A stretch of 64,000 nt of DNA from Liolophura sinensis (taxonomy: Eukaryota > Mollusca > Polyplacophora > Chitonida > Chitonidae), in assembly GCF_032854445.1 (NCBI RefSeq), contig NC_088298.1:14001504-14065503 (forward strand), read 5' to 3'. The translations under genes were made by a program, and so were the position numbers. Under the pieces are notes generated by a model. That model was not told the DNA's origin. It saw only the letters and a list, made by a program, of their open reading frames with translations, and searched no databases. Within the stretch, counting starts at the first letter, position 1. The number at the start of each line of letters is the position of its first letter. Shown here in pieces: positions 1 to 64,000 of this stretch.

Positions 1-2345
1 TATACTGAGACAGTTTGGGCAATCACGTGAAGTGGCTGTTTTCTGTGACAAGTTGTGTCGTCATGTGAGAAGTGTGTATACCAAGACAGTTTGGGCAGTC
101 ACGTGAAGTGGCTGTCTTCTGTGACAGGTTGTGTCCTCATGTGAAGAGTGTGTATACTGAGACAGTTTGGGCAATCACGTGAAGTGGCTGTCTTCTGTGA
201 CAGGTTGTGTCGTCATGTGAAAAGTGTGTATACCGAGACAGTTTGGGCAGTCACGCGAAGTGGCTGTCTTCTGTGACAGGTTGTGTCCTCATGTGAAGAG
301 TGTGTATACTGAGACAGTTTGGGCAATCACGGGAAGTGGCTGTCTTCTGTGACAACTTGTGTCGTCATGTGAAGAGTGTGTATACCGAGACAGTTTGGGC
401 AGTCACGTGAAGTGGCTGTCTTCTGTGACAGGTTGTGTCCTCATGTGAAGAGTGTGTATACTGAGACAGTTTGGGCAATCACGTGAAGTGGCTGTCTTCT
501 GTGACAAGTTGTGTCGTCATGTGAAGAGTGTGTATACCGAGACAGTTTGGGCAGTCACGCGAAGTGGCTGTCTTCTGTGACAGGTTGTGTCCTCATGTGA
601 AGAGTGTGTATACCGAGACAGTTTGGGCAGTCACGCGAAGTGGCTGTCTTCTGTGACAGGTTGTGTCCTCATGTGAAGAGTGTGTATACCAAGACAGTTT
701 GGGCAGTCACGTGAAGTGGCTGTCTTCTGTGACAGGTTGTGTCCTCATGTGAAGAGTGTGTATACTGAGACAGTTTGGGCAATCACGTGAAGTGGCTGTC
801 TTCTGTGACAAGTTGTGTCGTCATGTGAAGAGTGTGTATACCGAGACAGTTTGGGCAGTCACGCGAAGTGGCTGTCTTCTGTGACAGGTTGTGTCCTCAT
901 GTGAAGAGTGTGTATACCGAGACAGTTTGGGCAATCACGGGAAGTGGCTGTCTTCTGTGACAAGTTGTGTCCTCATGTGAAGAGTGTGTATACCGAGACA
1001 GTTTGGGCAGTCACGTGAAGTGGCTGTCTTCTGTGACAAGTTGTGTCGTCATGTGAAGAGTGTGTATACTGAGACAGTTTGGGCAATCACGTGAAGTGGC
1101 TGTCTTCTGTGACAGGTTGTGTCGTCATGTGAAGAGTGTGTATACTGAGACAGTTTGGGCAATCACGGGAAGTGGCTGTCTTCTGTGACAAGTTGTGTCC
1201 TCATGTGAAGAGTGTGTATACTGAGACAGTTTGGGCAGTCACGTGAAGTGGCTGTCTTCTGTGACAAGTTGTGTCGTCATGTGAAGAGTGTGTATACTGA
1301 GACAGTTTGGGCAATCACGTGAAGTGGCTGTCTTCTGTGACAGGTTGTGTCGTCATGTGAAGAGTGTGTATACCGAGACAGTTTGGGCAATCACGGGAAG
1401 TGGCTGTCTTCTGTGACAGGTTGTGTCCTCATGTGAAGAGTGTGTATACCAAGACAGTTTGGGCAGTCACGTGAAGTGGCTGTCTTCTGTGACAGGTTGT
1501 GTCCTCATGTGAAGAGTGTGTATACTGAGACAGTTTGGGCAATCACGTGAAGTGGCTGTCTTCTGTGACAAGTTGTGTCGTCATGTGAAGAGTGTGTATA
1601 CCAAGACAGTTTGGGCAGTCACGCGAAGTGGCTGTCTTTTGTGACAGGTTGTGTCCTCATGTGAAGAGTGTGTATACCGAGACAGTTTGGGCAATCACGG
1701 GAAGTGGCTGTCTTCTGTGACAAGTTGTGTCCTCATGTGAAGAGTGTGTATACTGAGACAGTTTGGGCAGTCACGTGAAGTGGCTGTCTTCTGTGACAAG
1801 TTGTGTCGTCATGTGAAGAGTGTGTATACTGAGACAGTTTGGGCAATCACGTGAAGTGGCTGTCTTCTGTGACAGGTTGTGTCGTCATGTGAAGAGTGTG
1901 TATACTGAGACAGTTTGGGCAATCACGGGAAGTGGCTGTCTTCTGTGACAAGTTGTGTCCTCATGTGAAGAGTGTGTATACTGAGACAGTTTGGGCAGTC
2001 ACGTGAAGTGGCTGTCTTCTGTGACAAGTTGTGTCGTCATGTGAAGAGTGTGTATACTGAGACAGTTTGGGCAATCACGTGAAGTGGCTGTCTTCTGTGA
2101 CAGGTTGTGTCGTCATGTGAAGAGTGTGTATACTGAGACAGTTTGGGCAATCACGTGAAGTGGCTGTCTTCTGTGACAAGTTGGGACATCATGTAAGGTG
2201 TCTGTCTACTGAAACAAGTTAGGCCGTCATGTCTGGTGTCTGTATACTGAAACAAGTTAGGCCATCATGTCTGATGTCTGTCTAGTGAAACAAGTTTGGC
2301 CGTCATGTCTGATGTCTGTATATTTAGACAGGTTGGGCCGTCATG
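1..2345. repeat. 76-bp satellite array with 760-bp higher-order period
   Basis: A 76-bp unit beginning tatactgagacagtttggg repeats head to tail from base 1, so the array runs off the window, to about 2180: about 28 copies. Degraded copies continue to about 2345, with a stray one near 2690-2745. Units differ at a few positions (ctgag/ccgag, aatcac/agtcac, gtcctc/gtcgtc). The block at about 1041-1310 equals that at 1801-2070, an offset of 760 bp or ten units. It lies beyond the 3' end of MSH4 and holds no gene. Confidence 0.95.
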
Positions 2346-2649
2346 CGAGGTGTGAGTATATTGAAAGTGTACAGCAACTTGTAGGTGGTCTGATTTATTT
2401 GACATAGCAAAAGGATGTAGCATTGTAAACACGCTGGCATTAAAGTCAGCCAGTGGCAAGGAGAAACTGCCATGACATGAATGAAATAGTGTTGAAAGCA
2501 ATGCTAAACCTCAAGCCAACACACCAATAATAGCAGTCACAGATATGAACTGTGAAGTTAGAGGTAACACTGACACAGTAATCAAATCACTGCCCTCCTC
2601 AATATAATCAAATTCATTCTTTTTTTTTTTTTTGATTTTCAATTCACTT

Positions 2650-2655
2650 TTTATT
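2650..2655 (-). promoter_or_regulatory. possible MSH4 polyadenylation signal
   Basis: On the minus strand this reads AATAAA, about 200 nt after the MSH4 stop, followed about 20 nt later by an A-run (2619-2633 as T on the plus strand). It is the nearest canonical signal, but the region is AT-rich, so the match may be chance. Confidence 0.35.
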
Positions 2656-2856
2656 ATTAGGTAACACTCAGTGTAATGTGGCAGGCTGAGCCATCATGTC
2701 AGCTGTCTGTACAAGGAGATAGTTTGGGCCGTCACATCTGGTGTCTGTATAACTGTATTTACTGTTTATGACGAGGTAGAATATAATATATTATCTCTTT
2801 CTAAATCGCAGCAGTCCTTCATTGTTTTGATTGTTTCTGTGGGGTTTTTTCTTTTG

Positions 2857-3066
2857 TCAAACCTCAGATGATGAGGTATTGGTTTCACTCTCAGCCACTT
2901 TTTCTGCCTCTTCAATCTCCTTCAGGTACTGTTTCTTCAGGGTGTTCAGATAGCCTCTGAGGCTCTCCTCCTCCAGCCGAGAGTTACGCGCTGCCTGTAT
3001 CAGTTTGGTGGCCAGCTTGAAAGTGGCTTGTTCCTTCAGTGTCTCAGCACTCAACTTGTTTTTGTT
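2857..3066 (-). CDS. MSH4: MSH4 exon 24, C-terminus and stop
   Basis: 210 nt, residues 802-870 and TGA. It encodes [16 protein letters not shown] then [12 protein letters not shown], like human [32 protein letters not shown]. This is the C-terminal helix-turn-helix used for MutS dimerisation, here with MSH5 by family knowledge. It ends in an acidic Ser-rich tail. Confidence 0.94.
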   Translation of the reverse strand, partial: NKNKLSAETLKEQATFKLATKLIQAARNSRLEEESLRGYLNTLKKQYLKEIEEAEKVAESETNTSSSEV

Positions 3067-6000
3067 CTGAAACACAAAGGATGTACGGTTTTAATGATTT
3101 TAAATTAACAGGCTGTCACATTATGCCTTCAGCACTTATGTTATGGGGGCTCCTATACCACACAAAATACTTTCCTTATTCGATAAATATATCAGGATGA
3201 CATTTTAAGGGCAAGCAAATAATAATAATTTACATTTATTAAAATCTTATTAGCACCCAGAGGACAATTTACTTTATTTATTTGATTAGTGTTTTACACC
3301 ACACTGAAGAATATTTCCCTCACATGAAAGCGACCAGCATTATGGTGGGAGGAAACCGGGCACTGCCCTGATGAAACCCACTACCATCCACTGCTGGCTT
3401 ACCTTCCCAGCATGAAGGCTACTGGGTTATTGTGCTGCACTAGCATGCTCACCAGTAGGCCATGGAGGCTTCCCAAGTAATTCCAGGCAAAACTTTCAAA
3501 CTACATGTACCTTTTCTTCTTCTTCTTCCAACATTTTGGACAGTCTTTTGGCTCCCTCCACCACAGGTCTGGGCATGGTGGAGATTTCAGCTAATCGCAG
3601 ACCTGTGTTCAACAAACAATTATACTCAAAATACTGCTGATGCTGAGAACTGATCTGATGGTGATATCTTTAGATAATTCACCTTTGGCAAGTGACCAAG
3701 AAACATTTCCACTTGTGACCTACTTTCAGTTTCAGTTTCATTTTACAGATATATCCACCATTGGGGGGAAAACAAGTGGTCTTCAACAAACGATAGATGG
3801 TGCTAACAGCCACATGAGCATCTGTGCTGACATCTGATTGTCACCAAGAACCATAATCAGTGGGAGATACATGCATCTACAAATTCCTGTCCCAGGCCAC
3901 AGATTTTCATACTGTAACAAAGCTCAATTAAAGTCTTTGACACATAGCACGCTCACAAGTAATGAGTATCATGTAAGACTACATAAACCTACAGACCAGA
4001 GGTGACAAGCCAGTCTGAACCTAAGTATCTCTTCTGGCCTAAAGTAATGTATTTGACCTAAAAATTCATCTGAAAGATATCATTTTTAGGGACAAATAAA
4101 GGTCATAAAATATTATTACATTCATTTTTTCCAATATATCATCCAACCCTCTAAAAACCCTCAACACATCAGTCTATCAATAAAACTCTCAGTATCAGTA
4201 TTGGGAAAATTGAGTAACTTATAGTTATGGATGAAATTTGCGGTCAAACACAGTACTTTATAGTTAAGGATGAAATTTGGGGTCACACACAGTACATTAT
4301 AGTTGTGGATGACATTTGGGGGTCAAACACAGTACATTATAGCTACACTTAGTTGTCAGTTCAAGTTTTTCACCCACCATAGTGATTTTCTTCTGTCTTC
4401 CCCTTCGACAGGATGTGAGAATGAATGGTTTTGTCACATTTCCCTGTTGCACTGACAAGCTGCTGGACTTGAAAACAGTAACTGTACAACGAAAATAATA
4501 AAAAAAATAATCCAAAAAAAATCAGTACAACTACAGCTATATTTTTGGACAGGCATTGAAAACTGATACCAGAAGAACAATTCTGGTACCAAAAATAATG
4601 TCTCCTCCTTGTCCACAATATCACTTGAATATCACAAAGTACTGAACCTGTGAGAGGCAATGAAATAAGTAACGAAAGACATTTCTAACAATGACAGATA
4701 CATATGGGTATGAATGTTGGGTGACCGACAATGGAAATGTTTCAAATGGAATCCCGATTCAAACCAGATTTGATCAGGTTTAACCCAGGTGTTCTGGAGA
4801 TGTTTCAAGGACAAGACAAGTTACGTCAAAATATTGATTCAGTAAGCATCATTCACATTTTAAGGATGCGTGCCACTACAATCTCCTAAACAGGGCAGCT
4901 GTGGTCAAATTAGCACCCAGTTCCAGACAGTGGCCTTTGAACTTTGAGATTACATCTGCTTTTCACGGCCAAGACAACAGCACAATTTTCAACATTTTCA
5001 GTTTCTCCACTGTTTATACCATGTTGCTGCTGATGGGGACACAATTTCCACAGCTGAATTTCAGTGAAACAGATATTTAAAGTAGTAAGCATGCTGCTGC
5101 TAGATTAAAATATATGCGTGAGTGCAAATTAGCACCCAGCTCCCATGTAATGCGATATCTCACGACCAACTGACAACCAAACCACCAAAAGTTGATCAAC
5201 CCTGTAGAACCATGCCATGAAGCCTCAGTTCGACTCGGGTCCAATTTGGTAATGCTCTCACTGCTTGTGGGGTCTTAATGGCATTCAACAACCTACTATG
5301 CTCATCTGGCCATTTACACAGTGATATATTGACAGAGGCATTACTTATGGATAACAATTCCTGGATTTATTGTGTTGGTGACGTTTCGATGCAGGTTCTT
5401 ACATCGTTATCAAACCATATGAACATACAGAGATACAAGACAACATATATACAGTAAGAGAGTGAGTGGTGTCAACAACAGGCAACAATGTAACATAGAT
5501 AGTAACTTCAGGGTAATGGCTTCAGGGTTTAAGGCGGTCACTGTCTAATCCGATGAGGTCATTGTAGGCGCTCGGTAGGTGGTACCCGCTGTCTCGGTTT
5601 AGCTGTGGATTGTGTCGTCGGATCATGATGGCTTCCAGCAGTTTCCTTCTTTTATAGTCTGACTGGTTGTTTTGTAGGGTTTGAACTGTGTTCCATTGGA
5701 GTTGGTGTTCTGGATGGGCTCTGATAATGTTGTTATGTTGTCTTGTATCTCTGTATGGTCATATGGTTTGATAACGATGTAAGAACCTATATCGAAACGT
5801 CACCAACACAATAAATCCAGGAATTGTTATCCATAAGTAATGCCTCTGTCAATCTATACCATCCCAATTCCTAAATGCCTCTGAAAGAAGCTACACAGTG
5901 ACATGTTCATAAAAGACAAAGTGTCATCCACCAATGTGGTCTCAAAATCATTACCTCACATATGAGAGAGTCATTAACAGTAAACTGGTCTGGTGGTTTA

Positions 6001-9000
6001 CACCACACACAGGATACCAATTACCACCATCATATAACAGAAAACTCTTGAGTATGGCAATGAAACAACCATCAAAAAAATGAATAAAATTTGGTGAAGA
6101 TCTGCCCATTATAGTTCTGAACATGGTTTGTGTGGATAACAAATGCGGGACAGCACAAACACGATATCATATGTCTATTGAGGAATTAAGTGACAAAATC
6201 TTCTGAGCAACTCGTTTGAGCACAGTACATAAATCGTGCAATGCACAACTGTGGCATCAAAAAGAAAGGAGTAATAAAATAGACACTCACTTTTCTACAT
6301 TTGGATAGAGCTCAGCAAGATTGGTCAATTCCATGAAGTGAGTTACAAAGAATGTAAATGCCTGAAAAGGAAAAAAAAATTATAACTGCCATTTTAAAAT
6401 ATCAACCAATTATTCAAGCATTACATTTGTTGTAGTCTCATCTTCTAATAATGGTCTATTCATAATAAATTCCCTGCTAAAGACTTAAGCAAGATTGATA
6501 CTGACTATAAAATCTGTTATGAATGTTCAGTAACAGACAATTAAGGTCAGAGCACATAATATACATTTACCATCTGTAAATGACCTAAAATTTTCTTCAA
6601 GACTAAGCTCTTGCGCTGGTTCAGAGAGTTCTGGTTTTTGAAGTATGAATGAAGGTAAGATGATATCCTACAGGAAAAATGTAAGTTCAAACACCAAAAA
6701 CTAATATTCTCTGACAATTATTCGCAGTTGAAAAATCACTTTTGGGGGGCCAAATTTTAGGTCATTTTTCAGTTCATATGTCCTTTGGATGAAGCTGATA
6801 GTTTCACAGGACAGGAGAAATAATTATATCTAAGGTGTACTAATTTCATGTACACTGATCAATATTAGTATAATAATATCTCTGTTTATTAACCGAAACA
6901 CAGTCAATTTAGAAAAACACCTTATGTGTTTTCTTGAACAAAAGCAATAAAATCTTGGTGCGAGTGCTGAAGATTTTATTTGGTCAGATTTTGTGACCTC
7001 TTCACACATACACTACTGCTATAATGACTAGCACAAATCCGCTTTAAATACGTTGAGGTTCATGAGGCACTGATATCACCAGTAATTCCTCTATGCAAAC
7101 CTCCTATATGTACCTTGACGTTCATGAGGCACCGATATCACCAGAAAGTCCTGTATGCCAACCTTCTTTAGATATGTTGAGGTTCATGAGGCATTGATAT
7201 CACCAGCAAATCCTCTATGCAAGCCTACTATACGCACCTTGAGGTTCATGGGGCATTGATATCACCAGCAAATCCTCTATGCATGCCTACTATATGTACG
7301 TTGAGGTTCATGATGCACTGATATCACCAGCAAATCCTCTATGCAAACCTACCATACATACGTTGAGGTTCATGAGGCAATGACATCACTAGAAAATCCT
7401 CTATGCAAACCTTCTTTACGTACGTTGAGGTTCATGAAAGACTGATATCACCAGCAAATCCTCTATGTAAACCTTCTACACGTACCTTGAGGTTCATGAG
7501 GCATTGATATCACCAGCAAATCTTATATGCAACCCTTCTATATGTACCTTGAGGTTCATGAGGCATTGATATCACCAGCAAATCTTATATGCAACCCTTC
7601 TATATGTACCTTGAGGTTCATGAGGCATTGATATCACCAGCAAATCCTCTATGCAAACCTTCTATACGTATGCTGAGGTTCATAATGCATTGATATCACC
7701 AGCAAATCTTATATGCAACCCTTCTATATGTACCTTGAGGTTCATGAGGCATTGATATCACCAGCAAATCCTCTATGCAAACCTTCTATACGTATGCTGA
7801 GGTTCTTAATGCATTGATATCACCAGCAAATCTTATATGCAAGGGGGCCTCCGTGGCTCAGTCGGTTAAAGCGCTAGCGCAGCGTAATGACCCAGGAGTC
7901 TCTCACCAATGCGGTCGCTGTGAGTTCAAGTCCAGCTCATGCTGGCGGCCGTACGTGAGAAGGTCTGCCAGCAACCTGCGGATGGTCGTGGGTTTCCCCC
8001 TGGCTCTGCCCGGTTTCCACCCACCATAATGCTGGCCGCCGTCGTATAAGTGAAATATTCTTGAGTACGGCGTAAAACACCAATCAAAAAAAAAAAAAAA
8101 AAAAAAAAATCTTATATGCAACCCTTCTATATGTACCTTGAGGTTCATGAGGCATTGATATCACCAGCAAATCCTCTATGCAAACCTTCTATCCGTATGC
8201 TGAGGTTCATGATGCATTGATATCACCAGCAAATCGTATATGCAAGCCTACTATACGTACCTTGAGGTTCATGAGGCATTGATATCACCAGCAAATCCTC
8301 TATACAAACCTTCTATACGTACCTGGAGGTTCATGAGGCATTGATATCACCAGCAAATCTTCTATACGCACCTTGAAGTTCATGAGGCATTGATATCACC
8401 GGCAAATCTTCTATGCAAATTTTCTATATGTACCTTGAAGTTCATGAGGCATTGATGTCATCAGCAAGTCCTCTATGCAAACCTTCTCTACATACGCTGA
8501 GGTTCATGAGGCACTGATATCACGAGCAAATCCGCTTTGCAAACCTTCTATGCGTATGCTGAGGTTCATGAGGCACCGATATCACTAGCAAGTCCTCTAT
8601 GCAAACCTACTATAAATACGTTGAAGCTCATGAAGTATTGATATCACCAGCAAATCTTATATGCAAACCTTCTATATGTACCTTGAGGTGCATGAGGCAT
8701 TGATATCACCAGCAAATCCTCTATGCAAACCTTCTATACGTACCTTGAGGTTCATGAGGCATTGATATCACCAGCTTACATGCTCTGTACAAATGTACTG
8801 TACGTACCTTGAGGTTGAGGAGATATTCACAAATAGCATGACATATTCCTACTGCTTCATCACAACTGGTTCCTAGAACAAAAAACATCACTGTACCTAA
8901 TACCATCAAAACTGTGAGAAATTCAAAGACAAGCTAACAAATAACATAACTTTTATAGTTTAACTGTTTCAGAAGATGCGTGGAAACATTTTTTTTCCCC

Positions 9001-12000
9001 AGCGCGCTTGGTAACTCCATAAATCAACTTTTAATCTAAAATTCTTACAAAGTTCATGGGATGTGCCATGCTAGAACAACTGAAAACAAAATGTAGCATC
9101 ACTGGCTAACAGCATGAACAGACACTGATACTGTCTTGAGTTATAGAAACATTAGACTTGTGATTGATTGGTTAAACTTATGTGGGATACTTTATTGAAG
9201 GATACATAAATCTGGCCTCGCTTTGCCCTTTTTTTTTGTTTTCTTGGCTCAATTCGTGAAGTAGAGACAGCACTTACAGTGTCCGATATAAATCATATAC
9301 ATTAAACATCTACTGTTCATCTTAATACGTCTTTACTCACATGTACATTTGTTTGGAACTGTATGATTACAGACAGTATCCTTGAAAATATATCTTGAAC
9401 ATTTTAATGCAGATGATCATTTCACAATTTAATCGGTGTGATTATCTTATCATTTTTCAGTGTCCGAGAACGTTATTGTGTTTTTATCACTGAAGAGCCA
9501 TGCGTCCCAGTCCAAGTCCAAACCAAGATCACTGATAGGTGACAGGTGTAGTTGTGCCTACCACAGAGATTTAGAGGTGTACTTTCAGAAGCGACGAGGG
9601 TAAAGTTTTACAGAATGGGGAAGGACAGATGGGTAAAATACAAGAAGCTAAAAACCTCCAAAGTTGAATTAGGGCTCTGAAGTCCTTGTATATATACCTC
9701 CATGGCTCTGGCTCCAATTGCAGCTTAGTTTTGTCATATACAGGGTGTCCTGTATATGTAGTCACGTACCATCCTGAATCCTGTGTTTCAGATTTAACAC
9801 TGATTTTAAATTTTTTCCTCTCTTTCAGAGTTAATTATGGCTAATAAACTAAAAGTACAAGAAATAGCTGAATTGGTTTTTATGTTTGGAAGAGATAGGG
9901 CAACACACCGCTGTGTAGCTCAAGCATTCAACCTTAAACTGGATAGCGCCCGACTTCTGGGACACGCTGTATATGTGTCCGGAAGACTCTGTGTATGATG
10001 TGCAGACCCACTGTACTACGACCAATGATGACCAAGTGGCAGAAGGCTTGTGGTTTATATTCCAATAACAAAAATTTACTCTGCAATCAGGATACCAAAA
10101 GTCCATAACTTCTTACCCTGACATGAATGGGTCATTAAGGTTTGCGATGAAACTAAAAATTGTGATCTCTGTATGAAGACGATTTGGATGAACGGTTTTT
10201 GGTGGAACAGCATTCCTGTGTGGGTTTCTGTCTGTGTTGGGGTGCATGGTAGGGTCATGATTTTTTCCACAGCCTATGGTGCTAGTGGGTGCTGATGTAA
10301 GGAGCTCTCTTCTCCATGGGTGAATCTGAAACGTAACTGAATTGTGAATGGTTCTTTTGTGGCTAGACTCCCACTGTGTAAATACCTGGCTGCGTGATGG
10401 GCAATCTGAGACCTCAAAGGTAAAATAGTCATGTTGTGAATACCCAAGCCTACGGTTATGTTAATACACCTTTGTCAAACAGCTTCTATATGGGACATAC
10501 CTCGACCAAGTTCATCCATAATAATCAAAGAGGAATGGGATGCATTCTGGATGATGTAATTTACCTCTCGTATCTGTCAAAAAAAAAAAATAAATAAAAA
10601 ACAAAATAAAACGGTTGATCTTAATGTGTACATTTTTTAGAATTTTTTAACATGACATGGGTTACCCTTATTATTTACAACAAATTTGGGATCAAATAAT
10701 AATGGTCATATTTTTAAATCCTGTGGTGTGGCACTAGTGTGAACCAGGATATCCATCCGGATGGTGTTACATAAACTGATTGTTGCACGTCTATATAGTG
10801 TCATGATACATCCTTTGCTACTGTAATGGCCTAATGTGACACGATTATGAGCTGGGAAAGGAATGTCTGACTTCAATAAAATGGGGTCAGAGTTCTGCTG
10901 TTGGACATTTGATTGCCAGCTCCCCATTATGTATATTTTTTTTTCTGGCTACCACCAGGCAGATACGCTAATCATCTTCATAGTGTCAACTAAGGTATAT
11001 ACTCCACGTTTTTTCAGTGACATGTGCAGGGATGCGAGCATCTTTCAGACAAAAACATACTAAATGTCAGAATTTTACACCAAAATAATAGGTTTATAGG
11101 AAATTTTTTGATAAAATTATGGGCATTTATAGGATTAGAAAGCAAAAAAAATACCCAAATACTGTAATCATAGCGGCCTTTATCACCCCATACAAACACT
11201 GGTACTGTCTTTTTTTATCCACAGCAAGGGAAAAATTAAGAGCAGAAATGAATATGAGGTGAACATCATATAGACAAGAAGTCTTTTGTTTACATAGGAA
11301 CCATTTCTGTTCAAACTCCAAATGATCTCTTACCATCTATAGTTGATGGTCAGGTTCATTTAAAGCATGCTTCACTCAGCAGACACCTGTCTTTTGACAC
11401 GTTTGCTGCTAATGGAAAATGTCCTTTTAACATGACTGTGGCCGTAAGAATTAAATTAAGTGTAGACACAATTGCTAAAATTTTTCTCAACAGAAATTTT
11501 TGTCCTTCTATATATAGTGGTTGAAGTCAATATGAAGGCTTTTTGGCCAATAGGGAATCATCTGGGTTTCCAACTACTCATATATTGATCTCCATTCTCA
11601 TCCCTTTCTTGAGAGTACTTCTCACATAAACTTTGTTGTTGTTAAAAGCACCATTTATCAGCTAAGCAGTGACTAGCTGTTACTTCCTCAACTTAACTGC
11701 TGTCATAGACTTCTTTATGAATTGATGATGGACCAGTTAGTTTTGTGAATTCAAACATCTGGCATCTTTCAAAACATCACAGGTCAAAAGTAATTTATTT
11801 GTGAATTTCATAAACATTGTGTGGTGCCAGTCAAAGCTGCACATGTGTCATGCCTTGTTATATACATATGTGTCTGGTATAAGGGTAACTATGAAAATAA
11901 AAATAACACACAGGCTGTCACTATTATTAAGCATATAAATGTTTAGATGATATGAAAGACACACACAAAGTTTCAGGGATATTGGTGTAAATGCATCAAC

Positions 12001-15000
12001 AAAATCGGTGTGTATGAAAATCCATTACTGCTCTAAGTACCTGAACAGGAGTAATTTTGAAAATAATTGACCAATTACCATTAAACTTAAAAATGCAGAA
12101 GTTTAGGTAAGTTCAATACGTTTGGTAAGTTTCATCAAAATCGGCGCAAAAGTTTGAGAGGAGATATATGGACAAAATTGTGTCTATAGACAGACGGACA
12201 GACAGACAGATAGACAGGGTGAATCCATTTTTTATATCCTGGAGTAGACACTTCATACTGGTCTTACAGATCAGGCCTATCACTGAAGAATGGACAAAGT
12301 ACACATACAAGAAGCTAAACACTATGAGGGTGGGCATGTGATCAGAGCACACACCTCAAGGACGAATGTTGAGGCATTCGTCTCCGGATCATCATCTGTC
12401 CTAACTCGGGTAAAGATCTGGTCTGCAATGCGGAAGGACGCATAGTCAGCTGGTACAAAGGAACCAATCTGAGCCATGATCTGCAGCAGCGCCATCTGAC
12501 GGATGTACGTCGACTTTCCACTCTGTAACATTATGTTAGAAAAAGCATTTTCACAAAGGGTTACATGAAGGATCTTTTCACCTAAAATATGTAATGTCAC
12601 ACTAGCCACAATGGACACACAACACAACACTGGACACACAATGCCACACTGGACACACAACACAACACTGGACACACATGCCACACTGGACACACAATGC
12701 CACACTGGACACACAACACAACAATGGACACACAACACAACACTGGACACACAACACAACACTGGGCTCACAATGCCACACTGGACACACAATGCCACAC
12801 TGGACACACAACACAACACTGGACACACAATGCCACACTGGACACACAATGCCACACTGGACACACAATGCCACACTGGACACACAACACAACACTGGAC
12901 ACACAATGCCACACTGGACACATAATGCCACACTGGACACACAATGCCACACTGGACACACAATGCCACACTGAACATACAACGCAACACTGGACACACA
13001 ATGCCACACTGGATACACAAGGATATACAAAATTTCAAGCGTTTTCTGAGCTACATGTATGTACGGTATATAAATAATTACCATGTTGGGTCCAGTGAGT
13101 ATTAGGAAATTACTGTCCTGAGAGGCATACTGAAATGTAAATAGAAAAAACAAATAAACAAACAAGAAAAATTAGAATGTGTCACCAACAGCGATGCCCT
13201 GTTCAACAAGAAAGTTGAATCAGTACAGGACCAATCTTCTTGGAGTCTCTCACACTTTCATGTAAATATACAATCTCACTCCTCATTCAAATCAGACACG
13301 CTATATATATATGTTTACAGTGATCAGTGATCTTGCTTGAATGAGTCCACCTAAACGCATACACGCTTGGCTTTTAGACACTGATGAGCACTGCTGGCTT
13401 ATACACATGTACGGTTATGATGTGATGGAAAGAATGCTGAAAGCAATGTCACACACCCCAAAACCTTTACTATACAAATATAGCTTTGATGAAGAGGTTT
13501 GCGATTCCATGAACACAAAGTTGTTGTATGTACTGGTGAGTCTTACCGTGTTGTTAGGTACTGGTGGCTCATCAAGGATCTTGTCCAGGATAGGATGCCG
13601 ACCTTGTTTGATGGCCATTGTGTCCGTGAACTCTGGCCTCACTACAATAATAAACCAATATAAGACTTATCAATCCGTAAGCTGAAGTAAACTGTTACCA
13701 TATTAAATGAGCCAGAAAAGAGAACAGTGAGTAATAGCTAATATCACCTCAAGAATTTATTGCTCACCATACTTAAGAATTTATCACTTTCACATTGATA
13801 GTCAGTTTCATGGGTGGAGGAAACCATGTGCCCTGGGAAAACAACTGACCTCTGACATGTAACTGATGCACATAAACCAGAGAGCCAAAAAACACCAACC
13901 ATTGGCTCGTTATTGATGAACTTTCCCACATGTAAAGCACAGATATGCACGCCATGTTAGTGAAGACAAAAGGTTTTCAACAAACCAAAGCTCCACAGGC
14001 AGTAAGAAAAAAGGAATCTAAAAATTCCCAGTTCTAATCTGGCTTAAACCTGTACCTTGTGTGTTCCAGCAATTGAAAGGCAAACCCTTCTAAGCATTAG
14101 AACATGGCCCGCTAACTAGTGATTTAGTAAATTAAGGGGACAAGTTTTATCTTAATAGAGATACATAGGGCCTACATGTGTTATGGCCTGACTGTTCACA
14201 TTGACAGACAGGTGCACTTCCAGTCAGACAGATAAAAACCTTGTTCAATGGTAAATATACTGATCTAGTTTGGAAATGTGCCCGTGTGGGCATAGGATAC
14301 AAGGATGTTTAAGACAGATATGAGGTGTATACATGTACTAACCATAGTTTGACAGTGTGCAGGCATGGGCAAAGGAGACAAGAGTGTCAAGGGCAGATAT
14401 GAGCTCATCAGGTGTATACATGTACTAACCATAGTTTGACAGTGTGCAGGCATGGGCAAAGGAGACAAGAGTGTCTAGGACAGATATAAGCTCATCAGGT
14501 GTATACATGTACTAACCATAGTTTGAGAGTGTGCAGGCCAGGGCAAAGGAGACAAGAGTGTCTAGGACAGATATGAGCTCATCAGGTGTATACATGTACT
14601 AACTATAGTTTGAGAGTGTGCAACCATGGGCAAAGGAGACAAGAGTGTCAAGGGCAGATATGAGCTCATCAGGTGTACACATGTACTAACCATAGTTTGA
14701 GAGTGTCAAGGGCAGATATGAGCTCATCAGGTGTATACATGTACTAACCATAGTTTGACAGTGTGCAGGCATGGGCAAAGGAGACAAGAATGTCTAGGAC
14801 AGATATAAGCTCATTAGGTGTATACATGTACTAACCATAGTTTGACAGTGTGCAGGCATGGGCAAAGGAGACAAGAGTGTCTAGGACAGATATGAGCTCA
14901 TCAGGTGTATACATGTACTAACCATAGTTTGACAGTGTGCAGGCATGGGCAAAGGAGACAAGAGTGTCTAGGACAGATATAAGCTCATCAGGTGTATACA

Positions 15001-18000
15001 TGTACTAACCATAGTTTGACAGTGTGCAGGCATGGGCAAAGGAGACAAGAGTGTCTAGGACAGATATAAGCTCATCAGGTGTATACATGTACTAACCATA
15101 GTTTGAGAGTGTGCAGGCCACGGCAAAAGAGACAAGAGTGTCTAGGACAGATATGAGCTCATCAGGTGTATACATGTACTAACTATAGTTTGAGAGTGTG
15201 CAGGCCAGGGCAAAGGAGACAAGAGTGTCTAGGACAGATATGAGCTCATCAGGTGTATACATGTACTAACCATAGTTTGAGAGTGTGCAGGCCACGGCAA
15301 AAGAGACAAGAGTGTCTAGGACAGATATGAGCTCATCAGGTGTATACATGTACTAACCATAGTTTGACAGTGTGCAGGCCAGGGCAAAGGAGATAAATGT
15401 GTCTAGGACAGATATGAGCTCATCAGGTGTATACATGTACTAACCATAGTTTGACAGTGTGCAGGCATGGGCAAAGGAGACAAGAATGTCTAGGACAGAT
15501 ATAAGCTCATTAGGTGTATACATGTACTAACCATAGTTTGAGAGTGTCAAGGGCAGATATGAGCTCATCAGGTGTATACATGTACTAACCATAGTTTGAC
15601 AGTGTGCAGGCCAGGGCAAAGGAGACAAGAGTGTCTAGGACAGATATGAGCTCATCAGGTGTGTACATGTACTAACCATAGTTTGAGAGTGTCAAGGGCA
15701 GATTTGAGCTCATCAGGTGTATACATGTACTAACCATAGTTTGGGAGTGTGCAGGCCAGGGCAAAGGTGACAAGAGTGTCTAGGACAGATATGAGCTCAT
15801 CAGGTGTGTACATGTACTAACCATAGTTTGACAGTGTGCAGGCCAGGGCAAAGGTGACAAGAGTGTCCAGGACAGATTTGAGCTCATCAGGTGTATACAT
15901 GTACTAACCATAGTTTGGGAGTGTGCAGGCCAGGGCAAAGGTGACAAGAGTGTCTAGGACAGATATGAGCTCATCAGGTGTGTACATGTACTAACTATAG
16001 TTTGAGAGTGTCAAGGGCAGATATGAGCTCATCGGGTGTATACATGTACTAACCATAGTTTGAGAGTGTGCAGGCATGGGCAAAGGAGACCAGAGTGTCC
16101 AGGACAGATACAGCCTCTGTCAGCTTGTACAGACATCCCACATCGTCTCTTATATCACTCAGCAACCTTGTGACCACACTGCAGATAATAACATGCATTT
16201 AAAACTACAACATATGCGAATAAAATCTTGCCTGACAGCAAAGTACAGTAATCATGAACATCATCTGCTGCTCATAATTTTGTAACGTCAATTTAAAACT
16301 GATAATCACTGATGAACCAGAATTACAACATTCATTTTTTTTTTTGGAAAGGTGTCAAAAATGGTTTAAAGTATCAAATGTGACATCATCAGCTCTTTAC
16401 ACAGTTCTAATCTCTACATATACTATAAACCAACACATAATTAATACAAGATTACTGACAGAAAATATGTCACCGGCCAAGTATCTTCAACACAGCAAAA
16501 TTGCAAATACCCTAACTTTTCAACCGCCTCTACAACCAATATTTTGAAACATTCTGAGAGAGCCATGGGTGTAGAGAACTATTTTGCAGAATTTTATAAA
16601 GTTTGCATCTTTAGTGACACAAAACTGAAGATCATTTCAGCATCAATTTGATAATAATTATATTCTTACATTTCACACAATAAAAGTGCTTTGTTGGTTG
16701 AAAAGTTTGAACATTTACAGTAACTGTGTTAAATTTATTAGTAGATTACTACATTGTAAGCTTACATAAGAACCTTTATCATCATAGAAACTTCACAGTT
16801 AAATTTAACAAATTCTTGCCTAAAAAAATTTCAGTGTGCCAGAAAAGATCTGAAACTGACACAAACTGACCGAACAGGAACAACTCCACCAGCCCAAGAG
16901 GTATTTTGTATTTTATCTTGAGCATCTTCCACAAAGGCATAATGTCAATAATTCTTTACCTGTGACTTTGTGACTTTTCATTTGAAGATAATGGCATACA
17001 AATAACCAACAACTAAAATGATTATTTTTCCTTAACTGTAACGGTGTATCTACATATATGTAGATGCATATACGATGGAGTTTGTGGAATTTCTTCATAA
17101 ACCAAAGACTATACATGGCTTTTTCTTTTAAGTCAATTATTGCCACATCTGTGATTACTTACACGTTAGTCATCAGGTAGATTTCTCGCAAAGACTCCTT
17201 GGCTCGATCTATAAAAATCACCATAATATGAATACATTGACATTTGTGGTGTCACTCCATACTTCTCTCGTTTTTTAGCAATCGTAAGTTAATACCAGAG
17301 CTACTGACCATATCCTACATTCAGTGATGGTGGAAACAGCCCCTAAACAAGCTGGCGTACAGATTATTTAAATTATTTCAAGTGCATATTTGCAATACTC
17401 GCAACATTCACAAAAAGTCGATGTCATCATCAAATGAATGGCTTATGTTGAAAGATGAGGATAATGATGTCAAAAATATCACTTAACGACCAACAAGAAA
17501 GAGTCATTTAGATATACATGTATAAAGAAAGAAGAGCATTTTGGGCAATGCTTCTAGTTAGGCCTGCTGCAGGTTGTATATTAAGATCCAGTAGTCAGTG
17601 AGTGCGGAACAATCCTTAACCATATTTATTCCCTGACTTTGTCTACAGAAGAAACGATTTATTACAATGATATTCTACTCACCATTTAATCTAATCTGTG
17701 TGAAAACAAATAAACAGGCAAACATTATTATGGGTGGAAAGACATGTGAATTAACATCAAAACTTTCTTCCCAATTATGGACCACACATCATGGCAAAAC
17801 AACTTTTATTATTAAATCATTCAGACTCAGAATGTATGAATGTTTGATACGACATGAAAAGGTAAGAATTTATTTATTTATTTATTGATTTGATTGGTGC
17901 TTTATGCTGTACGCTATGTAAAAATATATATGCATGACTCCATGATCAAGTCTGTGTTATAATGACGTATGCAGATAAGCTGATTTGAATATTCCAGTAT

Positions 18001-21000
18001 ACATGTATACAGGTTGGTTGGTGCATTTGGATGCATCAGTTATGCCCATCATGTACAATGACATGAACTGGTGGCACAAAGCTTTTTAACCAAATAATAA
18101 AACCTGCCAAACAATGTTTAAAGGTTTATAACAAACACAAAGGGAATGTCTATGTAGTATTCAAATTAGTGATCAAATTGCTACAATCACAGATAAACAC
18201 ATGCAAACCTGCATCAAGCCTCAAAAGTTTAAAATTATTCTGAAGGCTGAAGATTGCAAAAACTGATGTAAGTTTAGGTGTACAGATTTCAATGATCACA
18301 GGTTATTTAAACACTCACCATGTCTGATGTTGTGAAGCTGAGTGTGTTCCGATGCTTGACCTTCTTGATGAAGATTCCTGGCAGATCATCAGCCGAGTAG
18401 GGATTTTTACCTCCACAGTTCAGCTGCAAGAAGAACCCACGACAGGAATTGTAGCCGGTCTTCAGAGGGAGGTTGAACTTCTCACCCAACTGTTTGGTAA
18501 TCTCTGCAACCAGATCAAGATAAAACTTGTAACTCAAACCTGTATCTGGAAATTGCTCTCAAATATATAAAGCCTTAACATGCACAGCTGTCCTACAGGT
18601 CCCCAGGGCTGTCTTATAGAACACCAGGGCTGTCCTAAAGACACCATGCTGTCCTATAGAACCCAGGGCTGTAGAACAGTTTTGTAGAACTTTTGGAACA
18701 GTAGAATCTCTCTGTCTATAACAATTCCATAGAACAATTTTTATTAGGTTATGAGACACCGCAGGCATCGAGTCCAGTGTGTATTTCCAAGACAACATGG
18801 ACTAGGTGTTCTATATATCCCCAAGGCTGTCTTATAGAACACCAGGGATGACCTATAGAACACAGGGCTGACCTATAGAACACCAGGGCTGACCTATAGA
18901 ACACCAGGTCTGACCTTTTGGAACAGTAGAATCCGTGTGTCTATAACCATTCTATTTTATCAGGTTATGATACACCGCAAGCGTCAAGTCCAGTGTGTAT
19001 TTCCAAGACAACATGGACAAGGTGTTCTATATATCCCCAAGGCTGTCTTATAGAACCCCAGGGATGACCTATAGAACACCAGGTCTGACCCATAGAACAC
19101 CAGGTCTGACCTATAGAACCGCATGCTGTCCTATAATAGAACTTTTGGCACCGTACAACCTGTCTTGATATAGGAATTCTATAAACCAATTTTATCAGGT
19201 TATTGTGAGTCCAATGTGCATTTCCAAGACAACACGGATGAGGTGTCCTACAGATCCCCAGGGCTGTCTTACAGAACACCAGGGCTGTCCTAAAGACCAA
19301 ATGCTGTCCTATAGAACCCAGGGCTGTCCTACACAGCTCCAGGGCTGTTCTGTAGAACTTCTGGAACAGTAGAATCTGTCTGTCTATAACAATTCTATTT
19401 TATTAGGTTATGAGACACTGCAGGGGTCAAGTCCAATGCATACTTGTACATCTAATAACATTTTTCCAGTATTAACATACGTGTACATATACTGATTATT
19501 CCCCTTCTGAAAAAAAAAATGACGTGAGACCTGGATTCTCTGCGTGCATGTTACACTATATGTCCCTGAAAACAGTTCTGACCTAATTGAGATTTCTGAA
19601 ATGTCCTCTACATGTACTTCTGAAAATGCATATAAGCAAATAAAAAGATATCGTGGAAAATCGTTGACAGTTAAGCTGTTTTAAAAGCATCTGAGAAGGG
19701 GTCCATGTACTAATACTCCGGACTAACAAAAGAAGAATGACACCTAAACAATGAGCGAGTTGTAGGGTTTCAAATCCTGTAAATACCTTCAAGGTCAAGA
19801 AATATGATACAATCAAGAAGGAAACATAGCCCTATGTATACAGCCATACACATAATCCGTTTATCACACTGGCAAACACCTGATCATTAGATGGGTACCA
19901 TTTGAGTGAAGGTTGGTACAACTTGACTGGAGTTGCATGGGTACAACTTAATCAGGTTACAAGTTTGCATGTGGGAACGCGTTGCTCTTTATTCTCTTCG
20001 GCTGATACGATTACTTCTTAAAGGTACAATCTTAACAGATACCTGCTATGTCATCCACAATCTCTGTGTACGCTCTCCGGGCGATGTCTAGCAAACCTGA
20101 AACACAAGGTGCAGTTAGAGGTGAACAGTTTTGTCTTTACAAACAAAATTTGGTGTAGGCTCTTTGGGCGATGTCTAACAAACCTGAAACACAAACAGTT
20201 TTGTCTTTAAAAACAAAATCTGACACAATTCAACTCAAAAACTTAATTTTTGAAGTTGGTATAAAGGCTGGATATGTCACCACGTTATCATGTTCATGTT
20301 AAATAAGGACTTATGAAGTAGTAATCTGTTTCTTTTTTTTTTTATCGTGAGAAGAAGACAACAATTTGCTAACATTCGAAAACAGCAATTCAAATATTAT
20401 TTCTGAATAAATAAAATTAAAAAAAAACATGCAGGTATATACAGACACACATAAACATAAATTTAAATTAAATTAAATTAAAAAACAACATGCTGCAGGT
20501 ATATATAGACACACATAAACATAAATCGTCGTCATATGACTGAAAAATTGTTGAGTACGACGTTAAACCCCAAGCACTCACTCACTCACTCATAAACATA
20601 AATAATGCATTTTTAAATCTTAGTAACAATATTTAAAATCTTAACAACATAAATAAACACTGAATCAAAAAGCAAAGAACATTCTCATTCTCACCATTAA
20701 TGTTTGGCTGAAATTAAGAGAAGAAATCCATGAAATGCAACACTTAATAAATAAACATCTATTTAATTTTTATCGTTGTTTAACACCATACTGGTAAGTT
20801 CTTTACTTGGCCGTCTGTTTTCTTGGTGGAGGAAATTGAACAGTCAAGATTTAACCGCTGACTCATGAACTTTTCCAAGTGTGCTATACAGTCTTGTATT
20901 TTATATTAGTGGCAGACAAGTGATCTTACACAGAAGATTGTGCAAATGGATCAGTACAAATACCTCAGGCCACTTACACCGGCCCGGATAGCACAGTTGG

Positions 21001-24000
21001 TAGAGCGTCCGCTTTGGGACCGGTAGATCCAGGATCAATCCTTGATCGAGTCACACCTAAGACTTTAAAAGAGGAAGTTGTAACTTCCTCGCTTGGCGTT
21101 CAGCATGAAGGGGATAGTGCAATGACTGGTTGACCTGTATCAGTATAATGGCTCGGGCGGGGCGGCTTACTTGCCTTCGGTAAGTCGTCTCAGTGAAGCA
21201 GCACTAAATAAAAGAGCGGTGGAAATCTGTCCTGCAACAAGGAGGCACATTACACGTACATGCACCCTAATGATTCCTTCGTCGTCATATGACTGAAAAA
21301 TTGTTGAGTACGACGTTAAACCCCAAGCACTCACTAAGCACTCAGGCCACTTACTGTCACCAAGGCCCCAAGATTTGTCTCCTACTTTGTGTGCCTCCTG
21401 TGCACCCTATATCCCACAAGCCACATCTGCTATCCTGGAGTGCTACAGTTACACGGATATCCTTAATTTACCTTCCATGAATTACACTGATATGCAGCTT
21501 TGTGCATGACAAGCTCACACAAAACGCAAATAAGAGTGGCAGGCAGACTTGCGATTGGCCATGTCCAATTACCAAGGCAACACAAATGTGTATACAACTG
21601 ATAACACAAACCTATATATATTTCTTATCTTAACAGAAACCAACAGTGAGACCTGAATATTTATTTCGTCTACATACTCTGACAGCAAAACATTTCTGTG
21701 TCCTCATATTGAGCGTGCCTTTCTGGAATCTTGTGTCGTCATGAATCACAGTCTTTATCTTCTCCATTATTACCCCAAACCCATCATCTTGTAGAGTCTG
21801 CAACAAAATCAGCCATGCCTGATATTTCTCTAACCGACTTCTGCTTTATGCCTTCCTCACACATTATTACAACAGAAAAACAATGGCAAATTTCCTGACT
21901 TCACAATGACCATATGTTGGCCATAACTTAAAACTCCTAAAAGTGTTGTGAGAAATCATTCTGTCAATTATGAAATTTTTAAAATAAAACTATTTTACAT
22001 GAGATAAACACCAGTGAGACTGGACTGGACTGGCGTATACTCTGTCTTCATTTCAGCTGACTGTATATCCAACCTCATGGGCCAGCCTAGTCCAGTATTA
22101 ATCAGTATACTTCACCTAATGTTTGGCCTGTAAGACGCACTTTCAGAAGTACAGACAGACCTAAAAATGGTACTTCTCATGCCAAAAGCTGGAATTAATT
22201 AAAATTCACAACAAAGTCTTCCTTTGCCATATAATGTGGTAGATTTAATCAGAATCAAGCCAACTGTGTCAGCCTTATATGACATACAGCAATGGTCTTT
22301 GTAAAGTAATGGGAACAATCTTTCGGATGTCACTGACACCTGAAAGAAGCCAAACTTTAACACTGACGGCACTTTTATTCTTAAAAAAGAATGCCTAAAA
22401 TATAAGAAAGCTAGTTTTGGGGTTTAGGGCGCCCCCTTTTTATTTTATTGACTTTTAAACCCTTCTGTGACATATGTCTCCAGCAAAATGTCATTCCCCA
22501 GTAAATAGTACCTCTCTAGAAGGTAAACAGTGGAATGGTTCATACACTCCTCCAAATTGGCTGGCAGCCTGTGGCACCGCCAGAAATTGACATAGTACCT
22601 GTCAAAAAGTTTACAAGTTCTGAACAGTGGGTTTATCAAAACAAACTTAGAACCTGTCTAAAAGCTCTGAACAGTGGGTTGATGCACTCCTCCAGTGCGG
22701 CTGACAACGGCTCCACCAGTTCCAGAGTGTGTTTCAGGTATATGATGTGAGTGATTTTCCTCTCAGCTATTCTGACCGTCTCTTGTTTGGGGATTTGAAT
22801 GCAGAGGGAGAGGAGGTGATCAATGTCAATGAATCTTCCCAGAACCACCTGGAGGTTACAGAACAGCTCTTCATTCTCTGTCAGCTCCGTGACGGCATCT
22901 TGTCGTAAAGTGATCGTGTCCAAGTCTGTCAGAAGGGAATGACACAAACATTTCATGACTGTCTGATGCAAAGGGTTTATTGGAAGGCGCATGGTTACCA
23001 GTGACCTGTAGCCTACTATTTTACTTCATGTCATTCTTTGCTAAATAGCTGGTCACTTTTCTAGAGTAGCCTTTTACCCGAACAGATACAGAAAGCCCTG
23101 ATGATGATACCTTTTATTATTTATTGGAGAATACTGTTAAGAAAAATTTGAATTCAATACACATACATATAAATGCAGTTTTAACATGTTCAAGTATGAC
23201 AGTTCACCAATACAAAGGAGGTAACTCACAAACAGGATTTATTTATTTATTTATTTTATTGGTGTTTTATGCCGTACTCAAGAATATTTCACTTATACAA
23301 CGACAGCCAGCATTATAGTGGGAGGAAACCAGGCAGAGCCCGGCGGAAAACCATGACCATCCGCAGGTTACTGCCAGACCTTCCCATGTACGGTCAGAGA
23401 GGAAGCCAGCATGAGCTGGACTTGAACTCACAACAACTGCATTGGTGAGAGGCTCCTGGATCATTACGCTGCACTAGTGCGCTAACCAACTGAGCCACGG
23501 AGGCGCCCCCCCCCCCCCCCCCCCAACCTTCACCAATAGGAAGAAACAGGTTGGTAATTCTGTTAACCTTTTATTACAGCAAATACTTCCAGCACATGTG
23601 TAAATTGTAATGTATACTTAATTTCTGAATATCTAATTGTCATATAAAAATCCTAAAATTTGTTTCAAAGTGGATAAATCACCTAGTTAAATCAGGAGCA
23701 TTACCAAATCATTTCAAGCCTGTTTCTTTTTTTATTTCATTTAGATTTACTCAAGGCGGGGCTTTGTTCTACAAAACTTTAAAGAAATTTTAAAATAACA
23801 AACTTTAGTGCAGCTATTTCAAGTATACCCCAGACTTGGGATTTACCACATGGAGGTTGAAGAATATTGGCACGGAGAAATCTAGCACCCCCTGGCGTTT
23901 TTGTGAAGTTGAGGACCCCGTATAAACTGTGACGGCTTCTTGGATCTTTCATGTTTTCAACCAACTCTAAGCTCCGAGCAGTTGATGCATCTGGAAAAAA

Positions 24001-27000
24001 GTATATGAAAATGGTAAAAAAATACATAAAAGGCATGAAGAATACAGGAATATGATGATGAGGGCTCAAAATTAACATCCGTTAACCACCTTCCCCACAT
24101 GGGCACAATTTGCTTTGGACACCCTAAACTGCAGTAATGGCTGTCGTGGAACTGTCATGGAATGACTGCTCTGGGGACAGCCAGCTGGAAAATCCCATTT
24201 TGAGGCCTGAATGAGATAAGCATGGAAAACATTATCACCAGCTTCCGGCTTTCCATGAACAGCATAAGCTGTCTTTATTGTTAACCAAAAGGAACACAGA
24301 AAAACAAGCACTTTCACCTATTTTCTGTTTCATCACATCTAACAAAACAGCATTTTCCCCTCACTATCTCCAATTGTTTATATTTAAAACTGAACTCTTC
24401 CTATATTATAGTCACAAGTAAATTGCGCTGGGACTCCAAAACATTGCTTCAATAACCACTGGAATTTGTGATTTGTGGTGAAATACTGACCAATCATGGT
24501 TGTGTTTTCACTGCCCTTGAAGATGATCTTGAGAGATTGCGGGGCAAACATGATGTTCTGTATAAACTCCACGTACTTGAGCAATGCTGCAGCCGCAGAC
24601 AGACAATAATACCTGCCCAAATATACAAATATTTGTTGTTTCATTAACATTTTTTAAATATTGTCCGCAGGATTGCCTTTTTGACAGGAAGCCTTCTGAT
24701 ACTGTATATACTTAGCTGGGAAATCTTGGGCATATACCTGGGAAACCAACAAACATTGATTACACCTGACTAATGATTTAAAATAAACTTGCACCAAATC
24801 CAGAGCCTCAATTATAGCAGATGACTTGTTGATCACAGACGACTGGTTTCAAACATTTATAATGAGGTCCAAAAATTTTCACACATGTAAATCCAATTAA
24901 AATTCAGATGTTTTCCATATACATTTGCAATGTACAAACACATACATGCAATCTGTGGACTGTGACTCTTTTAAGGTAAAGACAGCGATGTTATTTTCAT
25001 CTTTTAAATCACCATTCCATCACTATTCTTACTCCTGGTTGTAAAACACAATGTGCACGTGTTCAACCAAATCATGTATGATCATTATACCTTCGCTCTA
25101 CAGAAAACTACTTACTTTGATGCCAAATCCATATCCAATGTCTTCATTTCAGGCAGGCGAAGTTGTTTTATCATCTGTAAACCTGAGCAAACAAACAAAA
25201 CAAAGTAACACCACACCACACTAAATTTTAATATAACTTTAATAAATGGATATTATGCAGACCCTACATGCACAGCATTACATAATTTACAGCACTGCTG
25301 TACATGTTGTTCTGTGAGTGGAGGAAACCGCAGTGCCCAGGGTAATTAAACCATCAACATTAGGCAAGTTACAGAAAATTAAACACTGCCTTGTGTGATG
25401 CCAGAATTACATGTCATACTTGTGGTCTTCTGAATGAATGAAAGACTATGTTTAACAAGCTTACTGTCACCAAGGTCACTTAACAAGTAAATAAGGGCTG
25501 GCCGGTAGCAAAAACACTATAATGTTTCATGCTTTGTCTGTAGTGTCATTGCTGTTTGGATTCCCTTATCCTTCACTGGCAAAGCATCATATTAGAGAAA
25601 TTTTGTGAAGTACTGTGTAAAGCAGATTAATTAAATTTACAAACATAATTCTCTTATTTATATATCTGTGGAGCATTATGGTGGAAAGAAATGGTGCTGA
25701 GCCCATGGGAAATCCACGATCGTCCACAGATTGCATAATTCTCTGTCTCTTATATTCTGAACATTGACAGCAAACTTATTACACAATGTACCTTTCAAGA
25801 CTCTTTAGCTCATACAAAACCGATGATGTAAGTCAAATAAACAAATGCAAAACAACTTAAGAAAGCAAAATATACACGTACATGTCCACTACAGCCAACC
25901 AAAGCTAGGAGGTTCATCCATTTTTGAACTATTTGGCCTTCCTGACAAAAATTCCTTCTTGGGCGTAAACCCCTTCAATCATTATCAAAGGCCTAGAGTA
26001 GGTCCATCACTTGGAAGTTATTTTCTTTTTTCTTTATTTGGGCTAATGAAAAAGATTGGGATTTTTCAAAAAAATGAACTTTGAGGGGAAAAAAAAGAAA
26101 CAAAACAAACTAATAAAGTAAGCAGGGTTCCCACACTTTTGAAAAAATCTTTTCTGAGAACTTTCAAGGACTTAAATTGCGATTTTCCAGCACTTTCAAA
26201 GACCTTAATCCACATACTAACTATATTAAGGTAACTAGTTTGTACAATCACACAGCTGTACACATCTAATACTGAAGTCCCCCATAATGGCCACAGTGTC
26301 TGGTAATTTGAAAACCCACAGTCATATTCTTGAACTACCACTGGAATTAAACAAGAGTACTTGGACTTGGCTTGTCAGTATACATGGTACACATGCAGTG
26401 TGACTTTATTGGGCAACGGTGTCAATTACCTACATGTACAGCATGGTACTTCAGTGCTGACATCTCTCTAGTGTCAGTTACCTACATGTACAGCATGGTA
26501 TTTCAGCGCTGACATCTTTGCAGTGTTAGTTCCCTGCATGTACAGCATGGTATTTCAGTGCTGACATCTCTGTAGTGTCAGTTACCTGCATGTACAGCAT
26601 GGTACTTCAGTGCTGACATCTCTGTGGTGTCAGTAACCTGCATGCACAGCATGGTATTTCAGTGCTGACATCTCTGTAGTGTCAGTAACCTGCATGCACA
26701 GCATGGTACTTCAGTGCTGACATCTCTGTAGTGTCAGTTACCTACATGTACAGCATGGTACTTCAGTGCTGACATCTCTGTGGTGTCAGTAATCTGCATG
26801 CACAGCATTGTACTTCAGTGCTGACATCTCTGTAGTGTCAGTTACCTACATGTACAGCATGGTACTTCAGTGCTGACATCTCTGTAGTGTCAGTAACCTG
26901 CATGCACAGCATGTACTTCAATGCCGACATCTCTGTGGTGTCAGTAACCTGCATGCACAGCATGGTACTTCAGTGCTGACATCTCTGTAGTGTCAGTTAC

Positions 27001-30000
27001 CTACATGTACAGCATGGCACTTCAGTGCTGACATCTCTGTAGTGTCCCAAAACCCAAACCTCATACATGTACCCCTGTAGTGCCAAGGACCTGCCCCTTC
27101 ACAAACAGACACAGTGGTCAGGGGTGTATACATATGTACAGAATGGCACTTCAGTGCTGACACCTCTGTAGTGCCAAAGACCTGCCCCCTCACAAACAGA
27201 CACAGTGGTCAGGGGTGTATACATATGTACAGAATGGCACTTCAGTGCTGACATCTCTGTAGTGCCAAGGACCTGTCCCCTCACAAACAGACACAGTGGT
27301 CAGGGGTGTATACACATGTACAGAATGGCACTTCAGTGCTGACACCTCTGTAGTGCCAAGGACCTGCCCCCACACAAACAGACACAGTGGTCAGGGGTGT
27401 ACACACATGTACAGCACGGCACTTCAGTGCTGACACCCCTGTAGTGCCAAGGACCTGCCCCCACACAAGCAGACACAGTGGTCAGGGGTGTATGGGGTGT
27501 ATGTCCCAAAACCCAAGCCTCACACATGTACAGAATGGCACTTCAGTGCTGACACCCCTGTAGTGCCACGAACCTGCCCCCTCACAAACAGACACAGTGG
27601 TGTATGTCCCAAAACCCAAACCTCACACATGTACAGCATGGCACTTCAGTGCTGACACCCCTGTAGTGCCAAGGACCTGCCCCCTCACAAACAGACACAG
27701 TGGTCAGGGGTGTATACACATGTACAGAATGGCACTTCAGTGCTGACATCTCTGTAGTGCCAAAGACCTGCCCCCTCACAAACAGACACAGTGGTCTGGG
27801 GTGTATACACATGTACAGAATAGCACTTCAGTGCTGACACCCCGGTAGTGCCAAGGACCTGCCCCCACACAAACAGACACAGTGGTCAGGGGTGTATGGG
27901 GTGTATGTCCCAAAACCCAAACCTCACACACGTACAGCATGGCACTTCAGTGCTGACACCTCTGTAGTGCCAAGGACCTGCCCCCTCACAAACAGACACA
28001 GTGGTCAGGGGTGTACACACATGTACAGCATGGCACTTCAGTGCAGTAAAAAGGGGCCAATTTCTAAATTTCAAGTACTTATTTTGAAAATATGTGATTT
28101 TCAAGCGATTTCCAAGTCCAGCAATCACTTCATCCAAAATCAAGAACTTTCCAGGATTTTAAGGACCCTTTCGAACTCTGGTAGCTTCACCTTGGCTATC
28201 TACAATGAGCATATTTATATTGATTGGCCCTTGGAAAGAATGCTTATTGCCAGCCATTATTGTTAGTTTTTTTATTGTCAATGTCTTCCTAAGACTAGTA
28301 ATACTGTAAAATTGATACTCAGTCACAAAACAGTATGTCGTTGGCATACACAGTTTGGGGTGCTAAAGGTCACACAAGCACAATTCAGGCAAATGGGTCC
28401 AAAATGGCCTTCGAACTAAAGAGTGAGGGATTTTTTGTCCATTGTTACTACCCAGGAAGGTTACCTAGGTAACCAAATGTTATGACTTCATTTCCAGCAC
28501 AGCTCAAAAATATGGTGGTCATGCTAGGCTGATTTTTTGATACGCTGTAGTGAAAAAGGCATCCTGCACGCAGAGGTATGGCATGATGGCACCACGCAAA
28601 AATTACGGTATATATATTCTTAAGGTTGAAGTTGACAAATTTACTGCATAAATAGTAAGGAAAATCAATGAGCTTTCCATTCTGTAAAGTCTCCAGTTTA
28701 AGTGCATAGATTTTCTTCAGTGGAAAATTTGGGGGTCAAAATAAAACAAACAGTAATTCCTAAAATAAGTAATTATAACAAACCTTTAGTTTCGTTGAAA
28801 TACTTCCTCTGTATGGTTGAAATGCTGCTTCCTACAAAGGTGTCACTGATGATTTTGAACAGCTTTGTCATGCTTCCCCTCTCACCAGCTGTATGTGGTA
28901 GAACAATCTAGAAAAAAGAAAAAACAAACACCTTTCTATGTAGAAAAAAAGTACTTCATTATTAACTTAGGATTCAGATTTTATTGCCTGTTGACATTTG
29001 TTATTTATTTGATTTGTTCCACATTATAGCTAAGAATTTTCCACTTATACAATGAAGGTCAACTCCATGCATGAAGAAAATCAAACTGCTTAAGGTACCT
29101 GAACGTCATCAACCTTTGGTGAGTTACAAGAAAAAAAATGAAAAAAAAACAAAAAACACCACTGTACACTATGACATAATGTTCAGGAGAGAAAAAAAAT
29201 ACATATTTTTATCAAAACTTTGTTGACAGTGTTGTAAATTTGTCCAAACTTTGGAACAATTAATTAATTTGTGCCAAATTGCAAATAACTTCTAAAGTTT
29301 ATTACAACTGTGTAATTATCTTAAATTATATGAATACTTCAATCTATTTATTTATTTATTTATTTATTTGATTGGTGTATTACTCAAGAATATTTCACTT
29401 ATACAACGGCGGCCAGCATTAGGGTGGGAGGAAAGTGAGCAGAACCCGGGGGGAAACCCACAACTATTGGCAGGTTGCTGCCAGACCTTCCCACATACGA
29501 CCAGAGAGGAAGCCAGCATGAGCTGGACTAGAACACAGAGCAACCACATTGGTGAGAGGCCCCTGGGTCACTACACTTTGCTAGCACGCTAACCAACTGA
29601 GCCACGGAGGTCCCCAATCTGTAAAATTGTGCGTAAGTAATTCCAAAGAGAAGCGTTCTGAACACCCCAATATTTTGCCACTAACTAAACCATTATCAAT
29701 ATTGCACAGCTTATCTACTGGTAATGACACTAAAGTTCAACAAACAGCATTATATTTTATTTACTTTATACTTCTGTAGGACTGTGCATTTGTAGTTTAG
29801 TGTTAACCTTTACCTAGAATTTAAAGGTAGCCATATTAGTTTTCTTGCAACTAGTATGAACAGTGGTGGTAGCACCTTAGAGACCAACACTGGAAATACT
29901 GTACTTCACCTAAAGTTTCGACTGTAAAAATGCAATTTCAGCTGTACATGTACATACCAACAAGTTTTTCTGAGAAGAAATTAATCAAACGTCAAACACA

Positions 30001-33000
30001 GCCCATGTGGTGGCTGAATCAGTCAGAAATTATCAAGCAAAATGTGCCCTTCCAAAAAAAAAGTAAACTTTAGGTGAAACACAGTGCTTACTTCTATGGG
30101 ATTGTACAGTTGTAGCTTAGTCACAGCTTTCACATAGGTGACTGTGTCACAGAACTGAGACAGAACCAATACTGGGCTCCTTAGGTCAATACAAGCCATG
30201 CCGACTTCCCCTCGAGCCTGGCCACGCCCCTCCGTCAACGCTGTAACAACAATATTACACATCAATACATTTCTCAGATTTCTCAACTGTCTTACACAAC
30301 TGGAAAAGCCAAACATTATGATATAAAAACGTATGTGTGGTAAATGACCTACAAGTTTGCCCCTCAAAATATTAATGTCATAAAATATTAACTACTTTGT
30401 TGCAAACAGGTTTCCAGTAGGACATCATCCTGTCTGTCAACAAACTTCAAAACTCCTATTCTCTGAGAAAAATTCACACGGTCATAAAGTGTCAAAATTT
30501 CAGGTCGTTTTTACTCCAAGTGAATGGAACACATGTACAGTAATGAACATGTATGGTACACATGTACAGTTATGAACATGTATGGTACATATGTACAGTT
30601 ATGAACATGTATGGTACATATGTACAGTTATGAACATGTATGGTACATATGTACAGTAATGAACATGTATGGTACATATGTACAGTAATGAACATGTATG
30701 GTACATATGTACAGTAATGAACATGTATGGTACATATGTACAGTAATGAACATGTATGGTACACATGTACAGTAATGAACACCTATGTGCATGTAGGTTC
30801 AGAGAACAATGGTAGCCAGTTGAATATTCTCATAAATTTAACCAAAATCCAACTAATCTTTCTTACACTGTGTACATTTATACTGACATTAATTATCAAA
30901 TAATGGCCACAAAGACTTAAATTTGCTCTTTATATTTCACCCACCAACAATGACAGAAGACTCTTCTTCAGGAGTAGAAGAGCTGGAGTTGTATGGGGTC
31001 TCACTTGACGCCGAGGTTCCAGCTTGGGCATACCCTGGCGTTCCACCTCGGGCAGGCCCATGAGTATTGGCCCGGGAAGACCCTGGGGTCCTGGCTTGGG
31101 CAGAACCTGTGGTATTTCTTGGGGTGTTCACACCCAATGACGTGGAACTGCCCCTTGATCTGGGTTCTACACTATGGTGAAGGAATATTAAAGGGCAAAT
31201 GGTAATAAAAGTCATTAAGTTACCCATATGCTTCTACACTGTTTGTATAATAATAAAATCACACCTGACAGAGCAGATTTCAAAATGTAACAGTCAGTCA
31301 TAATGTCTCGTATTTCAAGTCTGAACAATAGACATCAAAAAATCTGATAGTCTGTCTACTGTACTTTACTTTTTTCAATCACACTTAACATATAATTCAA
31401 AAATTGGCAACGACTAGAAGATGGAGTGATACATGTAAGTTCCCAGTTGAGCTTAAATCCTTAATTTAAACTTACTTCCAACAATATGAAGAATTGGCTT
31501 TGCTGTTAAAATCTGTACTTAACATGCAGGATAGCTTGTTAGTTATTTGCTAGTACAGGTTTGTTCTAGGTCCTACGGTTTCCCCCTCCAAGTAATATAA
31601 GTGCAATATTCAATCAGGCAATCAACCCATCATGACAACATACTCAGGAGTTTGATTTGAGCCTTGTTTGTCAAGAGCTAGCGAACTTCTGATGGTCGCC
31701 ACTGAGGAACCTGGTAATAGTAGTAACTCTGAAACTACTGTTTGTTTATTTGATTGGAGTCAAATATCCTTTTCAACATTATTTCAGTCACATTATGATT
31801 GTGTGTCCTTGTAGCAAACTGAACCTAATGATGACATATAGTGCTGCCTCACTGGAACACAATGATAAGACACGAGGCACGACACTCAAAAGAGTCACAA
31901 ACTATGCTGACACTAGGTCAACCAGTACTTATTTCTATTCATACTGATGTCTACAACAACTACTGTAAGTTCCCTCCTTAAAAGATGCTGTCTGTTCATC
32001 ACTGGTAACACCTTGACAAGTTGCTTCAGAGTATAGTTTTCAGCTACGTGTACATGCATAGTGACCCTGACCTGCTTGTACTAGATTTCCCAGGATACAG
32101 GCCCCTGGGGGTGGAGAATCTGTTACATGCAGGTGTGCCAGATCCTGTGAGAGGACCCCTACTTGTGATCAAGGCTGTGTTCGGGGTTTCCAGCAAGGAG
32201 AAGTCTGTGTGCAGGAAAGAAGAGATTATAAGAAAACAAAACGGGATTTCTTGAAGTTTTAATCGAATGTCTTTTTTTTTTTTTTTTGGAACACAATCAA
32301 GATGATTTCAAATGAACTAAATGGCTGTGGAAGAAGTTTCTGTGACACAAATCCTAGACAGAGAAAATGCAATTTTTGCCAAGCAAGAGAAGAATGGGTT
32401 GACTTTAACACCCTCACAGTTGACAAGGATGATGTGCATGAATCTGAGAAACACAGGTTGCCACAGATACAGCACAGGGGTTACTTTCACAAAACTTTGT
32501 ATATCAATTTTTGTAATTTTTCTCATAAATGATGATGCTTTATGGCACTATAACCTAGACAATGTCTTTTACAAAAAAAGTTATGAGAAATGTGACTTAC
32601 AAAGTTTTGTGAAAGTGGCCCACACTGGACGAAGTAAAACATAAATATTACCAGCACATGTTAGCGTGAGTTGATAACTATACCATGAAAGACATGGCAT
32701 GGTGCTTTACTTTTCACTGAAAACAGGTGTGATTATTGAATGTTAGTTCCTTACTTTTTCTCTATTATGGTTATAACTAAGAAATCCATCGCAGAGAGCT
32801 ACTGTATCTAATGTTGCCACCTTTGTTACCCATGCAGCTATACATGAAACTCTTTGGTTTTATTTCTTAATATGGATTAAAAAAAGGTGGCCTAAACTAA
32901 ACTGTAAAAAAAAAAAAAAAAAAATTCTCAGCTTTCTGTTTGGGGCCTAGCAATAAATCCCTGTATGTAAAATATGCATAACATAGAGCGCTTATCACGA

Positions 33001-34078
33001 AACATAGTATATGCCTTAAAAGAGAAAACATTTTTTCTTGTTTTCTTGGGCATATCTTTTTTCCTTGAAACCATATATATTCTCTTTATTTTATAGTACC
33101 TTTTCATATATCCTTCAAACCAGTATGATATATGCTCCAAATGGAATTCTGTGGTATTTACATTTTTACCTTCATTGTAACACATTTCCAAAAAATAACA
33201 TTTCAAAATCTGAGCCAAAAGTCTCAATACTGTCAACGAGGATATTGGGTTTTAAAAGTAGTGTGACACTGATTTAAAAAATGTGCTGGAAATTAACTTA
33301 TAGACGGTGAGTTTGAGTATCAAAAGGTTTCAAGTTCGATCAATTTTACCTATGGATTTTCGTTTACAGTAGTCGACACCAAGTTCATTCTGGACTAGTC
33401 ACTGTTTCCCACACTGTGACATGTACACACCTTAAAGGTAAACTTAGAAGAAAATAACATATTTATACAACCTTAACTGAAAGAGCAATACAAAATGTGT
33501 CAAATTCTATTTTCATAAGAAAGAAAATGATTTTAAACATCATCATTTTCTACAAAATCCCCACATTTGAGGCACACTGAAAGTCCTGCCATGTTTTAGG
33601 CTTGTGCAATGAAAAGCCTCCTGTGCTTAAGGTTTACACTTACCATATGATAAACGTGCATTTCTAGTCCTAACTAAATATGTTCGTATACTGTGATAAC
33701 TGATTTTAAGGTCTGTGAAAGCGAACTCTAAAATGAAGAGCTTAGGATGTACTTGAGGGCCACAGGAACATGCCTACATGGGTGGCTGTAGGCTGCCAAA
33801 ATGTGTTTGGAATGTCATGCCCGAACAGCCACTGGGTAAACCCTAAGCAAGATGACGTATGCACAAATCTGATAAAATGCGGCCAAAAGGAGACTTCTAA
33901 GCCTTGGATGTTTAACTATTAAATACTCAAATAACAAGCACTGCTGTCAGAAAATAGAAATATTTTAATTAACCTTAAGAATAGCTCTTCATTTAATGTA
34001 TAGGTTGCATAAATATATCTTTTTTCTTTTAAGAGATCAATACTCACTGTATTTTGGAGGTTTCCATGTTGTTGCCAT
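2857..34078 (-). CDS. MSH4: MSH4, meiotic MutS homologue, complete 24-exon gene
   Basis: MSH4 forms a heterodimer with MSH5 that clamps onto recombination intermediates in meiosis and promotes crossovers; it has lost the mismatch-recognition domain. Exons in gene order: 34078-34048, 31166-30945, 30240-30092, 28907-28784, 25182-25116, 24612-24491, 23990-23847, 22925-22654, 21797-21678, 20707-20695, 20096-20043, 18503-18319, 17695-17683, 17208-17163, 16178-16054, 13641-13547, 13129-13082, 12522-12355, 10573-10501, 8872-8808, 6361-6291, 4481-4378, 3602-3511, 3066-2857. The sum is 2613 nt, 870 aa plus stop (human MSH4 is 936 aa). All junctions are GT-AG and phase-consistent. Seen: Walker A GPNMSGKS (607-614), Walker B LIIMDE (682-687), switch TH (719-720). 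Identity rests on remembered human MSH4, matched along nearly the whole length. No frameshift or internal stop was found. Exon edges were set by eye, so single-exon errors are possible. Confidence 0.93.
3276..3470 (-). mobile_element. degraded tRNA-derived SINE, intron 23
   Basis: Reverse-oriented and diverged. The tail region gtgttttacaccacactgaag and the core gcattatggtgggaggaaa are recognisable, and the head ends in ggccatggaggc. It is the same family as 7843-8106 and lies between MSH4 exons 24 and 23. Confidence 0.7.
3511..3602 (-). CDS. MSH4: MSH4 exon 23
   Basis: 92 nt, residues 771-801: [21 protein letters not shown] then a Glu run (EEEEEK). It matches the GLKAAEVSSLPPSIVLDAK block that ends the MutS ATPase domain. 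The donor is AAAG|gtacat. Confidence 0.9.
4200..4350. repeat. three-copy ~52-bp tandem repeat, intron 22
   Basis: Three imperfect copies of a unit containing tatagttnnggatgaaattt and cacacagtac, ending about 30 bp from the exon 22 donor. It does not include the exon edge. Confidence 0.75.
4378..4481 (-). CDS. MSH4: MSH4 exon 22
   Basis: 104 nt, residues 736-770: [14 protein letters not shown] then [16 protein letters not shown], matching the human block HFEVQHV..YTYKLSKGLTEEKNYG. The acceptor gttgtacag|T completes Asn of PNVEN. Less conserved than its neighbours but collinear and in phase. Confidence 0.88.
5330..5852 (-). mobile_element. Penelope-like retroelement fragment with inverted terminal copies, intron 21
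   Basis: The minus strand between about 5735 and 5522 encodes [20 protein letters not shown] followed by DSGYHLPS and a stop. This matches the C-terminal GIY-YIG endonuclease part of Penelope-like elements, where the EA..I..HNP.LNRD.G pattern is typical. Flanking it, about 118 bp at 5330-5447 recurs inverted at 5733-5852 (shared gttcttacatcgttatcaaa). Only the 3' end of the element is present, with no reverse transcriptase, so it cannot be active. Confidence 0.75.
6291..6361 (-). CDS. MSH4: MSH4 exon 21, switch histidine
   Basis: 71 nt, residues 713-735: [23 protein letters not shown] (human AFTLFATHFLEL..DALYPNVE). Thr719-His720 is the conserved TH switch of MutS ATPases. The donor is AAAA|gtgagt, phase 2. 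Confidence 0.95.
7020..8800 (-). repeat. 62-bp minisatellite carrying copies of the MSH4 exon 20 splice donor, intron 20
   Basis: About 24 copies of a 62-bp unit lie directly downstream of exon 20 in gene direction. Read on the minus strand, each unit contains ATGAACCTCAAG|gtacgta or a close variant. The real exon ends CTCAACCTCAAG|gtacgta. The array therefore repeats the exon-intron edge and its donor. It is interrupted by a SINE at 7843-8106. Confidence 0.9.
7843..8106 (+). mobile_element. tRNA-derived SINE, full length, with target-site duplication
   Basis: The head is tRNA-like: box A tggctcagtcggttaaagcg and box B ggttcaagtcc-type gagttcaagtcc. The body has the family core (tgctggccgccgtcgtataa) and the tail ends in cgtaaaacaccaatca plus about 26 A. 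The flanks carry a perfect 15-bp duplication, aaatcttatatgcaa, at 7828-7842 and 8107-8121. It landed inside a unit of the 62-bp array, so it is younger than the array. Confidence 0.93.
8808..8872 (-). CDS. MSH4: MSH4 exon 20, seed of the 62-bp array
   Basis: 65 nt, residues 691-712: [22 protein letters not shown] (human GIGICYAVCEYLLSLK). The donor is AACCTCAAG|gtacgta. This 3' edge is present in each unit of the tandem array that fills the intron downstream (7020-8800). Confidence 0.95.
9737..9974 (+). mobile_element. short DNA transposon remnant with terminal inverted repeats, intron 19
   Basis: The ends read tatacagggtgtcc (9737-9750) and ggacacgctgtata (9960-9973), which are imperfect inverted repeats. 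Inside, 9837-9945 encodes [20 protein letters not shown] then RCVAQAFN. This resembles the helix-turn-helix at the N-terminus of some invertebrate IS630/mariner-related transposases (family recalled, not searched). The catalytic part is absent. Confidence 0.5.
10501..10573 (-). CDS. MSH4: MSH4 exon 19, Walker B
   Basis: 73 nt, residues 667-690: [22 protein letters not shown]. Asp686 and Glu687 are the Walker B acid pair. It joins exon 20 to give DELGRGTS. The acceptor ttgacag has a long A/T tract; the donor is CGAG|gtatgt. Confidence 0.94.
12005..12235. repeat. interspersed repeat tail with (GACA)n microsatellite
   Basis: The block ggtaagtttcatcaaaatcg followed shortly by gacagacggacagacagacag resembles a common invertebrate repeat whose 3' end carries a GACA/GACG microsatellite. 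The class was not determined. Confidence 0.4.
12355..12522 (-). CDS. MSH4: MSH4 exon 18, second half of Walker A
   Basis: 168 nt, phase 0 to 0, residues 611-666. It begins [20 protein letters not shown] and continues [23 protein letters not shown], then ETNASTF. The Gly-Lys-Ser of Walker A and the TDDD..TN.STF signature loop typical of MutS ATPases are intact. Confidence 0.96.
12608..13022. repeat. 19-bp minisatellite filling MSH4 intron 17
   Basis: About 22 copies of a 19-bp unit in two forms, ggacacacaatgccacact and ggacacacaacacaacact. It takes up about three quarters of the 559-bp intron that splits Walker A. Because 19 is not a multiple of 3 and the unit has no stops, long open frames appear on both strands (up to about 180-240 codons). 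These are artefacts. Confidence 0.95.
13082..13129 (-). CDS. MSH4: MSH4 exon 17, first half of Walker A
   Basis: 48 nt, phase 0 to 0, residues 595-610, ending LILTGPNM. The Walker A loop GPNMSGKS is cut between Met and Ser by intron 17. The acceptor is atttcag and the donor ATG|gtaatt. Confidence 0.95.
13547..13641 (-). CDS. MSH4: MSH4 exon 16, entry to ATPase domain
   Basis: 95 nt, residues 563-594: [21 protein letters not shown] then PPVPNN. This is the conserved 'GRHP' entry to the MutS ABC ATPase domain. The acceptor attgtag|TG completes Val from the split codon. It ends in phase 0. Confidence 0.95.
14262..16053 (-). repeat. 87-bp minisatellite made of the MSH4 exon 15 edge, intron 15
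   Basis: Counting the true one, 22 copies of the exon 15 donor TATG|gttagtacatg occur. The normal unit is 87 bp: 56 nt matching the exon's 3' end and about 31 nt of intron. Some units are shortened to about 60 bp (a 27-nt internal loss). In about 14 units the exonic CTGTCCTGGAC has become CTGTCCTAGAC, making an AG after a pyrimidine-rich stretch. The 45 nt from that AG to the donor encode [15 protein letters not shown] in the gene's phase. Confidence 0.93.
16054..16178 (-). CDS. MSH4: MSH4 exon 15, seed of the 87-bp array
   Basis: 125 nt, residues 521-562. It contains [23 protein letters not shown] and [11 protein letters not shown], the helix returning from clamp to ATPase domain (human [14 protein letters not shown]). 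The donor is TATG|gttagt. The last 56 nt plus about 30 nt of intron are the unit of the array at 14262-16053. Confidence 0.95.
17163..17208 (-). CDS. MSH4: MSH4 exon 14
   Basis: 46 nt, residues 506-520, [14 protein letters not shown] (human RCQESLREIYHMTY). The acceptor is tttttatag and the donor CGT|gtaagt. Phase 1 to 2. Confidence 0.9.
17683..17695 (-). CDS. MSH4: MSH4 exon 13, second 13-nt micro-exon
   Basis: A 13-nt exon, ATTAGATTAAATG, read IRLN plus the first base of Asp, between cacacag and gtgagtag. It supplies the residues equivalent to human IKMN between SADL and ERCQESL, and it fixes the phase: exon 12 ends in phase 0 and exon 14 needs phase 1. Its length, phase pair and AATG|gtgag end match micro-exon 10. 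Confidence 0.85.
17868..17920 (-). mobile_element. SINE tail trace, intron 12
   Basis: (TTTA)n followed by ttgattggtgctttatgctg matches the reverse of the SINE 3' tail. Only about 50 bp remain. Confidence 0.5.
18319..18503 (-). CDS. MSH4: MSH4 exon 12, clamp region
   Basis: 185 nt, residues 440-501. It contains [23 protein letters not shown] and [14 protein letters not shown], matching the MSH4 clamp (human [20 protein letters not shown]). The acceptor gttgcag|AG restores the Glu codon split after exon 11. It ends in phase 0 at ATG|gtgagtg. Confidence 0.94.
18575..19445. repeat. nested tandem repeat (~220-bp unit built of ~20-bp subunits), intron 11
   Basis: Four blocks spaced about 220 bp share tttccaagacaacatgga or a variant (near 18786, 19003, 19223, with a truncated last copy near 19430). 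Within each block, ctatagaacaccagggctg-type subunits are repeated. No exon sequence of MSH4 was recognised in it. Confidence 0.85.
20043..20096 (-). CDS. MSH4: MSH4 exon 11
   Basis: 54 nt, residues 422-439, [17 protein letters not shown], almost identical to human MSH4. Its acceptor and first 25-30 nt are duplicated about 80 bp upstream in the gene (20158-20221). The donor is GCAG|gtatct. Confidence 0.94.
20071..20221 (-). repeat. duplicated exon 11 acceptor region
   Basis: 20071-20157 and 20158-20221 are imperfect tandem copies (shared gggcgatgtct, caaacctgaaacaca and cagttttgtcttta). The upstream copy in gene direction reads ttgtgtttcag then codons for GLLDIAQRA, an acceptor with the start of exon 11 but no donor. 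Confidence 0.85.
20528..20595 (+). mobile_element. SINE 3' tail fragment, second family
   Basis: cgtcgtcatatgactgaaaa followed by gttgagtacgacgttaaacc, then (cact)n. It is identical in type to the tail of the element at 20978-21340. Confidence 0.75.
20695..20707 (-). CDS. MSH4: MSH4 exon 10, 13-nt micro-exon
   Basis: A 13-nt exon, CCAAACATTAATG, read PNIN plus the first base of Gly. Upstream is a strong acceptor (cttaatttcag); downstream is gtgaga. Without it, exon 9 (phase 0) cannot join exon 11 (needs phase 1), and five residues seen in human MSH4 (AVRSNINEFLDIARR) would be missing. With it the protein reads [15 protein letters not shown]. Found by frame and homology, not by RNA. Confidence 0.85.
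20978..21340 (+). mobile_element. tRNA-derived SINE, full length, second family, intron 9
   Basis: The head is tRNA-like (tagcacagttggtagagcg, box A). The body is about 230 bp, and the tail is tcatatgactgaaaaattg followed by acgttaaaccccaagcactc. A 14-bp direct repeat, ctcaggccacttac, flanks it at 20964-20977 and 21341-21354. The tail resembles conserved tails reported for molluscan SINEs (from memory). Confidence 0.88.
21678..21797 (-). CDS. MSH4: MSH4 exon 9
   Basis: 120 nt, phase 0 to 0, residues 378-417. It contains [18 protein letters not shown] and [12 protein letters not shown], the start of the MutS lever/clamp region. The next obvious exon (20096-20043) does not join in frame, which led to the 13-nt micro-exon between them. 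Confidence 0.93.
22507..22645 (-). repeat. two decayed copies of the MSH4 exon 8 3' end with donors
   Basis: Read on the minus strand, the exon end AACCCACTGTTCAGA..GACAG|GT recurs at about 22638-22595 with donor gtacta. A second, more diverged copy starting TTTGGAGGAGTGTATGAACC runs to AGAGAG|gtacta near 22507. Both lie immediately downstream of the real exon. Their spacing suggests unequal duplication of about 50-90 bp. Confidence 0.8.
22654..22925 (-). CDS. MSH4: MSH4 exon 8, MutS core helices
   Basis: The longest exon, 272 nt, residues 287-377. It contains [20 protein letters not shown] and [17 protein letters not shown], all close to human MSH4. It ends at AGACAG|gttcta in phase 0. Its last 40-90 nt, with the donor, are copied twice just downstream (see the repeat at 22507-22645). 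Confidence 0.94.
23239..23524 (-). mobile_element. tRNA-derived SINE, near full length, intron 7
   Basis: Reverse orientation: (TTTA)n tail, ggtgttttatgccgtactca, core gcattatagtgggaggaaac, and head gctaaccaactgagccacgg. It ends in a run of about 19 C (23506-23524), a likely slippage tract. Confidence 0.92.
23847..23990 (-). CDS. MSH4: MSH4 exon 7
   Basis: 144 nt, residues 239-286. It contains [21 protein letters not shown], the MutS core (domain III) signature with the TPGG turn and adjacent arginines. The acceptor has a T-rich tract (ttttttccag). Phase 1 to 1. Confidence 0.95.
24491..24612 (-). CDS. MSH4: MSH4 exon 6
   Basis: 122 nt, residues 198-238. It encodes [19 protein letters not shown] then FAPQSLKI, a highly conserved MSH4 core block (human [19 protein letters not shown]). 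Phase 2 to 1. The donor is ATTG|gtcagt. Confidence 0.95.
25116..25182 (-). CDS. MSH4: MSH4 exon 5
   Basis: 67 nt, residues 176-197, [12 protein letters not shown]...DLASK. Two AGs lie 8 nt apart. Only the upstream one (gctcag|GTTTAC) keeps the frame from exon 4, giving the Gly that follows ETK. The intron before it (25183-28783) holds a large two-part tandem array. Confidence 0.88.
26122..28182. mobile_element. possible hAT-type non-autonomous element enclosing a tandem array, intron 4
   Basis: The left end cagggttcccacac with ctttcaaggactt and the right end, read in reverse, ccagagttcgaaagggtcc with ctggaaagttcttga, look like the inverted ends of a common animal hAT-like repeat. No matching 8-bp target duplication was seen, so the two ends may belong to separate insertions. 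Confidence 0.4.
26410..28045. repeat. two-part minisatellite, 52-bp then 91-bp units, intron 4
   Basis: 26410-27045 has about 12 copies of a 52-bp unit (cagcatggtacttcagtgct). 27050-28045 has about 10 copies of a 91-bp unit that keeps most of the 52-bp core and adds about 39 bp (aaacagacacagtggtcagg). Two interruptions contain tatgtcccaaaacccaa. Several 60-76 codon open frames on the minus strand are products of the repeat. Confidence 0.92.
28784..28907 (-). CDS. MSH4: MSH4 exon 4
   Basis: 124 nt, residues 135-175. It contains [13 protein letters not shown], nearly identical to the human [13 protein letters not shown] block. The acceptor is tttctag and the donor AAG|gtttgt is weaker than its neighbours. 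Phase 0 to 1. Confidence 0.93.
29344..29615 (-). mobile_element. tRNA-derived SINE, near full length, intron 3
   Basis: Reverse orientation: (TTTA)n, then attactcaagaatatttcac, the core, and head gctaaccaactgagccacgg. Short aatct repeats flank it. It is about as diverged from 7843-8106 as the copy at 23239. Confidence 0.9.
30092..30240 (-). CDS. MSH4: MSH4 exon 3, start of MutS connector-type domain
   Basis: 149 nt, residues 85-134. It encodes [19 protein letters not shown], close to the EGRGLARGEIGMASIDL block of human MSH4, followed by the [13 protein letters not shown] segment. The acceptor is gttacag and the donor is GAA|gtaagc. It ends in phase 0. Confidence 0.92.
30538..30785. repeat. 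29-bp minisatellite, intron 2
   Basis: About nine copies of gaacatgtatggtacatatg plus tacagtaat. Each holds the palindrome gtacatatgtac. It lies between MSH4 exons 3 and 2 and gives a spurious 70-codon frame. Confidence 0.93.
30945..31166 (-). CDS. MSH4: MSH4 exon 2, disordered N-terminal tail
   Basis: A 222-nt exon, phase 1 to 1, residues 11-84. It encodes a Ser/Thr/Pro/Gly/Ala-rich tail with degenerate 8-9 residue repeats around TPG ([15 protein letters not shown]), ending in an acidic Ser/Glu stretch and SVIV. Vertebrate MSH4 also has a Ser/Pro-rich, poorly conserved N-terminus ending in a similar SVIVAVVEGRG stretch, which continues here in exon 3. The internal DNA repeats look like a short coding minisatellite. 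Confidence 0.85.
31167..34047 (-). other. MSH4 intron 1, no other gene seen
   Basis: 2.9 kb between exon 1 and exon 2. AT-rich, with two A/T homopolymers (32273-32287, 32907-32924). The open frames here (60-107 codons) are short, low in complexity and match no family I recognise. The donor gtgagt and acceptor tagtgtag define its ends. Confidence 0.6.
34048..34078 (-). CDS. MSH4: MSH4 exon 1 (start codon)
   Basis: A 31-nt coding exon giving residues 1-10 ([10 protein letters not shown]) and one base of codon 11. The start has A at -3 and G at +4. An in-frame TAA lies ten codons upstream (34109-34111), so this is the first in-frame ATG. The donor is ACA|gtgagta. Joining to exon 2 at the second possible AG (tgtag|AACCC) keeps the frame; the first AG would bring in TAG at once. 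Confidence 0.75.
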
Positions 34079-34200
34079 CTTGATAATATCTTCGTTGACG
34101 AAAGTTCCTTAAACAAGGACTATTGCAAGTCAGTAATCAGCAACTACTGATAATCTTGATAATATCTTCGTCTTCAGTAATCAGCAACTGCTGAATAAAG
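34079..34200 (-). repeat. imperfect duplication beside the MSH4 start codon
   Basis: The block tcttgataatatcttcgt, starting at the second base after the start codon's complement (34078-34095), recurs at about 34154-34171. The partner block cagtaatcagcaact occurs near 34131 and again near 34175. So a stretch of about 75 bp overlapping the start-codon flank and 5' UTR was duplicated, and the distal copy then lost its middle. Confidence 0.7.
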
Positions 34201-37200
34201 ATATAAGACAGAAAAAATGTACAGAGTGATTTATATGGATTCTATTCGCTTTATTTTTTGGATTTCAGGCAGCCATAACATATATGTATTCAGCTACTGT
34301 GGATTTTATATAGGGCCTACCCAGCAAAGCCTTTTTGAAGCATTATTTTGTGAGTTTTTCAACAGAAAAGACTGGAATTGATAAACAGCTGATGGGTAGG
34401 CCTATATGGGCACTCCATATTTTGTTGTTGTTGTTTTTCCTTTATTTTTTATCAATAAAAATTGTAATTGACGGAGGAAATAAAACTTATACATCTAAAT
34501 TTAAGGGATTGCATTGAGATTGTCAGTAGAAGGCATATTACCACTTGCTGACGTATCTTCAGATTCTTGACTAATTTCTCCAAATGTAAAACGACACTTA
34601 CCAGAACATTCTGTTTTAAGTCTGGTTGGGATGAGTTTTTTTTACATCAGCTTAAAACTTTTGCAGAAAAATTTGAAATTATGTAATTTGCGTGATTTTT
34701 ACGTTTTTTAAGAATAACAGATCACGGAAGTTTATAACTTCAATTTCAGATACAGAATCACAAATTAATGACTAACTTTAACCACGTCTTGATCCGAACT
34801 CACATCATTTGTGCTCTGAACTTCGAGAGCAAGCAGACGACATCTCCAAATGGTCCCGGTCTTTTTCGCCCAGCAAAGATTTACTCCAAGGGAGACAACT
34901 CCAGTAAGTTGAATTCGTGAGTTATACCCCCTTGACCTAGACATTTCGTAGGTGTGTGATTGACTTGCCATCTAATTTTTGATGAATCTTTCTAGATCAC
35001 ACTTCTGTTGACTGCTTATGATTTTACAATTGCAACCTAGGATTCCTCATCATATGATTGAAAAATTGTACGACTTATAACCCCAAGCATACATACATGC
35101 ACACAAGCCATAAATTCACATGTCTGTGGTCGACTAATGAAGTCAGGTTCAAATCCAGGTCTCTGGATTTTGGTGTCAAGCCAGGTGGTTTATCAGTTAC
35201 CTGTGTGTGTGCAATGACTTCCTATGCACAATGACTGACTTCTTTGCTTTATAATACCTGCCAACACTTAAGTGAAATATTACAGGTATGACACTGAACA
35301 CTAGCTAAATTAATTTTCATTGATAAAAAGGAGGTTTTAACTAGTGCAGTTTTCAGAGTTTTTTTAGGTCTCTTCATATCGACATATCGCTTGCTTTTCT
35401 TTGTGAGATGATGCCCCTTGAACTATTCTTGAGCACTCAGCGTAGAACTGCCAATAGTGTACTGCTTGATGTCTTGGGTTCTGGTCAGAGTGCCTGGGAT
35501 TTAAAATCATTAAAAAGTAGTTTGCCACATTTTCAGACCTTTTTGAATCAGCCAGCTTGCAGAGACTATGTGCCTTAAGCATTCAATAACAGAATTCTTA
35601 GATGAATGATCTCAACTGTTACTTTCGCCTGGCTGATTCATTAAGAGCTCTGTTGCTGACATACATCTCTTCATCAAACCGAAATCCCTTCTTTAAAGAG
35701 GAACATTGTCACAATTTCTAAAACGGTAAAAAAAAAACACATACTGTCGTAATATTAACAGTATTACATGAATTTTCACCAACGAAGTCTGATCTCCTTA
35801 CAAAATATGAATACATCTTTGAGGTATGAAATTTCCAATCCACATTAAGCCAATTCACCTGCAGTCATCCCGTTTTTGACTGGTGACATCCTGCAGTGAA
35901 AACCCTTTGTGAAAGAAGCTGACATGCAGTGCCAGATATGTTTCAACAACAAGATGAAAACTTGAGATGGTCTGCATGACTGTCACTTACTAACCTCAAG
36001 TCTCATCTGGGTCACTGCTTGCAGGGTTAATCTTGAACACTAATTTTGCCCATTTAAAATTTTTATACATATGGTACTCTCAATCAGACAGTAGGTCAGC
36101 AACCTGCGGTTATCCTCTCCGCTGTGAGAGGTTTCCTGTCACCATAATGCCGGCTGCCGTCATATAAGTGAAATATTCTTGAGGACAGCGTAAAACACCA
36201 ATCAAATAAATAAATACAGAACCATGGAGCCAGACATAGTATCATGATGATCAAGCCAGGCCTTGTGCTGATCCCAAGCTGCCTGACAACGACACCAGAC
36301 AGGACACCCTTGGGCCGTGTCATATTATCCCGAGACCAGCATTATGATACCCATGAGTCAGCCTCATAGGCAGGTATAGGCATCACTTTGATCATGTCCA
36401 GTATGGTCAGACTTCGATTTCCATCATAAATAGTACAGAAACACCACATTAGACCAGACGTCACTTTACAAAACACCATATTTTATTTATTTTTTTTTTC
36501 ATCCATACCTATTAAAATATGTCTCAAACTAAAAGCACTGGTTAGCAAAGCACCTGGATTGACCAAAAGGGTTATGTCCCTTGCCTGTCACATACAAGTG
36601 TACACATCTAACCAGGATGCTTTACCTCATGGGATGAAATAACAAATACCAGTACATTGACTCATGTATGACAAACCATCAGAATAGTGTCATAAGATAG
36701 ATTGCTGTCATAAAAAATGTACAAACAACGACTGTGCTATACAATATAAAATATGGCAACATTATTTTTAATAAATTCAACGAGCGAGGTAAAGACTCTT
36801 TTTACACTGAGGTTTTCTGCCAAGAACAGCACTTGGCGGAAGAGGACAAGAGGCGATATTTTATCCCCTATCTCATTATTTCAAACTGTCTTATGTATAT
36901 AATATATATGTATGTATAAAAAAAAGAATATAATTTTTTTTTTTTTTCTTTTTGGAAACGGGTCTCATTTTCAAGACTTCCTCTTACAGACTATTCTCTG
37001 AAAAACGCAATTTCAAAGTTGTTAATTCCCAAATTTTACAGGGTAAATCCTGGGCAACTAAATTTTACCTAGTTCCCTGATAGGATAAGAAACTCCTAAA
37101 ACATAAGACTTCTAATATCTCAATGCACAAACAGTACTTAAAACAGGTCAGTTGCACTCTGCAGTACTACCTTTGTCAATTGTCTTATTAATTAGACATC

Positions 37201-40200
37201 CAATCTACAAACATGAATTTGACGACCTTGCTACAGGCTTCCACCATCTTGAAAAAGAAGTATGGAGTCTCATAGAAGCAGAGGTCTTTCAGGACAAAAC
37301 AAGACTGAAGTAAAACATTGAGCATTTGAAAGGGACAAATTGTGAAATACTCAAATACAGTCCAAAGTTCTTCATATATTTTTTCTTCTGATAATTGGAG
37401 CTGTTACATCTTTTTTTCAAACGCACTTTTAAAAAATTAGTCTTTAAATTTTAACATGCATTTAGAGCAAGCTGTAATATTTTCCACAATCTTCAGACAT
37501 TAAATTACTCATTACATGCTGTCCTTTCTTCTCAACAGACACTTCATTAAAAAAAAATATCTGGATTAATTGTTCTGAATATGTTTTATTCATGTAGATT
37601 TTTTGATGTTACTTCAAAATTGTTTTGTCCACATGTGATGAGCTAATCGACCGTTCAAAAATTCATAATCTCCACAATGACGAACAAACTGACTCCCATA
37701 ATTCATTGTAAAGATTTTAAACAACATTCCATTTCTCCTCATTTTCAACAAAAATAATTTTCTTTGTAATTCATTGTACAAATTTCAGTTTCCCTTTAAA
37801 GTCAGTCCCAAAAGGCCTCTTAATCCATCATCGAAGCTTTAAACAAATTTTCCCCTTTTCATACGAAGTAAAACATTACCTGTCAAAAGTACATTTACAT
37901 ACAGTATGACTAGACTGACAACCGGGTTTGCTGTTTGTAGACCAGTTACTCCAATTACTGAAAAGTTATGTCCTCTGATATAGCCGACACAAACTTTGCC
38001 TTGATGCAGAAACGAATGGCGAATCCCCTCCACCCTTACACACACACCAGAAAAACCAGTTCATTCCACATTGTGTGTTGAAGATTCAGGAGAATAATTT
38101 GTTGATGGGTGCATGGGGCAACATCTTCACTTGCCTCGCACCCAGAAAGTAACTCAAAGAAGAAAAGAAAGACTCCTGAAGACTACAGTCCGAAAGTCTT
38201 TAAGAACAAGGGGGTTGAGCTTTACGCACTTTGCAAACAAAGGCTTTGCCAAGAAATAGCTGCAAAGATGGAAGGATTGTTTCATAACGATACACTTCAG
38301 CAGAAAAATGCTTGTTCATCGCTGGATTAAATTTGAACACCTTGATATGGAGGCCATGATGAAGAACAAAACGCACACCTGCTGATGTGTTATATTTGAT
38401 GAAAACCGTCTTCACGAAAGCAAATGTGATGTCTTAAACCACTTGCCCACACCATGAGTAATAATGCAGCTGCCTTAAGAAGATGACAGTATAAAAATGA
38501 AATTTGCTTCTCTGAAAAAGGCAGGTGGCTTTATGTGTCACATTACACTCAAAAATGGTGTCAGAAAACACCTACATAGCACAACAAAGGCACTGCTGCA
38601 TCACTGAAAAAGTGCCGCAAATTTCCAAATCAAAGGCAAATATTTTAAATGATATCAATTACTTCATGCTGAATAATAATACTTTGACTGAACATATGAT
38701 ATGGGAAAAAAAAACACCTTTCTTCTGTTATTAAATTAACCTTAACAGAAAAACAAAAATGGCCCACATCTGCACATATATACAATAAGACCAAAACAAA
38801 AAACGCATGGATACAATTAAGTGCTGAGATAAAACAAGAAAAAAAATTACAACCAAGTTGACAACAAACTTGCTGGTATGAATAGTCTATCAATAACATG
38901 TACAGGTATATTACTTGATCATTAAGAAATTGTTTCAAATAAATTTGTGTTGCAGAGACATCCTAAAAGTTGCAACATGCCACATTCTACAAAGCACATA
39001 CATCATCTGTGTTATATGATCACTTTATGAACAATAAGTTAAAAATAGTCTTTGGCAATAAAACATCTTCATATTTTTTTCATTTTTTTTCAGATTGTCA
39101 ATTATCTGATTTCAAACCAAAGAGGTGAGTTAAGTGTTGGTGAGCGCATGTGTGACAATAGTTAATAACTAATAAACAGAAACCTGCAAAACTTGAGAGA
39201 TGGAAAAGTTCTTTCTTTTGAATATATTGCATTTTATCAGACAGTAAAAACTAAAAACACTCACTGTCATTTTAGCTAGCCTTGTCTTTCTCATAAAACA
39301 AAGGAAAAATAGCTCAATTAAGGAAAGATCTTTCATTACATCAACAGTTGCACATTTCCACTGGCTTTTATACAATGGCTACATAATCAGTTCAGATGGA
39401 AACTTTGAGGAAAAGGCAGAAAAATGAATACAAAAGTGTCCGAAAAGCTGGACTTCATGTCAGGCAGGTTTATATTGAATATTTTTGGAGGTTTACTCCA
39501 TCACCGGTTTTACAGTACTGATCCCTTTAGAGAAGGAATTTTGTACACTTACATAAATTCACCCCCTGCCCCCTCCCAAAACACTACTAATTTCCACAGG
39601 TAACTAGCATTTAATTTACCACAGCGATGAAAGCGCATAAAAATTGTCACTTTTCCCACAACTGGTACAAAACATATGAAAAGCACTACATTAACAACCT
39701 GTTCAATACACATCGCAAGACACACATCTTTCTCTCACAAGGCAAGCGAATATCTTTCAGCTGTAATTGATTCTTCAACCGGGAAATTCTGTTAACAACA
39801 ACATTATTTAAACAGTTAACAATTTATGTGTATTGGCTCATAATTGTGTGAATGTGGGTATTACAGAGACGGATCAATGACTGTACAGAGTACAATCAGT
39901 TCATGAAATTCAAAAATCCCATTTCTGACACCATAATTTTCCCAAACCCAGCAGCCAAAGTGTGCTCCTCTTCCCTTAAAAAAGACCTTGGAAAGTATTT
40001 TTTTTATATCTGAGCATATATCATATGTCTGAGAGAATCATTCCATTTGGGGCATGTATAACGGCCTAAAACGGTTTCAGCATGTCTTCACTGATCAATG
40101 AAATTTAACATCCCATTCTTATCAAATGTTATCTTTACAGAATGCAAGATTGACACTGAACAGAAAAAGGGAATCACCTAATAATAGATACTGAAATTCT

Positions 40201-43200
40201 GCACATTTAAATCTTTTCCCAAAAAATTATACGACTGCCTCTTTCAGGATATTAACAATACTTCAAAAGTAAAACAAATCCATGATCTTATAATCAGCTG
40301 TTATTTTAATGCTGTAACCAAACAGACAGACAATGCTGGAAAACTGACAAAACAATTACACTACAAAGTCTAAGACACAGTACACTAGTGTTTGCAAGAA
40401 TTTCAAACAGGGAAGCATAGGTAGATATACAGGTCTTTCATGATACAGGTGGAATCAAGTAAAAACATTCTACCTATCAATATAAAAATATATTCGAAAT
40501 ATGCCTCCCTCCAAGAAAATTTTCTACGAAATGTCAATCACTGTCCAGGAGGTGGCAACTCACCAAATTTACTAGAACCAACTCCCCCAATATCAAATTT
40601 CATGTATGTTTACATTTATTAAGGTCAAACAATAGCGTCTTCAGCCTATTACAGTAATGAAATGCCACTCTTTAACATATGCACTACTCAAACTACACTA
40701 GAAAACCCCTTTGCTTTGTTGCTTTGTTTTCTTATTTATTTATTCATTTATTTAAGCATTTCCTGAATAGGCTACATACACTTGAAAGCTGGGATCGCAC
40801 ACAAACAGCTGTCCGGGGGCAATTTTCCTGTGCAATGGCAACTCAGGTCCAAGCTGGAATGAATCAATGTTCTCTTGTAATACATGGGTACTACCTTACC
40901 AGTCTGGCCACAAATCGCCACAGCAAAAGCAAGAAAAAACAAAAGGCTACAAGCTTAATTAGGTCTGAATTATCTTAGGTGGTAAAAATTTCCCAATAGT
41001 TAACTGTAACTCTCCTGGGAAGACAGTCTCAATGTGGGCAACTGACTCAAACTAAACAACCAAAAGCTGGCTAATATGGCTCACCAAATACACATCATAA
41101 ATCCAAACACCAACAACCACATCCTCCACAATGCTCAAGCATTGGAATAGGTTTTGGGGCTTTCAAGAATTCACACAATTTTTTGCTATCTGTTGTCAAC
41201 TATAGAAGGTGGTGTACAGTAGGAATTAATGTCAGTGTTCCTCTCAGTTTTTCTTCAAGCAAATCTAAACATTTGTCTATCTGGAGACCAATGTCTATCT
41301 GGCATAGTTCATGTCACTAAGCAACTCTGCGATATGGACCTGTAAAACCAACTGCAGTCGTCAAGCATCAATGCCCAGTGTGAAAACACTATCCAAAATT
41401 TATTGCCACTTTAAGTAGAAAAGCATTTGTTGTTTTCCATTTGCTTTGTTCTGGCAAACTGAATCAATATCCACTTACAAAATGCCATGTAGAATCCTAC
41501 ACCTATTGAAAGGTTAAACATCAGAAATACTGGTGTAAGTCTGTTTACGTTTGCAAGTCTGAAGTTATTTTTAATTATCCTCCTAATAATTAGTATACTA
41601 CTAATATTAAATCCTAATACAAAGCTCAAAGTAGCAATTAATCCAGAATTACTGATATCAAATTCAACGACCACAAATATGTAGTGATATCAATATATAT
41701 TAAATAAATACATGTACATTTATTGATATCACTAAATATTCATATTGACATGAACTGATATCCACCATTCTATATTAAATGATACTTTTGGCTGCCCCAT
41801 ATTATATGAACAATCAAAGAACGTTATCTGAAACTCACCGGTATAACTGACATCAAACTTCTGAATTTATCTTTCTATACTGGGTTGGTGGACACCAGAG
41901 GTGCAGGTAATTTCTACAATAATATCAACCTTCTCAACCACTTCCACATTAGCAACAAAAGAAAAGACCATTTCAAAAAATCTTTTCTCAAAGGTTACAA
42001 TGGTGGAAAGATTCTTGGATCAACACTGTAACCACACCACGAAAACATCGAAACCGCGTGGGCAAGCACTATAATCCCTGTGCAGAAAAACCTGGCATTT
42101 ACAATAGCACTATCCTCTCAGTAGTTCTTGATCCTTACAGCCCGTTCAACACCTCCCCCACCCCCCCACATTAATACCTCTCTCCCCTCATCCCCGACAA
42201 ATAATCAGTGAAGCAGTTGGCAACTCAGAGAGGCCTGAGAACAGTCAATTGCTGAACAATTCAATATAAAAATTAACCAATCAAAACAATGAATTTCTCT
42301 TTCAAATGTAACAATTAGCAAATTAGCACTTCACCTAACAACAACTGAAACAAAGCCAAGTTTCAACAATAGTAAAAACAGGAAAAAGTATTCAAAATAT
42401 TTGACTTGGAAATTATCCTTTGACAGCAAAGGCACAAACCAATCTTTAGAGCCAAAGACTTCAGTTAATCAACTCTTGACATCTCAAAACCCAACATTTA
42501 TGAAAATTCCAAGGCCCAAACCATTGTATTAAACAAAGAATGAATAAACAAGATATTAGGGGGGTAACACCATACGGGCAGTATTTGGCCAAATCATGGC
42601 AACTGTATAAACTAAGAGTCTACATTATTTTCCTGATTTCATAGAAATATGTACGCCCAAGCTTGGTCTGATCAATAAGGCAGAATTTTTCTGTTAGAAC
42701 GGACAATGAATGACCAGCAAATTCGGCAACACCAAGTCTACCTCCATAACTGTGTATACCCTTTTGTAAAATAATTCTACTAATATTTGTATTACTCTAG
42801 GTACCATATCAGTGGTTCTTTTGGAAGTCGAGATAAAGGAATCCAACATGTATGTATGCGCAGAACTTCACAGGTTGTGAATTGCAAGAGTTTTAACACC
42901 TAAAAATGTTAAGGCATTGGCAACTGAACAGCATGCAGTTTTCTTTGACATCTTTGCCCATTATTAAAGCAAAACAATTTCCATAAACTCCGAAGACATC
43001 TGGACTTAAGTTAGTTAAAGGATTCCTAGTAGAAGATCATTGAACATTGATTACCTAAACACTTCACTAATTGTGGCAACCTGATCATCAAGAATGCACT
43101 GATATTCAGCTTTTTTTTTGGTTGCTAAGGACAGCTACACGTATAGACCAACTCTGCCTTGTTTTTTACCACATAAACCCTGTACATAATAAAAATATAA

Positions 43201-44232
43201 ATCAATTCACCTTGATTTCTTACTTACTTTCAACATCCTAACCAGCACTTTTAGTATCACAGATCAAAACTGCACTATTACAAACTTGCTGTCCCAGTTT
43301 GTCGTTTTCACTTGCACCCCTGCCTACAACCATCCCCTTTCCCTCCTTCCTCAAGGTCAAAAAATTTTGGCCCTGATCTGTGAGTGTGAATTCCCAGAGT
43401 AAATATCTAACATATCTACTGAGAACAACATTGGACACTCTATTTCATACATAACTTTAAATGTTGACTTAGCATCACTGCTTGTTGATAAGGGCCACAC
43501 ATGGAGCTTAACTTACAAGAGTGAATATCTGTCACAATATTCTGAGTTCACCCACAAAACTTTAATTAACACAATGTTTTTAATTTCAACAATAACTGTA
43601 AAGAAAATTTCTTCACTGTACAATCCTGTTAATGGTCATCAGCACAATTCCACTCTGTGAAGGAAACAAAGTTTTTATTTCAACTCGAACAGTTACAGTT
43701 GACTAAAACCCTGTCTGTTTCAAGTAGAAGACTTCCCCAAGGGGAGACAACTCTCACCCGCATTCTGACAAAAATCTGTTTATATACAAAAGGCACTAAA
43801 AACCGTGCAATTGCCAGCAAAAATGCAAAAAAAAACTCACAAAAATGACAATCATCTAGAACCCTTGAATGTTTTTACTAAGCTACCAAACAGAGTAAAA
43901 ATATGACAAAAATGACTTGATATAAATCAATAATGAGTAACCTGCTGATAGATTCAAAATGAGAGTTTTAGATACATCCTCATGGAACATCCACTTTCCC
44001 AGTGGAGTTTGAAAAAATACCAAAGGTGAGAATAAAAAATGATTCAGATGTACTTCCACTAAGACCAATAAAATGAGTTAATCTTATGATAACAAAACAG
44101 AACAGGTGTATGAAAAGAATGCAGCTTGTGTGCTGAGTAAATGTACTTGACATATCAAGACCAACAAATCTGAACAAACAAAACCAATGTGGAACATTAA
44201 AAAAAAACAAATAAAATAACTCAAAACTAGCA
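34200..44232. other. 10 kb without a recognised gene
   Basis: AT-rich unique-looking DNA. It holds a SINE-tail trace at 35041-35090, a partial SINE at 36088-36220 and many A/T runs. No exon with recognisable protein and splice sites was found on either strand. From about 36.5 kb up to 44.2 kb no tandem repeats were seen. Part of it may be 3' UTR or flank of the zinc-finger gene; AATAAA on the minus strand occurs at 43674-43679. Confidence 0.5.
36088..36220 (+). mobile_element. partial tRNA-derived SINE (3' half)
   Basis: ggtcagcaacctgcggttat, caccataatgccggctgccg and gcgtaaaacaccaatcaaat followed by (AAAT)n. The tRNA-like head is missing. Confidence 0.88.
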
Positions 44233-46836
44233 TCAATTTTGTATATCGTCTGAACTGATGGTGAATTTTCGTAGACTGTCATCGTCAATGACAGGTGTGT
44301 CACGTGCGCTACGATGTTCTGTCGATTCTTTAGTGTCCATGTCTCCAAAATCATCTGCTACTGAATCGCGTCTGGAATTGGACCCTTCAGAGTCTATGCT
44401 CTCAAAACTTGTTGTTGACCAGTTCCTTGACTTCCTATACGTAAAAGTTGGCTCTAAAAACGGTCCTGGACTGTCTGCGTAAAATGCTGAGCTGCTCTGC
44501 CTTAAGTGTGGACTCTCTTCAAAGTCTGTGCTTTCAGCACTCGCAGAAGACACAGCCGATTGCCACTAGACAACGGCTGAGCTTCCGCTTCAAAACTTTC
44601 ACCGCTCGTTGCCGAGCACTTCCTGTTACCACCTTCTGATTCCACGCTGTCCACGCTCGAAACGGAACAGGTGCGTCCCGAATGTTCCTGTGAATCGGTC
44701 GTGTCTGTGCTGGACACAGAACTTTTGCGCACATTGGAGCTCTCACCTTCTGGCACTGCCAAGTATTTGCCACGCTTTGAGGAGCGCTTTAGATGAATAC
44801 GCATGTGCCTGGTGATCATGTCTCGGCGGCATGCAGCGTAAGGACACTGCGGGCACCTGTACGGTTTCTCACCTGTGTGAGTGCGCTGGTGAGTGTTGAG
44901 ATGGTCACTGCGACTAAACACCTGGCCGCAGACCCTGCACTCGTAGGGCTTCAGTCCCGTGTGCAGCCGCATGTGCCTCGTCAACATATCGCTGCGTGAA
45001 AACGCTCTATTGCACACTTTGCAGTAATGAACTTTGTTGTTGTCGGCTGTTTTGACAGTCTCTGTGGGTAAATGTTTTGCCATGTGTTTTGCCAAGTTGT
45101 CATACGACGGAAACACTTGTCCACACACAGGGCAAATGTAGGTCAGCTCTGAGCCTTGGGCATCGTCAGACTGGCGCTGGAATTCAGTGACAGGGGGAGG
45201 TGAACAGAAGAGCTTAGGCAGAGGCTTATTGGAAGAGACCTGGAACCTTGCAGGGCTGCCTGGGTACACCAGGCGAGGCGATTTTGGCATTCTTGCTGTG
45301 CTCTCCTCCCGACCCTAAATATGGCGATCGTGGCGGAAAAGTAAAATGTAACCCTGGTGAATCCGGGCTGAATCCAGGGGATAAAAACTCTGGGTCTGAA
45401 TGGCAGCGAGACTCAAACGGACTAGGTAAGTTAAATTGAACACTCGGCCCTCTGGGACTGACCAGAGTGGAGAACGTGGAGACATCATTTCATGCTGAGG
45501 CGAGTAGAACATTGGAGGGGAGTGATGGTACATTGAAGGCGACAGCTGTGTAGGAAAAAGGGGCAGGATTCCTCAGTTCCTCGTGACTGGCGAAAGTCGC
45601 AGACGGCATTTGCTTACTGCGGAGATCCAGAGGTTCCTCGTTCCTGCGACGTGCCTTCTGCGAGGATCCTACAGGAGCCTTTCTTCCTGGTTCTAGATAC
45701 TCAGTGGCCTCGAACACATCATCTTTAGTTTCAGTGCTTTCGTCTTCATCTGCCCTCCTTGATGACGATGGCTCAACATCACGTACATGAATAAAAACCT
45801 CTGAATGAAGAGACACGTCCCCTCGTCCTTCACTATCTGTACTTGAGAAACTCGGATTTTTGCGTTCAGACTCTGCCTTGACCAATTCCAGTCTTTTCTT
45901 CGGTGTACCTGGTACACATTCTGAGGGACCTCTTCACACTTTCAGGAGATCCCTCACATCAGTGTCCTTCAAACTTGATATGTATCGCTCCTGTAAATAC
46001 TTTTTAAAGCTTTTGGGGTAGGATGCTGCCTCCTTTTTCTCTGTATCGGCCACTGTCATGTAGCCTTTCTCCGCCTCCGTTTGTGACATCGATATGCACT
46101 CCGGAGGCGGAAACAGTTCTATGTTCCTGGAAGGCTCATCAAATGACATCTTGCTTTCCTGTTTTGACCAAGCCTCCATTTGATGCCTCCGTTCCTCAGA
46201 AGTCTGATACTGCTCCGTTTTATCTGATTCTTTGAGGTAAGAAGCACCATGTGTTGGAGACTTCCACAGATGGGGACGATAAAATGGAGACTGTTGTCTC
46301 GGCACAATGACCGGTTCGCGGTACTGCTGCGTTGAAGGCGTGTTGTGCATCTTCGGCGGAGGCGAGGGTCTCTCTGAAGGCGATACATCCACGAACGCCG
46401 GCGAACCACACAGCTGCTTTTGCTCGTGTTCTGATTGGCAGGCACTTGAGGAAGGCAGCTGCTTAGGGATGGGGTAGCAGACGCTGTGGGACGTGCTACT
46501 CTGCTGGATCACTTCCTGTTGATACTTCATCCAACCTTCCTGCTTCATCTTCAACCTTCTCACATGCACCTCCTCGTACTCTGTGTAAGATCGCACCGTC
46601 TTGGTCACATTTGTGGAATGTTCACCTACAGTTATCTCCCCTTGTTCGCACTCTGGGATCAGGGGCACCCGAGGCTCTGTCGGGGTTTGGGTGTACAGGT
46701 CAGACTCTTTTTCAGATTCGTACCCGGAGCTCTGTTTATCAGAAAGTCGCTGAAGCACGGCACTGATGTTCTTCCTGCGTTGTTCCTTCATTTCTGGTTC
46801 CTCGGCACTCTGTCCGAAGTTCCCCATCATGGACAT
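44233..46836 (-). pseudogene. C2H2 zinc-finger regulator, single large exon with broken frame
   Basis: The start ATG at 46836 has a strong context (gccaccATGt). Frame 46836-45934 (300 aa) is Ser/Glu/Gln-rich with a basic patch, then TGA. The same frame resumes at once (GPSECVPGTPKKRLELVKAE) and holds EEPLDLRSK, a CtBP-type motif (45619-45633). The frame then shifts near an A5 tract (about 45562), again at about 45450-45485 and about 45291-45315, reaches four C2H2 fingers (45140-44793), and shifts once more near 44553-44575. It ends in a Ser/Asp/Glu-rich tail with stop at 44233. C2H2 arrays of this kind bind DNA in the nucleus, and PLDL motifs recruit CtBP corepressor. MSH4 exons show no such errors, which favours true decay, but local sequence error is possible. 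The orthologue is not identified. Confidence 0.65.
44793..45140 (-). other. four C2H2 zinc fingers
   Basis: All four Cys2His2 sets are intact: finger 1 YICPVCGQVF..HMAKH, then a 15-residue spacer, finger 2 YCKVCNRAFSRSDMLTRHMR, finger 3 YECRVCGQVFSRSDHLNTHQ, finger 4 YRCPQCPYAACRRDMITRHM. Linkers 2-3 (HTGLKPY) and 3-4 (HTGEKPY) are canonical. RSDM, RSDHLNT and RRDMIT put defined residues at the DNA-contact positions. Fingers 2-4 look like one sequence-specific unit. Confidence 0.95.
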
Positions 46837-46972
46837 GGTGGCGGGACTGATGAGGAGGACAGAAGGAGGGCACTACCCTCGCTGTCAGGGGCAGCCATTA
46901 GCTCGGACCACCCCCTGCAGCTGGCGGACCCGCAGGTTCTCACGCCCCCACACCCAGCCATCCGGGTACAAT
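46837..46972 (-). other. 5' part of the zinc-finger exon (UTR) with acceptor site
   Basis: On the minus strand, ctttctttgcag|ATTGTACC is a good acceptor 136 nt before the start codon. The stretch is more GC-rich than its surroundings. An intact upstream intron edge argues against this being a processed (retro-copied) pseudogene. No upstream exon was identified. Confidence 0.55.
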
Positions 46973-47129
46973 CTGCAAAGAAAGGATGAAGACAGCAACA
47001 TGAGTGGAAGATCATTATTAATTTCCTGATTTCAGCTTATTTTGTACAAAAAATAGGCAAAGGAAGATGGCATTTTAGTGAAAGAACAATCCACTTATTT
47101 CAACCCATATTTTGTACCTAAAACATACA

Positions 47130-47325
47130 GACATGCTGGCTTCCTCTCCAGCCGTATGTCAGCAACCTGACATCCACAGGTCTGTCAGCAACCTGACATC
47201 CACAGGTTGCTGACAGACTTCCCTCGGGCTCTGCCCAGTTTCCCCCCACCATAATGCTGGGCGCCGTCGTTTAAGTGAAATATACTTGAGTAAAGCATAA
47301 AACACCAATGAAATAAATAAAACAT
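47130..47325 (+). mobile_element. partial tRNA-derived SINE with internal duplication
   Basis: The SINE 3' half (caccataatgctgggcgccg, aaaacaccaatgaaataaat). The block gtcagcaacctgacatccac is present twice in tandem (about 47157 and 47187), a small local duplication. Confidence 0.85.
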
Positions 47326-47329
47326 ACAG

Positions 47330-50300
47330 ATGAGCAAAGGTGAGTGAAAGATTATTGATGTATTTCGCCTACAGTTAAGCATTTTTCAAGTGGCACATAA
47401 TCTTTACAAACTTTTTCCCATGAAGTTTGATTAATTTCTTATCATTTGTAGGGAACAAAAATATCATTTTAAGATATTTAGGTGCTTCTAAAAAATGCCA
47501 TTTCTTAACCAGTCTTTAGGTGGAAATACAGTATGTGCATTTTAATTCCTGCATATTTGTTTACATCAACATAATTCAACATTGTTTTCAAATTATTTTA
47601 CTCCTCATCCCGCAAATGAGGTTCATTTGGTACGATGATATTCTACTGGAAAGATGTAAGTTTCATCATTAAAAGATATATTTGTAACATTTATATGTCT
47701 CTAAAAATGTACATTTCAAGGTGAAATTTTAGTTCATTTATCATACACATACATGCACTATTTACACACTTGCCCCCAAAATTCATCCCCAAACATGCAT
47801 TTTTATAAGCAATTACCTATAAAAATAGGGAATTACTTTGGTAGTGAAATTATACGTTTTTCCTGCGGCATATCATCAAACTTTCCAAACAAACCTTAAT
47901 AGGCATTTCTAACATCAATAAATCTCTCGGAATACAGTAACTTAGTCATGAATGACAGTTCAGGCCACATACAAAAATTCAGTATTAGTTTTTAATTACT
48001 TTCCTCCTGATATGGTCATCTAAACTTTCAGTCAACTGTGCACAAATATCTAAACTTTCAGTCAACTGTGCACATGTATCTAAACTTGGAAAAAAGTCGA
48101 TGCAGGACATATAACGCCAAATGTTCCAGGAATTCACATTATTGAAGAAGTTACAATGTCATTTACATGGCAGTATTGTCCTGTACAAGATCTGGTCCCT
48201 GTCGAAATACCCTTTGGCGGAGAACATTTTCCTTGTTCTGCCGCTTACCCTAAACGACCTAAAATTTTTTCCAGAAATTGGGAGTCCTATTGATTTTAGA
48301 AAGCTGCTTTGGAAGGTACGATGATATCTTTCTGGGAAAATGTAAAGTTCAGTACCAAAAGTAACATCTCCGGTCATTTTTTTGAATCTAAAACTGCTCC
48401 TTTGTGGTCGAATTTTTTTATGATATTTCCATGTACATAGTACTTACTGCATGTCTTTCTTTTTGCGTAATTTGTAGTGGGGGATAGAGGATGGGGGGTG
48501 GGTGAATGGGAGCGGGAGGGGGGTTGGTGTCACACATGTGACATATATACATGCTTGGGTGACCTTTTCACCCTATGATATCACACCACCCAATTACTAC
48601 CGGAGAATGCCCAAACATTTATATAATCACATCAACAGAACTATTAGCCAGCCAGGCTGTTTATCATGTAGAACACAAATACATTATATCCTCATCATTC
48701 CTCACACATGGGCGGTAAACTGCGCAGTGTTTGTGTTCATGCAACTCGTGAACAATGCACGCAAAGCAGTACACATGTGACAAAGCTAACATGTAAGGTT
48801 TATATTTCCATAAAATCTACATCTGCCCTCGGCCTAAACTGATTTGAGAGAAATGAAAACAAATCAAAATGCAGATGGTAATTAACCTTAATGACTCCAT
48901 AATTAGTAGACATGAGAACAGACTGTGATTACGGCCAGAACTACATTGAATCAGAGATATTCAGAGGATTTATATTGCCACAGAAAAGAAAACAACACTT
49001 TCTAACATGACCACGATGTTCAGTTATAAATGTACATGTATAAATATGCGCTCTATCCATATTTGTATGGGCTGAATACCGGCCTAATTATTCGTCAACC
49101 ATTTACCTTACCAAATGTTTTCACTTTCATTTAACGAAAAGAGAAAACACATACAAAAAAATAAAGAATTTCTCATAAAAATGAGAAATTTTATCAAGAG
49201 TCCTACAAATGTTAGAGTGGGGTTTTGATGAGTGTGATGTTATCAAAAATAACAAATATCACATAAATAAATACTGAATACTGAATAAATAAACACATTC
49301 ATAGAGTTTTCAAATATCTGGTCAATCAAAAGAAAACCTGAATCTGGACAAATTCAATGTGCCCATTTCATACATTTGGTCATCCATAAAATCAAATAGT
49401 GAATGTGCTTTCAAAGGTGCGCTTTTCTATAAATGCAAAAGATAGAGTGCCAGCACCCTGCGGGTGGTCGTGGGTTTCCTCTGGGCTCCGCCCAGATTCC
49501 CCCCACCATAATGCTGGTCGCCATCGTATAAGAGAAATATTCTTGAGTACGGCGTAAAACACCAATCAAATAAACAAGTAAATGCAGAAAAGGGAGGACC
49601 ATTCCATATACATGTACTTGATCATTTCTAATTTATAAAACATGCACAAGAACGCTTGCATGATGTTACATACATGTATAGTTACATCAAAGGTTATTGG
49701 AATCAGGCGAGTTGTTGTCTTATTTCAGGTACCTCTTATCAACTTCTAACTGCCGCTTAATAAAGTGTTATATGCAAGAATCTGACTGCTTGATCCACAA
49801 ACAGATTTCAGAATTTCTGTCAAGTCAGAGCACTTTGATCTACCTTGTCACAACCACCTTATCAGTCACAATGCCCCATATATCACAAAATTCCCTGCAC
49901 AGAACAGAGTATCCGCTGATGAAGCATCAGTACATGGACATGCTGTTAACTATCTGTCTTAGATAACACAGGTATACATGCAAATCAGTTATCACAAATA
50001 CATTAGAAATACAACTTCTTAAAGTGCTAATCTACATGTACACATGTACACAGCCAGGAGTAAATGCAAATCTAATTAAAATACGTTCTCGAGTTTCCTG
50101 AAAATCAGTAATTATGCAATGCATGTGTACCTGAAAATGTGTACAACTGTGACAGAAAGTATGATCCACCCATATATGGTGTCACTGGAAATAAATGGAA
50201 ATTCTTACCACAAATTTTACCTCTAACACAAAAATCCCAATAATTTCCTCTCTCATAATAAACCTTGTGCTCTCATACAGGCACTGGTAGGGGCTCATGT

Positions 50301-52400
50301 CAAACCTAGTCCATGGAAAAGCATGAATTTACAGGTCAGAGAGGCGGGACCCCCTCCACGCTACCCTCAATGCAAACAAGCCACATCCTGGTTCACCAGA
50401 GTAATCGAGGTCTCGGTGGGGGTGGCCCGCTCTCCCACACTAACACCATTATTTTTACCACAAACCACACTTCCTTGTACTCAAACAATATATTTAGTAC
50501 CGTAAAAATCCTACTCATTCAATAAAACTTTTCACAAATCAGCATTTACTTCACAGATACCTCTAAAGCAACATCAAAAGCTGCTTAGAGTTTACCAGTG
50601 ATAAAGGTGTGTGGCTTTGATCCTGCCCTGAGCAGATGACTCACTTAACGATGGATTTATCACCCACCTGCTGAAACATCTGCACGTAGCTACTTAATCA
50701 ATACTGGAATACTGACATGTATGTATATCCTGAATATATACCTATTGAGGTCAATACTTAACAGGTGACATTCCGAATGCATGCTTAGGATGACTCATTG
50801 ATTTGCTGATTGACATGCATCATCCACACAAAGGTGCTTACTTAATGCATATAACTAACACTGAATCATTAATCATTAAGTGTTAATGACACTATCACGG
50901 CCATATATCTAGAGCCATTTTGGTTCCAGAATAAATGTTTGGGCTCTCAAACTGTTGGATGTCCCAAAATAATCCTGCTGTATTAAAACTATCGAGTAAA
51001 TTAAACACAACTATATTGGTTTACCAATAAAGAGTTAAATTTTCATACAAATTTCTTTCATTCAAAAACTAAGGGTTGCATTTTTATAAAATGACCAGTC
51101 ACTATGTCAACTTTAAAGTTTGGGATCAGAGCCTTTTAATTTTTTTCTCTAAATAAGACTCATTTGCTGTCAACAACATTATACTCTCACTTACACATAA
51201 CTTTCATTAAAACATGCATTTGTACTGATCAACAAGTGACACTGAGCTCTTAAAGAAAGATCCTGGACACACTTCATACTGATGTTGTCCACTGGCCTTT
51301 GGCCAGATGGTGTGTCTGTCCACAGTCTTATTTGAAAAATCTTCTCAGCTTTGACATAAAACAGGTAGAATTATTATTACACGTGTATCAAAGTCATACC
51401 CCAGTAAAACCACTAAATCTGTTATATCAAATAATGTTAGAGACTCAATCTGGGTCACCGGGCTGTGTGAATTCTCAGCTTAACTCCCCCACAGTTTTGT
51501 AGGTGTACACCTAATATGTATCTACAACAAAGTGTCCCAACAAAAACTTGTCAAAAGTAGGTCAATCCGACAATGAGATATACATTACAGTACAATATCC
51601 ATAAAACTTACCAGCAACATTACATCTTAATACAGCCCCCAGTGTAAAATGTTCTTAATAATTAATTCTTCAGATCTGACCAACCATATAATTATTTTTT
51701 TTTTTGTTTTTAGATAGTGCACGGTCTTGGCACTTTAATTTTTATGAAAGTTTATGAAATTTTTTTTTTTTTTTTGCGTTCAATGCAGACAGAATTTGTT
51801 GTTTGATATGTACACTTATATAATGTTGAACAAATTCACAGACAAACCTGTAAGTGGCAACTAAACGAAAACAAGTCACCAAAGTCAAAAAAAAAAGATA
51901 TGAGCAGATCAATGGTCGTAATTTCGACCTGAATTTGTTGAGCGGAATGCGAGTGCTGCTAAAAGTTTCTGACACCTCTGTACTAAGATTTTGGCATCTA
52001 CTTGTCCAAAGATAGTTCAACGCTCAGCCGTTGTTGCAGATTTATTGCTCATCACAACAGCTGCCCCTGGCAGATATACAATAGCAAGGTTATAATACAG
52101 GCTTGAAATAAGGGCAGTGTGACAAAACAATGTTTTCATGCACTTGTGTTTCTCCTGGAAAATCCCCCAATGACCACCTGATGTGAGCAGTTTAGGCCTC
52201 CATATATTTACATGAACACAGGTTGCATCAGATTTATTTGAATGCCCTGTTCACAAATATTTTCGCTTTCATAGCCCTCAAGCTTATATGTAGATGGAGA
52301 AAATGTGTAGCTAAAAAGCCTGTAAGAGCTGTTACAGGAGGATAACAAATAACATCAGATAATTCAGGACTTCCTGATCTACATTTTCCTACCCTATACA
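47330..52400. other. no gene recognised
   Basis: AT-rich DNA with one partial SINE (49445-49575). Open frames are short and lack recognisable domains or matching splice sites. It lies upstream of the zinc-finger exon, so it may be its 5' intron. Confidence 0.5.
49445..49575 (+). mobile_element. partial tRNA-derived SINE (3' half)
   Basis: ccctgcgggtggtcgtgggt, caccataatgctggtcgcca, gcgtaaaacaccaatcaaat. The head is missing. Confidence 0.88.
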
Positions 52401-52409
52401 GCCTGCTGT

Positions 52410-53345
52410 TCTTCTCGAATGACCTTTTAGTCATGCAAAGAACTTCAGGAAAACTTCTTGGTCACATCTAGTCACGAACAGAACAAAAGAAAAACATCCA
52501 CGTTCTAGTCATGCACAGAACACCAGGAAAACTTCCTGTTCACCCGCAGGACAGCAAGATAACTTTCTAGCTACATGTAGTCACACATAGGAGGAAAACT
52601 TTCTCGCTAAATTGGGGCCCTTCATAGAACAGCACGAAAACTTTTTTGACTACACAGTCTCACAAAAAGTAGCAGGAAAACTTTCTGGCTACACGTAGTC
52701 ACACACAGAACAGCAAGAAAACTTTATGACTACACTAGTCATGCAAAGAACAGCATGAAAATTGTCCGGCTACATGTAGTCACACATAGAACAGCAAGAA
52801 AACTTTCTGGCTACATGTAGTCACCCATAGAACAGCAGGAAAACTTTCTGGCTGCATGTAGTCACACATAAAACAGCAGGAAAACTTTCTGGCTACACGT
52901 AGTCACACACAGAACAGCAAGAAAACTTTATGACTACACTAGTCATGCAAAGAACAGCATGAAAATTGTCCGGCTACATGTAGTCACCCATAGAACAGCA
53001 GGAAAACTTTCTGGTTGCATGTAGTCACACATAGAATAACAGGAAAACTTTCTGGTTACATGTAGTCACCCATAGAACAGCCGGAAAACTTCCTGGCTAC
53101 ATGTAGTCACACACAGAACAGCAAGAAAACTTTATGACTACACTAGTCATGCAAAGAACAGCATGAAAATTGTCCGGCTACATGTAGTCACACATAGAAC
53201 AGCAAGAAAACTTTCTGGCTACATGTAGTCACCCATAGAACAGCAGGAAAACTTTCTGGTTACATGTAGTCACCCATAGAACAGCCGGAAAACTTCCTGG
53301 CTACATGTAGTCACCCATAGAACAGCAGGAAAACTGTCAGGTACA
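52410..53345. repeat. 41-bp minisatellite with ~205-bp higher-order blocks
   Basis: About 22 copies of a unit like acatgtagtcacacatagaa plus cagcaggaaaactttctggct. A variant block (gactacactagtcatgcaaa, then gaaaattgtccgg) recurs near 52728, 52932 and 53137, spacing about 205 bp or five units. Confidence 0.93.
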
Positions 53346-54029
53346 CGATTCAAATACTGACTTCACTCATTTCACTAAAACATTCCTTGCATTTTTCCAT
53401 CATAATTATAAAGTGTTTACTGCTTCTCTCTCAAAGTATCAGTCCTAATTTCGTATTTTACGTACTTTCCATTTTGCTGATGTTTATTTTCACGTCCAGA
53501 TATAATGCTATAAACGTCCTTATAACCATCTTAATTACAGTGTAAGAGCTATAAGTGATGTGTACACAGATCAGTCAATATTAGTGACTGGTGGTCATCA
53601 TTTAGAAAGAGGTTCATGTGACAGTCCAAATTATTACTGTGGATTTACATTTTCCAAGTACAATAGCAGAGTTTAAATCTCAAACAAGGGAAAAAGTAAT
53701 AAATAACAAAGCCTAGGAATCTCCAGGCAAATTTATAATGTCACACCAGCTTGATCCTCAAGGTGGAACTTTTTATCAGTGAATGCCACCTTTCATAAAA
53801 AATAAAGCAATAGTACTGTTAAGTGATCTTAGTACATGCATACTTATTTACTTATTTGGCTTGAGTCGCTTCAAGAACATTTCACTTTTACGACTGAGTA
53901 AAAAATACTCAGGCAATATTTGCTGCATAAAACCAGCGAAAATTTAACTAAAAAAACATTGTACATACTTAATATGTTTGAAAAACCTCTGCAGTATACT
54001 AAGACAAAGATTTATAATTCTTTAAACTT
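53346..54029. other. no gene recognised
   Basis: AT-rich DNA between the 41-bp array and a SINE. A trace of SINE tail (ttcaagaacatttcactttta) is seen near 53871-53892. Confidence 0.5.
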
Positions 54030-54208
54030 ACCAAGCCATAGTTGGGAAGGTCTTCCAGCAGCCTGCAGATGGTAGTGGGTTTCCCCTCAGGTTTTGACCA
54101 TTTTCCTCCCACCATAATGCTGGCCGCCAATATATTAGTGAAATATTCTTGAGTATGACGTAAAACACCAATCAAATAAATAAATAAATCAATAAATAAA
54201 TAAAAGTT
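54030..54208 (+). mobile_element. partial tRNA-derived SINE (3' half)
   Basis: gttgggaaggtcttccagca, caccataatgctggccgcca and gacgtaaaacaccaatcaaa followed by (AAAT)n. Confidence 0.9.
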
Positions 54209-54944
54209 TTTATTCAGCCACCCAGGTTACTACAGCACACCTGTAAAACTAGGTCAATCTCTGTAAGTTCACGAAGGTTATGGGCAGATATAGAGAACAA
54301 ACGCTGGTTCAGTTCAACTGGAGCAGCTCACATACCTGCAGACATGTATGTATACCACTGCACCCAAATGACCACAAATTTGCAACAGCTACATCATCAC
54401 ATCTAACATCCTGGTCGTCTTGCACTCATCTTTAGATGAATGGCTCATGTTAGAAGATGGGATGCCAAACATTTGACTGATAGACAGAAGAAAGTGTTGA
54501 GCTCCTTGTCGCAGCCAAAAATTTGATTTTCCTGGTTCTGATTACAGACACAAAACCTTCGAAACAAAATAAGAACCCGGAGGTGTGCATGATCACATTT
54601 ATGAATACTGGAACACTTAAAGAAGACTTTAAAACACACACAATTCATTTCTATTATACACCTTAAGCTCTTTTTATATCAGTGGATTGAAATGGGCATG
54701 AAAGACTGTAAATGCATGTGTTCCTTTCAGGATTCAGCCTTTTTTTTTCTTCTCAGCATATGTTATGAATTTTTATCATGAGTAATAAGCAATACCTGTC
54801 CACCATTATCAATCATACTTTTAATGTCCCTGTATCAATCTCAAAGTCTTCGCTCCCATCCCTCTCCCCACCCAGTGTTATACACTCCAATTACCACAAA
54901 GTCATCAGATGTAACCTGTGGAATCCAAGACAAAAGCCCCGTGG

Positions 54945-55022
54945 CAAGACGCCCCGCAGACAAAAACCCCAGCGGACAAAAACCCCAGCAGACAAATACT
55001 CAAGGGGACAAAACCCCAGTGG
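54945..55022. repeat. short ~15-bp tandem repeat
   Basis: Four to five imperfect copies of gcagacaaaaacccca. It produces an 80-codon open frame with Gln/Pro/Thr-rich repeats that I do not take as a gene. Confidence 0.7.
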
Positions 55023-55029
55023 TCTTAAT

Positions 55030-58000
55030 TAATGCACAAAACATACCTACACTGTCATGTACTCTTTTCTGACACATTGTTTCTCTACTTCAACCTGCAT
55101 ATATGCTGACCTTAACTTCAAATTTGAAATTTGCATTTACAACTATGAAATATTATAATGGGCATGATAATACTGAAATATAAAAGCCGTAGTTAAACGC
55201 TCAAACTTGCAGCAAAATCACACTGCAAATACATGTACATGTGTACAAAAACTTAAAAGTATGTTTAAGTCATATCTCATGATGACACATTAGACAACTT
55301 GGCCAGCAAGGTCCACCTTGGTTTCTTGCTTCACTCATTATTGTACACTCACCTTTGATTTATTTCAGCTAAGAATTCAAACAATTTCAGCTTCAACCTT
55401 TCAAGGCCTTAATATCAGAATAAGGAAGCAAAATCAAAATTGGCCTCAGCTTGATATACCTACCCAGGGTCACAGGACACCAGGTGTACATCATTAATTG
55501 ACTGATCTGTATATGTAATATATACACAGCCTTCACCCTGACACATTTCTCAACATAGTCTGGTATTCAAAAAGTAGGTCAGAGTCAAACCCATGTTTCA
55601 GGGTTTCTCTTGTAATGTGATATTGTCTGATGGACTGGGTGCATCAGGACAGTTAGGTGTGAGATTTTCTGTACACCTTTAATACATGGTGTAGAGTTCA
55701 AGCACTGTCCTGAAGTAAAGAAAGTTCATTTCTGCCTGGGAAAGTCAAAAAACATAAGTCAAAACTCCCAAAAAATAGTATGGGAACAGCCCCCAGTGTT
55801 TAACCCTGAATTTTTTTCTCGCGTACTTAGCGCTGGTTTGACGCTGTGGTACAGAAGAATTATTTCCCTTATAAAACATGATGCTGGTTTAAATAAATTT
55901 ATGTAGACCAACCGCAGAGGGTGGGTAAGAAGATGGGAAAGGGGGTGGGGGAGAGTGGTGGCTGTTAGGATTAGGGAAAATTATGACCTATTTCCCATGC
56001 ACCTTATGATTTAAAGTCAAAGACAAAGGCAGCAAATCCATGCTCTTTAATTTTTTAGTCCCTTGAGGTTTTGTTAACATTTGGAATGGGAGACAACTCT
56101 GCAAACTGTTGTATTTTGATGAAAGACATCTGTGACTGAAGATTTCCTGGAATTACTTTCTACACATCGATGTTGATGATTTCCTTTCATTTCCTTTCAT
56201 AAGTGTTTATCAGACCTGAAGACACTGAAAATGAATGGCCTAAGTTCTACTTGTAAACTGTGAAATGTTATATTTCAATGCATATCAATGTGGCATTTAG
56301 CTCTCACAAAACATTTAAATTATTACTAAATTATTAATTCTTTCTCCAAATTCTTTGTCATGGTGTCATCCTGGATCATAAAATGACATGGAAAACACAC
56401 ACAAATGTCTTATATCACAAGTCCAAAAAATCAGACAGCAACACCTAATAACACTCACCTATGACTGGAGGTTCAAATCCAAGTCTTTCCAGATGATTCA
56501 GTGGTATCAAAGTAAATTATTCTATAGTGAATATAAAAATGACTTCTTTTCTCCCATTTTAATTCTTTTACAATGGCAAATTTACATGCATGTTCCATAT
56601 TTCACCTGAAGTTCAGTACTTCTCACATGACACGTTTGGCTTGATTCTGAGAGATTCATCCACCTCGTAAGGCCAATTCAGAGTCGTGTGAAGTTGGATT
56701 AATTTTCTATCAGAAAATTGGCATCAAAAATACCATTTGACAGTGGTTGCTTAACAACACAAAATAAGAATCTGCGAGAAATATATCGATATAAAGATTA
56801 GACGTTGCTCCATCCTGTCTATGCGTCACCCAGTTATACCATGTACTGTATGATGCCATAATGTGCATGCAGCCTTGAAGGGCTACAGAATCTAAACATA
56901 CTCATATGTATAACTGCCTTACTGCAAGTATTGGTGATTAAGTCGATAAAATGCCAAAGTGTCTAAAACAGCCAAAGAACACGTAAATATACTACTTTTT
57001 TTTTTGTTCAAAGATTGCTGCATAAATCTTAGATGCAAGAGACATAACAATGCTCAGATAAATCCATAAAGAGCTATCTGCATGCAGTCTGTACAGACAG
57101 GTTCACATGGCGATTGTATCTATCAGGCACATTTCCTCACTTCAGCGGAGAGTGAACGTGGGGGGTGGGGATCAAGGACATGGGGACTCCTTTCACAGAT
57201 CACAAAGCTTGTATTGATCAACATTAGATACACCTGGCTCCTTTTAGGAGAAAAAGCTGTTATTACCTGAGATCATCCATGACAGATGAGTTATGTTCCA
57301 ACCAACAAAGACACAGGTACTGAAAATCCTCAGAAATACTCAGAAGCAGCTACCTGTGGAGCCTGGAGAAAAAATTAAATGCAGACTTACCTGAAAACAT
57401 ATCGGTATAAATCTAACCATATACAGGCAGATGAACACCCTTCACCTGTACGAGTATACAAATATATGTACATACCTGTTAATACAAGCCAGGAAGAAAG
57501 AATCCTACGCAGAGCTTTAGGTAGGCATGCCAGCGAGAGGCACGCGTAGTGAGTATACTGTTGGCCGCAGCAGTGTTACACAGAGTGTGTATGTTTTTCC
57601 CTGTACTGAACACGTGGTGACCCCAACTGTCAAATGAGCAGCCAGGGAGAGCCAGCCAGCCAGCCAGCCAACCAGGATGTAGCAGGATCAGCTGTACAGT
57701 TGGGGCTCTAGTTGGGTGGGTGGGTGACTGGCTGTCAGAGTTGTGGGCAGGCCAAACTCTCCTCAGCTTTTAATATGCATCATGATGTCAGCAGGCCTTT
57801 GGCTGATCTCAGTCCTTCTACCTTTAACTTCCTAATAAAGTGCAAGCGTATTGTATCTATTACCGGGGCCAAGTTAAGGAGCCTGGCCTGGGTGTTGGGG
57901 TGAGTGACCACATTTCACACCACTACTAAGTGCATGTATATATTGTATTTGCACCAGCAACATACACATGTAATGTAAACGCCCTAATAAATGCGCAAAA

Positions 58001-61000
58001 AGTCTTACTGCGGCGTGGACAATGTAATATAAGTTCTCCTCCATCACCATGCATCAATATTGGTCGGATCAGAGAATGTAAATATCCTAATAAACTGTAC
58101 ACGAGTCTTAATGACTAAATTGCTCTCTATTAATTGTGGTATACTTTCTTAATGACAGAAATAAGTGGCATTAATTGTCCTGCCAATGAGTTATGGGTGT
58201 GTGCTACAGCAAGCAAATATAAATCTTTTAATAATGTCGTGTTAACACATGTACTTGAACATGAACATTACAAATTCAAGTTTCAGAACAGCGTACTACG
58301 TCATACATTCATTTTTACGCTTACACGTGAAACCACACTGGACGCCAGTTTATGAACAAATGACATTATACTATGTTTTATTTAATTTTCAAATCATTGT
58401 AAGTTTTATAATTGACTATCATCTGCATCTTGCTTAAGGACAGGAATGGTATGGTTACATGCCTATTTTGTAGCAGTATTCAAGTTTACATAATACTACC
58501 CCACGAATATCAGCATTTTTCTTTTTCAACAATTGATACCCAAACCCGAGCAAGAACATAATTTAGAAGATTAATCAGTCTCCTAATAAATCAGTTCTCT
58601 AAATTAAATATATTTCACTCCATTGGAGAATGACATTACTGTTTCATAAAGCATTGCTCCATTGTTGTGATTAAGAAAGTCTCAAAATCTGACTATACAG
58701 GTACTGTCAAAGATTTAAAATACGGGTTTGAACCCTGTCTGTACTCAGAGGTGATGTAATAGTTGTACACATTTATATCATTTGACCCTCACCACCAAAG
58801 TAATCGGCTGGCTTCATCGCCAGATGCAAGTGCATACACCTATATATGTGAACTTATTAAACACCTGAGCTCCGGTAAACCAGTTTCCATCTCCAGTGCT
58901 TTGAAGTGCATGCAATGTGCCTGCTCTGACCCTCACCTAACGTGTATTTAAACCTCCCATTTTAGTGCCAATAATACATATAGATCAGTGAACTCTGATG
59001 AAACAAATAATCAAAAGGATGATCAACCCATCCAGGGAAATGAATTCACAGTCGATGCCAGGAATGCCCATGTCTATATAGTAATGTTCTCTGCATGATC
59101 ACCAAATGGACTATGGATATTTTTAGATTACGAACGAGCCAAGCGATGGAAACTGAAATACTCGCACCTTTATTTAATAAACTGGTAGATGTACAAAAAA
59201 ATTTCTCACAATCTGCTTGCGGCCCCACCGCCTTGTCAAAGTCAAACTGACTAAACCCAAGAACGTTTTTTTAAAAAAATTTAATTCAGATGACAGTCAA
59301 AATGGAAAGTATACATGCATAAAGTATAGGCCAATCAAGTTTTTTAACATTTCTAGCAGATATGATAGATCTGACCCCAATTTCATGGTGACACATGTCA
59401 CTTCTGAAAGGTGAAGAGCATTGCGCACGTAAACTACTGTGCGTAAGCACGGAGATCTACTTTCGATTTTGACAGAACTGTTTGCTTTAAATCTCGCATG
59501 TATGCTATAGCTTGATCAGGAATTTAGGCGTGCACTCATATCGGTATGCATATTCAGTACGCTCTGTTTTAATTTCAGAAGCGTCATCTAATTTTTATGC
59601 GCATGAAACATGAAACGAAAAGAACAGTAAATGAAAGCACGCCTCCAAACGTAATAAAATTTTTATTCAGTGCATAATCATAACATATAAATCCCCTCAA
59701 AACAATGAGGAGAACATCACGAAAGGAAGCTAATATTTGACCATATCATACGGTCTATTTCGCTAGGCCCACTGACACGTTGTGCTTAGGTGAAACTACT
59801 TCCTGCAATTTGTTCACATTTTTTCATGCCTCTATAATGGGTCTCTGGCGATTCTCACCAATAAATGCATAATAAAATGTACACTTTATCATGACAAATT
59901 CAGATGTCAAATTATACTCTTAGGTTCAAAAAATTTAGACATACATTTATATACATACATGTATACAGGTATAGAGGTATCCTAATAGCTTTGAGCGAAA
60001 GGTATTAAAAAGAAACCAGCACATGTGAAATATGATAAAATTAAATCAGACCAAACAATTGCAAGATTATTTCCTTGCCATAAAGGACAACCCTGGTGGA
60101 AGGAATAGCTTCCTTACTCAAAGTGAAAAACTTGCAGGTAGATCACCTGACATCAACAGGTGGAGCGATTAATTAGGGCAGTATGTGGGGGAGATCAATA
60201 TTACCATCAACTTAACAGTAAAACCTGTACCTGTATGACTAACTAACTTTGTTGTTGACACACAATACAGGTAAACACAAAGCTATGTGTGATGGTTAGT
60301 CATCTCATACAGGTCAAGGCATGGTCACATGTGGGGGAGGGGACAGCCTGGGTAGGCGAGGGGTGTAGTAGGTGGGGGAGCGGGGGAGATAGGGAAGGGA
60401 GATGACAGACTGGGTGGGTGAAGGTACATGCAGGGGGAATCTTCTTTATACTAAATTGTACAAATGTTTTTTGCCTTTCACAACAGAAGAGATTTAAACT
60501 CAAAACCACAATATTATGAAAGCTGCCTCCGATGCACTCTTCTATCACAAAAATGTGACTCAACCTACCGTATGTATGAAAACAACCTGTGCCTTTATGC
60601 ATGTCAGTCTGCCAGACATCGTTTAGCTCAAACCTGTCTACGATATTGCTGAATATTACTGCTAAGGTCACGTAAAGCCATATAATCATTCATCTAAACA
60701 TTCATTCAATCAAGTCCAAAAGCAAAAAGGATTTTCTTTTTTATTAAAGTGCAGAGGATTGTCAGAAATGAAGTTGCACTGATGGCAGCACATTGCATGT
60801 TTTAATGAGACATCACTGGTGAATCACTTCAATTACTGTATCCTGAAATGTCAGCACAGACAGGTGAACTGTACAGTAATTTCAGGTACAAGGATAGGTC
60901 ATACAGAACCTTGAGACTTACAGGAATCAAATAATACCTTCCATCTAATTTCTTTTGGCAAGCAGTTTGATTTCATTTTCATCTGATAGTGTAATGTACA

Positions 61001-62280
61001 TAAGTAGTCTGGAACCTTAGCTATTGATTCAGAACATTGATAGAATATTGATTTAGACATAGAATTTCACATACACATGTACAAGGATGAAAATGTCCCC
61101 ATATGTTATATACCTATAGATTTTAGGTCACTGCCTGTGATGTGTATAGCAAGAAAAGACAGAAAAAGTTAAAGTTTTCAGAGCTATATCTCAAAAACAA
61201 TTGTGATATCAACCCATCAAGGTGACACTGCGATAGTGCTCTAAGAAATCTTACAGAAATGTAATTCAAAATAATGCTTTCTGAGAGCTTTTAAGTTGTA
61301 TGAAAACTTAAATGTTTTTAAAAATCATAAATCATATTTTTTAACTGAAAACAACATGTATGCCTAAAAATTCATTTATTTTTTCAGATATTTTTAACAG
61401 TGTTGAAAGGCATTTGAATATTTGAAAACTATGGTGGGTTTATGAGCCATACTGACGGTATCTAGGAACTCTGATGTATATCACCTTTTTTCCTGATCTT
61501 TACCAGAAAGAAGGAATTTTTGGGAACATTATTTCAGCAATCTTTCACTCATGGGGAAAAAAAAGTTCGTGATTAGAGTCGAATAAACTTCCTGTGACAA
61601 CCGAGTTGCTAGCCTCTGATAGTGCGGTCCATAAAGCCCGCCTTAAAACTCAAATATTTGAGGGCTTTAACTCTTTCACCAAAAAAAAAAAATAAATAAA
61701 TAAATAAATGAAAGGACATTTATGCATAGATTTAAAGGGCCTATTTAGTGATCCTACATCCATTTTTAGAGGTCTTTTTCTTTAAATTAGTTGTTTTAAT
61801 ACAGCTTGATCAGCCCAAATGTAATCCAAAAATAAAATGGCTCCAGATATGGTCTTCCATGGTATTGCATCCATTATAATCTGTATCTACTTATAACTGG
61901 TCACAACTGGCTACGACTTTAACAGCCACTATGAGTTGATGGAATATATTTTATATATATTAAGTCCTAGAGTAACCTAGCTGGACCCAAGCTCTTTGTG
62001 GAAACAAATATTATGCGTGCATCGTCTCGTTCCATATGGTTTGCATTGTATCCTTGCAGGTAAGAAGCCCTGCATCTTGCAACATTCTGCAATTAATCCA
62101 GGTGACAATTCAATGCGTACATACCATAAGACCCATTCCATGAGCATGACATCCATTTCCAATAAGTTTAGTCAGTGCTAGATGTGACAAACCTAACTGA
62201 TTATAAATTTTTGTGACCTAATTGAAACTTTTGTTTTCTAAATCAGGACTAAGTTTCTGCTTTGACAAAGGCAGCCATGC
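55030..62280. other. 7 kb without a recognised gene
   Basis: AT-rich DNA. Landmarks are a (CCAG)n tract (57646-57668), a purine/pyrimidine-biased patch at 60330-60410 and an (AAAT)n at 61687-61708. No coding exon or RNA gene was recognised. 57490-57760 is less AT-rich and could hold an unseen 5' exon or promoter, with no direct support. Confidence 0.45.
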
Positions 62281-62284
62281 AATT

Positions 62285-62375
62285 TGGTTGGTGTTTTACG
62301 CCGTACTCAAGAATATTTCACTTTTACGACGACGGCCAGCATTATAGTGGGAGGAAACCCACGACCATCCGCAGG
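62285..62375 (-). mobile_element. partial tRNA-derived SINE (3' half)
   Basis: Reverse orientation: ggtgttttacgccgtactca, gcattatagtgggaggaaac, cacgaccatccgcaggta. The poly-A/TTTA end and the head are missing. Confidence 0.88.
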
Positions 62376-64000
62376 TAGTATTACCTAAAAATCAATTGTA
62401 TGGCGTACCACAAAAAGTGCTCCAATGGAGGCTACCAGGATTACAAACTAGTTGGATGTTTATGGTAATCAATAGGTACTAACCCAGATACCTGATTCTG
62501 AAAACCATACTAGCACACTCGATGTCCTGGTCACCCCTAATGCCCTGGAATTATACAAACCTCAACCATAACAGCGTACTCCACGTAGGTGTGGTGAAAA
62601 CTGCATGCAGCAGGTCCGTAAGATCACGCACGCATGGATAAGGCGTTTGTCTGTCATAGAACGAGAGTAAAGTTACAAAGGCCTCGGGTAAATATGCATC
62701 ATTCGCTTGAGCTGCTGATGAAGACAATTTGCATACGGTTTTATTTTATTTATTTGAATGGTCACTTCATGGATGAAGGCAATCATATTTGTGCATGTTG
62801 AATACCAATGTGTCAAGCTATACCGTCATTTACTATGTTGGTACGAGACTTCCCACTTCCCACTTCATGATCTACAGACTAGTTATGTAAACAAGGTAAA
62901 TAGCAGGTGGGGTTCAGCATAACAGGATATGCTATTTAATGCTGACAAAACATAAATTAACACAACTCAGATTCTAGGAAAATATTTACTCACAGTACAT
63001 GTAATTTTTGTTTCCTGGAACCTGTCTTTTTCAAAACATCTTATGTGCTTGTAATGTATCCATAAATGTACTTCATGTTTAATTCTTTTATGATGACAGT
63101 TAAGATTAACCAGCAGAATTATCGAATTATCAGCAGAAACCGTTCCAACTGTAACACTGCACAACTGATCCCAATTCCTCAACCATTTTATACATAAAAG
63201 GACAACTCTGAATTCAACTTTGGCACCAATTTGCATACAGTTGAAATCTGAACTGCATTGGCTTGATTTGCCGAACTCAGGGATTGACAAAAAGTGTAGT
63301 TGTATCAGTCTAGTCATGATATTGCTTTCAAAATTCCCCTATATAAACACCGTATAGAACTGTATGAAAAGGTGCAGCAAATGTGGTATACACACTTTCC
63401 ACTGTGAACCAGAAAAGCTTATTACCTGAAGTTAATACTGAGATAAGGCCAGCTGGAAAATCAGTTATTGTCTGGTGACCTAACCACTAGCTGCCTAACC
63501 AGAGGCATATGCATATGTATGTAGATAACCTAGAACTAAGAAAGCAAGACATGGTAGCCAAAAGGTTAACAGTGATTGTTACAAAAGTTTTTAATAAAGC
63601 AAAAAAGGCAATTGTAACATCATATTTAGACGTGTGCCAGATGTGGTTGGCTGCTTGCTCTCATATCGTAACAGTATTATGTGTAACATCTAAATGCATC
63701 TACATGTAAGTCCTGCTGCATATAGAAGTGCACACACAGCATGAAACAATCACTTATTGTACACTGTATCTGGTTGAGCAAATCAGCACAACCAACCTGT
63801 AACACATGACATGGATAAAACGCAACATATTACCTTCTGAACAAACACATCTCCTTCAGAACTGCTCTCATCACAGACACAGCACGTCACTCAGAATTTC
63901 ACTGCTTATGGAAGCCCACCCCTCCCCTTTATTTTGTCAGCAACTAACGCCGCAAATTTTTAAAAAGTTTATCACTAAGGACATGACCCTAAAGTCGAAC
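62376..64000. other. no gene recognised
   Basis: AT-rich DNA to the window edge. Open frames of 66-116 codons show no domain, repeat or splice support. Confidence 0.45.

Follow-up and report, generated by a model that had tools for sequence, protein, structure and literature searches.

Minisatellite-like repeats that lie across exon-intron boundaries have been described in amphioxus under the name of mirages, in the genes for Adh3, troponin C, and the globins BflGb6 and BflGb9, and PGBD5 of amphioxus has been likened to them; in the relevant passages of these reports, regular splicing is described as undisturbed by the repeats (PMC3087553, PMC3902484). A hypothetical mirage model of intron and exon gain has also been presented, in which the presence of a suitable acceptor lets a unit turn into an exon (PMC3087553, Figure 7 legend). 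In C. elegans, according to the abstracted part of one report, a minisatellite has been linked with multiple splicing decisions (PMC4039745). No mirage from a mollusc appeared among the matches listed from the open-licence PMC literature, and a word search of the main text of a comparative chiton-genome paper returned neither 'tandem repeat' nor 'satellite'. The array described here copies the donor edge of exon 15 of a Liolophura gene that is identified as MSH4 by its sequence.

The window, i.e., the whole stretch of 64,000 nucleotides that was analysed, carries this gene on its minus strand. With a human MSH4 query, matches were obtained at 17 exon pieces, the first at 30250 and the last at 2890, compared to one matching piece each for MSH2 and part of MSH6, and the profile models MutS_III and MutS_V both match the window on the minus strand. 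On the criterion of the best match among the MutS homologues tried (MSH4, MSH2, and part of MSH6; MSH3 and MSH5 were left out), the gene is MSH4. Some parts to be expected of MSH4 were not located or confirmed with this query, namely the N-terminus, residues 97-116 of the query, and short stretches close to exons 12 and 14 and to the 3' end. The name exon 15 follows the numbering of an initial annotation of the window. The genome searched comprises 609,464,459 bases in 632 contigs and holds a molluscan haemocyanin with eight functional units in a row; in this one assembly, the MSH4 array locus is present as one copy. An open frame of C2H2 zinc-finger type is also found in the window, at 44505-45314 on the minus strand.

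The 3' end of exon 15 reads ...CAAACTATG/GTTAGT (also given as ...TCAAACTATG/GTTAGT; the slash denotes the splice site), and 21 more copies of this edge are placed directly after it. Between 16053 and 14342 there are 22 donors of the GTTAGT form, namely the real one and 21 copies, the copied GT being retained in 21 of 21 array units. The copied part consists of 56 nt from the exon end and 31 nt of the adjoining intron, donor included, in total 87 nt. The exon-edge array proposed in the initial annotation, with just such an 87-bp unit, was borne out by alignment, with the corrections that four of the 21 units are 58 nt long and that there is a decayed extra copy. These shorter units (1, 5, 7, and 17) are without 29 nt of the exon part and have TTG instead of the acceptor. 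The last 56 nt of exon 15 differ from the array consensus (unit columns 32-87) at five positions. Fifteen distinct sequences are present among the 21 units, with five identical sets (2 and 4; 7 and 17; 8 and 16; 10 and 12; 13, 14, and 20); the interior is thus homogenised, as judged by these sets, and the edge copy (14320-14252) is decayed. The array self-matches reach E=1e-57, and it is therefore not a product of chance. A whole-genome search with 262 bases of the array gave at least 11 matches, every one at the MSH4 locus. Intron 15 is 2,412 nt long and about 70% of it is array (14343-16053), while 24% of MSH4 between 2890 and 30250 is array. The features are collected in Table 1.

Table 1. 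Features of the MSH4 locus in window coordinates; a slash marks the exon-intron boundary.
Feature	Position	Strand	Remark
MSH4 exon 15, parent exon	16054..16178	-	its 56 nt next to the donor are copied in the array; acceptor TTATCTGCAG/T at 16178
Real exon 15 donor GT (ATG/GTTAGT)	16052..16053	-	
Array of 21 head-to-tail units	14343..16053	-	17 units of 87 nt, 4 of 58 nt; each ends with a copied donor
Candidate mini-exon, unit 2	15909..15953	-	earliest in the transcript, 100 nt past the real donor
Candidate mini-exon, unit 20	14430..14474	-	last of 14
Decayed extra copy, far end of array	about 14252..14320	-	71% identity by blast; donor and AG gone
MSH4 exon 16	13547..13641	-	entry in phase 1 (G/TG AGG CCA GAG)
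Second MSH4 donor-edge array	7049..8816	-	62-bp unit: up to 15 nt of exon end, donor, intron
Parent exon of second array	8808..8872	-	
Two-copy acceptor-edge duplication	20043..20183	-	exon of ~54 nt with upstream copy ~87 nt away; limits counted by hand

The acceptor column of the unit occurs in three states, TAG in 14 of 21 units, TTG in six, and TGG, the state of the exon itself, in one. All 14 TAG units (2, 4, 6, 8-16, 19, and 20) contain a 45-nt piece that ends at the GT donor, is open, and runs from phase 1 to phase 1, in accordance with the roughly 14 mini-exons of this length and phase that the initial annotation had put forward. Its 15-residue peptide holds in part, since all 14 pieces are open but only four (units 13, 14, 15, and 20) code for that exact spelling, and the CTGAT that it had placed before the AG is present in 12 of the 14, the other two having CTAAT. 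The possible intron between neighbouring 87-nt units is 42 nt, as had been stated; however, it is 100 nt for a TAG unit that follows a 58-nt one, including the stretch from the real donor to the acceptor of unit 2. On paper, introns of at least 90 nt allow a stop-free chain of up to nine candidate mini-exons. When exon 15 is read past its real donor, an in-frame stop is met immediately (TAT GGT TAG). The clamp-to-ATPase helix of the initial annotation was assessed by sequence: in an alignment, the exon 15/16 junction falls just after the ...NY that comes before the point where the ATPase part of MutS begins.

With respect to the strength of the sites, 18 of the 21 copied donors are identical to the real one over the 9-base site (score 5.83), and the other three score 1.91. 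The TAG acceptors score 5.42-5.47, compared to 2.41 for the real acceptor of exon 16, and equal or exceed three to four of 11 real MSH4 acceptors. These scores come from crude matrices and from real sites picked out by eye; they cover 14 of 16 donor strings and 11 of 15 acceptor strings, with the donor at 8807 among those left out. Since the copied donors mostly match the real one and the acceptors score no lower than several real MSH4 acceptors, the copied donors and new acceptors look usable.

Variation among the units was examined for constraint on splice sites and frame. Of the 87 columns in the unit, 22 are variable. The initial annotation had asked whether the TAG and the donor are conserved more than the remainder of the unit, and the columns lend this no support: variable columns number 1 of 9 in the donor region versus 21 of 78 elsewhere (Fisher p 0.44), and 4 of 16 in the acceptor region versus 18 of 71 elsewhere (p 1.0). 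The coding piece is not more conserved than the intronic piece (14 of 45 versus 8 of 42 variable columns, p 0.22) and is more variable if anything, and the variable columns fall on codon positions 1, 2, and 3 in the numbers 6, 3, and 5, with no signal of coding constraint. The sole three-state column in the unit is the A of TAG (A14/T6/G1). The first 12 columns are invariant, with p 0.023 for a block that was chosen after seeing the data, whereas a run as long as the longest invariant one is not unusual (p 0.51). In addition, when single AG-creating changes are made in a parent-like unit, 12 of 28 yield an open in-phase exon, and 7 of 14 do so when a minimum of 12 nt is set for the exon and of 30 for the intron part. 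An in-phase length is thus expected about four times in ten, and the in-phase 45 nt could be ruled out as a sign of design.

Selection on the mini-exons accordingly gives no signal in column variability, codon position, or invariant runs, in a comparison whose power is low because there are only 22 variable columns in homogenised, and hence non-independent, units. At the same low power, splice sites and frame do not display the constraint beyond neighbouring columns that is expected of an alternative cassette exon. Use of the candidate mini-exons would be possible on paper and is unsupported. As a description of anatomy, the phrase 'exonisation potential or decoy sites' in the initial annotation is fair in view of the 18 donors and the acceptor scores, although no selection signal accompanies it. 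For the present, the mini-exons are best regarded as a side effect of a minisatellite process that often operates in this genome.

The initial annotation had treated the exon 15 array as special and had not related it to the amphioxus mirages; the view of it as special is not sustained, as exon-edge copies recur at other MSH4, MutS, and kinase exons. When the exon edges were compared with the window and a single criterion was then applied, edge copies were found at three of the 17 MSH4 exon pieces, i.e., exon 15, the exon at 8872-8808, and the exon near 20096-20043. In the second MSH4 array, GT is present in 18 of 22 aligned copies and AT in four; a looser scan that includes the real site gives five of 24 sites without GT. 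An alignment of copies yielded one aligned copy for the two-copy MSH4 exon and none for the kinase locus L045. In other MutS genes, an edge array is clear in one of 23 pieces. This is an acceptor array in a MutS-family gene on C8 (L004, C8:41748001-41757000, and the end of L003), where about 63-66 acceptor-edge units of ~78 nt stand before an exon and the frame through the MutS match is open for 918 aa. The AG is invariant in 66 units of the C8 array, but 40 of its 78 columns are invariant too, and a conserved acceptor was rejected as a signal there. An older, apparently frameshifted copy of the same exon start lies ~5.6 kb upstream on C8. The clear exon-edge cases in MutS genes are thus four in number.

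Four other candidates in the MutS genes are unclear and did not stand as splice-edge arrays: C1b 4100 has only 11 nt of overlap and weak gapped similarity, C1a 6952 copies 27 nt of exon interior without a splice site, and C3 11582 is a 44-nt internal match away from the edge. At C1a 1218, a two-copy 32-bp acceptor duplication is visible by eye; it was missed by the common criterion and so was not counted. Around 6952-6600 of L007 (minus strand) there is an 18-bp intronic array, the unit of which resembles 27 nt inside the adjacent MSH2 exon and holds no splice site. The MSH2-matching pieces of L007 and those of L008-L011 (C1 93.97-94.05 Mb) have opposite orientation in two stretches ~40 kb apart, which could reflect either an inversion or a scaffolding error.

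The frequency of exon-edge copies could be estimated from kinase exons, which were not chosen for arrays. Forty of 138 kinase matches were picked by eye for shortness, and four of these 40 short exon pieces have arrays that copy the exon edge together with the splice site (95% interval 3-24%), two at acceptors and two at donors (L045, L046, L055, and L062). Among the best-scoring 30 of the 138 matches, which are mostly long, exon-edge arrays were found in none (0/30); for long matches, the match ends need not be exon ends and the match was taken as the middle of the locus. The counts cover these 40 and 30 of the 138 matches, the other 68 being left out. Arrays come within 10 nt of a match end in four of 80 flanks (5%), compared to a mean array coverage of 7.2% in the 1-kb flanks, a rough comparison in that matches do not stop exactly where exons do. 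The figures do not support the idea that arrays are enriched at the edges of exons. Arrays seem to pay no heed to exon edges, and a particular tie to splice sites need not be assumed, because the 5% edge contact is close to the 7.2% flank coverage.

The anatomy, the phase, the variation among units, and the recurrence of exon-edge copies elsewhere in the genome are observed. As to their origin, the array is very probably a neutral minisatellite that lies across the donor of MSH4 exon 15 and is spliced out whole. It would have been born by tandem duplication of an 87-nt stretch across the donor, comprising 56 nt of exon edge and 31 nt of intron start, after which unequal exchange or slippage would have raised the number of copies and homogenised them, with the 58-nt units arising from 87-nt units by a loss of 29 nt. 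The coding exon would remain single in this process, the extra copies lying within intron 15. A G-to-A change in one unit may have created the TAG, which turnover would then have carried to 14 of 21 units by neutral spread. The spliceosome would be expected to pair the first donor, that of exon 15, with the acceptor of exon 16 and to remove all that lies between. Identical units at separated places are as turnover predicts, and the decay of the far-end copy at both splice signals also counts for a neutral array; counted against it are the GT in 21 of 21 units, the 12 invariant columns at the start of the unit, and the open frame of all 14 mini-exons.

There are other ways to account for the same array. 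Some mini-exons might be spliced in appreciably, giving MSH4 isoforms with one or more extra blocks of 15 residues where the domain III helix meets the ATPase domain. Fourteen complete in-phase cassettes, donors that are for the most part the same as the real one, acceptors scoring above that of exon 16, and a stop-free chain of up to nine could all serve this end; however, the unit columns carry no sign of constraint, the scores are crude for the reasons given above, and most neighbours are separated by 42 nt, which is probably less than splicing requires. Moreover, the amphioxus mirages are reported as harmless to splicing in the relevant passages (PMC3087553, PMC3902484), and appreciable inclusion appears very improbable. 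The copied donors might instead act as decoys that lower MSH4 output, as splicing from a downstream donor, with the acceptor that belongs to it left unused, would retain the in-frame stop after the real donor and lead to truncated or decayed mRNA. The TAG met at once past the real donor and the real 9-base site shared by 18 of the 21 copies fit such an effect, but decoys that compete well would be costly in a meiotic gene and the presence of similar copies at other exons points to their being tolerated, which leaves a lowering of output by decoys improbable. Tandem arrays are error prone in assembly, and a simpler duplication could have been expanded artificially. This is hardly credible for the present array, in which 15 of the 21 units are distinct; in addition, the HiFi reads of the Liolophura assembly average 8,347 bp according to the sequencing details of its report (PMC11068029), a mean greater than the 1.7-kb array.

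If the array is a neutral minisatellite, its main interest is that of a natural test, one of the way in which cells disregard decoy splice sites. Its recurrence, in four of 40 short kinase pieces and in the four clear MutS cases, makes one chiton genome a natural experiment in which a real donor or acceptor stands beside up to about 60 copies, and which could reveal how position, exon definition, and non-consensus sequence decide splicing. The same setting bears on how often satellites become exons. In the literature examined, mirages come from a few amphioxus genes, and the frequency of exon-edge copies in the chiton genome is the more interesting aspect. A wider proposal, to which we would give only a small chance, is that perhaps one internal exon in ten has a minisatellite of its own edge and that near-identical decoys are routinely rejected, while some arrays, such as the one with 14 cassettes in MSH4, find their way into mRNA; differences in array length and unit type would then produce heritable protein-length variation in a meiotic protein.

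The array can finally be set beside the known systems. It consists of tandem units in a gene, which span an exon boundary with its splice signal and are homogenised inside with a decayed edge, and on this sequence evidence it is a member of the known mirage kind in a new phylum. As in the amphioxus mirages, insofar as the passages concerned describe them, tandem units span the boundary and copy a donor or an acceptor, many units have AG/GT signals, and concerted evolution acts within the cluster with the edge units excluded. The host is a chiton, a mollusc, rather than a cephalochordate, the copies are more numerous than the three to six units given for the amphioxus globin mirage, and, unlike in amphioxus, most MSH4 units have gained an acceptor of their own and thereby form complete in-phase cassettes. 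Ordinary intronic minisatellites or VNTRs are similarly head-to-tail, homogenised inside, and decayed at the edge copies, whereas the MSH4 unit holds 56 nt of coding exon and a splice site. In the mirage model of intron and exon gain, as its legend presents it (PMC3087553, Figure 7), a unit could likewise become an exon given a suitable acceptor; there it is a model only, whereas in MSH4 such candidate sites exist in the sequence.
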